Assembly: GCF_015277775.1 (NCBI RefSeq)
Contig: NZ_CP063850.1
Span: 1-55,292, forward strand
From: Paludibaculum fermentans
GTDB lineage: Bacteria; Acidobacteriota; Terriglobia; Bryobacterales; Bryobacteraceae
Direction: 5' to 3'
Length of the DNA: 55,292 nt
Positions 1-55,292 of this stretch are shown here, piece by piece. The notes under the pieces are model-generated. The model searched no databases. It saw only the letters and a program-made list of their open reading frames with translations, and was not told where the DNA came from. A program made the translations under genes and the position numbers. Position 1 is the stretch's first letter; every line of letters starts with the position of its first letter.

Positions 1-353
1 AGCTGGCAATGGGACGATTACAACGAAGATATCGCCGGCCAGCGCGGCTGGGCCGAACACCTGCCCAACTGGACCGTGCTGATCATGCCGCCGGGCACCA
101 TCCGCCAGGCGTACATGAGTATCCTGGCGCCCCCCCGCAGGCCGCCGCTGCCCTGCCCCCCGCCTCCGAGGCCACCTGGTCTGAGCAGCTCCAAACCCGC
201 CGCAATCAGTTGGGTCTCTCGCAAACCCAGGCAGCCGAACAGCTTGGCATCGCCCAGAGCTACTACTCCATGCTCGAAAAGGGCGCCCGCCAGCCGTCCA
301 AGGCCATCCGCCAGCGGCTGCAGGAGTGGATGCGCGACCTGGAAACCAGGTAA
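1..353 (+). CDS. C-terminal part of plasmid replication initiator-like protein with XRE-type HTH (continues from window end; internal frame slip)
   Basis: There is no start here. Frame 1 is open from base 1 and reads a tryptophan-rich segment (SWQWDDYNED, then RGWAEHLPNWTVLIMPP). At a C7 run near 129-135 the sensible reading moves by -1 into the frame that ends with TAA at 351-353, giving ATWSEQLQTRR, then LGLSQTQAAEQLGIAQSYYS, a clear XRE/Cro helix-turn-helix. The frame-1 part joins in sense to the ORF leaving the window at 55292 (ATC ATC GAA AGC TGG across the join), so I take both as one gene of about 620 residues on a circular molecule. The frame slip is either a missing C or true -1 slippage. 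The Rep role is inferred from context (next to iterons, helicase, primase and partition genes) and from general resemblance to plasmid initiators. An unrelated XRE regulator is the alternative. Confidence 0.55.
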   Translation, partial: LAMGRLQRRYRRPARLGRTPAQLDRADHAAGHHPPGVHEYPGAPPQAAAALPPASEATWSEQLQTRRNQLGLSQTQAAEQLGIAQSYYSMLEKGARQPSKAIRQRLQEWMRDLETR

Positions 354-524
354 CTAACCGGGAATCAGAAGCTTAGAACTATTGCCCGTCATCTTCCAGT
401 GATAATCGAGACGCCATCACGTCGCAATCAAGAAAATATCTCTTTTATTTTCAATAGCTTGAAATTTTCTGTGATAAAAACGCTTGTTGGCGTGTGATAG
501 AGTAACCGCCCGGCAGCCCTACTC
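354..524. other. AT-rich intergenic segment downstream of rep
   Basis: This gap lies between the end of the rep-like gene and the converging epimerase gene. It is notably AT-rich from about 425 to 485 in an otherwise GC-rich window. It holds a small inverted repeat, TTTCAA (449-454) and TTGAAA (459-464) around TAGC, within A/T tracts. This could be a bidirectional terminator between the convergent genes or an unwinding region. No ORF of note is seen. Confidence 0.4.
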
Positions 525-1676
525 TCAATCCAGAAACGTTCCGTGGGCGATCACATCGGCAATGCGCCGGCTGGCCTGCCCGTCCCCATAGGGATTGTGC
601 GTCATCGACATGCGCTGGTACTGCGCGGCATCGTCCAGCAGGGCGCCCGCCTCGGCTAGAATCTTCTCGCCATCGGTGCCCACCAGCCGCACCGTGCCGG
701 CCTCCACAGCTTCCGGCCGTTCCGTCTTTTCGCGCAGCACCAGCACCGGCTTGCCGAGCGAGGGCGCCTCTTCCTGCACGCCGCCGGAATCAGTCAGCAG
801 CAGGTAGGCGCGCTGCATGAGATCCACAAACGGCACATAGTCCAACGGGGCGATCAGGTGAACATTCGGTAGCCCGCCCAGCAGCGCTTCCGCCGGTTGG
901 CGCACGTTCGGATTGGGGTGTACGGGGTAGATGATCTGAACATCGGGACGCATCGCCAACTGCCCGATTGCCCGGTAGAGCCGCGTGAGGCCGTCGCCGA
1001 AATTCTCGCGGCGGTGGGCGGTGACGACGATCAGTTTGCGGCCGGGCTCCAGCGCCACGCCCTGAAAGCCGGCCAACCCGCCCGCCTGGAGCTTGTCCCT
1101 GACGTGCAACACGGCGTCGATACCGGAGTTGCCGGTGATGAAGATGGCGGAATCGTCCACTCCGTCGCCGCGCAGGTTGCGGGCCGAGGCGGCCGTGGGC
1201 GCAAAGTGCAGCTTGGCCAGGCGCGTGGTCAGGACGCGGTTCAGCTCTTCGGGAAACGGCTGCCACAGGTCGCCGGTGCGGAGCCCGGCCTCCACATGGC
1301 CCACCGCGATGCGGTGATAGAAGGCCGCCAGCGCGCCGCAAAACGTGGTGGTGGTATCTCCTTGCACAATCACGAGATCGGGCTTTTCGGCCAGCAGGAC
1401 CGGCTCCAGCGCCGCAATGATGCGCGCCGTCGATTGCGAGAGCGTCTGGTTGGGGCGCATCACGTTCAGGTCGTGATCCGGCTGGACCTGGAACACGGCC
1501 AGTACCTGATCCAGCATCTCCCGGTGCTGCGCGGTGACGCAGACCTTCACGTCAAACTCATCCGGCCGGGCCTGCATGTGCAGCACGATGGGACACAGTT
1601 TGATCGCCTCGGGCCGTGTGCCAAAGACGAAAAGGACACGCTGGCGGCGGGATGGGGTGGGCTCGGTGAGAGGCAT
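525..1676 (-). CDS. wecB: UDP-N-acetylglucosamine 2-epimerase (non-hydrolysing)
   Basis: This 383-residue protein has the usual family length. It interconverts UDP-GlcNAc and UDP-ManNAc in the cytosol, supplying an amino sugar for surface polysaccharide. Family motifs appear in order: GTRPEAIK (19-26), QGDTTTT (105-111), HVEAGLRTGD (127-136), PFPEELNR (about 140-147), TAHRREN (219-225), and the UDP-binding DSGGVQEEA (296-304) followed by REKTERPE. It pairs naturally with the nucleotide-sugar dehydrogenase at 8413-9744, which would oxidise UDP-ManNAc or UDP-GlcNAc. It is oddly placed: it stands alone between the rep-like gene and the iteron region, more than 6 kb from the rest of the EPS genes, and points away from oriV. 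The ATG at 1676 is the only reasonable start. Confidence 0.93.
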   Translation of the reverse strand: MPLTEPTPSRRQRVLFVFGTRPEAIKLCPIVLHMQARPDEFDVKVCVTAQHREMLDQVLAVFQVQPDHDLNVMRPNQTLSQSTARIIAALEPVLLAEKPDLVIVQGDTTTTFCGALAAFYHRIAVGHVEAGLRTGDLWQPFPEELNRVLTTRLAKLHFAPTAASARNLRGDGVDDSAIFITGNSGIDAVLHVRDKLQAGGLAGFQGVALEPGRKLIVVTAHRRENFGDGLTRLYRAIGQLAMRPDVQIIYPVHPNPNVRQPAEALLGGLPNVHLIAPLDYVPFVDLMQRAYLLLTDSGGVQEEAPSLGKPVLVLREKTERPEAVEAGTVRLVGTDGEKILAEAGALLDDAAQYQRMSMTHNPYGDGQASRRIADVIAHGTFLD

Positions 1677-1790
1677 TGCTAATCTTCAGTCTATCTTTAG
1701 CGTCCGGCCTGGGGCGTGTTTGGGGTGTAGGCCGCTGCGCCCTCCCCTGGAAGAGGGCGTAGAAAGGCCATCGGCAGTTGTGATAACTGG

Positions 1791-1856
1791 GACGCTATGC
1801 TGGCGCTATGTAGACGTTATGCTGGCGCTATGTAGACGTTATCCCGGCGCAAGCGT
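1791..1856 (+). repeat. Three 22-bp direct repeats (iterons)
   Basis: Copies are 1791-1812, 1813-1834 and 1835-1856, head to tail without spacers. Copies 1 and 2 differ at one base (GACGC versus GACGT at the start) and share TATGCTGGCGCTATGTA. Copy 3 keeps GACGTTAT and GGCGC and diverges elsewhere. A 22-bp unit, about two helical turns, is typical of Rep-binding iterons. Confidence 0.75.
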
Positions 1857-1965
1857 TTGTGTAAGTGATTTATAATCAATGGAATACAGCGTTATCACAA
1901 CTCTAACTAGTTTTAATCAGTATTAACACACGCTGCACCGGCCCAGGGGCCGCGCAGCGGTGCCC

Positions 1966-1971
1966 TATACT
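1966..1971 (+). promoter_or_regulatory. Candidate -10 box of the helicase-primase operon
   Basis: TATACT lies 12 bp before the ATG at 1984, immediately downstream of the GCACCG...CGGTGC inverted repeat, which could be an operator. No good -35 is visible. The same TATACT hexamer recurs before genes at 7727, 9932 and 29919. Confidence 0.4.
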
Positions 1972-1983
1972 ACCCGAGGCGTT

Positions 1984-3261
1984 ATGCGTACGTATAGCCT
2001 CGAATCAGAGTTTCTCGACCGGGGTGTGGAACAGAGACTGCTGGCTGCCATTGCCGGCGACTTGAATCTCTACTGGCAACTACAGGATTTGCTGCCCGAA
2101 GGGAGTTTTTGTGTGGAGTCCGCCGCCTGGGCGGAGTTGCGCGACGCGGTGGGCGCCGGCACCACTCCGGCGGAGCCGCAAGTGGAGCCCAGCACCGACC
2201 CGCGGGCCGATGCGGTGCGGTTGGCCGATCTGTACCAGCGCCGCCTGCTGGCCGGCTTGCAGGAGCGTCTGGCCGAAGCGCTGTTCGATGAGACCCGTCC
2301 GGCGGCCGCGGTGGTTGCGCTGCTGGAGGAAGAGGCCGCTTCCGTGCGCTGCCGTGTGCGCGAAACCGCCAGCGGGCTCTCTCTTTCCGGGTGCGGTCTG
2401 CTGGAGGATGCGCTGGCGCTGGCCCGCCAACGCCTGGCGCGCCGCAAAGCCACCGGGAAACCGTGCAGCGGCATCCCAACCGGCCTGGGCCGGCTGGATC
2501 AGATCCTGAACGGCTTCAATGAAGGGTTGCACGTGCTGGCCGCCGGTCCAGGCGTGGGCAAGACTACCATTTGCACGCAGTGGGCCCTGCACGCCGCCGC
2601 CTGCCAGGTGCCGGTGGTGTATGTGACCTATGAGAACTCGCCGCAAAGTCTGGTCCTGAAGATGGTGTGCAGCCGGGCCGGGTTGTCGCCGTCCCAGGTG
2701 GAGCGCGGCTTTGCCGACCTCACCCTGTTGGAAGAGGCCGCCGCCGGGCTGCGCGAGCCGTTGAGCCTGGTGTCGCTAATGGAAGGCACGTCGCAAATGA
2801 CGGTCTCGCAGGTGCGCGGCAAGGCCTTGCAGGCGCGCGACCACGCCGGCTCCGAGCAGGTGCTGATTGTCTTCGACTACCTGCAAAGGGCCGCGCACGG
2901 CAAGGGTTACGAGCAGTTGCGGCATAACGTCTCGGCCATGGCCGGCGAGCTGCGCGAAATGGCCAGCCGCCTGCAATCGCCCGTCATCGCGATCTCGTCG
3001 CAGAATCGCAGCGTCGGCGACTATGGCCGCGGCGGCAGCGCCCAACTGGATTCGCTGAAGGAATCGGGCGACCTGGAGTATGCGGCCGATTCCGTGCTCT
3101 TCCTGACCCAGGCGCGGGAACGCACGGCCACCGAGCCCGCCCGGGCGATCGACCTGGTGGTGGTGAAGAACCGCTTTGGCGGAACGGGGACGGTGCCTCT
3201 GATCTTCCGCCCGGATACGGGCGTGTTTCGCGAAGAGGTTCCGTTGACCAGTGCGCGGTGA
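1984..3261 (+). CDS. DnaB-like (RecA-fold) replicative helicase, plasmid-encoded
   Basis: This 425-residue protein has an N-terminal helical part (to about 150) unlike canonical DnaB, then a DnaB C-terminal ATPase domain opening with GIPTGLGRLDQILNGF. Walker A GPGVGKTT spans 188-195 (Lys193), and Walker B VLIVFDY has Asp298. Later conserved parts are SSQNRS and the ESGDLEYAADS stretch. It should act as a hexameric 5'-3' unwinding motor at the plasmid fork and as the partner of the adjacent primase. I chose ATG 1984, which has GAGG four bases upstream, over an in-frame GTG at 1960. Its end overlaps the primase start by 11 bp, suggesting translational coupling. It directly follows the iteron region, which supports a replication role. 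A RadA/KaiC-like ATPase is a weaker alternative. Confidence 0.85.
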   Translation: MRTYSLESEFLDRGVEQRLLAAIAGDLNLYWQLQDLLPEGSFCVESAAWAELRDAVGAGTTPAEPQVEPSTDPRADAVRLADLYQRRLLAGLQERLAEALFDETRPAAAVVALLEEEAASVRCRVRETASGLSLSGCGLLEDALALARQRLARRKATGKPCSGIPTGLGRLDQILNGFNEGLHVLAAGPGVGKTTICTQWALHAAACQVPVVYVTYENSPQSLVLKMVCSRAGLSPSQVERGFADLTLLEEAAAGLREPLSLVSLMEGTSQMTVSQVRGKALQARDHAGSEQVLIVFDYLQRAAHGKGYEQLRHNVSAMAGELREMASRLQSPVIAISSQNRSVGDYGRGGSAQLDSLKESGDLEYAADSVLFLTQARERTATEPARAIDLVVVKNRFGGTGTVPLIFRPDTGVFREEVPLTSAR

Positions 3262-4216
3262 AACCCTGTCGGCGGCCGAACTGTCCGCCGCCAGGCCGAT
3301 GCGCGGCGAGGGGGGCCGTGTGTTGCGGGCGTTCTGCCCGTTTCATCAGTCGGATACGCAGCGCAGCCTGCGGGTCGACGCCGTCTCCGGACGCTTCTTC
3401 TGCTTCGCGTGCGGAGTGTGGGGGTTTACCGAAGCAGCGCGGGCGGAGTGGACGGCGCAGAAGAAGCAGGAGGGGGCTTCCCTGCCCCGCGGCGGATCTT
3501 CTGCCGGTGCAGCGCCCCGCGCCCGGGTTCTGTTGCCACCGCCGGAACCGGAATTCACCACGGATACCGAAGCGCTGGAGGATTGGATGGCCGCCTACCG
3601 CGAGATGCTGCCGGGCAGCGCGGGTGAAGCGTATCTGGAAAGGCGCGGGATTCCGCTGGCGGTGGCGCAGCGCTGCGGAGTCGGCTACGCCGAGGCCGGC
3701 GAATGGGCGCACCGCGACGAGCGCGGCCGGCCGCTCAGGGACTGGCGTGGCGGCCGGCTGGTCTTTCCGCACACCAGCCCGGACGGACGGCTGGTCAATC
3801 TCTACGGGCGCGCCGTCGGGGACGACGTGCCGAAAGCGTTTCGTCACGATCACTTGGCCGGAGCGAAGGGCTACTTTCTGGGCGCCGGGCTGGCGGGCGG
3901 TTCTGATCAGCCGTTGTATGTCTGTGAAGGCGCGTTTGACGCGCTCAGCCTGCGAGCCGCCGGCCTGGGGCGCGTGGTGGCCATCTTCGGGGTTCATGGG
4001 TGGCGCTGGACGTGGGCCGGCGAGGTGAAGGAGATGGTGTTCGCGCTGGATGCCGATGCGGCCGGCCAGACGGCCTGGCACGCGCTGGCCCGGGCGGCGC
4101 GGCTGCGCGGCAAGCGGGTAGGCTTTCTGCCGCCCGAGGCGTATGGAGGCTGTAAGGATGTGAGTGAGGCGTGGGCCTCCGGGCGGCTGAGCGGGATTGC
4201 GGCGGGGACTCCATGA
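3251..4216 (+). CDS. DnaG-type primase (CHC2 zinc finger plus TOPRIM)
   Basis: This 321-residue protein makes RNA primers for plasmid replication. The N-terminal CHC2 zinc ribbon has Cys29, His32, Cys51 and Cys54 (FCPFH...FCFACG). Next comes the DnaG catalytic-core N-subdomain (AYLERRGIPLAVAQRCGVGY, then GGRLVFPHTSPDGRLVNLYG). The TOPRIM metal site is Glu226 (VCEGAFDAL) and Asp267/Asp269 (LDADAAG). It is about half the length of chromosomal DnaG and lacks the C-terminal helicase-binding domain, as in mobile-element primases. The start is GTG 3251, nested in the helicase 3' end. With the helicase it forms a self-supplied priming unit. Confidence 0.85.
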   Translation: MRGETLSAAELSAARPMRGEGGRVLRAFCPFHQSDTQRSLRVDAVSGRFFCFACGVWGFTEAARAEWTAQKKQEGASLPRGGSSAGAAPRARVLLPPPEPEFTTDTEALEDWMAAYREMLPGSAGEAYLERRGIPLAVAQRCGVGYAEAGEWAHRDERGRPLRDWRGGRLVFPHTSPDGRLVNLYGRAVGDDVPKAFRHDHLAGAKGYFLGAGLAGGSDQPLYVCEGAFDALSLRAAGLGRVVAIFGVHGWRWTWAGEVKEMVFALDADAAGQTAWHALARAARLRGKRVGFLPPEAYGGCKDVSEAWASGRLSGIAAGTP

Positions 4217-4226
4217 GCAGTCTTTC

Positions 4227-4298
4227 TCTTCTAGACATCTAAACATCTAGACAGCTGAGCAGGTGGACAGCTAAACATCTGGACAGTTAAATGGGTGG
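4227..4298 (+). repeat. 8-bp-phased tandem repeat array 1 upstream of parA (candidate centromere)
   Basis: Consecutive octamers from 4235 are ACATCTAA, ACATCTAG, ACAGCTGA, GCAGGTGG, ACAGCTAA, ACATCTGG, ACAGTTAA and ATGGGTGG, with a degenerate unit TCTTCTAG before them. The consensus is ACAKCTRR with no spacers and an unbroken 8-bp phase. Position directly upstream of a small parA matches the centromere/operator of type Ib partition systems, whose ribbon-helix-helix ParB binds short tandem repeats. The function is inferred; the periodicity is seen directly. Confidence 0.8.
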
Positions 4299-4332
4299 AG
4301 GGTATTCTGATGGGTATGAGAGCGCCCCAGTC

Positions 4333-4947
4333 ATGATTCTCACCGTTGCCTCCTTCAAAGGCGGCGTTGGCAAGACGACCACCGCCATTCACCTGGCCGC
4401 CTATTTTGCCCGCCAGGCGCCCACCGTGTTGATTGACGGAGATCCGAACCGCAGTTCAACCTCATGGGCGGCGCGGGGCAAGCCGGAGTTTGAAGTGGCG
4501 CCGGAATCACAGATTGCCATCTATGCGCGCAAGGCGGAGCACCTGATCATCGATACCAAGGCGCGGCCCGATCCGGCCGACCTGCAGGCGCTGGCCAGCG
4601 CCTGCGACCTGCTGATTCTGCCCTGCACTCCGGACCCGTTCGCGCTTGATGCCCTGCTGCTGACGATTGAGGCGCTGCAGACGCTGGGCAACGACCGCTA
4701 CCGCATCCTGCTGACCGTGGTTCCGCCGCGGCCCATGCCGGACGGGGATAATGCCCGCCGGACGCTGATCAATGCCGGGTTGCCGCTGTTTGAGCGGGAC
4801 ATCCGGCGCACCGTCGCGTTTCAGCGGGCGGCGTTGGAGGGCGGCACGGTGGATTCCGTGCGCAACAGCGACTCCGCCGGATTGGCGTGGCTCGACTATG
4901 AGGCTGTGGCCGAGGAAGTGGAGGCTCTGTATGGGAAAAAGGGTTGA
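4333..4947 (+). CDS. parA: ParA-family partition ATPase (type Ib-like)
   Basis: This 204-residue P-loop ATPase is expected to form nucleoid-bound gradients that move plasmid copies. The deviant Walker A KGGVGKTTT is at 9-17, followed by VLIDGDPNRS with the catalytic aspartate. It lacks the N-terminal HTH of type Ia ParA proteins, which fits type Ib (ParF/delta class) together with the next gene. I chose ATG 4333 because MILTVASFKGGVGKTT is the usual family N-terminus; an in-frame ATG at 4291 falls inside the last upstream octamer. The stop overlaps the next gene by 17 bp. Repression by the partner protein at array 1 would be the expected control. Confidence 0.88.
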   Translation: MILTVASFKGGVGKTTTAIHLAAYFARQAPTVLIDGDPNRSSTSWAARGKPEFEVAPESQIAIYARKAEHLIIDTKARPDPADLQALASACDLLILPCTPDPFALDALLLTIEALQTLGNDRYRILLTVVPPRPMPDGDNARRTLINAGLPLFERDIRRTVAFQRAALEGGTVDSVRNSDSAGLAWLDYEAVAEEVEALYGKKG

Positions 4948-5236
4948 TGAACCGAAGGTAAGCCCGTTTGACGCCTTGCGGATTGCGCGATTGGCCAAGG
5001 TAACTCCGGATGTTCAGACGGTTGAACAGCTAGACATTCAAACAGTTAAACAGCCAGATGTCCCAGCCGCCGGACTGGCCAAAAGCCGCGATCCGCGCTA
5101 CGTCAAGTTCACCACCTACATACCGCGCGACATGCACCTGCGGGCCAAGAGCCGCCTGGTGGGCCAGGGCAGGGAACTGAGCGACCTGGTGGCGGAACTG
5201 CTGGATGGCTGGCTGGCTAAACAGGTAGATGGCTAG
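4931..5236 (+). CDS. Ribbon-helix-helix DNA-binding protein, probable ParB/centromere-binding partner
   Basis: This 101-residue protein starts at ATG 4931 inside the parA end. The C-terminal part (about 56-97) reads as a ribbon-helix-helix fold: a strand (YVKFTTYIPRDM), then two helices (HLRAKSRLVGQGRELSDL and VAELLDGWL). The N-terminal 55 residues look flexible. Part of them (about 27-45: PDVQTVEQ, LDIQTVKQ) is encoded by a second octamer array, so the linker itself has an 8-residue rhythm. By analogy with ParG and omega it would bind the 8-bp repeats, seed partition complexes and repress parA. No ParB-type nuclease or CTP-binding domain is present. Assignment rests on fold, size and context. 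Confidence 0.75.
   Translation: MGKRVDEPKVSPFDALRIARLAKVTPDVQTVEQLDIQTVKQPDVPAAGLAKSRDPRYVKFTTYIPRDMHLRAKSRLVGQGRELSDLVAELLDGWLAKQVDG
5010..5065 (+). repeat. 8-bp-phased repeat array 2 inside the RHH gene
   Basis: Seven octamers lie in perfect phase: ATGTTCAG, ACGGTTGA, ACAGCTAG, ACATTCAA, ACAGTTAA, ACAGCCAG and ATGTCCCA. They match the array-1 consensus ACAKCTRR but lie within coding sequence, encoding PDVQTVEQLDIQTVKQPDV. Keeping both reading frame and octamer phase suggests selection on the DNA as well as the protein. Confidence 0.75.
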
Positions 5237-5323
5237 CTGTTTGCCGCGGCTGCTCTCGCACCCTTGGCGCATGTCCTAGCTGTCTAACTGTTCAGATGTC
5301 TAAACATTGAAACATCTACCAGG
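5205..5323. repeat. 8-bp-phased repeat array 3, direct then inverted
   Basis: Forward octamers run over the RHH stop codon: ATGGCTGG, CTGGCTAA, ACAGGTAG, ATGGCTAG (5205-5236). After a gap, the same motif lies in the opposite orientation from 5276: CTAGCTGT, CTAACTGT, TCAGATGT, CTAAACAT, TGAAACAT (to 5315), then CTACCAGG. The inverted block sits just upstream of the HTH gene at 5342 and may be its operator or part of the centromere. Confidence 0.65.
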
Positions 5324-5341
5324 GAAGAATCGAGGCGTCCC

Positions 5342-5884
5342 ATGCCAGCCAGCCCCACCTACGGACACCGCATTCCAGCCGCCCTCGACGCGCTGCGCCG
5401 GTCCACGTGCGAGTGGATCGATCGCCGCCAGTTGGGAGCGCTGCTGGGCGTCTCCAAAACCGTGGCGTGGCGTGTGCTTCGGCACTGCGGCGGCGAGACC
5501 GGGCCCGGCGGGGCTCTCGTTTGCGGCCGCGCGGCGCTGATTGACCGGCTGGAGGAGCTGCGGCGGGAGGGCGGCCCTCTGGATCTCGAGATCCGCCGCC
5601 ACGACCGGTTGGCCGACTTTCTACAGCAGATCCGCCCGCAGGTCCTGGCGCATCTCACGGATGTCGCCAGGGACGAGCAGGCCCTGGAGATGCTCAGCCG
5701 CCGTTTCCAGTCCCTGCCCGCCAATGTCCTGCTCACCCGGTCTAGCCTCCACATCGACTTTTCCGGGCCGAACGAGCTGCTGGAAGCCGTGGGCGCCCTG
5801 ATCTACGCCCTGCATAACGACTTCGAAAGAATCCGCGACTATATCGAACAGGATCCTCAGCGCTCACCCGGCAGAGCGCCCTAA
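5342..5884 (+). CDS. Helix-turn-helix protein of unknown function in the partition/replication region
   Basis: I do not recognise this 180-residue protein. Residues about 24-65 (WIDRRQLGALLGVSKTVAWR, then CGGRAALIDRLEELR-like spacing) look like a winged or MerR-like HTH that picks its site by a recognition helix. The rest is predicted helical (DRLADFLQQIRPQVLAHL) with an acidic, arginine-rich tail. It sits between the octamer arrays and the recombinase and has the inverted octamer block just upstream, so an accessory partition, copy-control or repressor role is possible. ATG 5342 follows a GAAGAATCGAGG purine stretch. Confidence 0.6.
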   Translation: MPASPTYGHRIPAALDALRRSTCEWIDRRQLGALLGVSKTVAWRVLRHCGGETGPGGALVCGRAALIDRLEELRREGGPLDLEIRRHDRLADFLQQIRPQVLAHLTDVARDEQALEMLSRRFQSLPANVLLTRSSLHIDFSGPNELLEAVGALIYALHNDFERIRDYIEQDPQRSPGRAP

Positions 5885-5975
5885 AGGCCTGTAATCACAG
5901 GGACTTCAGGCAAATTAACGGATGCCCGCCGCCTCAACCACATATGGAACGATCGTTTCAGACTAGCCGTTGCTG

Positions 5976-6003
5976 ACGTTCTATAATGATCGTTATAACA
6001 CGC
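5976..6003. other. dif-like recombination site (11-6-11)
   Basis: Left arm ACGTTCTATAA (5976-5986), spacer TGATCG (5987-5992) and right arm TTATAACACGC (5993-6003). The inner ...ATAA / TTAT... arrangement and the 11-6-11 geometry match Xer dif/cer-type sites. It lies 29 bp before the tyrosine recombinase gene, so resolution of plasmid dimers is a reasonable role. The imperfect palindrome could instead be a promoter or operator for that gene. Confidence 0.5.
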
Positions 6004-6032
6004 TATGACTTGCCAGCCTGAGGGCAACTCGC

Positions 6033-7007
6033 ATGAGTCCTGACCGGCCCGCCGAACCTGGGCCGCCTTGGCAGGGCGCGGATCTCCAACCGCTTCAGCC
6101 CGACCTGGCCGCGATCCGCCGCCTGGTGCTCGACGCCGTCTCCAGCCCCACCACCAAGAAGATGTACGCCAAAGCCCTCGACGACTTCTTCGCCTGGTGG
6201 GCAGGGCAGGGCAGACCCGCTTTCGCCCGAGCCAGCGTACAGGCCCACCGCGCCTGGCTAGAGGAGCAGGGCTACAGCCCGTCGACCATCAACCAACGCC
6301 TGGCGGCGCTCCGCAAACTCGCCCGGGAAGCGGCGCTGAACGGGCACCTGGCGTCCGAGGCCGCCGCCGGCGTCACCCAGGTACCGGGCCTCAAGCAGCG
6401 TGGCGCCAGGGCAGGGAACTGGCTCACCCGGGAACAGGCCCAGTTGCTGCTGGACCGCCCCGATCCGGGCACACTGAAAGGCCTCCGCGACCGGGCCATC
6501 CTGGCTCTGCTGCTTGGCTGCGGCCTGCGCCGCGCCGAGGCTACCGGGCTGGACGTCAACTCTATGGAGCAGCGCGACGGCCGCTGGGTCATCCCCGATC
6601 TCCGTGGCAAGCATGGCCGCCTGCGCACGGTCCCCGTGCCCGGCTGGGTCAAGCACACCGTGGATCTGTGGGTGCAGGCGGCGGGCCTGGCCACGGGCCG
6701 TCTGCTGCGCTCGATGAACCGGCACGGCCACCTGAGCGGAGACTCCCTCTCGCCGAATGCCATTCTGTCGCTGGTCAGCGCCTATGGCGCGCAGTTGGGT
6801 GTGAAGCTCCAGGCGCACGACACCCGCCGCACCTGCGCCAAGCTCTGCCGCGCCGCCGGGGGCGAGCTGGAACAGATCCAACTCCTGCTGGGCCACGCCT
6901 CTATCCTGACCACTGAACGCTACCTGGGCACACGGCAGAATCTGGCCGACGCGCCGAACGACCACATGGGCCTGACGGCGGCTCGCGGCGCCACTGCGAC
7001 ATTATAA
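6033..7007 (+). CDS. Tyrosine site-specific recombinase (XerC/D-like integrase)
   Basis: This 324-residue protein has an N-terminal SAM-like core-binding domain (about 30-115: TKKMYAKALDDFFAWWAGQG) followed by the catalytic domain. All catalytic residues are visible: Arg166 (GCGLRRAE), Lys193 (RGKHGRLRTV), His262 and Arg265 (AHDTRR), His288 (LLGHASI) and nucleophile Tyr297 (TTERYLG). The protein cuts and rejoins DNA through a 3'-phosphotyrosine link. The dif-like site upstream and the plasmid setting point to dimer resolution; integration of the element into a chromosome is the other option. Its TAA stop forms part of the inverted repeat before the toxin-antitoxin pair. Confidence 0.9.
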   Translation: MSPDRPAEPGPPWQGADLQPLQPDLAAIRRLVLDAVSSPTTKKMYAKALDDFFAWWAGQGRPAFARASVQAHRAWLEEQGYSPSTINQRLAALRKLAREAALNGHLASEAAAGVTQVPGLKQRGARAGNWLTREQAQLLLDRPDPGTLKGLRDRAILALLLGCGLRRAEATGLDVNSMEQRDGRWVIPDLRGKHGRLRTVPVPGWVKHTVDLWVQAAGLATGRLLRSMNRHGHLSGDSLSPNAILSLVSAYGAQLGVKLQAHDTRRTCAKLCRAAGGELEQIQLLLGHASILTTERYLGTRQNLADAPNDHMGLTAARGATATL

Positions 7008-7017
7008 TGGTTATAAT
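7001..7017. promoter_or_regulatory. Inverted-repeat operator/promoter of the toxin-antitoxin pair
   Basis: A perfect inverted repeat, ATTATAA (7001-7007) TGG TTATAAT (7011-7017), lies 18 bp before the antitoxin ATG. TATAAT at 7012-7017 could be the -10 box. AbrB-type antitoxins usually bind such palindromes and repress their own operon. AGGAGA at 7024-7029 is the ribosome-binding site. Confidence 0.5.
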
Positions 7018-7035
7018 AATGCCAGGAGAGACGCC

Positions 7036-7260
7036 ATGACTGCCCTCAAACTGACTGCCATTGGAACTTCTTCCGGCGTGGTCATCCCCAAGGAAATGCT
7101 CTCGCGGTTGAAGGTGAAGAAGGGGGACACGCTTTACGCCGTGGAGACGGCGGAGGGCTATCTGTTGACGCCTTACGATCCGGCGATCGACGAGCAGCTC
7201 CAGGCCGGCGAGCAGTTCATGCGAGAGTACCGTGACACGTTCAAAGCCCTCGCGAAATGA
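7036..7260 (+). CDS. AbrB/MazE-type antitoxin
   Basis: This 74-residue protein has an N-terminal SpoVT/AbrB swapped-hairpin DNA-binding domain (LTAIGTSSGVVIPKEMLSRL, then VKKGDTLYAVE) and an acidic C-terminal tail (PAIDEQLQAGEQFMREYRD) that would wrap the toxin. It starts at ATG 7036 after AGGAGA and overlaps the toxin by 4 bp (ATGA). It would neutralise the Doc protein downstream and repress the pair through the inverted repeat at 7001-7017. Its job here is post-segregational killing or stabilisation of the plasmid. Confidence 0.88.
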   Translation: MTALKLTAIGTSSGVVIPKEMLSRLKVKKGDTLYAVETAEGYLLTPYDPAIDEQLQAGEQFMREYRDTFKALAK

Positions 7261-7649
7261 AGGCGCCGCCGCGTTGGATCAGCGAGAAGGCGCTGCTCCT
7301 GCTGCATGAGGAGAGCCTGGCCGCTTTTGGCGGTGCCCGCGGTTTGCGGGACCGGGCGATGCTGGAATCCGCGCTGGCCCGCCCGCTGAACACCTACGCC
7401 TACCGGCCCGGTAGCAGCATTGCGGACCTGGCCGCTTCGTATGCCTACGGCCTGGCCAGAAACCATCCCTTTGTGGACGGCAACAAGCGGGCCGCGTTCC
7501 TTTCCCTCGGCGTGTTCCTGGCCCTCAACGGCCTGCGTCTGGCGGCGGACCAGGTGGACGCCATCCAGACGATTCTGGCGGTTGCGGACGGCTCGCTGGA
7601 CGAACAGGGACTGGCTGCCTGGATTCAGCGCAACAGCGTGCCGAGGTAG
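7257..7649 (+). CDS. doc: Doc/Fic-family toxin (death-on-curing)
   Basis: This 130-residue protein has the usual Doc length. The catalytic Fic motif HPFVDGNKRAAF begins at His70; the family Doc consensus HxFx(D/N)GNKR is complete, so the toxin looks active. Doc proteins phosphorylate translation factor EF-Tu; Fic relatives transfer AMP. The SSIADLAASYAYGLARNHPF context is typical of Doc. It is coupled to the antitoxin by an ATGA overlap. With the partition genes and recombinase it forms the stability module at the border between backbone and EPS cargo. Confidence 0.9.
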   Translation: MKAPPRWISEKALLLLHEESLAAFGGARGLRDRAMLESALARPLNTYAYRPGSSIADLAASYAYGLARNHPFVDGNKRAAFLSLGVFLALNGLRLAADQVDAIQTILAVADGSLDEQGLAAWIQRNSVPR

Positions 7650-7691
7650 CCGGCCCAGGGGTGTCCGCTCCGGGCAGTCTGAATTCCACCG

Positions 7692-7702
7692 GATGCTATA
7701 CT
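7692..7702 (+). promoter_or_regulatory. Extended -10 promoter of epsI
   Basis: GATGCTATACT contains an extended -10 (TGCTATACT) 25 bp before the epsI ATG. GGATGC followed closely by TATA-like hexamers recurs at 9846-9858 and 52606-52618. No TTGACA is visible at the right distance. Confidence 0.4.
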
Positions 7703-7726
7703 GAGGGCGCAATCCCCCTACCAGAC

Positions 7727-8392
7727 ATGGCTACCAAACCCTTTTCTTTTCTAGCTCGTCGGGAGTTTCAGGTGATCACCGCGCTGTTGGTGGTACAGGC
7801 CGCCGCGCTCTACGGTCTTTCGCGCAAGGAAATCACCCCGCCGAAGCCGCCGCTGCGGGAGGTTGCGGACAAGTTCCCCGGCGGTTGGGTCAAGGTGCAG
7901 GAAGGTGTGGTCGAGCAGGAAGTAAGGGATGTTCTGCAGGCGGACGATCTACTCAACCGGACCTATGCCGCGCCGGGCAAGGGAGCGGTCAATTTCTTCA
8001 TTGCCGCCTTTGAGACGCAGCGTGACGGCAAGGCGCCCCATTCCCCCAAGAACTGCCTGCCGGGCGCGGGTTGGATGCCGCTGATTTTCGATCGTCCGGA
8101 GGTCACGATTCCCGGCGAGGCCGCGCCCATCTCCATCAACCGTTACGTCATTCAGAAGGGCAGCAGCCAGTCCATTGTTCTCTACTGGTACCAGGCGCAT
8201 AACCGCGTTGTGGCCAGCGAATACGCCGCAAAAATCTACCTGGTTCTCGATGCCATCCGGTATAACCGCTCCGATACCGCCCTGGTCCGGGTAGTAGCGG
8301 ATGCTTCCGACGGGAACACGGAAGAGGCTACCCGGAGGGCGCTGGATTTCGTCCGGGCGAGCTACCCGCAGCTCAAGCCGTTCATGCCTTAA
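7727..8392 (+). CDS. epsI: EpsI, exosortase-associated protein (DUF3485)
   Basis: This 221-residue protein has one N-terminal membrane segment (about 13-31: QVITALLVVQAAALYGL) and an extracytoplasmic domain with the EpsI pattern: GGWVKVQEG, FFIAAFETQRDGKAPHSPKNCLPGAGW, and the conserved YWYQAHNRVVASEY. EpsI proteins accompany EpsH/exosortase in EPS loci and are sometimes fused to it. Their biochemical role is not settled; a cysteine (NCLPG) and surrounding histidine are conserved. Here it is separate from the exosortase (51547-52476): about 45 kb away linearly but about 10.5 kb if the molecule is circular. I chose ATG 7727 over 7661 because of the promoter at 7692 and the signal-anchor position. 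Confidence 0.85.
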   Translation: MATKPFSFLARREFQVITALLVVQAAALYGLSRKEITPPKPPLREVADKFPGGWVKVQEGVVEQEVRDVLQADDLLNRTYAAPGKGAVNFFIAAFETQRDGKAPHSPKNCLPGAGWMPLIFDRPEVTIPGEAAPISINRYVIQKGSSQSIVLYWYQAHNRVVASEYAAKIYLVLDAIRYNRSDTALVRVVADASDGNTEEATRRALDFVRASYPQLKPFMP

Positions 8393-8412
8393 ACCGGCGC
8401 GCCCGCGAGGCG

Positions 8413-9744
8413 CTACAGCCGGTGGATCTTGTCGGACTGAATTCCCTTTAACGCGTTGCGTGTGTCGACGATCAGGCGCGCTTTCTCCACCACAGCGGCG
8501 TAATCCAGGTTGGAGTGATTGGTGATGATCACCACGCAGTCGGCCGCGGCCAGCGTCTCGTCGCTGTCATCGCTGGTGAACGTCTTCCCTTCCAGCACCA
8601 GAGAACCAACGAAAGGATCGCTGTAGGTGACCCGGGCGCCGCGCTTCTCCAGCAGGTGTATGACATCGAGCGCGGGCGATTCCCGCATGTCGTCGATATC
8701 CTTCTTGTACGCCACGCCGAGAATGTGCAGATGCGAACCGCGCAGGGGCTTGGTCACCTCATTGAGCACGTCCTGGATCTTGTCGGTGACAAACTGCGGC
8801 ATCTGGCCGTTGATGTAGCCGGCCAGTTCGATGAAGCGCGCTTCGATGCCGGACTGTTTGGTCTTCCAGGACAGGTAGAACGGATCGATGGGGATGCAGT
8901 GCCCGCCCAGGCCCGGCCCGGGATAGAACGGCATGAATCCAAACGGCTTGGTGGCCGCCGCGTCGATGATTTCCCAGACATCGATGTTCATCCGGTTGCA
9001 CATGATGGCCAACTCGTTCACCAGCGCGATATTGATCATGCGGAAGGTGTTTTCGAGCAGTTTCACCATCTCCGCCACGCGTGTGGAGCTCACCGGCACG
9101 ACGTGCTCCAGCGCCTGGCTGTAGAACAGGGCGCCGATCTCGGTGCAGGTGGGCGTGATGCCGCCCACGACCTTGGGAATGTTCCTGGTCTGGAATTGCG
9201 GGTTGCCGGGGTCCACGCGCTCCGGTGAGAAGCACAGGAAGAAGTTCTGGCCCACCTTCAGTCCGGTGGCTTCAAAGATGGGCAGCAGCAACTCATCGGT
9301 GGTGCCGGGATACGTGGTCGACTCGAGGATCACCAGGATGCCCGGATGGGCGTGGCGCGCCACCTCCTGCGCGGCGGAGACCACATAGCTCATGTCCGGG
9401 TCTTTCGTCTTGCGCAAGGGCGTGGGCACGGCGATGTTGACGGTGTCGAGCGTGGCGATGGCGGCGAAATCCGTGGTCGCCGAAAGGCGGCCGGCCTCCA
9501 CCAGGGCGCGCACCTCCTCGCCCGGCACGTCCTGTATGTAGCTGATGCCCTTGTTGAGGCTATCTACCTTTGATTGAGAGACATCAATGCCAACTACGGT
9601 GAAGCCTGCCTTGGCATATTCAACGGCCAGGGGCAGGCCGACATAACCTAACCCAACGACGCAGACCCGTGCGGCTTTGGAGGAAATACGCTGCTTCAAC
9701 TCCTCTGGGGAAGTGGGGGGGGTATATGTTGTTGTCAAAGGCAT
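8413..9744 (-). CDS. Nucleotide-sugar dehydrogenase (UDP-GlcNAc/UDP-ManNAc 6-dehydrogenase type)
   Basis: This 443-residue protein oxidises the C6 of a UDP-sugar to the uronic acid using two NAD+. The Rossmann motif is GLGYVGLPL (31-39). The central substrate helix follows, then catalytic Cys283 in GPGLGGHCIPIDP. The C-terminal UDP-binding domain has GVAYKKDIDDMRESPALD. The FMPFYPGPGLGGHCIPID form is closer to WbpA/WecC (N-acetylhexosamine) enzymes than to UDP-glucose dehydrogenase, which agrees with the wecB gene at 525. I chose the internal ATG at 9744 (MPLTTTY) because a start at 9789 adds 15 unconserved residues. It is transcribed divergently from the outer-membrane gene at 9932. Confidence 0.92.
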   Translation of the reverse strand: MPLTTTYTPPTSPEELKQRISSKAARVCVVGLGYVGLPLAVEYAKAGFTVVGIDVSQSKVDSLNKGISYIQDVPGEEVRALVEAGRLSATTDFAAIATLDTVNIAVPTPLRKTKDPDMSYVVSAAQEVARHAHPGILVILESTTYPGTTDELLLPIFEATGLKVGQNFFLCFSPERVDPGNPQFQTRNIPKVVGGITPTCTEIGALFYSQALEHVVPVSSTRVAEMVKLLENTFRMINIALVNELAIMCNRMNIDVWEIIDAAATKPFGFMPFYPGPGLGGHCIPIDPFYLSWKTKQSGIEARFIELAGYINGQMPQFVTDKIQDVLNEVTKPLRGSHLHILGVAYKKDIDDMRESPALDVIHLLEKRGARVTYSDPFVGSLVLEGKTFTSDDSDETLAAADCVVIITNHSNLDYAAVVEKARLIVDTRNALKGIQSDKIHRL

Positions 9745-9845
9745 GTAAAGTTCTGGGCTCGGCGGCCGCCACGAGTCATAGCATAGCAAGGTGCGAAATG
9801 AGGGTACACTGCGGGCTCAGTCATAGCGGAGAGCCGGCGCGCTCA

Positions 9846-9858
9846 GGATGCGTATACT
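9846..9858 (+). promoter_or_regulatory. TATACT promoter for the outer-membrane protein gene
   Basis: GGATGCGTATACT in the divergent intergenic region resembles the epsI promoter. The -10 is TATACT at 9853-9858. The start codon used downstream is either 9872 or, more likely, 9932. Confidence 0.35.
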
Positions 9859-9931
9859 GGCCTGAAGTGGCATGATGAATTGGGGCGTCATGGCTCTAAA
9901 CCCGATGTGTACGAAGGTAGCGGATTCGATC

Positions 9932-11299
9932 ATGCGAAACATATTCCTGCTGGCTGGCATTACGATGCTGGCTGCGAACGCCCAGTTCTCCACACCGCAA
10001 GCATCGTCACCCATGCTCAACACGAGCCAGGATGCGGGGGTCTCGGCCTCCGAGGGGTTTCGTCCCTGGCTGAGCGTGAACGGACTCTACCGGCGGGACG
10101 TGGACAGCACGCTCTCAGGACAGGCTGCGGGCCAGTTCTACCCTAGCCTCTCCGGCGGTCTGTCCGGGTGGAAGAGCTGGCGGACACGGAAGTTGGCGGG
10201 CAGTTATTCCGGATCGGGCACGCACCGCAACGGCGTTTTTGCGGGGCAGGGCAATACGTGGACCCAGAGCCACACCGGAACCCTGCTGTACGAAGAACAG
10301 CTGAACCGGCAATGGTCCGTGGGCGCGTCCCAGCTGGGCGGGATCACCTATGGCGGTTTTGGTTATGGTTCAGCGTTTGGCGTGACGGGCACGCCCGGAT
10401 TGTCGAGTGGCGCAAGCCCCGGCGGCAGTTCCGGTTCAAACCCATCGGGCGTAGGTGACTTCGCCGGCAATGGGGTGGTGGATGGCGAACTGATCGCCAG
10501 CCAGACCAAGTTCTCCGTCAGCTCGAGCAACGTCAATTACCTGGTCACGCAGCGGTTGGCCTTTACCGCGTCCGGGGGTGTTGCGCTGGTGCGGCGAGGC
10601 AGCCAGCAGTTTTCGCAGGACAACTTCCAGGGCTCGGGCAAGCTTGCCTACCAGCTCAACGACCGGGCTCAGATCGGCGGATATTACGTGTACGGCGCGT
10701 ACCGCTATCCCAACCGGTTTGGCGGCATCAACAGCCAGAGCGCGGCGCTCAGCGTGCTGCTGCAACTGTCGCCGTCAAGAACCATTTCCGGCAGCGCCGG
10801 CGCCGGCATGATGAATTCCGAATTCGTCGGACAGGTGGCGATCGATCCGGCCCTGGCCGCCCTGCTGGGCGGTGTTTCGGTGCTGGAAGTGCAGAAGTCC
10901 CGGTTCGTTACCCCCAGTTTCCAGTTCAGCTTTGTCCAGGAGTTGCCGAAAGGGAATTTCTCGCTGAGTGCGGCGCGGGGATTCAATGCGGGCAACGGCA
11001 TCCTGATGGCCGGCGTACGGGACTCTTTCTCGGCTGCTTATTCGCGCCCCCTGAATACGCGGATCGGTTTGACCGCGGCTACCAGCTACCAGCGGCTTTC
11101 CGGCCGCATCGGCACCCTCGGCGTGACTGAGAACGTGCAGGGTGGCATGCTGGTGAGCATCCGCATGGTGGGGTCGCTCAATTTCACCGCGCAGGCGGGT
11201 GCGCGCTACCTGGCTGTGACGACGCAGCCGCGGCGCCGGGAAGTGCTCGCCGGTTTCGGCCTGGCGTGGATGCCCGGTGGAGAGCCCTTCACGTTCTAG
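9932..11299 (+). CDS. Outer-membrane beta-barrel protein, EPS-locus associated
   Basis: This 455-residue protein has a signal peptide (MRNIFLLAGITMLAANAQF, probable cleavage after ANA) and then alternating amphipathic strands rich in Gly, Ser, Tyr and aromatic girdle residues (for example YHVY-like YYVYGAYRYPNRF). A Gly/Ser/Pro-rich loop lies at about 150-175 (SSGASPGGSSGSNPSG). It has no Wza-type secretin features. Barrel proteins of this kind occur in exosortase EPS loci and are thought to let the polymer cross the outer membrane, but the specific function here is unproven. I took ATG 9932 as the start because it begins the signal peptide; in-frame ATGs at 9872 and 9875 would add a poor leader. 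Confidence 0.65.
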   Translation: MRNIFLLAGITMLAANAQFSTPQASSPMLNTSQDAGVSASEGFRPWLSVNGLYRRDVDSTLSGQAAGQFYPSLSGGLSGWKSWRTRKLAGSYSGSGTHRNGVFAGQGNTWTQSHTGTLLYEEQLNRQWSVGASQLGGITYGGFGYGSAFGVTGTPGLSSGASPGGSSGSNPSGVGDFAGNGVVDGELIASQTKFSVSSSNVNYLVTQRLAFTASGGVALVRRGSQQFSQDNFQGSGKLAYQLNDRAQIGGYYVYGAYRYPNRFGGINSQSAALSVLLQLSPSRTISGSAGAGMMNSEFVGQVAIDPALAALLGGVSVLEVQKSRFVTPSFQFSFVQELPKGNFSLSAARGFNAGNGILMAGVRDSFSAAYSRPLNTRIGLTAATSYQRLSGRIGTLGVTENVQGGMLVSIRMVGSLNFTAQAGARYLAVTTQPRRREVLAGFGLAWMPGGEPFTF

Positions 11300-11379
11300 A
11301 TGGACAGTCCCGCCAGCGCCGGTCCCGGCGCCATGGTCCCGTCCTACCGGCGTGTTGAAGTCACTTCCGCAAGCCCTTC

Positions 11380-12549
11380 ATGCTGGTTCTCCTAGCTATT
11401 TTCGCCTTTCTGCTTCTGGCTGGATCGCTGTTTCCCTGGCGCTTCATGGCCGGCCCGGATCCCATCGCGGCGGCCGTTCACGTGCTCCACAGCTGGAACG
11501 AATCGGTAGGGCAATCCAGCCGGCATGATGTCTTCGTCAATCTCGTCATCTACATCCCTATCGGTTTCACCGGGTATCTTTGGGCGGGGTGGCGTTCGGT
11601 AACGGCCCGCACCCTGTTGCCGTTGGCGGCCGGCCTGGGCCTATCGTTTTCAGTGGAAGTACTGCAGCATTACGTGCCGGGCCGTTCACCCGGACTGCTG
11701 GACGTGGTGTGCAATACGGCCAGTACGGCCCTGGGCATCGCGCTGGCGGCGGTGTTTCAGGTTGTCATGGAGTCGCGGCATATCCAGTGGCGGCGGCATT
11801 CCTCCATCCATCTGTCCTCCGCGCTGTTGCTGTTGGCTCTGTGGGTATCGGCGCTGGGCTGGCCGCTGCACGCCTTCCCCCTGGGCATCATCAGCCGCGT
11901 TCGCGTGTTGTTGCGGCCCCAGCCGTGGAACTGGCTCGACTTCCTGGCCGGTGTGATGGCCTGGCTGGTCGCCGGCGGCCTGCTGAGCGCGGTATCGGGC
12001 CCGCGGCTGGCCCGGCGCCTGCTCCCCCTGCTGCTGCCGTCGCTCTACCTGCTGGCCCTGGTATCGCCGGGCCACACCTTCACGCGGTCCAATGCCGCTG
12101 GTGCGCTGCTGGCCACGGTGTTCTTCTGCCTGTTGCCGGAGAGCCGGCGCCGGCCCGCTGTCTGGCTGGCCTGGACCTGGCTGGCCTGGATCGTGCTTTC
12201 CGGCCTCAGGCCGTTCACGCTGGCGGCCGAGCCCATCGCCTTCTCCTGGATTCCCTTCGAAGATATGTTCGGTTCCAACTGGATGGAGTCCATCGGCGTG
12301 TTATTGCAGAAGACCTGGAGCTATGGCGCCATGTTCTGGCTCTTTGCGCACACGCGGCTCAGCCCCCCGGTTTCCCTGGCGATTACGACGCTGGCCCTCA
12401 TCGCCGTCGAGATCGCGCAACGCTGGTTGCCGGGCCGCTCGCCCGGCCTCACCGACCCGGCCATCGGGCTTCTGGCCGCCGCCCTGTTGTGGCTGGTGGA
12501 CCGCCGTTTCCGGGATCAGCGGGTGCTCCTGCCGGGCGGGAGAGGCTAG
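11380..12549 (+). CDS. Membrane protein with two tandem VanZ-like domains
   Basis: This 389-residue polytopic membrane protein has about ten hydrophobic segments. The signature VanZ stretch occurs twice: SVEVLQHYVPGRSPGLLDVV near residue 92 and AVEIAQRWLPGRSPGLTDPA near residue 345. Two VanZ units have therefore been fused or duplicated. VanZ-like proteins in exosortase loci have no agreed function; in Gram-positives VanZ lowers teicoplanin susceptibility. The gene runs toward the flippase gene and the two stop only 4 bp apart, tail to tail. Confidence 0.8.
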   Translation: MLVLLAIFAFLLLAGSLFPWRFMAGPDPIAAAVHVLHSWNESVGQSSRHDVFVNLVIYIPIGFTGYLWAGWRSVTARTLLPLAAGLGLSFSVEVLQHYVPGRSPGLLDVVCNTASTALGIALAAVFQVVMESRHIQWRRHSSIHLSSALLLLALWVSALGWPLHAFPLGIISRVRVLLRPQPWNWLDFLAGVMAWLVAGGLLSAVSGPRLARRLLPLLLPSLYLLALVSPGHTFTRSNAAGALLATVFFCLLPESRRRPAVWLAWTWLAWIVLSGLRPFTLAAEPIAFSWIPFEDMFGSNWMESIGVLLQKTWSYGAMFWLFAHTRLSPPVSLAITTLALIAVEIAQRWLPGRSPGLTDPAIGLLAAALLWLVDRRFRDQRVLLPGGRG

Positions 12550-12553
12550 CGGC

Positions 12554-14017
12554 TCAGGCGGAGCGAAATCCGGGGAGTTGCCGGAGCCACTGGCGGAGAC
12601 GGGCGTCGAACAGCACCACCAGGACGGAATAGATGCCCAGCACGGTGGCGGTGCGAGCCACCAGGGAAAGCAGCAGGCCGGGCGTCTGCACCATCTGCCC
12701 GGCAAAGGCGGCCACGGCTGCCGCTGCGACATAGGTGAGGCAGCGCACCGGCGAGAGCCGCAGGGGCAGCAGGCGGTGAGAGAACCAGCCGTAGAGGGCC
12801 GCCAGCACGATAAAGCCGACGGCGTTGGGGATGACGGCTCCGGCCAGGCCCATGCCCGGCAGCATGATGAAGTTCAGAACGCACTTAACGCCAAACGCCA
12901 CGGCCACCAGGCGGGCCATTTGCATGGTCTTCTTCTGCACCCAGAAGCCGGCGCTGAAGAAGACCGACGCAGCCAGAAACATATAGCCTGCCACCAGCGG
13001 GCCGAGCATGGGCGCGGCGGGGGCGTACTTGGCGGAGTTCACAAAAACGATCAGTTCCCGGGCGGCGGCGAAGGTGACGGCGGTGACGGCGCAGGCGGCG
13101 AGCAGGAATACCTCGAACGTGAGGCCGACAAAACGGCCGGTCGCCTCCGCTCCTTCCCTATGCCAGAGTTTGACGTACATGGGCACCAGCGCCAGGTTCA
13201 GGGGGATCTGCAGGGCTTCCTGGAGAATGATGGCGATGGCGCAGGCGGCGGCGTAGTAGCCGAGGGGTTCGGAGCCGAGATAGTACTGTACGAAGGCGCG
13301 ATCGGCTGAGCCCAGGAGGGTTTGCGCGAGTTCGGAGGCGGCTAGCGGCGCGGCAAATCCCATGGCGCTGCGAAAGAGAGACGGATCGAAGCTGGCGATG
13401 GCCAGGCGGTGGCGCGGGATGTAGAAAACCAGCGCAATGCCGATGACGGCGCTTTCGGCGAAGATGAGCCCCAGCAGCAGATTCTCCGGCCGGCTGCCGA
13501 GCAGGCGCACCATGCTGACGCCAATGATCAGCGAGAGCAGCCGCGTGAGGACGTCCAGGGCATTGAAGGCAAAGGTTTTACCTTCCACGCGCAGGAACCC
13601 GAAGATGGGCGACGCGGCGGCGCGTACGAAAACGAGGCCGGAGGCAAACAGCAGAGCGCGGGCGATGTTGGGCGGAATCCAGTTGGACGTGGGCAGGGCG
13701 AAGAACAGGGCGCAGGCCAGGGAGCAGACGAGGCCGCCAAACGTAGTTCCGAACAGGGCTGTGGAGTAAAGCCGGCGGAGGGAGTCCTCTGAATCGGAGG
13801 ACTCCTCATAAAACCGCAGTATCGCGTTCTGCATGCCCAGTTTGGCGACGGCCAGGGCGACCAGCGTGAAGCGCTGCGCCAGGTTGAGCACCCCGTAATC
13901 GGCTACCGAGAAGAGCCGGGCGTAAACAGGGAACGAGACAAACCCGATGAGAATGGCGAGGCCGCGCCCTGTCAGGTAGTGAGACGACTGCTTTAACAGG
14001 GACTTGAGATTGCTCAT
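12554..14017 (-). CDS. Wzx-type polysaccharide flippase
   Basis: This 487-residue protein has about 12-14 membrane segments and the polysaccharide-transporter (PST/MATE-like) layout: SHYLTGRGLAILIGFVSFPV at the N-terminus, then LFSVADYGVLNLAQ, and SAKYAPAAPMLGPLVAGYMF in the second half. It would flip the lipid-linked repeat unit across the inner membrane for polymerisation by the O-antigen ligase-like protein at 27596. It is the last gene of a minus-strand operon with the acyl-CoA ligase (4-bp overlap) and ACP upstream, so flipping and acyl supply may be co-expressed. Confidence 0.88.
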   Translation of the reverse strand: MSNLKSLLKQSSHYLTGRGLAILIGFVSFPVYARLFSVADYGVLNLAQRFTLVALAVAKLGMQNAILRFYEESSDSEDSLRRLYSTALFGTTFGGLVCSLACALFFALPTSNWIPPNIARALLFASGLVFVRAAASPIFGFLRVEGKTFAFNALDVLTRLLSLIIGVSMVRLLGSRPENLLLGLIFAESAVIGIALVFYIPRHRLAIASFDPSLFRSAMGFAAPLAASELAQTLLGSADRAFVQYYLGSEPLGYYAAACAIAIILQEALQIPLNLALVPMYVKLWHREGAEATGRFVGLTFEVFLLAACAVTAVTFAAARELIVFVNSAKYAPAAPMLGPLVAGYMFLAASVFFSAGFWVQKKTMQMARLVAVAFGVKCVLNFIMLPGMGLAGAVIPNAVGFIVLAALYGWFSHRLLPLRLSPVRCLTYVAAAAVAAFAGQMVQTPGLLLSLVARTATVLGIYSVLVVLFDARLRQWLRQLPGFRSA

Positions 14018-15549
14018 GAGGAGCTGGCTTCAAGCCCCTGATACTGTTCTCGCAGGAGATAGTATTTCTTCTTGCCGGAGGCGGTTCTGGGGATCTCCGG
14101 CACGTGAAGAATGTAGCGGGGGATTTTGTAGAGAGGCAGGCGGCTCTGGCAGTGGGCGCGGATGGCCTCGGCGCTGAAACGCTCCGCCGGGCAGACGACG
14201 CAGACGGCAATGGTCTCGCCGAACAGGGTATCGGGCACGCCGATGGCGGCCACGTCCTCGATGCCGCCCATTTCGGCGATGACGTCTTCGATCTCGCCGG
14301 GGCTGATGCGGTAGGAGGACGATTTGATGAAGTCGGATTTGCGGCTGACGATGTAGAGGAAGCCGTCCTCGTCGCGCCGCGCCATGTCGCCGGTGTGCAG
14401 CCAGCCGTTGCGCAGAACCTCGGCCGTGCCGGCCGGATCGTTCCAATAGCCGGCCATGATATTGGCGCCGCGGGCGGTGAGCTCGCCCACTTCCCCGGGG
14501 GCGGTTTCCTGGCCGCCGGCGCCGACGACGCGGAGCTCCACGCCGGGAATCGCCTGTCCGATGGAGCCGAGGCGGGTTTCCAGCAACTCCGGCGCGAGGT
14601 AGGAGAGGCGGGCGGAGGCCTCGGTCTGGCCGTACATGATCACGATGCTGGTGGAAGGCATCACCTGGCGCAGCCGCTGGATGGTTTCCACGCGCATGCC
14701 TCCGCCGGCTTGGTTGATGTAGCGCAGGAAGCCCCAGTCGTGCTGGAGGAAGTTCGTCCTGTGCAGCAGGATGTAGAACGTGGCGGGCACGCCGGAAAAG
14801 CCGGTTGGGCGGACCTGCTGCAGGACCTCCACCACCTTGGCGGGATAGGTGAAGCGGTTCTCGATGTAAACGCAGGCGCCGGTGGCCAGGTGGGTGAGCA
14901 GAATGGAGTTGCCGAAGGAGTGGAAGAAGGGCAGCACGGTTACGGTGCTGTCCGCGGCGGTCATCTGCATGTACTCCACGATGGAGGCCGTATTGGCCAG
15001 CAGGTTGGCGTGCGTGAGCATGACGCCCTTGGGCCGGCCGGTGGTGCCGGAAGTGTAGAGCAGCAGGGCCAGGGCGTCCGGCTGTGTCTCCTCCGGGCTG
15101 GCGGCGGCGGAACTGTACCAGCGCCTGCGGTTATCCTCAAAGGCGTTTTCCAGCACCAGGAGGCAGGGCAGCGTGGAGGCCGGATCCACTTTGGCCCGGG
15201 TGCGCTCGCGCAGGATGCAGCCGAGTCCGGCGCAGTCTGCCAGCACGGCAGAGACGGCGGCGGCCGAGTTATCCGGATTCAAAGGGATGGCGGTTGCGCC
15301 CAGGGCGAGGATGGCGAACAGCGCGATGACGTAGTCGAAGGAGTTCTCGATCAGCAGGACGACGCGGCTGCCGGGGCGCACTCCCGCGGCGGATAGATGC
15401 GCGGCGCAGGCCAGGACACACTGGCGCAGTCCGGCGTAAGTGAGTGAGCTTTCGAGTTGCCGGAGCGCGGTGCGTTCCGCCCAGGCGGGCGGATGAGCCA
15501 ACACGAGGGACGCCAGATTGGAAGGCGGGAGTGACTCCGCGGCGGTCAC
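14014..15549 (-). CDS. Acyl-CoA/acyl-ACP synthetase (AMP-forming)
   Basis: This 511-residue adenylate-forming ligase activates a carboxylic acid as acyl-AMP and passes it to a thiol. Core motifs are present: P-loop YTSGTTGRPKG (165-175), YGQTEA (306-311), HTGD (385-388), the hinge SRKSDFIKSSSYRISPGEIE and catalytic Lys492 (TASGKKKYY). Homologues in exosortase A loci are annotated as system-associated acyl-CoA ligases. It overlaps by 4 bp the ACP gene that precedes it, which makes that ACP the likely acceptor. The acyl chain identity cannot be read from sequence. Confidence 0.88.
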   Translation of the reverse strand: MTAAESLPPSNLASLVLAHPPAWAERTALRQLESSLTYAGLRQCVLACAAHLSAAGVRPGSRVVLLIENSFDYVIALFAILALGATAIPLNPDNSAAAVSAVLADCAGLGCILRERTRAKVDPASTLPCLLVLENAFEDNRRRWYSSAAASPEETQPDALALLLYTSGTTGRPKGVMLTHANLLANTASIVEYMQMTAADSTVTVLPFFHSFGNSILLTHLATGACVYIENRFTYPAKVVEVLQQVRPTGFSGVPATFYILLHRTNFLQHDWGFLRYINQAGGGMRVETIQRLRQVMPSTSIVIMYGQTEASARLSYLAPELLETRLGSIGQAIPGVELRVVGAGGQETAPGEVGELTARGANIMAGYWNDPAGTAEVLRNGWLHTGDMARRDEDGFLYIVSRKSDFIKSSSYRISPGEIEDVIAEMGGIEDVAAIGVPDTLFGETIAVCVVCPAERFSAEAIRAHCQSRLPLYKIPRYILHVPEIPRTASGKKKYYLLREQYQGLEASSS

Positions 15550-15794
15550 TCGTTAACGCCCTTGCTCTTCAGGTAGGCAGTGAGGGCGTCGATGGAATCG
15601 AGGTTGTCGGGGGACAACTCTTCATCCTCAACGGTGATGTGGAAGTGTTTGTCGATCGCCTTGACCAGTTCCAACATGCCCAGGGAGTCGATGACTCCGG
15701 CATCAAGCAGGGATTCGGAATCCCCGACTGGTAGCTCTTTTCCCCTGCACAACGTGTCCTGGACCAATTTAACGATGCTGTTTCGAAGGCTCAT
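15546..15794 (-). CDS. Acyl carrier protein
   Basis: This 82-residue acidic helical protein carries the phosphopantetheine attachment motif DSLGMLEL at Ser37. It overlaps the acyl-CoA ligase by an ATGA, so it is the likely recipient of the activated acyl group. A second ACP (51226-51474) lies near the exosortase, so the locus carries two. The acyl group probably ends up on the polysaccharide through one of the acyltransferases, as inferred from context. Confidence 0.88.
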   Translation of the reverse strand: MSLRNSIVKLVQDTLCRGKELPVGDSESLLDAGVIDSLGMLELVKAIDKHFHITVEDEELSPDNLDSIDALTAYLKSKGVNE

Positions 15795-15986
15795 GTGTGG
15801 TGGCGCCGGTTGGCCACGGGAGGCGTATCCGGCCGATGATAACCGACCTATTTTAGCACCGGGTGGCGCCGGAACCGCGGCCGCCCGGTTTCCCCTGGGC
15901 GGGTATGTGCTTCATACTGATGGGACGCGTGCGGGCGCGCCGGGTTGGCCGCCCCGCAACAGAACGACTGATTAGAAGGGGCCCTG

Positions 15987-17114
15987 ATGTTTGATCGTAT
16001 TGCGGGACCAGCCGGAGGAAAGCTGAGCCCCATCCTTCCGTCGCGGATCCCTTCCCTGGACGGGTTGAGGGCGATTTCCATCGCCCTGGTGCTGCTGGGG
16101 CATCTGGCGGGCACACAGAACTTTCCAGCCTGGATTCATCCGCCCGCTTCGCTGGCGAACATGGGTGTGCGGGTTTTCTTTGTGATCTCCGGTTTCCTGA
16201 TCACTTCGCTGCTGCTGAAGGAATGGGACAAAACCGGGCGCATCTCCTTGAAACAGTTCTACCTGCGGCGCATATTCCGGATCTTCCCGGCGTTCTACGT
16301 GTATATCGGAGTGGTATTGGTGCTGGTCTGGGCGGGCTGGGTTGCCGTTCTGGATGGCGATTTGCTGCACGCCTTCACCTACTCGATGAACTATCACCAT
16401 CCACACGGGTGGCCGCTGGCGCATCTGTGGTCGCTGGCGGTGGAGGAGCAGTTCTACCTGGTGTGGCCGGCCGTATTCCTGCTGGCCGGACCGGGCCGCG
16501 CCATGAAGGTGGCGGCCAGCGTGATCCTGCTGGCGCCGCTGATCCGCATAGGCACGTGGCAGCTCTTCGAGAGTGTGCGGCCCACCTACGGGCAGCAGTT
16601 CGAGGCCGTGGCGGACGCCCTGGCGAGCGGGTGCCTGCTGGCGGGCATCTATAACGCGCTGGGCGCCTGGGAGAAGTATCAGCAGGTTCTGCGCTCGGCA
16701 TGGTTCTGGGCCGCGCCGGTGGTGCTGGGGGTGCTGCAGTTTATCGACAAGCCGCGGGTGCAGATGTTCGCGGGGCAGACCTTAATGAACCTCTGCATTC
16801 TGCTGATCATTGAGCGCATGGTGCGCTACCCGGAAACGCCCGCCGGCAAGGTGCTGAACCTGGCGCCGCTGCGCTTCATGGGCGTGCTGAGCTACTCGCT
16901 TTACCTGTGGCAGCAACTGGTGTTGAATCGCCATTCGACGTCCTGGACGGCCGCGTTCCCCGTGAACCTGGGGTTTGCCGTGGTGCTGGCCATCTCGTCC
17001 TACTACATCGTGGAGCGGCCGTTCCTACGGCTGAAGGAGAAGCTGGGCGCGGCGGCAAAAGCTAAGGCGCAATCGCCGCCTCGGTTGCCTGTTGCGGATG
17101 TGACCGAGACGTAA
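15987..17114 (+). CDS. Acyltransferase-3 (OafA/YrhL-type) membrane O-acyltransferase
   Basis: This 375-residue protein has about ten membrane segments and the family opening SLDGLRAISIALVLLGHL, with the conserved catalytic-region His in GHLAG. RIFRIFPAFY and HLWSLAVEEQFYLVWP follow. Such proteins O-acetylate, or otherwise acylate, polysaccharide sugars. Its 3' end overlaps the convergent second acyltransferase by 53 bp. A CATACT box at about 15913 could be its -10. The second homologue at 17062 shares the architecture but not close identity, so they probably modify different sugars or positions. Confidence 0.9.
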   Translation: MFDRIAGPAGGKLSPILPSRIPSLDGLRAISIALVLLGHLAGTQNFPAWIHPPASLANMGVRVFFVISGFLITSLLLKEWDKTGRISLKQFYLRRIFRIFPAFYVYIGVVLVLVWAGWVAVLDGDLLHAFTYSMNYHHPHGWPLAHLWSLAVEEQFYLVWPAVFLLAGPGRAMKVAASVILLAPLIRIGTWQLFESVRPTYGQQFEAVADALASGCLLAGIYNALGAWEKYQQVLRSAWFWAAPVVLGVLQFIDKPRVQMFAGQTLMNLCILLIIERMVRYPETPAGKVLNLAPLRFMGVLSYSLYLWQQLVLNRHSTSWTAAFPVNLGFAVVLAISSYYIVERPFLRLKEKLGAAAKAKAQSPPRLPVADVTET

Positions 17115-18228
17115 AGCGGTCTTTCAGGCGCAGGATGCGGCTCTCAAAGAGCCACCAGGACAGGGAAGCCGCGACGATGGCGGTGACGATTTTGAGGGGC
17201 ATGAACCACGGCGGATCGGACAGCGTGTCGAAGCCGGCCCACTCCAGCGCCTTGGTCAGGACAACCTCGGCTGGCAGGTGCAGCAGGTAGGTTCCGTAAC
17301 AGATCTTGCCGAGATAAGTGAGCGGGCCCCAGCGCAGGAACGCCGTGCCGCGGGAACCATTGCTGAGGATGGTGGCCAGCACGATGGCGCCGAACAGAAA
17401 GGCTGTCAGCGAGTAGCCGAGGGTCTTGCACTCGACGGTGCGGCGATCGAGCCAGCCGAGCTGGAAGCAGGCGGCCGTGGCGGCCAGCAGCACAAGGGCG
17501 AGAATGAGCGGCCAGCGGGCGTTTGTGCGAATGCGGCCGGTGCGGAAGGCGACGGCCAGCAGGCAGCCGATGCTGATGACGTCAATGCGCGCCAGCGTGG
17601 CCACATAGGGCATGCGCGTCAGCGAAGGCATGAGCCAGACCGACAGGATGCGGAACAGGGGGGCGAAGATCACGAGCGCGCAGAGCGCCTTCCAGAGATT
17701 CTCACGGCGTAGCGAGGCGACGAGGAACGGGAAACTGATGTAAAACTGCTCCTCAATGGCGAGCGACCACAGCGGCGCCAGGATGTAGGCCGATTGGTTG
17801 GTGAGGGCTTCGCGAATGTTGCCGGCATACAGGAAGTACCAGAGCGGATTGCCGGAGGCACGGATAAAATCGGTGTCGAAATAGCTGACGCCGACCTGGG
17901 CCGCGGGAACGAGGGTGAAGGCGAATATCAGGAGAATATAGTATGGCGGGAAGATGCGCAGGCTGCGGCGGGCGTAGAAGTTGCGGTAGTAATGCGGGTC
18001 CTGGGCGGTATCGAGGAGAATCCCGCAGATCAGAAAGCCGCTGATGACGAAAAACAGATCGACGCCCATCCAGCCGAGGTGGGCGATTTCGCCGAAGCGT
18101 CCGAGGGGCGAATCGCCGCCTGGCCAGAAGTGATGAACCAGGACGATGAAGATGGCGATTCCGCGCAAACCATCGAGTTCACGGATGTTACCCCGGTAGA
18201 TGGGGCGTTCTTTGGGGGCCACGAGCAT
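17062..18228 (-). CDS. Second acyltransferase-3 membrane O-acyltransferase
   Basis: This 388-residue protein has the same fold: ELDGLRGIAIFIVLVHHF, RRSLRIFPPYYILL and APLWSLAIEEQFYISFPF. I chose ATG 18228; an in-frame TTG at 18240 adds four residues. The coding 3' end overlaps that of 15987-17114 by 53 bp on the opposite strand, which is long for unrelated convergent genes and means both C-termini are constrained together. Its promoter region is shared head to head with the hexapeptide acetyltransferase at 18296. Confidence 0.9.
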   Translation of the reverse strand: MLVAPKERPIYRGNIRELDGLRGIAIFIVLVHHFWPGGDSPLGRFGEIAHLGWMGVDLFFVISGFLICGILLDTAQDPHYYRNFYARRSLRIFPPYYILLIFAFTLVPAAQVGVSYFDTDFIRASGNPLWYFLYAGNIREALTNQSAYILAPLWSLAIEEQFYISFPFLVASLRRENLWKALCALVIFAPLFRILSVWLMPSLTRMPYVATLARIDVISIGCLLAVAFRTGRIRTNARWPLILALVLLAATAACFQLGWLDRRTVECKTLGYSLTAFLFGAIVLATILSNGSRGTAFLRWGPLTYLGKICYGTYLLHLPAEVVLTKALEWAGFDTLSDPPWFMPLKIVTAIVAASLSWWLFESRILRLKDRFTSRSHPQQATEAAIAP

Positions 18229-18295
18229 CCATGGTAGCAAGCGGACCGCGTCCGGCGATGCCTTCGGCCGGCGATGCTACGATAGGCATTCCGCC

Positions 18296-18877
18296 ATGTT
18301 TTCCACGTTTCGCCAGGATGTAGAGCAGAAGTTCCCTCCTCCCCTGACCTTACGCACCTGTATCGTCGCGTTTTTCGAGATGTCGGTCTGGGCGGTGGGC
18401 ATCTTCCGGTTTGGCAAGTGGGTTGACCGGTTGCGATTCCGGCCGGCGCGCAAAGCGCTGCTGGTGGTGTATTTCTTCCTCTACAAGATCTCTGAGGCGC
18501 TGAGCGGCATCCGGATCTCGATCTACTCCGAGATTGGACCCGGGCTGATCGTGCACAACTTCGGCGGCGTGATCATCCATGGCCGCCTGGGCAGAAACTG
18601 CGTGATCGTGCAGGGTGCGCAGTTGATTGCGCGGGCGGACGGGAAGGATTCCGGCTGGCCGACCCTGGGCGACAACGTGTATGTGGGGTCCGGGGCGAAA
18701 GTGCTGGGCGGAATTCGCATTGGCGATAACGTACGGATTGGCGCCAACGCGGTGGTGATGACGGATGTGCCGGATGGAGCCGTGGTGATGCCGCCGGAGA
18801 GCCGGGTGATCCGGGGGTTCTACCGCAAAAAGACACCGAAGGCGGCGCCGGACGCTGGCGGCGGCGCGCAGGAGTAA
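18296..18877 (+). CDS. Serine-O-acetyltransferase-like hexapeptide-repeat transferase
   Basis: This 193-residue protein has an N-terminal helical, partly hydrophobic region (to about 80) and a left-handed beta-helix of hexapeptide repeats: ISIYSEIGPGLIVHNFGGVI, then LGDNVYVGSGAKVLGGIRIG and DNVRIGANAVVMTDVP. The catalytic His is probably in IVHNFGG. Relatives include CysE and sugar O-acetyltransferases such as EpsC in EPS clusters. In this setting it most likely acetylates a sugar or precursor with acetyl-CoA in the cytosol. I chose ATG 18296; the open frame extends to 18200 without a good start. Confidence 0.85.
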   Translation: MFSTFRQDVEQKFPPPLTLRTCIVAFFEMSVWAVGIFRFGKWVDRLRFRPARKALLVVYFFLYKISEALSGIRISIYSEIGPGLIVHNFGGVIIHGRLGRNCVIVQGAQLIARADGKDSGWPTLGDNVYVGSGAKVLGGIRIGDNVRIGANAVVMTDVPDGAVVMPPESRVIRGFYRKKTPKAAPDAGGGAQE

Positions 18878-18963
18878 ACCGCACTTTCCGCCCCGCTCCC
18901 CTCAATTCAGACTAAAACGTCAAGTCATTTTTGGCTGATCCCCGCAAGCGAGTCACAGTAAAT

Positions 18964-18979
18964 CCATATTTTTATATGG
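18964..18979. promoter_or_regulatory. AT-rich palindrome upstream of the first surface-protein operon
   Basis: CCATAT and ATATGG form a perfect inverted repeat around TTTT in the 168-bp gap before 19046. The rest of the gap is AT-richer than its neighbours. It could be an operator, or a hairpin in the 5' leader. No riboswitch core was recognised. Confidence 0.35.
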
Positions 18980-19045
18980 CTTGTTTGCAATAAGATCCGC
19001 TGAAGTGCAAGCGTATTTTCAACTCGTGCGTGTAGTACGTACGGC

Positions 19046-20617
19046 ATGAAAACTACTCTATTCACTGCAATGCTCGTGGTCTGCGGGGCGTTGCGGTCGC
19101 AGACACGGGTTGATTTGAAGGGACAATCCAACCTGTCCCAAGTGAGCCTGACGCTGACCGTGGAAACCAGGACGGAACTTCCGGCGCAATGTGTGCCCGG
19201 CCAATTGCTGTTCTTGACCACCGCCGTGGGCGGCCGCAACCTGTATGGCTGCACGGCTACGGACACCTGGCAGGAACAAGGGACGCCGGGCGAGATGTCG
19301 GCGGGGTCGGGCCTGGCGCAAATGCAGAACGGAACCGCCTCCGTCTGGAGCGTGGATTCAACCGTCCTGCCCTACCTGGGCTTGGACAACGCCTTTCTGG
19401 GCGACAACGCGTTTGCCGGCAAGTTCACGACGGCGCCGGGCTCGACGCAGACGCTGATTGCGAGTGATGGGATCGACGTCAGCACCGTGACGGTGCGGCC
19501 CATCCGCACGGCGGCGGCACTCACCATGGTGGCGACCCCGACAATCGCCAGCGGCGACGATGGGCAGCACGCCTATGTGTGGAATGCCGGGCAGTACGAC
19601 GTAACTCTGCAGGACAGCTCCAAGCTCCCGGGCTCGAATCTCTGCCTGGCCGGCGGCGCGAATCTGGTACTTGCGGCGAAAGCGATGGTTCATCTGGTGT
19701 ATGCGGCGTCGCCGGGCTGCTGGATCCAGGCAGGGGGCGGCACTGCCGGAAACGGCGGCGGGGGCGCCGTGAGCTCGGTTTTTGGGCGCACGGGCGCGGT
19801 GGTGGCGCAGGCCGGCGATTTCAATACCGGCCAGGTGACCGAGGCGGGCAACCTGTACTACACGGACGCCCGGGCGCGGGCCGCCTTCACGGCCGGCACC
19901 GGGATCAGCCTGGCCGCGGGGGTGATTTCGACCGTGGGGGTTACTACGGTCGCGGCCAATTCCGGAGCCGCCGGCGCGCGTGTACTGAAAGACGGGACGA
20001 ATGTCACGGCGCGGCGGCTGGTGGCCGGCGCCAACGTGGCGATCACTGAAAACACGGACGATATCACGATATCGGCCACGGGCGGCGGCGGCGGGACCGG
20101 CGGCCTGCAGCGGGATTTTCCGGCTGCCGTCTGCCAATCGGCCGCGGGGTCGCTGGCGTGGAACGTGGGCAGTGCGAATGCCCCGGTTCCGGATTGCGTG
20201 ATTGGAGCGAATGGGGTGATCTACGGGGTGGCGAAGTTCTCGAACTCGTCGACGCAGGCGATGCAGCAGAGCCTGGATCTGCCGGCCTCCGTTTCAAATG
20301 TGACGTTTAGCCTGGCCTGGAGGGCGCTGGCCGCGGGCGGTGACGTGGTGTGGCAGGTGCGGTATCTGATTGTGGGGGCGGACGGCACGGCGACGGACGA
20401 TCCGGACCTGAACGGCACCGGCGTCACGGCGGCGGCCGCGGCGGTGACTGCCGCGCCTGGCGCCATGAAGAAATCCAGCCTCACGATCGCGCCCGCCAAT
20501 GCGGGCGGGAAGCGTATCTACTTCACGGTGTTTCGAGATAACGCCCATGTGAATGATACGTTTACCCACGGGACGTACATGCCTGAGCTGGCGAAGGTGA
20601 CGGTGACGGTGCAATGA
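19046..20617 (+). CDS. Secreted tail-fibre-like protein with C-terminal module A
   Basis: This 523-residue protein has a signal peptide (MKTTLFTAMLVVCGALRSQ). Residues about 250-290 (SSVFGRTGAVVAQAGDFNTG, then NLYYTDARARAAF) are the pattern found in phage and prophage tail-fibre/neck-appendage proteins, followed by repeats of beta strands (AGTGISLAAGVISTVGV, DGTNVTARRLVAGANVAI). After a Gly-rich linker (about 350) comes a domain I call module A (AAVCQSAAGSLAWNVGSANA, then DCVIGANGVIYGVAKFS). It recurs in 45298-46059. It starts a three-gene operon linked by 4-bp overlaps. I infer a surface fibre or EPS-bound adhesin. No lysis, capsid or other phage gene is nearby, so it is not part of a prophage. 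Specific function unknown. Confidence 0.7.
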   Translation: MKTTLFTAMLVVCGALRSQTRVDLKGQSNLSQVSLTLTVETRTELPAQCVPGQLLFLTTAVGGRNLYGCTATDTWQEQGTPGEMSAGSGLAQMQNGTASVWSVDSTVLPYLGLDNAFLGDNAFAGKFTTAPGSTQTLIASDGIDVSTVTVRPIRTAAALTMVATPTIASGDDGQHAYVWNAGQYDVTLQDSSKLPGSNLCLAGGANLVLAAKAMVHLVYAASPGCWIQAGGGTAGNGGGGAVSSVFGRTGAVVAQAGDFNTGQVTEAGNLYYTDARARAAFTAGTGISLAAGVISTVGVTTVAANSGAAGARVLKDGTNVTARRLVAGANVAITENTDDITISATGGGGGTGGLQRDFPAAVCQSAAGSLAWNVGSANAPVPDCVIGANGVIYGVAKFSNSSTQAMQQSLDLPASVSNVTFSLAWRALAAGGDVVWQVRYLIVGADGTATDDPDLNGTGVTAAAAAVTAAPGAMKKSSLTIAPANAGGKRIYFTVFRDNAHVNDTFTHGTYMPELAKVTVTVQ

Positions 20618-22548
20618 GAATCCTCATTCTGCTCTGCTGCGCCCTGTCCGTTCAGGCAGCGGCGATTCCCTCCGCCCAGAGCGGCGCATGGGACAACCCC
20701 GCCACCTGGACGGGCGGCGTGATCCCCGGTAACGGCGACACGGCGACCATTGGCAACGGGCACACCATCACGATCCGCGGCGGAACGACCGTTACCGTGG
20801 GCACGTCACCGGCGTCAGACGGCTCCTCGTATGCCATCCAGTGCGCGTCCGGAACCGGGACGGGCGTGCTCGTCGTGAGCGGCACGCTGATCTTCCGGGG
20901 GCCCATCCTGCAATGCGCCTCCACCTGGACCCTCTCGCCCGGTGCGACGATCACGCACGATTCGAGCCAGGCGGCCACGCCCTCCACGGCCAACTACAAG
21001 TGGCGTTTCACAGGCGCGGCGGCGCAGACTTCCGCTTATCTCAACGCCATTGGGACGGCCGGCAGCCGCATCACGATCAATGTGGCGGCGGGCAGCGGCA
21101 ACGCCGGCGGTTTCGACTCCTACAACGGGGCTGGGACCGATGGGAATCTGTTCCTTGAGTACGTAGACGTCAGGAATTGGGGCGTCACGGGTGGGGCGGG
21201 GAAGTGGGTGGTCATCTACCCGTTCAACTGTTCCACCAGCGTTGTAAGGGGTTTTACCCTGCGCAATGCCACGGTGGACAGTTCCGCCGAGATCTCACTT
21301 CAGAACATACTCGGCTCGTGCACCTTCGACTTCTATAACGTCACCATCACGAATCCGACAGCGGCAAGGGCCATTGGCATCGGCATCGGCAATGCCATCA
21401 ACACCAACATTGCCACCAACGGGCGTCGGCGGATGGAGAACGTTTTCGTGGAAGGAGCCGGTGTCAACGTGACCGCGCATGCGGTGACGTTATGGCCGGA
21501 TCTTGGATTCCAGTTTAGCGGCAACTACTTCCGTAGCTCGGCTAGCGCGTCTTCCATCCCGGCCTTTGTCTGTGGCGGCCGGTGTGTTGTGGGCGCGTCC
21601 GGCAGGTCCGACCTCAACTGGTATGAGGGCCGGGATATGACGCAAGCATCCGGGAACCGGCCTCCTGGCGGCGCCAACTCGCGCCTGATGATCGTCATGT
21701 CGGACAACTCCAACGGCCATAACGCCACGATCATGCCGGAGGATTCGACAATTGACGGATGGATCGCCTGGAACAGCCTGGACGGTGACGCCGGGGATGA
21801 CAACATGCTGATCCCAGCGGCTACCCAGGGTGGCAACCGGACCCTCATCATCAAGAACGGCGTAGTCCTCCGCAGGCCAAGCGGGGGCGATGTCGGCACC
21901 GTAGCCGATATAAACGGCTCATCCAGTTGCACCGGGGCAAATTGTCCGGCTGTCACCTTCAACAAAAATACATGGTTCGTCGGTGACTTCACCGCAACGA
22001 GCCAACTGGCCGTGACATTGGAAGGCAATAGCGGATATCCGGGCGTGTTCGCGTCCGTCCGGGACAACATTGCCCACCGGACAGCCGGCGGAATCGGCCA
22101 GATCGTGAAATGGACGAGCGCCACATCCGTGGCGGATGGGGCCTTCGCCAATGTCGACTACAACTGGACGCACAACATTACGTCCAGCTTGAAGTACTTC
22201 ACCAAGCTCGGAACGTTCGCGGAGTACAGCGCGGCGCCCGGTGCAAACGATCAATCCGGTGACCCTCTATTTGTCGAGGTGACAAGAACGCCCTTGACCT
22301 ACGCCCAGCGGTGGGACGCCTCGGTAACCACGCTCGATGGCCTGGCCGCGAAGTACAAGGCCTGCTACCAGTACCGCGCCAATGGCACGGCATTCTGCGA
22401 CCCGCGCTTCTATGACCTGGCCGACATGTACAACTGGGTCCGCGCCGGTTGGCGCACCCGCAATCCGGCCACATGGACGGCAGGGCACGATGGCACCCAC
22501 GTTGGCGGTGTCGAACCAACGAGAAAATTTGGAGTATTCGCCCAATGA
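20614..22548 (+). CDS. Secreted G8-domain-like beta-helix protein (paralogue of 46067-48004)
   Basis: This 644-residue protein has a short signal peptide (MRILILLCCALSVQAAA). A G8-like domain follows (AQSGAWDNPATWTGGVIPGN, TIGNGHTITI, then a LIFRGPILQC strand and GATITHDSS). The rest looks like a right-handed beta-helix (VDVRNWGVTGG, SCTFDFYNVTITNPTAA). A conserved C-terminal signature, YDLADMYNWVRAGWRTRNPA, is shared with the paralogue's LLDMYNWIRAGYRPQNAA. Cysteine pairs suggest disulfides outside the cytoplasm. G8 domains occur in extracellular carbohydrate-related proteins; binding or processing of the EPS is possible but unproven. It starts inside the stop region of the preceding gene (ATGA) and overlaps the next gene the same way. 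Confidence 0.75.
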   Translation: MRILILLCCALSVQAAAIPSAQSGAWDNPATWTGGVIPGNGDTATIGNGHTITIRGGTTVTVGTSPASDGSSYAIQCASGTGTGVLVVSGTLIFRGPILQCASTWTLSPGATITHDSSQAATPSTANYKWRFTGAAAQTSAYLNAIGTAGSRITINVAAGSGNAGGFDSYNGAGTDGNLFLEYVDVRNWGVTGGAGKWVVIYPFNCSTSVVRGFTLRNATVDSSAEISLQNILGSCTFDFYNVTITNPTAARAIGIGIGNAINTNIATNGRRRMENVFVEGAGVNVTAHAVTLWPDLGFQFSGNYFRSSASASSIPAFVCGGRCVVGASGRSDLNWYEGRDMTQASGNRPPGGANSRLMIVMSDNSNGHNATIMPEDSTIDGWIAWNSLDGDAGDDNMLIPAATQGGNRTLIIKNGVVLRRPSGGDVGTVADINGSSSCTGANCPAVTFNKNTWFVGDFTATSQLAVTLEGNSGYPGVFASVRDNIAHRTAGGIGQIVKWTSATSVADGAFANVDYNWTHNITSSLKYFTKLGTFAEYSAAPGANDQSGDPLFVEVTRTPLTYAQRWDASVTTLDGLAAKYKACYQYRANGTAFCDPRFYDLADMYNWVRAGWRTRNPATWTAGHDGTHVGGVEPTRKFGVFAQ

Positions 22549-25500
22549 GATTCGCACTTATCTTCCTTTGCGCCCTGAGCATGGGGCAAACCGTTCCAGC
22601 CCAACTGTCCGGGCTCAGTACCAGCACGGACAACCTGCACCCGATGGCGATTCCCCAGATACCGCTGCCGGGGGCATCGTACGTTGACACCTACCATCCC
22701 AATGGGGCCGGGTCTGTGAACATCACCCGGCTGCCAAGCCTGCCCTCCAATTGCCCTGTGAGGGCGTGGACCAGCGGGCTCACAGGACCTGTAGAGTTCC
22801 CGATGGCCTACGGCGGGCGCTACTACTATGTCCCAGCATCCGTGCGCGGAATGCCGTACACGCAGTCCAAGGCCACGAATGCGGCCACCGCGGCCGGAAA
22901 CAACGTGCTGCACTTCGCCACCACCGCCATACCGGCCAACTACATCGGCGGATTCCGAAGCGATTTCGGCTACACGGTCACGGGGACGAACATTCCCGCG
23001 AACACGACCGTCACGTCGTTCGATGCGACCTCCGTCACTCTCTCAGCCAATGTCACCGGCTCAGGGATAGCCTCTGGCGCGAGCATCACGTTCACCACGC
23101 TTCCGACGCAGCCGCCATGGGTCGAGATCACCCAGGCGCAGGCGTGCGAGTACGCCTCCAGCGTGGTCTCATACTCTGCCCGCCAGTCATTTAATGCGGA
23201 TGGGTCCAGGTTCATGGTCATCGCCCGAACGCTGCTCAATACGGCAGCGTTCTACCGGACCAATCCGCTCTCCTTCGAGAAGTTTCTCAGCGGTACGCAG
23301 TACGCGGCGTTGACCGGGACGAACGGCAGCGAGACGTGGGACAAGACAGACCCGGATGTGATCTACTTTCAACGCGCTTCCTACGCCGACACCACCAAGA
23401 CCTTCACGTCGCTGAACGTGGCCACTGGCGCGTTGACCGCCGTTTACACCTTCACGATCAACGACACGGATGGAGACTGCCCAAGCGGGACCACCACCAT
23501 CCAGAATGGCGGAGCGGGCAACCCATCCGCCGACCAGAGATACTGGCCGTTCTTCTGCTCTGACGGGTCGTCCTATAAAAGGTTGATCGTCTACGACAAG
23601 ACCCTCAATCGCGTCACGTCGAAGCGTGATGTGGTGGCCATCTGTGGGGTCCCGCGCACAATCGACATCATGACAATGAGTCCATCCGGGCTGTACGTCA
23701 TGGTGTCCTGGAGCTACAGGACGCTGAGCGAGGATGTCTGGGCGACCTGCTCAGGAGCTGAGGCGTTTGACCGCACGACGCTGGAGAGCCGGGGGATGGT
23801 GTTCACCTACCCAAGCGGGCACTTGGACGTTGGGTACGATGCGGCCGGGCGGGAAGTGGCCGTATCGACGTTCAACGGCCACAAGCGCACGGCCACGGAT
23901 AACTATCCAGGCAACCGGATTTCGGCCACGGCATTCGCCGACGTGCATCCTCCGCCCTACGATTGGAAGAATTCGTACGTCAAGGCGTGGCAGATCCCGT
24001 GCACGGCCCTCTATGTCCAACAGACATCCGATCCCTTTTTCGGCTGTAAGTGGGGCACCGGCACGCCGGGCGGGATGACGAGCCACGTGTCAGGGCGCGG
24101 CGCCCAGGATCCGGCGCATGGGGGCTGGTTCCTCGTTTCGACCATCACGGACGGAGGAGCATTGAATGGGGAAGGCTCCGGCTGGGGCAAGGCGGAAAAC
24201 CTGGCCTTCTACATCGATACTTCCCAGCCGAACACGGTCCCCGACAGGAAAGCCGTGTTCCGCCGCGTCTCTCGCGACTTCTCGTCTCGCTACCACGTCG
24301 ATACGCCGTCCTGCACGGCCAGCGGCGACTACTGGCAGGAGGCGCACACGACGGTCAACCGGGACTTCACCAAGCTGTTGTTCTCCGGGTCGTGGCTCCA
24401 GCAATGCGGCGCGCAGAAGGTCTACCTGCTCGACCTGGCCAAGGCGCCGGTAGCCCTGAACGGCTGTCCGACGTCTACTGACGACAAGGGCGAAGCCTGG
24501 CCGAACACCTGTTTCGTTGCAAACGACGGGAGTGATGCCACGGGCACGGGCGCATGGACGGCGCCGTTCAAGACCGTCAGTGCGGCCTATGCGGCGGTGA
24601 CGGCGAACAATGGCGCGTCCATTGTGTTGCGGCGTGGGCGGTATGCCAACAACACGCTGGATGGGCTCTATCAGCCGGCCTCGAAGTGCAGTGAAGCGAG
24701 TCCCTGCACGATCCGGTCCTATGCGGGCGAAGTCGTGATTGTGGACGGCAGTTCCTGGACGGCGGACCAGGGCTGGTTCCATTCCTCCCTGGCGGCCCAG
24801 GGCGACACCCCGCCGTGGTCGGGGGACACAAAGGCCGGATACATTCATGTCTCCGGGATCCGGTTTGAGAACTTCCCCGCACCCATCGTGTGGGGACAGG
24901 GCGACACCGATGGCATGGAATTCCGGTCAGTGCGGATCCACAGCCCGGGTGGGTTTAACTTCCAGAAGTGCACCCGCTGCGCCATCTATGGCTCCCAGGT
25001 GACCCTGTCGGGCTGGGGGCGAAAGTCCGGCGGGCAGAATGCCGGCCTGGTCTGCGGCGGCGTCACGCCGAGCGCCGGATCCATCCCCTGGCCGGTGTCA
25101 TCGACAAACGGCCAGACACCTTACTGGGATCTAGTCCATACGGCACCCACGACAACCAGCGAGTCTCCCAACGGATGCGTGGATCTGAGGGTCCAGGATT
25201 CGGTCTTCACCAAGCGCAATATGAGCTCGAGTTCCGTGATTGGCATGGAGGCATCGACTCGCGTCCTGATGGAGAGGGTCAAGCTGCATGCTCCCTGGAC
25301 CCGGAGGAACAACGAAGGCTGGGCCCTGTGGGGCACGGCCGCGACCGATTCCGCCGACCTGAAGGGGACGGCGTTTCTGGGGCGCGATGTGGAGATTCGC
25401 GGAGGCAATGCGGGCCTCCGGCTGGGGCATTCCTCCAGCTTGGACCGAGCACTGATCCTGGGTTCGTTCGAGACGGAAGCAGCCGGGCTCACCGGCATGA

Positions 25501-27599
25501 CTTTCCTGAACCAGGGCGCGGCCAGCGGCTACGAATGGCCGTCGCCCGTCAACTATAGAACGGTGCGGTACGCGTTCAACGACCCACTGACGAACGACGC
25601 CGTGGTGGTGTTAAGCCGCACGGACTCGGGCCTGGGCATCGCCGTCGATCTGCCGGTGACCTTTGCCGGGGTTCCGGGTTGCACCGGCATCAACGGAGGC
25701 AAGTTGGTGAAGCGCATCTATCAAGGGACCGGCCATGCGAACACATTCGCCATCAAGAACATGGACGGCTCCCGGTTCACCTGTCCGGACGCCTACGACC
25801 TGACGCAGCACGCCTTTCAAACACTGGATCCCGTGCCGGTCACCTTCACCCCGGCCAGCACGAACGTGACTGCGGCCGGGCTGGCGGCGGCGGTGTACGC
25901 GCAGGACCGCATCCGGTTCACGACCACGGGCACGCTGCCGCCGGAGCTCACGGCCAACGTGGACTACTGGCTGGTCTACCGCCTGGGCGCGACGGTTCAG
26001 CTATCCGCCACTCGAGGCGGCACGCCGGTCACCTTCTCGTCCGCGGGCAGCGGGCTGCATACAGCCGTCGTGACCGACGAGCGGACCAGCTACGCCGGTA
26101 GGATGAGCCTGCAGCCCTACGTTCAGAGCGTGAACCATCTCTCCGCGCTCTCCCGCAATGGCAGCGCCGTGAACCTGGGTGACCGCTACAGCGGGCCAAC
26201 CCCCTCCGCCACATGGAAGATAGACAACAGCGTGGCTGCTTCGTTCGACGGGACCCAGGCGGTCACGCACACGATGTTTCTGACTGCCCTGCCGAGGGTG
26301 GTGATGGCCGAAGCCTCTCCCAACATGGCCGTCGAGTACTTCGATGATGCCGGGACGCTGAGAGTAGGGACGCGCGTGTACTTCCGGGAGTCCTGTAAAC
26401 TGCCGGCCGGGCTGGAGAAAGACACGCCCTATTACATAGTTGCGGCGGACGCCGAGACGAAAACGATTCAGGTTTCGGAGACACCCGGCGGCGCAGCCAT
26501 AACTCCCACGGGGCTCTGCAGCCAGCCCTACTATTGGCTCTACACGCCCGGCTTCACGAGCACCAGGGTCTCACTCGGGAACAGTCTGCTGGCCGCGGGC
26601 GACACGGTGACACTGATGACGGACGATGGCGCGACTCCGGTCCACCCCTTGGTCAAGGGCAACACCTACTACGTCGACAGCGTCAGTAGCGGAGAGGCGG
26701 GCGGTGTGCCGTTCCGCTGGGCAACGATCAAGAATGCGATGAGCGATCCGGCCCCGATCTCGTTCTCCCAATACCCGATGTATCCGGACTCCTACTTCGA
26801 GAAAGTGGTCCATACGGGCGGCGTGGGCGTGCCGGCGTTCCAGGTTTCGGCGTACACGACAAATGCGCCGAGCACGAACAACTGGTATTGGTCGTCACAG
26901 GCTGACCGCGCGTTCTGCGCGCTGACCATTGCGCATGGAGGGACGGACGCAGGGGGCTCGTGCGCGGCGGACCAGACCGCGCTGGATACGCAGCAGGCCG
27001 GCTCGAAGCTGGCGGGCGGCAATCCAGCGCTGGACTACCAGGGGCGCGGCCGGGCCAGTGCGTCAACGCCCGCGGAGTTGTGGAACCGGGGCTACTATGC
27101 CGGGACAAGCACGGTGGAGGCCGGATCCACCGGGATGGTGTTGCGTTGGCGTGCGCCCGAGGCTGGCGACCATTGCACGGCGTGGGCGTATAGCGACGCG
27201 GGCCTGACCACACCGGTAGAGACGATGAATTCGCCCAGTGGCAACCGCTGGCGGAGCGTAATGGCCAGGTCGCTGAGCCCGGCCACCAACTACTGGTACA
27301 AGGTGCAGTGCGAGAGTGATGTCGTGACGGGGACGCTGGTGACGCTGGCGTCCTCATCCGGGACCGGCACGTTGGGCCTGAAGCTGGCCTCGGCGGCCGG
27401 CGCAACCTCGGCGGCTTTGGATACTTCGGCCGACGGGAACACCTGGGTGCCGGGCATTGCCTCGAGCTGCGCGTCGGGCTGCGCGCTAGCGAGCGCGGCG
27501 CTGCCCGCGAACGCGGCTGTCTGGTATCGATGGAGGCGGCTGGACGGCAACGGGGCGACCCTGCAACAGAGTGAGCCCCAGGCGGTTGTCGTGCGCTAG
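22545..27599 (+). CDS. Giant secreted protein: propeller-like region, right-handed beta-helix, Fn3-like C-terminus
   Basis: This 1684-residue protein starts at ATG 22545 with a signal peptide (MRFALIFLCALSMGQTVPAQ). Residues about 60-640 form a repeat-rich, WD/propeller-like part (DPDVIYFQRASYADTTKTFT; RLIVYDKTLNRVTSKRDVV; GSGWGKAENLAFYIDTS) that resembles the N-terminal parts of 39449 and 42063. At about 650 a pectate-lyase-type beta-helix begins (CFVANDGSDATGTGAWTAPF; ASIVLRRGRYANNTLDGLY; RVQDSVFTKRNMSSSS). The last about 170 residues look fibronectin-III-like (GMVLRWRAPEAGDHCTAWAY). Many Cys pairs fit an extracellular location. A polysaccharide-binding or -cleaving surface protein is the natural guess; no catalytic triad was identified. 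Its stop overlaps the convergent wzy stop by 4 bp. Confidence 0.7.
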   Translation: MRFALIFLCALSMGQTVPAQLSGLSTSTDNLHPMAIPQIPLPGASYVDTYHPNGAGSVNITRLPSLPSNCPVRAWTSGLTGPVEFPMAYGGRYYYVPASVRGMPYTQSKATNAATAAGNNVLHFATTAIPANYIGGFRSDFGYTVTGTNIPANTTVTSFDATSVTLSANVTGSGIASGASITFTTLPTQPPWVEITQAQACEYASSVVSYSARQSFNADGSRFMVIARTLLNTAAFYRTNPLSFEKFLSGTQYAALTGTNGSETWDKTDPDVIYFQRASYADTTKTFTSLNVATGALTAVYTFTINDTDGDCPSGTTTIQNGGAGNPSADQRYWPFFCSDGSSYKRLIVYDKTLNRVTSKRDVVAICGVPRTIDIMTMSPSGLYVMVSWSYRTLSEDVWATCSGAEAFDRTTLESRGMVFTYPSGHLDVGYDAAGREVAVSTFNGHKRTATDNYPGNRISATAFADVHPPPYDWKNSYVKAWQIPCTALYVQQTSDPFFGCKWGTGTPGGMTSHVSGRGAQDPAHGGWFLVSTITDGGALNGEGSGWGKAENLAFYIDTSQPNTVPDRKAVFRRVSRDFSSRYHVDTPSCTASGDYWQEAHTTVNRDFTKLLFSGSWLQQCGAQKVYLLDLAKAPVALNGCPTSTDDKGEAWPNTCFVANDGSDATGTGAWTAPFKTVSAAYAAVTANNGASIVLRRGRYANNTLDGLYQPASKCSEASPCTIRSYAGEVVIVDGSSWTADQGWFHSSLAAQGDTPPWSGDTKAGYIHVSGIRFENFPAPIVWGQGDTDGMEFRSVRIHSPGGFNFQKCTRCAIYGSQVTLSGWGRKSGGQNAGLVCGGVTPSAGSIPWPVSSTNGQTPYWDLVHTAPTTTSESPNGCVDLRVQDSVFTKRNMSSSSVIGMEASTRVLMERVKLHAPWTRRNNEGWALWGTAATDSADLKGTAFLGRDVEIRGGNAGLRLGHSSSLDRALILGSFETEAAGLTGMTFLNQGAASGYEWPSPVNYRTVRYAFNDPLTNDAVVVLSRTDSGLGIAVDLPVTFAGVPGCTGINGGKLVKRIYQGTGHANTFAIKNMDGSRFTCPDAYDLTQHAFQTLDPVPVTFTPASTNVTAAGLAAAVYAQDRIRFTTTGTLPPELTANVDYWLVYRLGATVQLSATRGGTPVTFSSAGSGLHTAVVTDERTSYAGRMSLQPYVQSVNHLSALSRNGSAVNLGDRYSGPTPSATWKIDNSVAASFDGTQAVTHTMFLTALPRVVMAEASPNMAVEYFDDAGTLRVGTRVYFRESCKLPAGLEKDTPYYIVAADAETKTIQVSETPGGAAITPTGLCSQPYYWLYTPGFTSTRVSLGNSLLAAGDTVTLMTDDGATPVHPLVKGNTYYVDSVSSGEAGGVPFRWATIKNAMSDPAPISFSQYPMYPDSYFEKVVHTGGVGVPAFQVSAYTTNAPSTNNWYWSSQADRAFCALTIAHGGTDAGGSCAADQTALDTQQAGSKLAGGNPALDYQGRGRASASTPAELWNRGYYAGTSTVEAGSTGMVLRWRAPEAGDHCTAWAYSDAGLTTPVETMNSPSGNRWRSVMARSLSPATNYWYKVQCESDVVTGTLVTLASSSGTGTLGLKLASAAGATSAALDTSADGNTWVPGIASSCASGCALASAALPANAAVWYRWRRLDGNGATLQQSEPQAVVVR

Positions 27600-28960
27600 G
27601 CCGGGCGGGCGACGCCAGTACCCAACGGTATTGGCGTCGCCACGTTCACCACCGGAGCCGCAACGGGCGTGGCATTGGTCCAGAGTGTGGCCTGCACCAC
27701 GAGCCCGAGGAGAATCCAGGTATACGCGCTGAGATCGAGGTAGGTCCAGCGGTCACCGAAAATATTGGTGACTATCACGGAAACCATGTAGGCGGCAAAC
27801 CCTGCCCCCAGGGCCTTGAAGAAGGGATCCTTGGCCGTGCTGGCAAGACGGTGCCCCAACCGGAAGGCCGACACGAACAGTATGATGAGGCAGCTCAGGC
27901 CAATGACGCCGGTTTCCACTAGCGCCTTGACGTACATATTGTGCGTATCGAGCAGTTCCTCGCCTGAACGGTAATACCGGTAGCAATCGAAGCCAACGCC
28001 GAGAATCGGGTCGGTCGCCGTGGTTTTGAGAGCGTGCTTCCAGATCTCGATACGATCGCCGCTGGAGTAGTCCAACTGGCCATCGTCGTATGTCATGGTC
28101 GCGCGTTGAATGACGGAAGTGGGCAGGAGTATGCCGACAAAGGGCGCCAGCAACAAGCCGACGACCAGCAGCCAGCGCATGCGGAATATAGCCAGGTAGA
28201 GAGCCCCAAACAGAAAGCCGAGCCACGCGCCGCGCGAATAGGAGAAGAGAACCGCATAAGAGCCGGCGAACATCAGAAACGACACAATTATGCGGACTTT
28301 CCAGGAGGAGATGCTACCGAAGATGGCCAACAGAAAGACCGTGCATTGCATGGCGAAGGCGGCTCGCCCGTTGGGACCGCCAAAGTCAGATCCGACGCCT
28401 CCACGCAGCGTTTCCATGTACACGTCGTCACCACGATGGCCCGTGTTGAGGTAGAAGGACTTCATATTCCAAAGAAAGCCGATCATCATCACCAGCAGCA
28501 GAATATGCATCTGGCGCTTGTCCTTCACTGTGGCGCAGACCAGTACGAATAGGGCCGGCAGGTGCATGTAGATGAACCAGTTGCCGAAGGGGGTGGCGTG
28601 GCCGGACAGGGTGGTGGTCTGGATGGGCCAGGGCACGGAGGATAAGAGCACCGGGCCGACCCAAATAGACAAATAGGTGACGATGCAAAGCGCAACCACG
28701 ATGATGCGCATGGGCTTTGGCGGGAAGATTGAGGAGTCGCGGCTTAACAGGACACCGATCGCGGAACACAGCAATAGCAGTAGTACGACGCGGCTGCCCA
28801 GGGGATATTCCAGCAACCGGTAGCGCCCGCTCTGGAGAGGGAGGATGAGGGCCAGGACCATGACTCCGACAATGGGGCGCATAAGCGACACGAGGCTGCC
28901 GATGATCGCCAGCAAATAAACTATGAGCGGGAAAAATACCCCTAGACCAGTTCCAAGCAT
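27596..28960 (-). CDS. O-antigen ligase/Wzy-family polymerase
   Basis: This 454-residue membrane protein has about 11-12 segments and the Wzy_C/WaaL pattern in the large periplasmic loop: RGAWLGFLFGALYLAIFRMR, then SSGDRIEIWKHALKTTATDP, GVGFDCYRYYRSGEELLDTH and NMYVKALVETGVIGLSCL, with the conserved Arg and His of the ligase/polymerase family. It would polymerise the flipped repeat unit, or attach glycan in an O-linked manner as proposed for ligases in exosortase A systems. It probably shares a transcript with the GNAT gene 50 bp upstream. A purine-rich AAAGAGA precedes the ATG at 28960. Confidence 0.88.
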   Translation of the reverse strand: MLGTGLGVFFPLIVYLLAIIGSLVSLMRPIVGVMVLALILPLQSGRYRLLEYPLGSRVVLLLLLCSAIGVLLSRDSSIFPPKPMRIIVVALCIVTYLSIWVGPVLLSSVPWPIQTTTLSGHATPFGNWFIYMHLPALFVLVCATVKDKRQMHILLLVMMIGFLWNMKSFYLNTGHRGDDVYMETLRGGVGSDFGGPNGRAAFAMQCTVFLLAIFGSISSWKVRIIVSFLMFAGSYAVLFSYSRGAWLGFLFGALYLAIFRMRWLLVVGLLLAPFVGILLPTSVIQRATMTYDDGQLDYSSGDRIEIWKHALKTTATDPILGVGFDCYRYYRSGEELLDTHNMYVKALVETGVIGLSCLIILFVSAFRLGHRLASTAKDPFFKALGAGFAAYMVSVIVTNIFGDRWTYLDLSAYTWILLGLVVQATLWTNATPVAAPVVNVATPIPLGTGVARPA

Positions 28961-29010
28961 AGATAGATCTCTTTATCGGACTTTGTCGCCGGTGCCGCGA
29001 ATGCGCGGCG

Positions 29011-29856
29011 TCACAGCAGGGCCAGTTCTGAATACAGGTTATCAACATCCATCCGGCCGGCCCGGCTGGCTTTGAACAGCGTCACGCGACGGTAAGGATA
29101 GAGCAACGGCAACCGTGCGCCGAGCAGGCGTTCGTCGATGGCCACTGCCGGTGCGGCGCCCCTGGCGCAGATGACGAGCTTCACCAGTTCGAAATGCGCC
29201 CGCAGAAGCTCCGGATTGGAGACGAACAGAATTTCGCAGAAGGGCACGGACGATTTCACGCGCCGTTTCCAGACGAGATAGCAGTAGCGATCGCCGCGAC
29301 GCAGCAGCAGATGGCGGCACGCCGTATGGAGATGGTCCTGGAGAAACTGCCGGTGCGCGGGTTCCAGCAGCGGCGCAATCTGCTCGGGCTGAAAGAGCAG
29401 GCTCGGCCAGGGCAGGCGAAACAGGGTCCAGAACTGCGCGCCCGGAAAACCGAAGAGCTTATAGGTATCCAGCAACTGGTAGCGCATGGCAAGGCTGATC
29501 TTCTGGACGGCCGGCCGGGCGGTGAGATTGGTGAACACGAGATCGCCCACCCGATGCACGGCGCTCAGGAGGGAGAGGCTGCTGCTGCGGAATTCGGGCA
29601 GGACGAACCAGCTGGAGAGGTTGCAGAACCGTTCGGTGCGGCCGGCAATCTCGCGATCGGCGTAGATGGCGCTGAGAAAACCGACAATCCGCCCCTCATG
29701 TTCCAGGACGAAGCCGAGGTTTGGACGGTCCGTCATCCAGGGATAGGTGAACAGATTGCGGAAGGTCTCGCGGCTGACTGCCGGGTCCATGTGGGTAGAC
29801 AGAAACGCACAAATCTCGTCGATCTCTGATTCACGGACAGGCCGCACTGACGCCAT
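29011..29856 (-). CDS. GNAT-fold N-acyltransferase-like protein
   Basis: This 281-residue protein, starting at ATG 29856 (MASVRPVRESEIDEICAFLS), has an N-terminal GNAT domain: LGFVLEHEGRIVGFLSAIYA, then SSWFVLPEFRSSSLSLLSAV with the acetyl-CoA-binding loop. Its C-terminal half (about 140-281) is not obviously GNAT and may be a second, degenerate copy, as in other EPS-locus acyltransferases. It could N-acylate an amino sugar made by the DegT aminotransferase. No Shine-Dalgarno is seen; an AGTATACT palindrome at 29875-29882 gives a -10 close enough for a very short leader. The open frame extends to 29937 with a poorer start. Confidence 0.75.
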   Translation of the reverse strand: MASVRPVRESEIDEICAFLSTHMDPAVSRETFRNLFTYPWMTDRPNLGFVLEHEGRIVGFLSAIYADREIAGRTERFCNLSSWFVLPEFRSSSLSLLSAVHRVGDLVFTNLTARPAVQKISLAMRYQLLDTYKLFGFPGAQFWTLFRLPWPSLLFQPEQIAPLLEPAHRQFLQDHLHTACRHLLLRRGDRYCYLVWKRRVKSSVPFCEILFVSNPELLRAHFELVKLVICARGAAPAVAIDERLLGARLPLLYPYRRVTLFKASRAGRMDVDNLYSELALL

Positions 29857-29874
29857 GGGTGAGGGGGAGACTCT

Positions 29875-29882
29875 AGTATACT
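29875..29882. promoter_or_regulatory. Bidirectional TATACT promoter between GNAT and fkbH-like genes
   Basis: The palindrome AGTATACT offers a -10 hexamer on both strands in the 62-bp gap between the divergent starts 29856 (minus) and 29919 (plus). It probably drives both the GNAT-wzy pair and the eight-gene fkbH operon. Confidence 0.4.
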
Positions 29883-29918
29883 GAACCGATAGGGGAGTCC
29901 GCAGGGAACGTTCACAGG

Positions 29919-31655
29919 ATGAAACTGATCGAAGCATTGGGCATCCTGAAAAAACCGAACACCGCTGGGCGCACCTTTCATCTCGTATTGGCCTGTAGTT
30001 ACACGCCTTTACACCTTCTTACCTTCCTCCAGGCACACCTGACGCTGGCGCTGGCGCAACGCCGTGTGGAGGTGCGCACCGGCCTGTATGGCGACATCGC
30101 CGGGACCTTGCGCCAGGCGCTGGCGGAGCCGGGCGACGCGGTAGTGATCGCGCTGGAATGGCCCGACCTGGACCCGCGTCTGGGCATCCGCCAGTTGGCT
30201 GGATGGCCGCCCGAGACGCTGCCGGAGATGGCGGCCGAGGCGGGGCGCCGTTTGGCACTGATTGGCGAGCTGGCCACCGTCATTGCGGCCCAGTCGCCGG
30301 TGGTGGTGAGCCTGCCCGGCCTGCCGCTGGCGCCGGTGTCGTTTCAACCCAGCCGGCAACAGAGCCCGCTGGAAGCCGCGCTGGCCGTGAGCCTGGCTCA
30401 TTTCAGCGCGGAACTCGGCGCCGTGGCGGGCGTCACGATCCTCAATCCGCGCGAACTGGACCGCATATCGCCGCCGGCGGAGCGGCACGACGTCAAGGCG
30501 GAGCTGGCCAGCGGCTTCCCTTATCAAATGGCCCACGCCGACGCGTTAGGCGGCCTGCTGGCGCAACTGGCGGCCCCGCCGGAGCCGAAAAAAGGGCTGA
30601 TCACCGATCTCGACGACACATTGTGGCGCGGCATTCTCGGCGACGACGGTGTTGCGGCCATCGCCTGGGACCAGGAACACCACGCGGCGGCGCACGGCTA
30701 CTACCAGCAGATTCTGCAGTCTCTCGCCCGTAGCGGCGTGCTGGTGGGCGTGGCGTCAAAGAACTCGCCCGCCATCGTGAACGAGGCGCTGGCCCGGCCG
30801 GACCTGGTGATCGGGCCAGCGGACCTGTTCCCCGTGGAAGCCGGCTGGGGACCCAAGTCCGAGGCCGTTGCCCGCATTTTGCAGGCCTGGAACATCGGCG
30901 CCGGCAGCGCCGTGTTCATCGACGACAGCCCGATGGAACTGGAAGAGGTGGGGCGGGCGCATCCGGGCCTGGAGTGCATCCTCTTTCCCAAGCAGGACGC
31001 CGCGGCGGTGTACCAACTGGGCTACCGCCTGCGCGAGCTGTTCGGCAAGAGCGAGGTCCGCCAGGAAGATCGCATCCGCAGCCAGAGCCTGCGCGCGAAT
31101 CAGGAACTGCACAAGGCCGGCGGCGCGGCGGACATGGAGACGTTTCTGCGCGAGGCCGGGGCGCAACTGACGCTCACCTGGCTGCAGCCGCCGGTGGAGC
31201 CGCGGGTGTTGGAGTTGATCAACAAGACCAATCAATTCAACGTCAACGGCCGGCGCTATGGCGACGCCGAGTGGCGTGACTACGCAGCGCGGCCCGAGAC
31301 AGCCGTGCTGGTGGCCGAGTACCGCGACAAATACGGCCCGCTGGGCAAGATCGCCGCCCTGGCCGGCACACGCCAGGACAACGGTTTTCACATCGAGACC
31401 TGGGTGCTGAGCTGCCGCGCGTTCTCGCGGCGCATCGAGCACCACATGCTGCGGGAGATCTTCGACACCCACGCCGTGGACCAGGTGACCGTGGCGTATC
31501 AGCCAACCGAGCGGAACGGGCCGTCGGGCGAGTTCTTCGCGACGCTGCTGGATGCTGCTCCGGCGGGCCCGTTTGTCCTGGACCGCGAGCAGTTCACGGC
31601 GCGCTGCCCGGCGCTTTACCACGCAAGGGCCGTGGAAACCGCGGTAAAAGAGTAG
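29919..31655 (+). CDS. FkbH-like HAD-IIIC family protein
   Basis: This 578-residue protein has an N-terminal SGNH-like region (1-220), then the HAD phosphatase-like core GLITDLDDTLWRGILGDDG with Asp230/Asp232, VGVASKNSPAIVNEAL and FIDDSPMELEEV. The C-terminal part (about 430-578: NQFNVNGRRYGDAEW, FHIETWVLSCRAFSRRIEHH) is acetyltransferase-like. FkbH proteins take 1,3-bisphosphoglycerate, dephosphorylate it and load glyceryl on an ACP. With the two ACPs in this locus it could supply a glyceryl- or lactyl-type decoration for the polysaccharide. It starts a plus-strand run of eight tightly spaced genes to 39404. Confidence 0.85.
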   Translation: MKLIEALGILKKPNTAGRTFHLVLACSYTPLHLLTFLQAHLTLALAQRRVEVRTGLYGDIAGTLRQALAEPGDAVVIALEWPDLDPRLGIRQLAGWPPETLPEMAAEAGRRLALIGELATVIAAQSPVVVSLPGLPLAPVSFQPSRQQSPLEAALAVSLAHFSAELGAVAGVTILNPRELDRISPPAERHDVKAELASGFPYQMAHADALGGLLAQLAAPPEPKKGLITDLDDTLWRGILGDDGVAAIAWDQEHHAAAHGYYQQILQSLARSGVLVGVASKNSPAIVNEALARPDLVIGPADLFPVEAGWGPKSEAVARILQAWNIGAGSAVFIDDSPMELEEVGRAHPGLECILFPKQDAAAVYQLGYRLRELFGKSEVRQEDRIRSQSLRANQELHKAGGAADMETFLREAGAQLTLTWLQPPVEPRVLELINKTNQFNVNGRRYGDAEWRDYAARPETAVLVAEYRDKYGPLGKIAALAGTRQDNGFHIETWVLSCRAFSRRIEHHMLREIFDTHAVDQVTVAYQPTERNGPSGEFFATLLDAAPAGPFVLDREQFTARCPALYHARAVETAVKE

Positions 31656-31665
31656 CTTGGCAAAG

Positions 31666-32820
31666 ATGATCGATACGGCACTCACCCTGGTTTTCTATGG
31701 CTCGCTGGCGTTGATCGCCTACACCTACTTCGGCTATCCGCTGCTGGTGGCCGCCATCGGTTTGTTCTTCCCGAAGTCGCGCCGCGACGACGGGCACGAG
31801 CCGAGCGTCTCCGTGATGATCGCCGCCTATAACGAAGAGGCGTCCATCGAAAAGAAGGTGCGCGAAACGCTGGCGCTGGACTACCCGGCGGACAAACTGG
31901 AAGTGGTGGTGGTGTCGGATGGCTCCAGCGACCGGACCAACGAGATCATGAGCGCATTCCAGCATCCGCAGGTGCGGTTCTTCGCCGCCCCGCGAGGCGG
32001 CAAAACGAACGCGCAGAACCATGGCGTGGAGCGATGCAGCGGCGACATCGTCATCTTCAGCGACGCCACGTCGGTATACAAACACGACGCCATCCGCCAG
32101 TTGGTGGCCTACTTCGCCGATCCCACGGTGGGCGCGGTGAGCGGCATCTGCCGGTTTTTCGACGCACGCGGCGGCGCATCCCCCACGGGGCTCGGCCAGA
32201 TGCTGTATGGCGGTTACGAGCAATCGATCCGCATCTTTCAAAGCCGCATCATGACGGCCACGGCGTGCTCGGGGCCCATCTACGCTACGCGCCGCACCCT
32301 GTACGTGCCGCTGGCGGGGCATGCCTGCAGCGACATGGTGGAGCCGATGGAGATTGTGCGGCGCGGCGCCCGCGTGGTGTACGCTCCGGAGGCGCTGGCC
32401 TCGGAGGCATCCACACAATCGGCCGGCGACGAGTTCCGGATGCGGGTGCGTGTCACCACCCAGGGCATTCACGGCCTGCTGAGCGCGGGCAGCATGCTCT
32501 ACTTCTCGCGGGGCTTCTGGGTGAGCTTCCAACTGATTTCCCACAAAGGACTGCGCTACCTGCTGCCCTTGCCGCTGGCGCTGCTGTTTATCAGTAGCGG
32601 GTTGCTGGCGTTCGATCACACCCTTATTCGCTGGGTCTTCGCCGCCCAGGCTGCGTTTTACACCATGGCGCTGCTGGGTTTGATCCTGCCCCTGCGCCAC
32701 CTGGGCAAGCTGTTCAACCTGCCGCTCTACTTCTGCACGGGCAATGCGGCCGTACTGATGAGCGTCATCGAAGCGATGCGCGGCAATCAGTTCGCCGTCT
32801 GGGACACGGTGCGAAAATGA
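31666..32820 (+). CDS. Family 2 glycosyltransferase, membrane-anchored
   Basis: This protein has about 384 residues: an N-terminal membrane segment (LTLVFYGSLALIAYTYFGYP), a GT-A domain (SVSVMIAAYNEEASIEKKVR; VVVVSDGSSDRTNEIM; GDIVIFSDATSVY, the DXD-like region) and three or four C-terminal membrane segments. The DMVEP segment replaces the usual ED of processive enzymes, and no QxxRW is seen, so a single-sugar transferase is more likely than a synthase. The next gene overlaps by ATGA. The start could be TTG 31657, nine bases upstream with a slightly better purine stretch. Confidence 0.88.
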   Translation: MIDTALTLVFYGSLALIAYTYFGYPLLVAAIGLFFPKSRRDDGHEPSVSVMIAAYNEEASIEKKVRETLALDYPADKLEVVVVSDGSSDRTNEIMSAFQHPQVRFFAAPRGGKTNAQNHGVERCSGDIVIFSDATSVYKHDAIRQLVAYFADPTVGAVSGICRFFDARGGASPTGLGQMLYGGYEQSIRIFQSRIMTATACSGPIYATRRTLYVPLAGHACSDMVEPMEIVRRGARVVYAPEALASEASTQSAGDEFRMRVRVTTQGIHGLLSAGSMLYFSRGFWVSFQLISHKGLRYLLPLPLALLFISSGLLAFDHTLIRWVFAAQAAFYTMALLGLILPLRHLGKLFNLPLYFCTGNAAVLMSVIEAMRGNQFAVWDTVRK

Positions 32821-33578
32821 GCCTACCGGTGCTTTACCTGAACTATCACGAGGTGCGGGCGGAACCATCGCCGTATCTCTACAGCCTGCCGGTGGGCGAG
32901 TTTGACGCACAGGTGCAAGCCCTGCTGGCGCCGCCCGCGGGCAGCAAGGCCCGGCTGGGCGTTACGTTCGACGACGGCCACAGGACACAGTTTGAACAGG
33001 CGCTGCCCGTACTGGCGCGGCACGGCGTTCCGGCTATCTTCTTCGTCACGGCAGGTTTCACGGAGACGGGGCCCGACTACATGACATGGAGTCAACTGCG
33101 CGAGGTGGCCGCGGCCGGCCATGAAGTGCAGGCGCATGGCTGGGTCCACCGCTTTATGACCCACTGCAGCGATGCCGAGCTGGACGAGGAACTGCGCCGC
33201 CCGAAGGAGGCCATCGAACACCACCTTGGACAGGTGGTGGACGCGCTCTCATTCCCCGGCGGGCGTTACGATGCCCGCGTGCTGGAGGCCTGCCGCCGTG
33301 CGGGCTACCGGCGTGTGTTTACCTCCGTTCCGTGGCCGCCGGCCTGGGAAGAACATGGGTTGCAGGTGTTTGGGCGGTATGGGATCCAGAGCCGCCACAC
33401 CGTCGCCACCCTGGCCCATCTGATGCGGACTGGCGGGCGTCCGTCCGCCGCTCAGCGGCTGGCCTATTCGGCTAAGATGATGCTGCGGCAGGCGATCGGC
33501 GATGAAAGGTATCACCGGCTGTGGTGCCTGTTGTCGCACGGCGAGCCGGGCGCCGAACAGAATACCGGCGGCCGGTAA
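32817..33578 (+). CDS. Polysaccharide deacetylase (carbohydrate esterase 4)
   Basis: This 253-residue protein has the NodB core: GVTFDDGHRTQFEQALPVL with Asp52/Asp53, metal ligands His107 and His111 in QAHGWVHRF, and FPGGRYDARVLEACRRAGYR. It would remove N-acetyl groups from a lipid-linked or nascent sugar. No signal peptide is evident, so it may work in the cytosol or be released by another path. It differs from the XrtA-type deacetylase at 49936. It overlaps the preceding GT2 gene by 4 bp and is 12 bp from the GT4 gene that follows. Confidence 0.85.
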   Translation: MSLPVLYLNYHEVRAEPSPYLYSLPVGEFDAQVQALLAPPAGSKARLGVTFDDGHRTQFEQALPVLARHGVPAIFFVTAGFTETGPDYMTWSQLREVAAAGHEVQAHGWVHRFMTHCSDAELDEELRRPKEAIEHHLGQVVDALSFPGGRYDARVLEACRRAGYRRVFTSVPWPPAWEEHGLQVFGRYGIQSRHTVATLAHLMRTGGRPSAAQRLAYSAKMMLRQAIGDERYHRLWCLLSHGEPGAEQNTGGR

Positions 33579-33590
33579 GAGCCTGGCATC

Positions 33591-34691
33591 ATGCGCGTGG
33601 TCCATCTCATCAGCAGTGCCGGATGGTACGGCGCCGAGAACGTTCTGGTCAACCTGGCGGCGGCCAGCCGCTCGCTGGGATGCGATGCCGTGGCCGGCGT
33701 GCTGTGCGATGCGCGGAATCCCCACACCGAAGTCGCCGAACGGGCGGAGGCGCGGGGCGTCCCGGCCGAGATCTTCCACTGCAGCGGACGGATGGATGCC
33801 GGCGCCATCGGCCGGCTGCGCGGCTGGCTGGCCCGAACAGGCGTCGATATCGTTCATACGCACGGATACAAGGCCAACTTTTACGCGTCCGCCGCGCTCT
33901 TTGGCCGTTCCATGGGCTGGGTGACCACGTGCCACACCGGCACGGATCAGCCGGAAACGACCCCGCTGCTGCGCGTCTACGACACCATCAACCGCTTCCT
34001 GTTGCGCCGCGTGGAGCGCGTGGTGGCCGTCTCACCGGCGATCGCGGCCGGGTTGCTCGCCGAGGGTATCGACGAGACCCGAATCGCCACCATCGGCAAC
34101 GGCGTGGACGCGGCCCGCTTTGAGTTGCCGCATCAACCGGAGGGCGTGCCGGTGGTGGGCATCGTGGGCCGCCTGATCCGGGAGAAGGGGCCCTACATTC
34201 TGCTGGAGGCGGCGCGGCGAATCATCGGCGAATACCCGAAGACCCTCTTTGTCTTTGTAGGCGATGGACCCGAACGAGTAGAGCTGGAGCGGGCCGCGGC
34301 CGAGGCCGGCCTGGCGGACAATGTGCAGTTTGCCGGCGAGCGCAGCGACATGCCGGAAGTGTATGCCTCGTTTGACGTCTTCGCGCAGCCCTCCTTCAGC
34401 GAGGGCATGCCCATGACGGTGCTGGAGGCCATGGCCGCCGGGTTGCCCATCGTGGCCACCAGCGTGGGCGCCATCCCCAGCCTGCTGGGCGAGTCTGAGC
34501 GCGGCCTGTTGTGTCCGCCGGGCGACGCCGCTGCCCTGGCCGGGCAGATATTGCGAATCCTGCGGGATGGGGACCTGGCGGCGCGCCTGGGCGCCGCGGC
34601 GCGCCAACATTTGCGGGCGCACTATTCCGCGGAGGCCATGGCCCGGCAGTATCTGGCGCTGTATGGGGAGCTCCGGCGCGGCCATGAGTGA
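33591..34691 (+). CDS. Family 4 glycosyltransferase (GT-B)
   Basis: This 366-residue protein has the GT-B layout. The N-terminal acceptor domain has HLISSAGWYGAENVLVNLA and VHTHGYKANFYAS. The donor domain carries GIVGRLIREKGPYILLEAAR and the nucleotide-sugar site PSFSEGMPMTVLEAMAAGLP, with the EX7E glutamates. It adds one sugar to the growing repeat unit at the cytosolic membrane face. The gene ends inside the start of the next GT4 (8-bp overlap). The specific sugar cannot be told. Confidence 0.9.
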   Translation: MRVVHLISSAGWYGAENVLVNLAAASRSLGCDAVAGVLCDARNPHTEVAERAEARGVPAEIFHCSGRMDAGAIGRLRGWLARTGVDIVHTHGYKANFYASAALFGRSMGWVTTCHTGTDQPETTPLLRVYDTINRFLLRRVERVVAVSPAIAAGLLAEGIDETRIATIGNGVDAARFELPHQPEGVPVVGIVGRLIREKGPYILLEAARRIIGEYPKTLFVFVGDGPERVELERAAAEAGLADNVQFAGERSDMPEVYASFDVFAQPSFSEGMPMTVLEAMAAGLPIVATSVGAIPSLLGESERGLLCPPGDAAALAGQILRILRDGDLAARLGAAARQHLRAHYSAEAMARQYLALYGELRRGHE

Positions 34692-35823
34692 ACCCGTCAG
34701 CGTCCTTTATGTCATCGACGAACTGCTGCAACTTGGCGGCGCGGAGCGAAACCTGGTTCGCACGCTGCACCATCTGCCCCGCGATCGCTTCCGTCCGTTC
34801 GTCCTGACATTCCACGTGAACCGGGAGGTGGAAGACTTCCGCACGCTGCCCTGCCCCGTGGAGGTCTATCCGGTCTACAACCTGTACAGCGCGAACACGG
34901 TGCGCTACGCTCCGCGCCTGCTGCGGTGGATTCGCAAGGAGCGGATTCGCATCGTGCACACGTTCTTTGAAACGTCCGACCTGTGGGCGGGCGGGGTGGC
35001 GAAGGCGGGCTCGGATGCCGTGCTGATCTCCAGCCGCCGCGACCTGGGGATTCAAAGAAACTGGCGCCTCAACCTGATGTACCGCCTGCTGGGCGGCCTG
35101 TTCGACCAGGTGCAGACCGTCTCCGACCAGGTGCGCGATTACGTCATTGCAGCCGACCGGATGAAGCCCGCCGATGTGGTGACCGTCCCCAACGCCATCG
35201 ACCTGAACTCGGTTCCGAAACGCGGTGCCTTTCCCGAACTTCGCTCCCGGCTGGGTATTCCGGCCGGCCGGCCGCTGATCGCCACGGTGGCCAACATCCG
35301 GCCGGTGAAGGGGATCGACGTTCTGGTGCGGACGGCGGCGGAGGTTTGCCGGCAGCGGCCCGACGCGCTCTTCGTGGTAGCGGGCAAAGTCATCGACACG
35401 GCTTATCAGGCCAAACTGGACCAGATGGCGGGAGAGTTGGGCGTGCGGGAGAATGTCCTGTTTCTGGGCCAACTGGAGAATCCGATGGAGTTGCTGTCGG
35501 AGAGCGAAGTCTTCCATCTGCCGTCGCGGAGCGAGGGGATGTCGAACGCATTGCTGGAAGCGATGGCGTGTTCCCTGCCGTCGGTGGCCACCAGCGTGGG
35601 TGGCAACTGCCAGCTTATCCAGGAGGACCAGACGGGGTTCCTGACACCGCCGGAGGACCCGGCCGCGGCCGCGGTCCGGTTGCTGGATTTGCTCGATAAT
35701 CCCGCCCGGGCGCGGGCGTTTGGCGCCTCGGCGCACAGCCTCGTGGTGGAGAGATACTCCGTGGAGGCCGTTGTAAGATTGTTAATGCATCTGTATGACC
35801 AGTTGCTCCCAGAGCCCCGGTAA
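34684..35823 (+). CDS. Family 4 glycosyltransferase (GT-B)
   Basis: This 379-residue protein starts at ATG 34684, overlapping the previous stop. The acceptor domain opens with VLYVIDELLQLGGAERNLVR; the donor domain has ATVANIRPVKGIDVLVRTAA and SRSEGMSNALLEAMACSLPS with the EX7E pair. It is a clear paralogue of the preceding gene product in layout. It probably adds another sugar of the repeat unit. The longer open frame upstream to 34567 runs within the neighbouring gene and is not used. Confidence 0.9.
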   Translation: MSEPVSVLYVIDELLQLGGAERNLVRTLHHLPRDRFRPFVLTFHVNREVEDFRTLPCPVEVYPVYNLYSANTVRYAPRLLRWIRKERIRIVHTFFETSDLWAGGVAKAGSDAVLISSRRDLGIQRNWRLNLMYRLLGGLFDQVQTVSDQVRDYVIAADRMKPADVVTVPNAIDLNSVPKRGAFPELRSRLGIPAGRPLIATVANIRPVKGIDVLVRTAAEVCRQRPDALFVVAGKVIDTAYQAKLDQMAGELGVRENVLFLGQLENPMELLSESEVFHLPSRSEGMSNALLEAMACSLPSVATSVGGNCQLIQEDQTGFLTPPEDPAAAAVRLLDLLDNPARARAFGASAHSLVVERYSVEAVVRLLMHLYDQLLPEPR

Positions 35824-35834
35824 GAATCCGCCGA

Positions 35835-37271
35835 ATGCTTTTTGACACGCCCGTCTACTTCTTCTTCCTAGCTGTCATTGTCGTCGCCTACTGGCAACTG
35901 TCGTGGCGTCCGCAGAATGTCATGCTGCTGGCGGCGAGCTACTTCTTTTATGGCTGGTGGGACTGGCGTTTTCTTGGCCTGATCCTGATCTCCACCGTGG
36001 TGGATTACCATTGCGCCAAGTACATCGCGGATTCAGAGGATCCATGGCGGCGGCGCCTGCTGCTCTCCATTTCGCTGCTGCTGAATGTGACGTTCCTGGG
36101 CTTCTTCAAGTACTTCAATTTCTTCACCGATTCGTTCGTGGTGCTGCTCCATTCCCTGGGCATTAACTATGTGCCCACCCTGGTGCTCCAGATCATCCTG
36201 CCGCCCGGCATCTCCTTCTATACCTTCCAGGAGATCGCCTACATGGTGGATGTGTATCACCGCAAGCTGCCGGCCACGCGTTCGCTGGTGGACTACGCCC
36301 TGTTCATCTCGCTGTTTCCGCATTTGATTGCCGGCCCTATCCAGCGGCCTGACCATCTCCTGCCGCAGGTGCAGAAGCCGCGGGTGTTCGACTCGGAGAA
36401 GGTCTTCTCCGGAGTGATGCTGATCCTCACCGGCCTGTTCCGCAAATGCGTCATCGCCGACAATTGCGGCCTGCTGGCCAACGCCGCCTTTGGGGGCAAG
36501 CTGGGCGACCCGAACCTGGCGGTGCTGGCCCTGGGCACGTATGCGTTCGCCTGGCAGATCTACGGTGATTTCAGCGGTTACAGCGACATCGCACGCGGCA
36601 GCGCCCAATTGATGGGTTTTCACTTCATGGTGAACTTCCGGCAGCCCTACCTGGCTACCAGCCTGCAGGATTTCTGGCGGCGCTGGCACATCAGCCTGAG
36701 CACCTGGCTGCGCGACTATCTGTACATTCCCCTGGGCGGCAACCGCGGCGGGGAAGCCAAAACCTACCGGAACCTGATGACCACCATGCTGCTGGGCGGT
36801 TTGTGGCACGGGGCCAACTGGACCTTTGTGATCTGGGGCGGCATCCACGGCGGCGGCCTGGCGGTGGAGCGGCTGCTTTCCCGCTGGACCGGCGCCGATC
36901 GCAAGCCGGAGCCCAGCAAACAGGCAGCCCTGTTTTCGCCCAAGGCCTGGATGTGGCGCGTCTTCTGGTTCCATATGGTCTGCCTGGCCTGGATCTTCTT
37001 CCGCGCTCAATCGATCCAGGGTGCGTTTCACGTCCTGGCGGGCCTGGGACATCCGGGATGGCGCCCTGAACTGCTGGCGGCCTTCGAATTTCTGGCGCTG
37101 TTCAGTATCCCGTTGTTCCTGCTCGACCTGGTGCTGGAATACCGTGAGGAAGAGTATCCACTCGAAAAGACCAAGCCCTACTACCAATTGGCCTACGCCG
37201 CTTCACTCCTGCTGCTCGTGACCCTTTTCTCTGCCAACGATGTCAACGCATTCCTCTACTTCCAGTTCTAA
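35835..37271 (+). CDS. MBOAT family O-acyltransferase (AlgI-like)
   Basis: This 478-residue membrane protein has about 11 segments and the MBOAT signatures: PPGISFYTFQEIAYMVDVYH, DFWRRWHISLSTWLRDYLYI and LLGGLWHGANWTFVIWGGIH with catalytic His325. AlgI-type proteins pass acetyl groups across the membrane for O-acetylation of exported polymers. The next gene, overlapping by 32 bp, encodes an SGNH-type protein, the usual extracytoplasmic partner (AlgJ/AlgX, DltD-like). The pair thus forms a periplasmic acetylation unit distinct from the two acyltransferase-3 proteins. Confidence 0.92.
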   Translation: MLFDTPVYFFFLAVIVVAYWQLSWRPQNVMLLAASYFFYGWWDWRFLGLILISTVVDYHCAKYIADSEDPWRRRLLLSISLLLNVTFLGFFKYFNFFTDSFVVLLHSLGINYVPTLVLQIILPPGISFYTFQEIAYMVDVYHRKLPATRSLVDYALFISLFPHLIAGPIQRPDHLLPQVQKPRVFDSEKVFSGVMLILTGLFRKCVIADNCGLLANAAFGGKLGDPNLAVLALGTYAFAWQIYGDFSGYSDIARGSAQLMGFHFMVNFRQPYLATSLQDFWRRWHISLSTWLRDYLYIPLGGNRGGEAKTYRNLMTTMLLGGLWHGANWTFVIWGGIHGGGLAVERLLSRWTGADRKPEPSKQAALFSPKAWMWRVFWFHMVCLAWIFFRAQSIQGAFHVLAGLGHPGWRPELLAAFEFLALFSIPLFLLDLVLEYREEEYPLEKTKPYYQLAYAASLLLLVTLFSANDVNAFLYFQF

Positions 37272-38205
37272 TCCCGCGGCGGGACGGCGCTGGCTGCTGG
37301 CGCTGTTGGGCCTGATCGCGCTGTTTCTCTGCGGCGTGGAAGCGCTCACCAGGGCCGGCTTGCCGCGAGTCAGCAAGTTGGAGCGGCGCATTGAGCGGGA
37401 GCACGACGCGGCGGTAGCGGCAAACCGGGACGGCGGCGGCAAGGACGTATTGATAGTCGGCAATTCCCTGCTCGGCTCGGCCTTGAATGTCAGTGAGGCC
37501 AAGCTGGCCCTGGCTCCGGAATGGAAACTGGGGCGGTTTGTAGTGGAAGACACCAACATCGTGGACTGGCAATACGGCCTGCGCCGCCTGTTCCAGGAAG
37601 GCGCCCGGCCTCGCGTGGTGCTGCTGATGCTGAGCCCGCCGCAGACTGCAGGCAACGCAGTCCGCGGCGAGTATTTCGCCTACCACCTGATGCAGGCTGG
37701 CGACGTGGTTCAGGTCTCCCGGGAGCTGCATCTGCATCCGACGAATGCGTGCAGCATGCTGTTTGGGCACTTCAGCATGTTCTATGGAGTACGGGCCGAA
37801 CTCCGGAAGTGGCTGCTGACGGCCATCGTGCCCGGCTTCGAGACGTTTGGCTCCATGCTGACAAGGCGTGGAGCCAAAAGCGCCATCGACAGCAACGCGA
37901 TCTACGCCAGCGCCCGGAGCCGGATTCGAACCTTGCGCGACCTGGCCGCCCAGAACCAGGCGACGCTGGTCTGGGTGCTGCCGCCGCTGCTCGAGGCGGA
38001 GGACGGAAGCCGGGGCCTGCGGGCCGCGGCCGAAGAAGCGGGCGTCCAGGTGCTGGTCCCGGTAGACTCCGGCGCGCTGCCCCCCTCGGACTATAGCGAC
38101 GGCTTCCATCTCAACGCGTCCGGCCAGGAGAGGTTCACCGCAAGTTTCATTCCCGTGGTGCGGCAACATCTTCAGAATCTTTCGCAAACGCAGCCAAAAC
38201 AATGA
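37240..38205 (+). CDS. SGNH/GDSL-like extracytoplasmic acyl-transfer partner
   Basis: This 321-residue protein has a signal anchor at about 16-34 (RRWLLALLGLIALFLCGVEA). The SGNH nucleophile is probably Ser76 (LIVGNSLLGSA), with the Asp/His of the triad at Asp287 and His290 (SDGFHLN). That layout matches AlgJ/AlgX/DltD-like proteins that receive acyl groups from MBOAT proteins and place them on polysaccharide. It overlaps the MBOAT gene by 32 bp and the next GT4 gene by 4 bp. The start is ATG 37240. An esterase acting in the opposite direction is possible. Confidence 0.75.
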   Translation: MSTHSSTSSSNPAAGRRWLLALLGLIALFLCGVEALTRAGLPRVSKLERRIEREHDAAVAANRDGGGKDVLIVGNSLLGSALNVSEAKLALAPEWKLGRFVVEDTNIVDWQYGLRRLFQEGARPRVVLLMLSPPQTAGNAVRGEYFAYHLMQAGDVVQVSRELHLHPTNACSMLFGHFSMFYGVRAELRKWLLTAIVPGFETFGSMLTRRGAKSAIDSNAIYASARSRIRTLRDLAAQNQATLVWVLPPLLEAEDGSRGLRAAAEEAGVQVLVPVDSGALPPSDYSDGFHLNASGQERFTASFIPVVRQHLQNLSQTQPKQ

Positions 38206-39404
38206 GAATCGGGATTGTCTATCATGGCGCGGAGTTTCCGCCGTCCGAGCGCATTGAGAAGACCGCCAAGTCACTGACGGACGCCGGCCATGAAGTGTTC
38301 CTGGTGTGCAACAACGATGGCCGGTTTCCCCTCAATGAAGAGCAGGTGGGCAATGTCCACGTGTTGCGAGTGAAGCCCACCTTCCGCAGCGTGGCGCTCA
38401 ACAAGATAGTGAAGTTCCCTGCCCCGGTCAACCCGCTTTGGCTGGCGCAGATCACAAGCGCCATTCGCCGGTTCCGGCTTGAGGCGCTGCAAGTGGTGGA
38501 CATCCCCCTCGCCGGAGCGGTGCTCTATCTGGGGCGGCTGTTCCGGATCCCCGTCGTGCTCGACATGTGGGAAAACTATCCCGAGGCGCTGCGCGGCTGG
38601 GCGCAACACAACTGGAAGACCCGCGTTTTCAAGAATCCGGACGTGGCGCGGGCCGTGGAACTCCACGTAGTCCGGCGAGTGGCTCACATCCTCACCGTGG
38701 TGGAGGAGCAGAAGATCCGCCTGATCGACGACGGTGTGCCGGCCGAGCGAATCTCAGTGGTGACGAACGGGGTGGATCTGGGGATGTTCCTGCAGACGCC
38801 GGTCCGGAACGACACCCCGATGGACGCCGAGCCGGACTGCTACAAACTGCTGTATGTCGGCGAGTTGACTATCGAACGCGGGTTGGACGACATCATCCGG
38901 GCCATGAAGACCGTTGCCCGGACGGTGCCGCGCGTCCGTTTCTACATCGCCGGTACCGGCAGTTATGAACAGCACCTGCGGCGGCTGGTGGAGGAGGAAG
39001 GCGCCGGGGCCTGGGTCAAGTTCCTGGGCTGGCTGCCGTTCCGCGAGATTCACTCTTACATTGTGAAGAGCGACCTCTGCCTGGTGCCGCACGTCTATAA
39101 CGACTTCATCAACACCACCATCCCCAACAAGCTGTTTCAGTACATGGCGCTGGCCAAACCCGTGCTCGTCTCACACGCCAAGCCGCTGGCGCGCATCGTG
39201 AGGGAGTGCAACTGCGGTTTTGTGTTCGAGTCCCGCAATCCGGATGATGCCGCCGCGCGGATCCTGGAAGCCTACCAGGCGCGGGACGACCGCGGGTACG
39301 GTGAGCGTGGCCGCCTCTGCGCGGAACAGAAGTACACCTGGGATCATGCCGCCGTCGGCTTGGTGGAATGCTATGAGAGGCTGTCCCGCGAGTCCGCGAG
39401 CTAG
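38202..39404 (+). CDS. Family 4 glycosyltransferase
   Basis: This 400-residue GT-B enzyme has an acceptor domain opening with MRIGIVYHGAEFPPSERIEK, a middle segment VVLDMWENYPEALRGWAQHN, and a donor domain with LLYVGELTIERGLDDIIRAM, KSDLCLVPHVYNDFINTTIP and NKLFQYMALAKPVLVSHAKP. The family-typical E is partly replaced (HVYNDFINTTIPNKLFQYM), as in GT4 enzymes of the N-acetylhexosamine type. It ends the eight-gene run that begins at 29919. It starts by ATGA overlap with the SGNH gene. Confidence 0.88.
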   Translation: MRIGIVYHGAEFPPSERIEKTAKSLTDAGHEVFLVCNNDGRFPLNEEQVGNVHVLRVKPTFRSVALNKIVKFPAPVNPLWLAQITSAIRRFRLEALQVVDIPLAGAVLYLGRLFRIPVVLDMWENYPEALRGWAQHNWKTRVFKNPDVARAVELHVVRRVAHILTVVEEQKIRLIDDGVPAERISVVTNGVDLGMFLQTPVRNDTPMDAEPDCYKLLYVGELTIERGLDDIIRAMKTVARTVPRVRFYIAGTGSYEQHLRRLVEEEGAGAWVKFLGWLPFREIHSYIVKSDLCLVPHVYNDFINTTIPNKLFQYMALAKPVLVSHAKPLARIVRECNCGFVFESRNPDDAAARILEAYQARDDRGYGERGRLCAEQKYTWDHAAVGLVECYERLSRESAS

Positions 39405-39448
39405 CCGGTGAAGACAAGGAACTGACGCAATCGGGGGATGATGGGAGG

Positions 39449-41768
39449 ATGAGAAAGCTCATCCCTGGTTGCCGCGCTGGCTGTCCCCCTGTTGGCCCAG
39501 TTCAATTCCTACAGATACACAGCCGGGAACAAGTTCGCCAACTTCCCCGACTTTGTAGCGCCCACCCAACCGGAACCGGCAAAGAACGAGTGCGTCCAGG
39601 ATCCATTCTGGTTCGACAACACCGTGTGCAAGCTCACCGATGTCATGGCCCAGTGGAACACGGTCAATCCCAAGGTGTTCATGGAGAAGATTCCGGTGTC
39701 GCGCTGGACCACGGAGAACGCGGACAGGACGCTCTACTACACGCAGGTCTCATCGTCATCAGGGCAGATCGGCATCTATCGAACCTCGGACAACTCGCTT
39801 CACTCCAGTCCGCGATTGACGGCCTATGAGGGGCAGGAATTCCGCTGGAGCGACACAGACCCGAAGCTCATGTATTACATTCCCTTCGGGACGTGCCGGT
39901 TTGCGTCCTATAACGTGGACTCCCGGAAAACGACCATCCTCAAGGACTACAAGGACGACTATCCGGAGTGCACGATGATCCGCAACGATACCGAGGGCAC
40001 GTCGTCCATCGGCTCGCGGTATTGGGCGTGGATGGTGCTGGGCGCCCCGAGGTTCACCAACACCCGCTTGCTGGCTATTGTCGTCTACGACATGGAGACC
40101 AACAAGACAGCCGGGGTGCTGGATGAAGCCAAGTTCGTCGCGCAGGGCGGCAACTCCATGATATGGAAGACCTACGGCGTGGGCGGAAGGCCGAATATGG
40201 TGGATATCGCGCCCTCCAATGACCGGGTGCTGCTGCTGTGGCCGCCCGTCACGTATCCGGCGCCCGAAAACGCATTGATCAATGCGGCCAAGTCCAAGGT
40301 GGCGGCAGGCAAGCTCACGGTCAATTCCCTGATTCCGTTCCCGAATCTGTACGATATCGGGGACGTCATCCAATTGCGCCACGCAAACGGCAGCGCCACG
40401 GGCGGGCCCGGATGTTCCGGAGCCGCCGGCGAGGCCCTGACCGGGCAATACACGATCCAGGAGTTTCCCGATCCGTATACGGCAGTGATCGATATCTCCA
40501 GTTCCGGGCTGGGCGACGGAACCTATACGTGCTCGTATATGAACCCGGCAATCACTTCGCTGACCGTGTCCGGCGGGACAGCAACCTTGAAGATGGGCTC
40601 AAAACACTGGATGGACGTGGGCAGGAACTTCACTCTCTTCAACACCCCCGACCCCGCCTTGAACGGCAAGGCCAGCGTCGCGAAAGAGCTTCCTGATGCC
40701 AGGACAATCAAGTTCACGGTGCCGGCGGCGGTCAAAGACGGCACCTACACCACCCCGATGATGTACTACCGGGACGGCAAGAAGGGTTCGGCCCTGCCGG
40801 ACACCAACACCGCCTTCCCCGCCATTCGTCCACCCAACGCGGCCAACGACGGCGCGCACGTGTACAACCTCGATTTCTCCCATCCGGTGCGGGTGTCCAA
40901 CGGGCAGCCGCATACGGGTTGGGCCTGGGACCTGAACGGCGATCCGGTGCTGCTGCAGCAGGTCTCGCAGCCCAACTGGTCGGGCGCGCAGGTCGACTCA
41001 TTCGGGTTTACCAACATCTATACAGGCGTCTACACGCCGCTCTTCCTGCACGCCGACTTCAACTATGAAGCCACGGCGATCCACCAATCTCGGTTCTACG
41101 ATCGTAGTATCCGGGGGTGGGGCTTGTTCAAGCTGGCAAACCGCGCCACGGCCAAGAGCCCGATCCGGAACCAGGTACTGCTGGTGGAGCTCAAGCACTA
41201 CAAGGAACACCCCGAGATCTGGCGCGTCGGCTACCTTCACAACGACTACGGCTGCACCACGACTCCGGCCAGCGAACTGTTCAAGATCAACGGCTGCAAC
41301 CCCTCGAAGCCCTACGACACGGAAGCGCAACTGAGCCTGTCCAGGGACGGCCTTTCCTACTACTGGGCCGGCCTCTGGCCCAATGGGAACGTGGCCATCA
41401 ATGTGTACCGGGGCAACATTCCACTCCGGGTCAAAACAAAGGGCTCTTTCGCACCGGCGAGCATCTCGCGCACCTCCGCGGTCATCTCCTACATCGCGCC
41501 CACCGCCGACTCAAAATGCACCGTCACCACCAGCGCCAACGCCAACTACTCAAACCCGGTTGAGGCGAATGTGCAGGCCGGCGGGGACAGTCAACTGAGA
41601 ACGGTGACAGTGGGAGCTTCCAAGGCGTTGACCCCGAACACGCGGTACTTCAGCAGGATCAGTTGTGCCTGGAACCCCGCTGATCCGGCGGCCGTGTCCC
41701 GGGAGGAGATTGCCGGCTCATTCACGACCTCCGGTGATACCGCCGCGCAGGGCGGACCCAAACAGTAG
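39449..41768 (+). CDS. Secreted propeller-like protein, copy 1 (one-base insertion in the signal peptide)
   Basis: The intact reading is about 772 residues. ATG 39449 gives MRKLI; the frame then needs one base less in CCC (39463-39465) to continue as LVAALAVPLLAQFNSYRYTA, a signal peptide matching copy 2 (MRKLILLGALAIPLLGQ). As written, only the frame from about 39492 is open to 41768, and it lacks an export signal. The body shows propeller-like strands (DPKLMYYIPFGTCRFASYNV; RLLAIVVYDMETNKTAGVLD), a GPGCSGAAGEALTGQYTIQE insert, a long conserved part (GWAWDLNGDPVLLQQVSQPN; FDRSIRGWG-like) and a C-terminal Fn3-like domain. It is unrelated to enzymes I know. The function is probably in the extracellular matrix. 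Confidence 0.7.
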
Positions 41769-42062
41769 CCATCGCCAGAGAGGCGGGCTTCTGTCATTTG
41801 GGGCACATAACCCTGTGGTACATTGAAGACTTCAAAAGGGGATGGGAGGGTGAGCCTGAATATCGAGGAGTGTGCGGCGTCCCGGACGCGCGCAGTGTCC
41901 CGGCAGAATGAGGGACGTTCCTCCCGACGGCAACAGACGCGTCGTCCCCCGATTGAAGCACTGGAAACGGAATCAGAAGTAAGAGCACCCGTCCTGGACA
42001 CGGTGTGTAGAAGGTTCTGACACGACCAGCAGCGCCCGGCGTAATCGGAGGTCGATAGAAGT
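41769..42062 (+). other. Intergenic region between the tandem propeller-like genes
   Basis: This is 294 bp without a convincing gene. A short open frame from TTG 41823 lacks a ribosome-binding site and reads as low-complexity Arg/Ser. GGAGGT (about 42047-42052) serves copy 2. No riboswitch or clear terminator was recognised. Confidence 0.5.
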
Positions 42063-44404
42063 ATGAGAAAACTCATCCTGCTTGGCGCGTTGGCTATTCC
42101 GCTACTTGGCCAGTTCAACTCCTACCGCTACACGGCCGGGAACAAGTTCGCCAATTTCCCCGACTTTGAAGCGCCCAACCAGCCGGAACCGGCCAAGAAC
42201 GCATGCGTTCAGGATTCATTCTGGTTCGACAACACCGTGTGTAAGCTCACCGATGTACTGGCCCAGTGGAATCCCATCAACCCGGCTGTGTTCATGGAGA
42301 AGATCCCGGTATCGCGCTGGACTACCGAGAATGCGGACGCATCGCTGTATTACACCCAGATCTCCGGAGACGTGCCGCCAAAGCTGGGACGGGGACAAAT
42401 CGCAATCTACCGGGCCTCCGATAACTCGCTGTATGCCCACCCGAACCTGACGGCGTATGAAGGGCAGGAGTTCCGCTGGAGTGACACCGACCCCAAGGTC
42501 ATGTATTACATCCCCATCGGAACATGCCAGTTTTCGGCCTACGACGTCGATACGCAGAAGACCACGGTCATCCGGGATTTCCGGGTCGACTACCCGGCCT
42601 GCACGACCATCCGGAACGATACGGAAGGCACATCGTCGGTCGGCTCCAGGTACTGGGCGTGGATGGTGCAGGGCGCCCCACGCTTTGGGAACACCCGGCT
42701 GCTGGCCATTGTTGTCTAGTCCGGCATGGGCCGCGGCGGAACCACGGTCTGGACGAAGCCAAGTTTGTCGAGCAGGGCGGAACGTCCGACGCCTGGAACA
42801 GCTATGGCCCCATTGGCAGGCCGAACATGGTCGACATCGCCCCATCGAACGATAGAGTACTCGTGCTGTGGCCGACCGTTGCGTATCCGGTTCCCGAAAA
42901 TACGGTGATCAATGCGGCGGCGTCCAAGATCGAGTCAGGCAAGCTCACCGTCTATTCCCTCGTTCCGTTCCAGAAACTTTTTGCCGTCGGGGACATCATC
43001 CAACTGCGCTATGCCAACAGCACAGCCACGGGCGGACCGGGCTGTTCCGGGGCCGCCGGCAATGCGTTGACTGAAAGATACACCATCGAATCATTCCCCG
43101 ATCCGTACACGGCCGTGATCGACGTCTCCAGCGCCGGACTGAGTGACGGAGCCTACACTTGCTCCTATATGAACCCGGCGATCACGGCGCTGACCGTGTC
43201 CGGCGGGACGGCCACCATGACAACGGGCTCCAAGCACTTTATGGAAGTGGGCCGGGTCTTCGTTCTCTTCAACACGCCGGATCCGGCCCTGAATGGCCGG
43301 ACGTGTGTCGTGAAGGAGATAGTGGACGAGAAGACCGTGAGATTCACCGCGGCGGTGGCGGATGGTATCTATACCGCGTCGATGATGTACTACCGGGACA
43401 CAAAGAGGGGATCCGGGCTGCCGGATCTGAACACCTCCTATCCCACCTTCCGTCCGCCCAACGCGACCAACGACGGCGCCCATGTATACAATCTGGATTT
43501 CTCGAATCCGGTGCGGGTATCCAACGGGCAGCCGCATACGGGCTGGGCCTGGGACCTGAACGGCGACCCGGTGCTGCTGCAGCAGATCTCGCAGCCCAAC
43601 TGGTCGGCCGCGCAGGTCGACACCTTCGGGTTTACGAACATCTACACCGGCGTCTACACGCCGCTCTTCCTGCACGCCGATTTCAACTATGAAGCGACGG
43701 CAATGCACCAGTCGCGTTTCTACGACCGCAGCATCAGAGGGTGGGGGTTGTTCAAGCTGGCAAACCGCTCAACGGCGAAGAGCCCGATTCGCGACCAGGT
43801 ACTGTTGGTCGAGCTCAAGCACTATAAGGAACACCCAGAGATCTGGCGCGTCGGCAACATCCACAACGACTATGGATGCACCACCTCCCCCGCCGAGGAG
43901 CTGTATAAGATCAATGGTTGCAGTCCCTCGAAGCCCTACGACACAGAGGCGCAGTTAAGCCTGTCCAGGGATGGGCTGTCTTACTATTGGTCCGGGTTGT
44001 GGCCAAACGGGAGTGTGGCCATCAACGTCTACCGCGGCAACATCCCCCTGCGAGTCAAGACGAAGGGCTCCTTCGCGCCTACGGAAGTAACGGGCACTGG
44101 CGCTGTCGTTTCCTACATCGCGCCCACCGCGGACTCGACCTGCACTGTCACCACCAGCGAGCATGACGACTATTCCGATCCGGTTGAGACCGACGTACCG
44201 GCCGCAGGAGACACGCAACTGAGGACTTTCGTCATTGGAGCATCCGTGGCGTTGGCTCCCAACACGGCCTACTACAGTAAGATCAGTTGCGTCTGGAATC
44301 CCGCCGACCCGAACGCCGTCTCGCGGGAGGACATTGCCGGCTCGTTCACAACATCAGGTGATACCGAGCTGCGGGCGCGGCGCCCCACGCCCGAGCGCCG
44401 CTAA
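42063..44404 (+). pseudogene. Secreted propeller-like protein, copy 2 (one-base deletion near 42718)
   Basis: The reading starts at ATG 42063 with signal peptide MRKLILLGALAIPLLGQ. It follows copy 1 closely until GTT GTC TAG at about 42712-42720, where a premature stop falls at the position of a tyrosine (VVYDME in copy 1). Adding one base restores VVY, then VRHGPRRNHGLDEAKFVEQG at the same spacing as copy 1, and the frame then stays open to 44404. Corrected length is about 780 residues. C-terminal features match copy 1, including GWAWDLNGDPVLLQQISQPN and the Fn3-like end. Conservation after the break is high and shows no further damage, so this is either a very recent mutation or a sequence error. 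Fragments as written: 42063-42719 and a downstream frame to 44404. Confidence 0.75.
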
Positions 44405-45154
44405 TCAGGGCCGGCCGCCCAACGTCATCTCGAGCCGGAACAGACTGTCGCTGCAGTAAGACAGGCTGCGTGGAATGCGGGGGATTCCGGCGTAGCGGAA
44501 AAACCGGTTCCCGAGATAGGTGATCCGCGGCGCGGTGAAACCAATCCCGCTGAATAGATCGGCCCACAGATGGGGCTGCTGGTGCTTACCCCACGTGACC
44601 GCAGGGTTGAAGGGGCTGCGCAGCCCAAGATCTCCAAACAGGTTACGCCGCATGGCGTCGATGATGACGACCTTACCGCCTCGCGCCATGATGCGCGCCA
44701 GATCCGTGAAGATCCGGCTGAACGCGGCCCGGGCTTGCGTATCCTCGTGCAGGCGGGCGCACGCCGGCTCATCGACGTGATTGATTGAGGCTACGGACAA
44801 CACGAGATCGTAGCTGCCGTCCGGAGCTTCATGCTCCTGGAGTTTTTTCGGTTCAATTTCCACGCCGCTCAGATCGAGACGCGCCGCCAGTTTTCGAAAC
44901 TGCTCCAGATAATTGGCGGCATCATAGAACCCGTCGGACCGCGGTTCCAGGCCGACGGCCCGGCTGGCCCCGTGAACGCCCGCCCACAGGCAGAACTCCC
45001 CTCGCCCGCACCCAACCTCAAGCACCCGCTTACCGCGCAGGTCAATGTCACCGAAGAGCTGGCGGGCGCGCACAGGGAAGTCAATTCCGCGGCTCCAAAG
45101 CCCGGCTTCCTTGCCAACCAGGAGCAGGTTATTTACACTTTCAGATTCCGTCAT
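44405..45154 (-). CDS. SAM-dependent methyltransferase (class I)
   Basis: This 249-residue protein has SAM-binding motif I VLEVGCGRGEF (44-54), an acidic loop GLEPRSDG, and motif SYDLVLSVASINHVDEP near 116-132. It looks like a small-molecule or sugar O-methyltransferase. Proteins of this type methylate terminal or internal sugars of polysaccharides, though the substrate here is unknown. It starts at ATG 45154 and its stop abuts the stop of the convergent propeller-like gene with no gap. It is separated from other EPS biosynthesis genes by the surface-protein block. Confidence 0.85.
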   Translation of the reverse strand: MTESESVNNLLLVGKEAGLWSRGIDFPVRARQLFGDIDLRGKRVLEVGCGRGEFCLWAGVHGASRAVGLEPRSDGFYDAANYLEQFRKLAARLDLSGVEIEPKKLQEHEAPDGSYDLVLSVASINHVDEPACARLHEDTQARAAFSRIFTDLARIMARGGKVVIIDAMRRNLFGDLGLRSPFNPAVTWGKHQQPHLWADLFSGIGFTAPRITYLGNRFFRYAGIPRIPRSLSYCSDSLFRLEMTLGGRP

Positions 45155-45297
45155 CCCGATGTCGCCAAAACAGCCCTAGCTTACACCCGAAACAGCGGCG
45201 CTGCATCGAATGATTGGTAATCCGCCAGATGAACGCCGTCATCGGCGGGACCACCCCGGAATTCCGCGCCAGTGCCTCATCTTGCGCCCCTGTTATA

Positions 45298-46059
45298 ATG
45301 GCCCTGCGCCTCTTGTGGTCAAGGTTGGGCTGGACCATGTTCTTCAATATGCTCACTGTCTCCTTGATTTTCGCCGCCTGGATCTACCAGGCTGGTTCAC
45401 TCCAGGCAAACGTGATACCACAGCCCCTGCAGGCCCAGGATGCCAAACCCAGGGCGGCTGGAAGGGCGAAAGCGGCAAAGCTCACGCTGGTCGCCAAGAG
45501 TGCTCTCACTGCGAGTTCGGAATCAACCGCCCGCCTGGCCGACCCCGACACCCCTGAAGTGATGTCAAGAGAGTACCTGGCCGCAATCTGCCAGTCCTCT
45601 TCGGCCTCGCTGGGCTTCTCCACGGCCAGCAGCAGCACACCGATCCCCGACTGCGTGATTGGGACGAATGAGTTGGTTTACGGCGTGGCGAAGTTCTCGG
45701 CGACAGCGGTCAACGCCGTGCAGGGCCATTTCAAATTGCCCGCAGGTTTCAACACTCTCAGCGTGGAGGTCGAAACCCGTACGCCGGCGGATCCCGGCAA
45801 CGTAGTCTGGCAACTTCAGAACATCTGCGTTGGACAGGATGAACCCACCACTCTCGATTGGGGCGCTCCGGATTCCGTGACCATGACCTCGCCCGGCATC
45901 CCGGCGCAGTTGGCCACGGGGCGGATAGAGCCGGTCAATACGCCTGGATGCGCGGCGGGAAAGCGCTTCTTTTTCCGGTTCTTCCGGGATCCGTCCCATC
46001 CCTCCGACGACTTTGAATCGGCTGCGGAACTGGTTTCCCTTCGCTTCGTCGTGCGGTGA
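45298..46059 (+). CDS. Secreted protein consisting of module A (paralogue of the C-terminus of 19046-20617)
   Basis: This protein has about 253 residues from ATG 45298. The N-terminus is a basic stretch plus a hydrophobic segment (MFFNMLTVSLIFAAWIYQAG), then a low-complexity Ala/Lys/Ser linker to about 95. The rest is module A: AAICQSSSASLGFSTASSST, PDCVIGTNELVYGVAKFS, VVWQLQNICVGQD and GKRFFFRFFRDPSHPSDDFE. The same residues appear in order in the tail-fibre-like protein (PDCVIGANGVIYGVAKFS; GKRIYFTVFRDNAH). TATAAT at 45294-45299 could be a -10, which would instead favour ATG 45337 as start. The G8-like gene follows 7 bp downstream, as the tail-fibre-like gene precedes its G8 gene. Function unknown. 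Confidence 0.65.
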   Translation: MALRLLWSRLGWTMFFNMLTVSLIFAAWIYQAGSLQANVIPQPLQAQDAKPRAAGRAKAAKLTLVAKSALTASSESTARLADPDTPEVMSREYLAAICQSSSASLGFSTASSSTPIPDCVIGTNELVYGVAKFSATAVNAVQGHFKLPAGFNTLSVEVETRTPADPGNVVWQLQNICVGQDEPTTLDWGAPDSVTMTSPGIPAQLATGRIEPVNTPGCAAGKRFFFRFFRDPSHPSDDFESAAELVSLRFVVR

Positions 46060-46066
46060 CCTCGCG

Positions 46067-48004
46067 ATGAAACATCTGTGGTTGGTTGGCCTTTTGTTCA
46101 CGTCGGTGACGGCGGGTGCCGCGGATTTCACCTCGGCGCGCTCAGGCAACTGGGATGACCCGTCCACCTGGTCGCCGTCCGGCACGCCCGGCATCGGAGA
46201 TCGCGTCACCATCGAGGGCCGGCACACCGTCACCATCCCGGACTCCTACACGGCAACGATCGGGGATTCGCCCTCTGACGACACGGCCACGCCCGCCATC
46301 CAGTGCGGCTCGCCCAACGGCAGCGGCACACTGGCCATCCGCGGCACGTTGATCTTTCGCGGCCCGGTGCGGCAATGCAACTCTACCTGGACGGTGGGGC
46401 CCGGCGCTGTAGTCACGCACGATTCATCCGGAGCAGCCAAGCCGGCGGACACAAACTACACGTGGAAACTGGGCATGCAGAATGGTCAATCGGGATCCCG
46501 CCTGGTGATTGAGGGTACACGGGAGCGCAGGGCGGTCTTCAATATAGCCACGGACAGCGGCAACGCAGGCGGCTTCCAGGGCGGCACACTCACGACGCAG
46601 GACGCGGGCCTGGTGCAGGCCTCCTACGCCAACTTCAGTCATTGGGGCACAGCCGCCAGCTATTTGCTCCGCACCTGGCCGCATTCCAAGGGGGCGGCGG
46701 CGTATTTCGACTCCTGCAACATCAGCAACTCAGGGCCGATCATACTGCACGGAATCCGGCCCAACGTCACCTTCCGCATCCTCAACACCGTCATTACGGC
46801 GCCGCTCATTCCGTCCACAAACCGCTACATCGAACTCGGATACGGCGCCTATCTGACGGCAACGCCCTCCGGCGGCGACCTGCGTATCGAAGGATCCTAC
46901 ATCGAAGGGACGGTGGCGCTGAACGTGAACAGCAACCTCATCGGCAAGGACGCCGGCTTCACGATCAGGAATACCATTCTCGCCGGGGGGGCAAAGTCCG
47001 GCCAAGTGCCGTTTCTTCAGTCCAACAGCCCCGCCTTCGCGCCTGGAAACTGGGACCTCGTTTTCCTGGAGAACAGGATTCAGTCCAGTTCGGATTCAGG
47101 TTCGTTGCCGTCCGGCACATTACGGCGCACGATTCTCACGCGCAACTACCGCATCAACCCGCATTGGGTGTACCTGAGCCCCAGCGACACCAATCTCGAT
47201 GGTTGGATCGCGGAGGCTGAAGTGGACAACGGAACCGCGGGCGATATCCTGATGATTGTTCCGGGCAGAAACCCGTACCGGGTCACGATTCGCAACGGCA
47301 TCACTCCGCCGACGCCCGGGGGCCAGGCGCCCGGCGTCACCATCAACTACAACACCAGTATCAACTGCGACGGCAAGCCCTGGTTCTGTCCAGCCATCAC
47401 GGCCGAACGGAATACCTACCTGGGCGACGTCCAGGCCCTGACGGCCATCGGCGGAGAGAACAACGCCGGCGGCGCGGGCCTGTTCGCCTCCATCCAGTTC
47501 AATATCGCCTGGAGGACAACTCCTGGTATCGGCTACGTGACCAAGTGGCATAACCTCCAGACGCCCGTGGATGGCACCTATGCCCTGGCTGACTCCAACA
47601 ACTGGTGGAACTTCACCAATGAGCTGCGCTACGACAGGCTGGACACGAACCCCGGAGTGTATCTCACGCCGCCCGGCCCTAACGATAAGAATGCGGAGCC
47701 GCAGTTTTTGGAATGGCGCAACATGCGGCAATGGGGCTCGCGGCTGAAACCGGGGATTGCCTCCTGGGACCAGATCATGGCGGAGTTCCAGCAGTTGAAC
47801 CAGCCTGAGTACGACAAGCGCTTCAACCTGCTGGACATGTACAACTGGATTCGCGCCGGCTACCGGCCACAGAATGCGGCGGCCGCCTTGATGCAGGATG
47901 GCAGCGGCGGCACGATCGGCGCAATTCACCCGCTGTACGCATTTGAAACGCTGGATCGGGTCTACCAGGCCAGCCCGGGCTTCCTCGTCAACAACGGATT
48001 CTAA
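46067..48004 (+). CDS. Secreted G8-domain-like beta-helix protein (paralogue of 20614-22548)
   Basis: This 645-residue protein starts at ATG 46067 with signal peptide MKHLWLVGLLFTSVTAGAAD. The G8-like domain is at about 20-125 (SARSGNWDDPSTWSPSGTPG; GDRVTIEGRHTVTI; GTLIFRGPVRQCNSTW). It is followed by beta-helix-like strands and the C-terminal signature LLDMYNWIRAGYRPQNAA. It is almost the same length as the 644-residue paralogue and shares its layout throughout. Both follow a module A protein, so the pair was probably duplicated as a unit. The open frame extends to 46013 in the preceding gene without a good start. Confidence 0.75.
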   Translation: MKHLWLVGLLFTSVTAGAADFTSARSGNWDDPSTWSPSGTPGIGDRVTIEGRHTVTIPDSYTATIGDSPSDDTATPAIQCGSPNGSGTLAIRGTLIFRGPVRQCNSTWTVGPGAVVTHDSSGAAKPADTNYTWKLGMQNGQSGSRLVIEGTRERRAVFNIATDSGNAGGFQGGTLTTQDAGLVQASYANFSHWGTAASYLLRTWPHSKGAAAYFDSCNISNSGPIILHGIRPNVTFRILNTVITAPLIPSTNRYIELGYGAYLTATPSGGDLRIEGSYIEGTVALNVNSNLIGKDAGFTIRNTILAGGAKSGQVPFLQSNSPAFAPGNWDLVFLENRIQSSSDSGSLPSGTLRRTILTRNYRINPHWVYLSPSDTNLDGWIAEAEVDNGTAGDILMIVPGRNPYRVTIRNGITPPTPGGQAPGVTINYNTSINCDGKPWFCPAITAERNTYLGDVQALTAIGGENNAGGAGLFASIQFNIAWRTTPGIGYVTKWHNLQTPVDGTYALADSNNWWNFTNELRYDRLDTNPGVYLTPPGPNDKNAEPQFLEWRNMRQWGSRLKPGIASWDQIMAEFQQLNQPEYDKRFNLLDMYNWIRAGYRPQNAAAALMQDGSGGTIGAIHPLYAFETLDRVYQASPGFLVNNGF

Positions 48005-48036
48005 GAATCAGCGTGGGCGCTGCCAGCGGATACGGC

Positions 48037-49667
48037 TTAGCGCCACTTGGAGAGGAACTGCTTCTTGAGCCCGGCGTACAGCTTGGATTGGGAGTCGGGC
48101 GACCATTTCATATTCTGGTAAATCACATACCCTGCTGGCGAGCTTCCATCGGAGACAAAGCACTTCTTCCAAAGGTCAGGGTGGGCTTGAATGAGCTGGT
48201 CGAGCAGATGGTCATGCAGATAGTCGTGGCTAGGCTGCGTAGAGTCCCGAATGACGTAGCGGACCGGTAGCTCATCCAGTTTCACCGAGAGCTCATCGAC
48301 TGTCCGCAGAAGGGGGCGGTAGCCGGTGGCGTTCCAACTCTCATCACAGAAGACTTTCGTGGGACGGACGAAGATTCGCTTGGGCCGGGAGTCCTCACTC
48401 TGAACGAACTCCGCAATCCAGGGCCCCTCCCGGGCGCTGGAAACCAGGATCGCGCCGGACTGGCCGACATCGTATCGATTAATGAACTCGACGGCCTGGC
48501 GCATGTCGTTCTGGGGCGGCCGCCGGAAGTCCATCCAGTTGAGTTTGATGTATACGCCGAAAAACAACACCAGGACCGCGTTTACGGCGATACGGGAGCG
48601 CACGCGCATCAGGCTCAGCACTTCCGTCAAACCCAGCAGGGCGAAGAAGATCACCGCCATATACACAACGATGAAGAGGCGTTCCTGCACGGGGACGCGG
48701 GCCGCCACAACGGCAACCAGGCTGGCTGGCACCGTGGCGAGTAAGCACAACTCCAGAGCGCTGGCCTCTTTCCTGCGGCGGAGCACAAAGAAGGCGCCCA
48801 CGGTCGCGGGAATCAGGAGAAACGAGGTCTCCCGCCAGAGTGCCGCCAGAAACTTTCCGGTGAATCCCCAGAAGCTCGGCAGATCAAGACCGACGGTACC
48901 GACGAGCAGCGCGCTCCGGCTAATAAGAAGCCACGGCCCATATAGCCCCACGACCAAGATGGGAGCGAGCCAAAAGGAGCGCACTTTCAACAAAGACCAT
49001 TTGGACCCGGCAACGATGTACAAGCCGGGAACAAGCAGAATGTAGTAACTGCTGTTCTTCGTGAGAATGGCCGCTGCCGCCAGCACGCCGAAGAGCGCTG
49101 AGCGGCGCCAGGAAGGGCAATTCGCAAAATGGACAAATGCCAACACCGCGAAAAACGCAACCATTGAAGAGGAGATATCGACCATCACCAGACAAACGCT
49201 CCACGCCACAACCGGGACTGCACACAGCGCAACCGCGGCGGCAATGGCAGGAGCGATTCCGAAGCGCCGCCTGAGTATGAGGAAGAACCCCGCGCCCAGC
49301 GCGCTCAGCGAGATGGCGATCAACCAAAGCGCGGAGGCGCGGGAGAGGCCGGCCACGAGCATCCAAAGCCCTTCCCCGCCGTAGAACAGACGGGGGGCCA
49401 GACGCCGATGGCGAAGTACGGGACATGGGTGTAATAGGCGGTGGCGTATTTGACCGGGTTTGGGAAGGGAAACGTGAGACAGGCGGCAAGGAAGTCCCGC
49501 AGCATCACGCCCCCGATGAAGTGGGCTGCCTCGTCAGGAAAGCCTCCAAAGGCCGCCATGGGAGCGCCAGCAGCGATCTGAACCTTCCGAGCGACTCCGA
49601 GCAGTAGGGCAAAGACGGCAATTAACTGGAAGACTAGCGGCCTTAAAGGTCGCATTCTTTCTCGCAT
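48037..49667 (-). pseudogene. GT39/ArnT-like polytopic glycosyltransferase, frameshifted in a G6 run
   Basis: Two overlapping frames give one protein. The first is 49667 down to about 49395 (MRPLRPLVFQLIAVFALLLG; GGFPDEAAHFIGGVML with the Asp-Glu pair typical of the first periplasmic loop; THVPYFAIGVWPP). The second is about 49390 down to 48037 (FYGGEGLWMLVAGLSRASAL; ILTKNSSYYILLVPGLY; many membrane segments; soluble tail). One more base in G6 (49392-49397 on plus) makes WPPRLFYGGEGLWML continuous, giving about 543 residues. The family transfers sugars from polyprenyl-phosphate donors on the periplasmic side, which would suit late side-chain addition. The break lies at a homopolymer with no other damage, so it may be a sequence error. 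Confidence 0.75.
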
Positions 49668-49935
49668 GTCACAAATGTAATTCGCATTTAGAGAATACCC
49701 CTTCGGCCATAGAGGAGCATGTCTGTATCGTGGAAAGCCCCAGTCGCACGTTCTTCCCTAGACGGCAGGAGAATAGCCTCGTCGAGACCAGATTCCACCA
49801 TCCATCAAAGTTACACGACCTTCTTAGCTATCCTACTAAATGCACTCCCCCAGAGGAAGTGCGCGATTGCCCGGTAAATGGCGGCCGGCACGCCGCCGGT
49901 GCCATCCGTCAGGCTCTCCAAGGCAGGCCGCTACA
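49668..49935. other. Intergenic region with a GC hairpin downstream of the exosortase operon
   Basis: This is 268 bp with no convincing gene. An inverted repeat, GGCGGC (49880-49885) and GCCGCC (49892-49897), lies 38 bp beyond the stop of the minus-strand deacetylase. It could form a transcription-stopping hairpin but lacks a clear U-tract. The part next to 49667 is AT-richer and probably holds the GT39 promoter. Confidence 0.4.
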
Positions 49936-50811
49936 CTACGGCTGCCATACCGGAGCGGCGTTCCATTCGGGGTTGGCCAGCGCCGCCTCAAACGGCTCGT
50001 AGTCGATCAGGCCGCAAAGTTGGCGGATGCGGCCGGCCATGCCGTTCAGATTCGTGTAGTGCCGGAACTGGGAGAGCGCCCGGCCCTCCATCCGCGGCTG
50101 TTCCGGATCCACCTCCCAGGGGTGGAAGTAGGTGATCACCGGCACCTTCTCCTGCACCGCGCGGCCAATGCCCAAACGCGTGTACAGAAACGGGAAGATG
50201 CGCAGGTAGCCGCCGCCGGCCACCGGCCAGTTCGGGCCCGCGCCCAGGCGGAACGTCGTAATGGGGAACTCCAGCAGCGAGCCGGACGGCGTGGCCAGGC
50301 GGAACGGAGCACGAGGCGCATCCGGGATGCCGTAGAAGTCGTGCCGCACCGGAAAGATGCTGGAATCGTAGCGGAAACCGCACTCGGCGAGAATATCCAG
50401 CGCCCACAGCGATTGGCGCGTGATGGAGTAGCTGGGCGCCCGATAGCCCCAGGCTGCCCGGCCGGCGGCCTGTTCCACCACATCTTTCGCCTGCCGCGTG
50501 TCCTGCCGGAACTCCTCGGGCGAGAGCTTGTAGATCAACCGGTGCCAGTAGGAGTGCACGGCGATTTCGTGACCGCGGCTGACGATCTCGCGGACGATCG
50601 CCGGACACCGCTCAGCCACCCACCCCAGGGTGAAAAACGTGCCCTTCACCCCGCACTCATCGAACAGGTCCAGCACTTTCATCGTGTTGGCTTCCACCCG
50701 GCTGGGATAGCCGGGCCAGCTGTCGCGGCTCACGCGGTCGGCGAACGCCTCCACCTGGAAGTAGTCCTCCACATCCACGGAGAGAATACCCTTGGGCCGT
50801 TTGGGGTTCAT
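49936..50811 (-). CDS. XrtA-system polysaccharide deacetylase (NodB with DUF3473 tail)
   Basis: This 291-residue protein has the hallmark N-terminus GILSVDVEDYFQVEAFADRV. NodB-type motifs follow: GTFFTLGWVAERCPAIVREI, HEIAVHSYWHRLIYKLSPEE with the metal histidines, and GYRAPSYSITRQSLWALDIL. The C-terminal extension carries TYFHPWEVDPEQPRM, as in DUF3473. This subtype travels with exosortase A loci and is thought to deacetylate the EPS or its precursor. It is last in the minus-strand operon exosortase, ACP, VOC, deacetylase, and overlaps VOC by ATGA. Confidence 0.93.
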   Translation of the reverse strand: MNPKRPKGILSVDVEDYFQVEAFADRVSRDSWPGYPSRVEANTMKVLDLFDECGVKGTFFTLGWVAERCPAIVREIVSRGHEIAVHSYWHRLIYKLSPEEFRQDTRQAKDVVEQAAGRAAWGYRAPSYSITRQSLWALDILAECGFRYDSSIFPVRHDFYGIPDAPRAPFRLATPSGSLLEFPITTFRLGAGPNWPVAGGGYLRIFPFLYTRLGIGRAVQEKVPVITYFHPWEVDPEQPRMEGRALSQFRHYTNLNGMAGRIRQLCGLIDYEPFEAALANPEWNAAPVWQP

Positions 50812-51233
50812 GCCGCGCTCTCCGGCAGCCGCCGCTCGACATACTCCAGCACCAGCCGCTCCCTGGTGACCATCCAGGCGATGCGGCGTCCGCCGAAGGC
50901 CACCGCCGGCTTGGGCGGACGGATGACCACCGCCTTGCGGCGCTTCATGGCCTCAATCTGCGGCTCCAGCAGGTCCACTTCGTAGCACAGGTGGTGCAGG
51001 CCGCCGCCCTTGGCCAGGAAAGGCGCCACGGGAGAATCGGGGCCGGCCGGCGCCACCAACTCCACCTGTACGCCATCCTCAGCCGGCTGAAGGAAGACCA
51101 CGCTCACCTTTTGCAGGGGATCATGAAAGATCTCCGACACCCAGCGCGCCTCCAGGGACGCTACCCAATGCGGCAATGCCTGCGCCACATCGTCCACGAT
51201 ATAACCCACGTGGTGCAGGCGCGGCTCAGCCAT
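50808..51233 (-). CDS. VOC-superfamily (glyoxalase/methylmalonyl-CoA epimerase-like) protein
   Basis: This 141-residue protein carries paired beta-alpha-beta-beta-beta units of the VOC fold: LHHVGYIVDDVAQALPHWVA with the first metal His, VQVELVAPAGPDSPVAPFLA, then GGLHHLCYEVDLLEPQIEAM with the second His. Glu in LVLEYVE fits the last metal ligand. It resembles methylmalonyl-CoA epimerase but its substrate here may be an acyl-ACP, since it lies directly after the ACP gene (8-bp overlap) and before the deacetylase (ATGA overlap). That link is inferred from order only. Confidence 0.8.
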   Translation of the reverse strand: MAEPRLHHVGYIVDDVAQALPHWVASLEARWVSEIFHDPLQKVSVVFLQPAEDGVQVELVAPAGPDSPVAPFLAKGGGLHHLCYEVDLLEPQIEAMKRRKAVVIRPPKPAVAFGGRRIAWMVTRERLVLEYVERRLPESAA

Positions 51234-51474
51234 TGGTCAGCCGGGTCTCCAGTTCGCTTCGCATCGCTGCGAAGGAGAGGAGCGATTCCATCTGGTCGAG
51301 ATCCAGATCGAGCCCGAACTCCTCGTTGACCACGGCCATCAGCGTCACAGTGGCCATCGAATCCCACGCTGCCACCTGATCGGCCTGTGCGGCCCTGATC
51401 TGCTCCGGCGAGAGATCTGAAAAGACCGCCGCGAAACATGTTTCCAGTCTGGATGTGATGTCTGAATTGGACAA
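51226..51474 (-). CDS. Second acyl carrier protein
   Basis: This 82-residue protein starts at TTG 51474, which has GGGGAGA seven bases upstream; the open frame extends to 51543 but the extra residues are basic and unconserved. The phosphopantetheine site is AAWDSMATV at Ser39, followed by acidic helices (FGLDLDLDQMESLLSF). It is the same length as the ACP at 15546 but has low identity to it. It lies between the exosortase and VOC genes. Its partner for loading could be the FkbH-like protein, since FkbH-type ACPs are commonly small stand-alone proteins like this. Confidence 0.82.
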   Translation of the reverse strand: MSNSDITSRLETCFAAVFSDLSPEQIRAAQADQVAAWDSMATVTLMAVVNEEFGLDLDLDQMESLLSFAAMRSELETRLTNG

Positions 51475-51546
51475 ATGGCTCTCCCCATGAGGCCTGCGCG
51501 GCAGGCTCGTAAATCTCTGCCCCCAACGGGACCGCCGGCGCAACGG

Positions 51547-52476
51547 CTAAACCGCCGCGGACGCGCCTTTTCCACCCGCTCCATGGCGAATCACCAACTT
51601 GATCAGGTGGTGGGTAAACAGCAGCAAGGCCAGCGCCACCGAGAAGATCAGCCAACCTTCCGCCGAGTGGAAAAATCCCCTGGCCAGTTCCGGATCGCGC
51701 TCGCTGAGAATCCCGGTCACGGTCACGCGGGTGGCGTTTGTCAGCACGGCGATCGGAACCGTGGCCACCAGCAGCGCGAATTTCATCCACGGCCGATTGT
51801 CAAAGAAATATCCGTACACGAGGGAGAGGAACGAGAGCGAGAGCAGAGACCGGATGCCGCTACAGGCTTCCACCACCGAGAGTTTCTGGCTCGGCAACTC
51901 CAGCACATTCCCTTCGCGCAGCACGGGAATTCCAAGCAGGGTCAGCACGTCTTCAGCCACGCGGCTGGCGAACAACTGAAGCGGAAACGTGATCTGCGTA
52001 TAGACGATGGCGGGTAGCGGCACCATGAAGAACAGCAGGCCCAGCGGCAAAAGCAGCTTCTTGAAATTCGCGGTCCCGCACAAATATAACGTCACGCCGT
52101 AAATCGAAAACACAAAGGCTGTTCGAGCCAGGAACAATTCGGCGCCCAGCGTGGCCACATACTGCTGCAGCGCGGCCACAACCACAATCACGAGGCCCCA
52201 CTTGTTCACTTTCACGGGGAACACCAGGTCGCCGCGCTTGAGCCAGGCGATATAGGCGGAGACCACGGGCACAAAAAATCCATGCCCCATGTCTTCGTTC
52301 TTGATCCAATCCTGAACAAGGTGCCGCAGCGTGGGGGCGAAACAAATCACCAACAGGGCCAGCAGCCAGGCGACAGGAATCAGTACATCGGCGAGCGAAG
52401 AATTAGGCGGCTGCTCGGCAGCCAACGACCCGGGATTTGTGTTGGTTTCGACAGGCACCTTCAATTTCACTATCAT
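51547..52476 (-). CDS. xrtA: Exosortase (EpsH/XrtA-type transpeptidase)
   Basis: This 309-residue membrane protein has about eight segments. All three active-site residues are present: Cys205 in VVEACSGIRSLLSL, Arg250 in TNATRVTVTG and His270 in GFFHSAEGWLIF. Exosortases cleave C-terminal PEP-CTERM-type tails at the inner membrane and help place proteins in the EPS matrix; in some loci EpsH is needed for EPS itself. It heads the minus-strand operon with ACP, VOC and the XrtA-type deacetylase. I saw no PEP-CTERM protein in this window, so its substrates may be encoded elsewhere. The XrtA subclass is inferred from neighbours. Confidence 0.93.
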   Translation of the reverse strand: MIVKLKVPVETNTNPGSLAAEQPPNSSLADVLIPVAWLLALLVICFAPTLRHLVQDWIKNEDMGHGFFVPVVSAYIAWLKRGDLVFPVKVNKWGLVIVVVAALQQYVATLGAELFLARTAFVFSIYGVTLYLCGTANFKKLLLPLGLLFFMVPLPAIVYTQITFPLQLFASRVAEDVLTLLGIPVLREGNVLELPSQKLSVVEACSGIRSLLSLSFLSLVYGYFFDNRPWMKFALLVATVPIAVLTNATRVTVTGILSERDPELARGFFHSAEGWLIFSVALALLLFTHHLIKLVIRHGAGGKGASAAV

Positions 52477-52634
52477 AGCGTCTTCATGCCAGCCATGCTC
52501 CCGCGCGGCAACGGCAGGCGCCGGAGGCTCATTCGGCGTTCAGGCTGGCACTTCAGCGCCGGCTTGGCGCGCCCCGCCGCCACCCGGCGGACATTCGCAC
52601 TCGCCGGATGCCTATGTTAGTTTGAAGGGGTTTC

Positions 52635-53771
52635 ATGCCTTCCCTGAACACCCGCACGGTGCCGCTGCTGGATCTGCGGCCCCAGAACGGACCGTTGCGC
52701 GCTGAAATCGAAGCCGCCATTGCCAACGTCTTCCAGTCGCAGTACTTCATCCTCGGCCCGGACAACAAGAAGTTTGAAGAGGAGATGGCCGCCTGGCTGG
52801 GCGTGCCCCACGCCATCGGCTGCGCCAACGGCAGCGACGCTTTGCTATTGGCGCTGATGGCCGCCGGAGTCGGCCCCGGCGACGAGGTGGCCGTACCGTC
52901 CTTCACCTTCTTCGCCACCGCCGGCTCCGTCTCGCGCACCGGCGCCACGCCGGTCTTCCTCGATATCGATCCGCTGACGTTCAATCTCGATCCGGCCGCG
53001 CTCGAGCAGGCCGCCCGGCAGCACCCGCGGATCAAGGCCGTGATCCCAGTCCACCTCTTCGGCGGCGCGGCCGACATGGATCCCATTCTGGCCACCGCCG
53101 CGCGCCAGGGCTGGACCGTGATCGAGGACGGCGCGCAATCCATCGGCGCCGCCTACAACCACCGGCCCTGCTTCGGCCTGGGCCACATGGCCACCCTCAG
53201 TTTCTTCCCTTCGAAGAACCTGGGCGCCTTCGGCGATGCCGGCATGGTCACCACCACGGACGGGGCGAAAGCGGAGCTGCTCTCCGCCCTGCGCGTCCAC
53301 GGCTCGCGCGAGAAGTACAAACACGAGTGGATCGGGTTCAACTCGCGGCTGGACACGCTGCAGGCCGCCATCCTGCGCGTCAAGCTGCCCCATTTGAACG
53401 AATGGACCGCCGCCAGGCAGCGCAACGCCGCCCGCTACCAGGAGTTGCTCACCCCCGCCGGCCTGCCCATTACAGTGCCCGCCGCCGCCGCGTGGCAAAC
53501 CGGCCATATCTGGAATCAGTTCGTCATCCGCACGCCGCGCCGGGACGAGCTCAAGGCGCACCTGGCCGCCGCCGGCATCGGCACGGAGATTTACTACCCC
53601 ATCGCGCTCCACCGCCAGCCCTGTTATCTGGATCTCCAGTACGCCGAAGGGAGCCTGCCGGAGAGTGAACGCGCCTGCCGGGAAGTGCTCGCCCTGCCCA
53701 TCCATTCCGGCTTGCGGGACGGCGACATCGAATATGTCTGCGACGCCATCGCCGGGTTCTTCATAAAATAG
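52635..53771 (+). CDS. DegT/DnrJ/EryC1/StrS-family sugar aminotransferase
   Basis: This 378-residue PLP enzyme transfers an amino group to a keto-sugar nucleotide. Motifs are ANGSDALLLALMAAGVGPGD, VPSFTFFATAGSVSRTGATP, EDGAQSIGAAYNHRPCFGLG and the PLP Lys194 in SFFPSKNLGAFGDAGM. The GSDAL start and FFPSKNLG pattern resemble WlbE/WbpE-type UDP-3-keto-hexosamine aminotransferases, which act after a WbpA-like dehydrogenase such as 8413-9744. The GNAT protein at 29011 could then N-acylate the product. ATG 52635 has AAGGGG upstream. Its stop is 7 bp before the rep-like gene. Confidence 0.92.
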   Translation: MPSLNTRTVPLLDLRPQNGPLRAEIEAAIANVFQSQYFILGPDNKKFEEEMAAWLGVPHAIGCANGSDALLLALMAAGVGPGDEVAVPSFTFFATAGSVSRTGATPVFLDIDPLTFNLDPAALEQAARQHPRIKAVIPVHLFGGAADMDPILATAARQGWTVIEDGAQSIGAAYNHRPCFGLGHMATLSFFPSKNLGAFGDAGMVTTTDGAKAELLSALRVHGSREKYKHEWIGFNSRLDTLQAAILRVKLPHLNEWTAARQRNAARYQELLTPAGLPITVPAAAAWQTGHIWNQFVIRTPRRDELKAHLAAAGIGTEIYYPIALHRQPCYLDLQYAEGSLPESERACREVLALPIHSGLRDGDIEYVCDAIAGFFIK

Positions 53772-53778
53772 GGGGGCC

Positions 53779-55292
53779 TTGTCCCGTCACGCCAACAAAA
53801 CAGGAAAGCCGCCGGCGCCGCCCCGCGCCTATCATGCCCTGCTTAGCGGCGAGCCGGCCCGCGTCTTCCTGCTGCCGGATCAGTACCCCACCCCGCCGGC
53901 GCTTCGCCAGGCCGAAGCCCAACGCCTGCAGGCAGCCATCCCGGCCGGCGATTCCCTGCTCTCCCGCCGCCTGCATGTGTACCTGCACGGCAACCTGCAA
54001 CTGCTGCTCGGCATCGCCTCCCGCCGCGCCGCTCCGCTGATCTACGAGGCCGGCAACGACGCGCTCGCCGCCGCCACCCAAAGACCCGCCTACATCCAGC
54101 GTCTCTCCCAGGAGATGCAGGGCATCCTCGCCAGCTGGATTCTGGCCGAGTTTCTCACTGCCGCCGGGCCGGACCGCCTCGCCGAAGCCATCGTCACCGA
54201 ATGCGGCGGCATGTGGCGCGATGAGAGCGTCTTTGCCCGCCTGACGCCGGTGCTGCTCCACCTTCACTCCCACACCATCGCCTGGTTCCTGCTGGAGGAA
54301 CTCGGCCTGCCGGTCGAACGGGAGTTGCTCCAATCCGAGATCAAGCACGGCGCCACCATCCCGGCGCGCCGCCTCAAGGTGGACCTTCGCGAAAAGTACC
54401 TCTCCGTCATGAGTGCCGGCCACTACCAGGCCCTGCGCGAAGCGCTCGCCCTGAATCTGTTCGAGAAGAATCCGGATTCGCCCTGGCCCACCGCGCAACT
54501 CAACAAGGGCGCCGCCAAGGGCCAGGCCCAACTGATTCCAGTCGAGTACGATAGCCAGGCCTTCCTGCCGCCCGAGATGCATGAGGAGATGATTGGCCGC
54601 ATGTGGCAGCAGCGCCTGGAGTTAAGCGACGCCGACGCCGACGTTCTGGACATGCTCAGCGACCTGTGGCTGAAACAGGCCCGTACGCCGAACGACCCCG
54701 GCACCGCCGACGTCGATCAACTGCTGGAAATGCGCGCCCTGAAACCCAAGACCGGCGCCGGCGGCCGCCCCAGCGGCTACCGCACCGAGCAGCGTCAGCA
54801 GCTCTATCAGGCCCTGCACCGCCTCTCCAGCCTGTGGATCAACATGAGCCGCGTGGAAAGCTACCAGGCCAGCAACGCGGCAGGCCGCCGCCGGCGCACC
54901 TTCCACGAAGTGCAGAGCCGAGCCTTCGTCATCACCGACGTCAGCGGCGAACGGCGCTTTGACGGCTCCAACTTCGAGCTGCAGCACTTCCTTTTCCGTC
55001 CCGGCGCCGTCTTTGGCCAGTTTCTCTTCGGCCCCGGCCGGCAGACGGCCCTGCTCTCGGCCCGCGCCGTGGAATACGACCCCTACCGCCAGGACGTCGA
55101 AAAGCGCCTCGCCCGCTATCTGAGCTGGCAGTGGCGCGTACAGGCCGCCCAGGGGTCCTACAGGCGTCCGTTTAAGGTGCGCACGCTGCTCGAGGCCTGC
55201 GGCTACGAGATCGATAGCGACCATCCCAGCCGCACCCGGGAGCGCCTGGAAAAGGGCCCTCGACAACCCCTCGCCAGCGATCAATCATCGAA
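53779..55292 (+). CDS. Plasmid replication initiator-like protein, N-terminal part (runs off window; continues at base 1)
   Basis: The frame is open from TTG 53779 (only possible start, AGGGGGG just upstream) to the window end, about 504 residues. I do not recognise the N-terminal 240 residues (LHVYLHGNLQLLLGIASRRA; WILAEFLTAAG). The middle looks like a winged-helix replication protein (DADVLDMLSDLWLKQART; GYRTEQRQQLYQALHRLSSL), followed by SARAVEYDPYRQDVEKRLAR and YLSWQWRVQAA, a pattern I associate with Rep initiators. Reading across the ends needs one extra base near 55283 (GATCAA then ATCATCGAA) to give IIESWQWDDYNED. Two minus-strand open frames cover the same DNA but lack family features. 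Rep identity is inferred from structure and from the nearby iterons, helicase, primase and partition genes. Confidence 0.6.
   Translation, partial: MSRHANKTGKPPAPPRAYHALLSGEPARVFLLPDQYPTPPALRQAEAQRLQAAIPAGDSLLSRRLHVYLHGNLQLLLGIASRRAAPLIYEAGNDALAAATQRPAYIQRLSQEMQGILASWILAEFLTAAGPDRLAEAIVTECGGMWRDESVFARLTPVLLHLHSHTIAWFLLEELGLPVERELLQSEIKHGATIPARRLKVDLREKYLSVMSAGHYQALREALALNLFEKNPDSPWPTAQLNKGAAKGQAQLIPVEYDSQAFLPPEMHEEMIGRMWQQRLELSDADADVLDMLSDLWLKQARTPNDPGTADVDQLLEMRALKPKTGAGGRPSGYRTEQRQQLYQALHRLSSLWINMSRVESYQASNAAGRRRRTFHEVQSRAFVITDVSGERRFDGSNFELQHFLFRPGAVFGQFLFGPGRQTALLSARAVEYDPYRQDVEKRLARYLSWQWRVQAAQGSYRRPFKVRTLLEACGYEIDSDHPSRTRERLEKGPRQPLASDQSS

Follow-up and report, generated by a model that had tools for sequence, protein, structure and literature searches.

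We consider it highly likely that the locus described here serves type Ib partition on a plasmid, itself very probably circular, and that dimers of its RHH protein occupy tandem octamers as parS. The locus lies in a window of 55,292 nucleotides, which is the whole stretch of DNA analyzed. Its assignment as type Ib (ParF/ParG-like) follows from three observations: the arrays of octamers accompany an RHH partner, their units share a common register, and the letters of the boxes co-vary with the RHH beta-strand. In kind the locus is ordinary, a functional-looking type Ib centromere; what sets it apart is an array lying within the RHH gene, together with a comparative rule for the boxes.

The contig and its par genes

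The window is the entire second contig of its genome (55,292 b), the other contig comprising 9,476,802 b. When the ends of the contig are joined, reading-frame pieces across the junction look, by eye, like a protein of 625 aa from the related locus L074, and the contig is therefore very probably a circular plasmid. The plasmid reading also draws on the fact that this is a separate, whole contig whose DnaB-like, primase, ParA and RHH genes have counterparts on plasmid pF-183-1 of Bryobacterales bacterium F-183 (53% identity over a partial match, 52%, 75% and 53%, respectively). The tyrosine recombinases of the two are only 26% alike. The features to which we refer are as follows.

1960-3261: DnaB-like helicase
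3251-4216: Toprim primase
4233..4296, + strand: array 1, upstream of parA, with eight 8-bp boxes when read in the symmetric frame
4280..4308, + strand: promoter-like match TGGACA - 17 - TATTCT, overlapping the end of array 1 (consensus match only)
4333..4947, + strand: parA, 204 aa, small deviant-Walker ATPase without an N-terminal DNA-binding domain (start chosen by homologs)
4931..5236, + strand: RHH gene, 101 aa, directly downstream of parA with a 17-nt overlap
5008..5063, + strand: array 2, seven boxes within the RHH gene, encoding a low-confidence linker (about residues 26-45)
5203..5242, + strand: array 3, five boxes spanning the RHH gene's 3' end together with its stop codon
5278..5317, + strand: array 4, five boxes (three reverse, two forward) located 3' of the RHH gene and ahead of the following gene
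5342-5884: uncharacterised gene, 180 aa, directly 3' of array 4
6033-7007: tyrosine recombinase
7036-7649: MazE-type antitoxin and Fic/Doc-family protein

In profile comparison the two par proteins match the ParF/ParG pair. ParA begins MILTVASFKGGVGKTTTA, has the deviant Walker A motif and lacks the N-terminal DNA-binding domain; a profile of 16 relatives matches 3cwq (E 2.4e-98) and then TP228 ParF (4dzz, E 1.4e-15). The PDB matches of the RHH profile, built from 43 relatives, include 9kkd (E 8.7e-6), ParG (E 0.0032) and omega (E 0.77-0.9). At E<=0.1, Pfam RHH_1 is found in 14, RHH_5 in 12 and ParG in 12 of these 43 sequences, and the RHH protein of the window itself matches only Pfam ParG, with an E of 0.023 that is below the curated cut-off. 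Its structure model has an N-terminal helix at residues 12-22 and a confident RHH part at about 57-100, with helices at 66-79 and 83-100; residues 21-50 have a mean pLDDT of 48-61. Phe13 is conserved in at least 90% of the 43 sequences. A Foldseek search with the RHH monomer model gave no significant match.

Four arrays of 8-bp boxes

The arrays are real. Array 1 reads, box by box, AGACATCT AAACATCT AGACAGCT GAGCAGGT GGACAGCT AAACATCT GGACAGTT AAATGGGT, and a scan of periods 5-24 places the window's highest period-8 identity at 4222-4228. Using a matrix built from array 1 alone and scanned over both strands in four-unit runs, we found that every one of the 22 best listed runs on the 55-kb contig comes from 4227-5323. 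Across the four arrays, top runs range from 24.7 to 42.1 bits, as against 12.3 bits for the best run in a chromosome sample of 400 kb (20 stretches of 20 kb each, or about 4% of its length). When the 3' part of the RHH gene is recoded synonymously, the matrix score of the array there is equalled in 23 of 5000 trials, and its period-8 identity in 10 of 5000. A genome-wide dispersed octamer repeat was also considered but found no support: a DNA search of the window's own genome gave four other matches of 14-24 bases, all with E 7.2, and the 400-kb sample gave none.

The original prediction had placed contiguous octamers at 4235-4298, 5010-5065, 5205-5236 and 5276-5315, and they are found at every one of these places, with eight, seven, four and five units, respectively. 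It counted three arrays, however, where there are four. The array that it ended at 5236 is correctly located but extends beyond the stop codon to 5242, and the last array, described as inverted, does have three reverse units, but two forward units follow them in the same 8-bp register (5278-5317). Arrays 2 and 3 also contain reverse units in the symmetric frame.

The octamer period and the RHH partner

Is the 8-bp spacing a property of related loci? We compared 93 loci: 80 from species genomes (the best 80 of 344 relatives), 12 from plasmid records (chosen for spread from the 40 rows listed) and the window. In each, the strongest of periods 5-20 was determined in the 250 bases before parA and in the bases 151-400 after the parA match, the latter including the 3' part of the RHH gene. 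Of the testable loci, 67 of 91 have 8 or 16 as their best period upstream and 40 of 89 downstream, as do 8 of 88 in a control region located 950-1200 bases upstream. A profile of 27 RHH sequences identified an RHH partner in 74 loci (72, plus two in long frames), and the period goes with this partner. With RHH, 64 of 74 loci have 8 or 16 as their best upstream period, versus 3 of 17 without (Fisher p 8e-8), one of these 17, L116, ending 139 bases after the parA match, so that a partner could not be seen. Likewise, the downstream counts are 39 of 71 versus 1 of 18 (p 1e-4), and an upstream z8>3 is found in 43 of 74 versus 0 of 17 (p 4e-6), all three p values ignoring kinship among loci that are not phylogenetically independent. 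Some of the loci without RHH have a ParB-like partner, for example L111 (by eye).

Ten of the 74 RHH loci do not have 8 or 16 as their best period upstream (L056, L057, L058, L084, L086, L091, L097, L100, L103 and L115). Two of them, L057 (Synechocystis pSYSM) and L058 (Granulicella), show no clear 8-bp arrays; by eye, scattered GCGTACGC-like sequences surround their parA. Could these be a dispersed form of the same box?

In viral contigs the signal is weaker than in the main set: among the 11 loci with at least 38% identity, taken from 80 listed, the best period is 8 or 16 upstream in five and downstream in six. Two of the viral-contig loci, L152 and L153, have z8 values of 5.0 and 4.5 upstream of parA, and the profile found no RHH protein there, which may reflect either a divergent partner or a different reader. 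Nine distant ParA loci, with 28-46% identity, were picked from 60 listed rows, and six of them have a best upstream period of 8 or 16. Since the distant loci that show an 8-bp period include two with an annotated ParG, L233 and L236, the spacing seems to be a trait of ParG-like type Ib systems more widely. Locus L232, on Sandaracinus plasmid pSa001, carries an almost perfect, GCTCACAG-like 8-bp array (z8 9.3) and a match to the RHH profile (E 4.6e-5).

Box symmetry and the RHH beta-strand

In frames starting at 4233, 5008, 5203 and 5278, which were chosen after inspection, all 25 units of the window have a pyrimidine-purine centre (CA in 14, TG in 10, CG in one) and 21 of the 25 read RR....YY; the consensus is ARAYRKYT. 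Among the seven other frames, only the half-unit shift comes close on the pyrimidine-purine centre (23 of 25), which symmetry of an array makes inevitable. Stretches in which at least four of five units fit RRNYRNYY are limited to the four arrays on the contig, and the 400-kb chromosome sample contains no box arrays either as matrix runs or as RRNYRNYY stretches. The symmetry is approximate: in a strict Watson-Crick test of array 1 both sham pairings scored higher, and it is therefore kept only at the level of purines and pyrimidines. A strict palindrome in the window is not supported by this comparison. Across relatives, period-8 identity of the upstream array reaches 50% or more in 45 loci, the window being one of them; in-phase base complementarity best explains 39 of these arrays, with 15 expected (p 2e-13), and the sham pairings are best in three and three.

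The beta-strand is the base-contacting part of RHH proteins. We grouped the loci into class A, with the beta-strand Q[VI][TS][AI]Y (33 loci), and class B, with R[TA]T[IVLF]Y (20 loci), and found that box letters co-vary with the strand. With 136 tetramers tested and kinship among loci ignored in the p values, ACAT occurs 19.7 times per 1000 in class B versus 6.6 in class A (p 9e-8), and ATAC 2.1 versus 9.4 times (p 5e-6). In parA coding sequence there is no class difference of this kind in ACAT or ATAC. The co-variation also holds between contigs of one host, in two assemblies that each carry class A and class B apart from one another: L083 and L141 have 2 versus 8 ACAT/ATGT and 16 versus 0 GTAC-type tetramers, and L085 and L120 have 4 versus 11 and 14 versus 1. 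For L092 and L115, which are not a clean A/B pair, the counts are 1 versus 10 and 2 versus 1.

Forward and reverse units lie in a common register in 171 of 216 pairs in class B, 70 of 102 in class A and 6 of 6 in the window, compared with 3 of 14 in parA coding sequence, although near-symmetric boxes match both orientation patterns and these counts are therefore not independent. For the same reason, the RHH protein should bind near-symmetric boxes in either orientation, so that mixed orientation means little.

An array inside the RHH gene

Array 2 is a minority feature among relatives, yet a recurring one. None of 5000 synonymous recodings reaches its observed matrix score, and 28 of 5000 do so by period-8 identity alone; by a generic, fixed symmetric score its p is 0.018. 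By this symmetric score, 5 of 68 RHH genes contain an array at p<=0.01 and 8 of 68 at p<=0.05, as against 0 of 74 parA controls at 0.05. The array lies ahead of the RHH part in L115, L136 and L144 (p<=0.01), as well as in the window (0.018) and L074 (0.025), and after the RHH domain in L146 and L117 (p<=0.01). In a test of period only, period 8 stands out in 4 of 68 RHH genes at p<=0.01 and in 11 of 68 at 0.05; the corresponding numbers of genes are 1 and 6 for period 7, 1 and 1 for period 10, and 0 and 1 for period 11. Upstream of its parA, L115 has no outstanding 8-bp period (the best is 20), and its coding array may therefore be a main one.

We propose that array 2 would be double-coding, serving as linker-encoding and centromere DNA at once. 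Intragenic sites as such are not new, given that those of the archaeal RHH segregation protein SegB are described as palindromic and mostly intragenic (PMC12284271). In the open-licence literature searched, we found no report of a box array inside the linker of an RHH gene, of a symmetric octamer rule across phyla with its beta-strand match, or of an octamer parS in cyanobacterial or acidobacterial plasmids.

Proposed mechanism and alternatives

How might these elements work together? The octamers are very probably RHH dimer sites, judging from sequence comparison. We propose that the RHH protein dimerizes and that its two-stranded beta-ribbon would enter the major groove of a single, roughly two-fold symmetric 8-bp box of the type RRNYRNYY, centered on its YR step. 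Neighboring dimers would then lie side by side on successive boxes of the contiguous arrays flanking and inside the operon and so form the partition complex, and the arrays would constitute the plasmid centromere (parS). Beyond the disordered linker, the N-terminal tail of the RHH protein would, like the flexible arginine-finger tail of type Ib systems, contact ParA and stimulate its ATPase, and the action of ParA would spread the plasmid copies across the nucleoid. The sequences show the anatomy, the array statistics, the association with RHH, the common register and the co-variation; that the protein binds, with a single dimer on each box, activates ParA and stabilizes the plasmid is what we infer. 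Comparison lends good support to the core of the original prediction, a centromere of type Ib-like kind that the RHH protein would read, probably with one dimer per octamer: the arrays accompany the RHH partner, their letters follow the beta-strand, and the profiles match ParF/ParG.

Since array 1 overlaps a promoter-like site, it may also regulate the operon, and is probably the operator of an autoregulated par promoter, for which this site is the candidate (one match in 4150-5400, with 0.3 expected in shuffles). Are the arrays then operators only? An alternative, which we judge unlikely, holds that they serve autoregulation of the par operon and control of the downstream gene, the true centromere being elsewhere or one array only. 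The overlap of array 1 with the sole promoter-like match and the position of array 4 just ahead of the next gene (5342-5884) would suit such a role, but arrays 2 and 3 lie inside a gene, the downstream period of 8 or 16 recurs in 39 of 71 RHH loci, and no other box runs are present on the contig by the criteria used. Moreover, operator and centromere roles are not mutually exclusive.

Tandem repeats near replication genes may also be iterons; enterococcal pAD1, for example, has 8-bp iterons. That the octamers are replication iterons bound by a Rep protein is nevertheless very improbable, because they accompany the RHH partner and its beta-strand, and because a separate 22-bp repeat is present at 1791-1850, as are 21-23 bp repeats near rep genes in L058, L061 and L066. 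Least likely of all is neutral slippage of simple sequence with no function: eight-letter units can expand in this way, but by the criteria used such runs are absent from the rest of the contig and from the 400-kb chromosome sample, and the arrays recur beside parA, mostly with an RHH partner, in contigs titled to several phyla.

Comparison with known systems

The partition-locus reading has a close published parallel. In the type Ib system of pESBL (IncI), octamers GATAACAA lie on both flanks in direct and inverted orientation, and EMSA suggests one ParB per octamer (PMC7602700). Compared by layout, pESBL and the window both have a ParA, a protein of about 100 aa (ParB in pESBL) and octamers of mixed orientation upstream and downstream; they differ in the octamer itself (GATAACAA versus ARAYRKYT), and an array inside parB is not mentioned in the accessible text of that report (PMC7602700). 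An octamer centromere of mixed orientation is therefore not new, and the earlier view of mixed-orientation octamers as unusual finds no support: the 8-bp period is found with ParG in L233 and L236 as well, and the heptads of pSM19035 are also mixed in orientation (PMC9499535).

The pSM19035 delta/omega system resembles the window in its contiguous short repeats, mixed orientation, several arrays and, for pSM19035 itself, one RHH dimer per repeat, with at least four contiguous units needed for full ATPase activation (PMC9499535). Its unit, however, is a non-palindromic 7-bp sequence, whereas the window has period 8, and the omega profile match is poor (the E of 0.77-0.9 given above). TP228 resembles the window in its proteins, ParF being the closest ParA profile match after 3cwq and ParG being matched by the RHH profile. 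The parH arrays on which TP228 ParG acts are described as degenerate tetramer boxes with AT-rich spacers, unlike the contiguous octamers of the window (PMC7308502, PMC5016525).

Similarity of the boxes extends beyond partition systems, as the tandem 8-letter palindromic MET-boxes AGACGTCT described for MetJ fit the window consensus ARAYRKYT (PMC4239095). MetJ differs in being a repressor of methionine genes rather than a partition protein, and no MetJ chain is among the nine PDB matches of the RHH profile up to E 10, nor is MetJ among 25 of the 30 Pfam families listed for the RHH set. It is, like the small protein of the window, an RHH protein.

A broader joint reading is that the RRNYRNYY rule holds in ParG-like centromeres across many phyla, that a beta-strand code sets the letters and that the centromere has grown into the RHH gene. 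We put this forward tentatively, as possible but somewhat more likely to fail in one of its parts than to hold in all. If it is true, the letters of a box depend on a small number of beta-strand residues, and plasmid compatibility could be predicted from this RHH-to-octamer code; the RHH linker of certain lineages would then be written by centromere boxes. The letters of parS vary from one plasmid to another, which makes these sites difficult to locate. A symmetric frame of fixed 8-bp length together with a beta-strand rule would make centromeres predictable from sequence in many uncharacterised plasmids of Cyanobacteria, Acidobacteria and others, and perhaps partition-based incompatibility as well. 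The linker array, in turn, offers a testable case of DNA that is possibly both centromere and coding.

Neighboring genes

Finally, we note several features outside the par locus. The 625-aa protein of L074 is encoded at 1034-2911 on the minus strand, and a protein that resembles it by eye is split over several frames at 1-354 and 54693-55292 of the window, reflecting either a disrupted gene or sequencing errors. The repeat at 1791-1850 comprises 2.7 copies of a 22-bp unit with an 11-bp sub-period ahead of the DnaB-like gene, and its copies are candidate replication iterons; the rep genes near the 21-23 bp repeats of L058, L061 and L066 are annotated or likely ones. Searches of Pfam (E<=0.01), NCBIfam, PHROG and PLSDB (tblastn) gave no match that would make the gene at 5342-5884 a known partner. 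The MazE/Fic pair at 7036-7649 is possibly a second plasmid stability module. Likewise, a UDP-GlcNAc 2-epimerase gene, a DUF3485 gene and, by eye, a UDP-sugar dehydrogenase-like gene lie at 525-1676, 7661-8392 and 8413-9789, respectively, and polysaccharide genes thus seem to be located on the plasmid.
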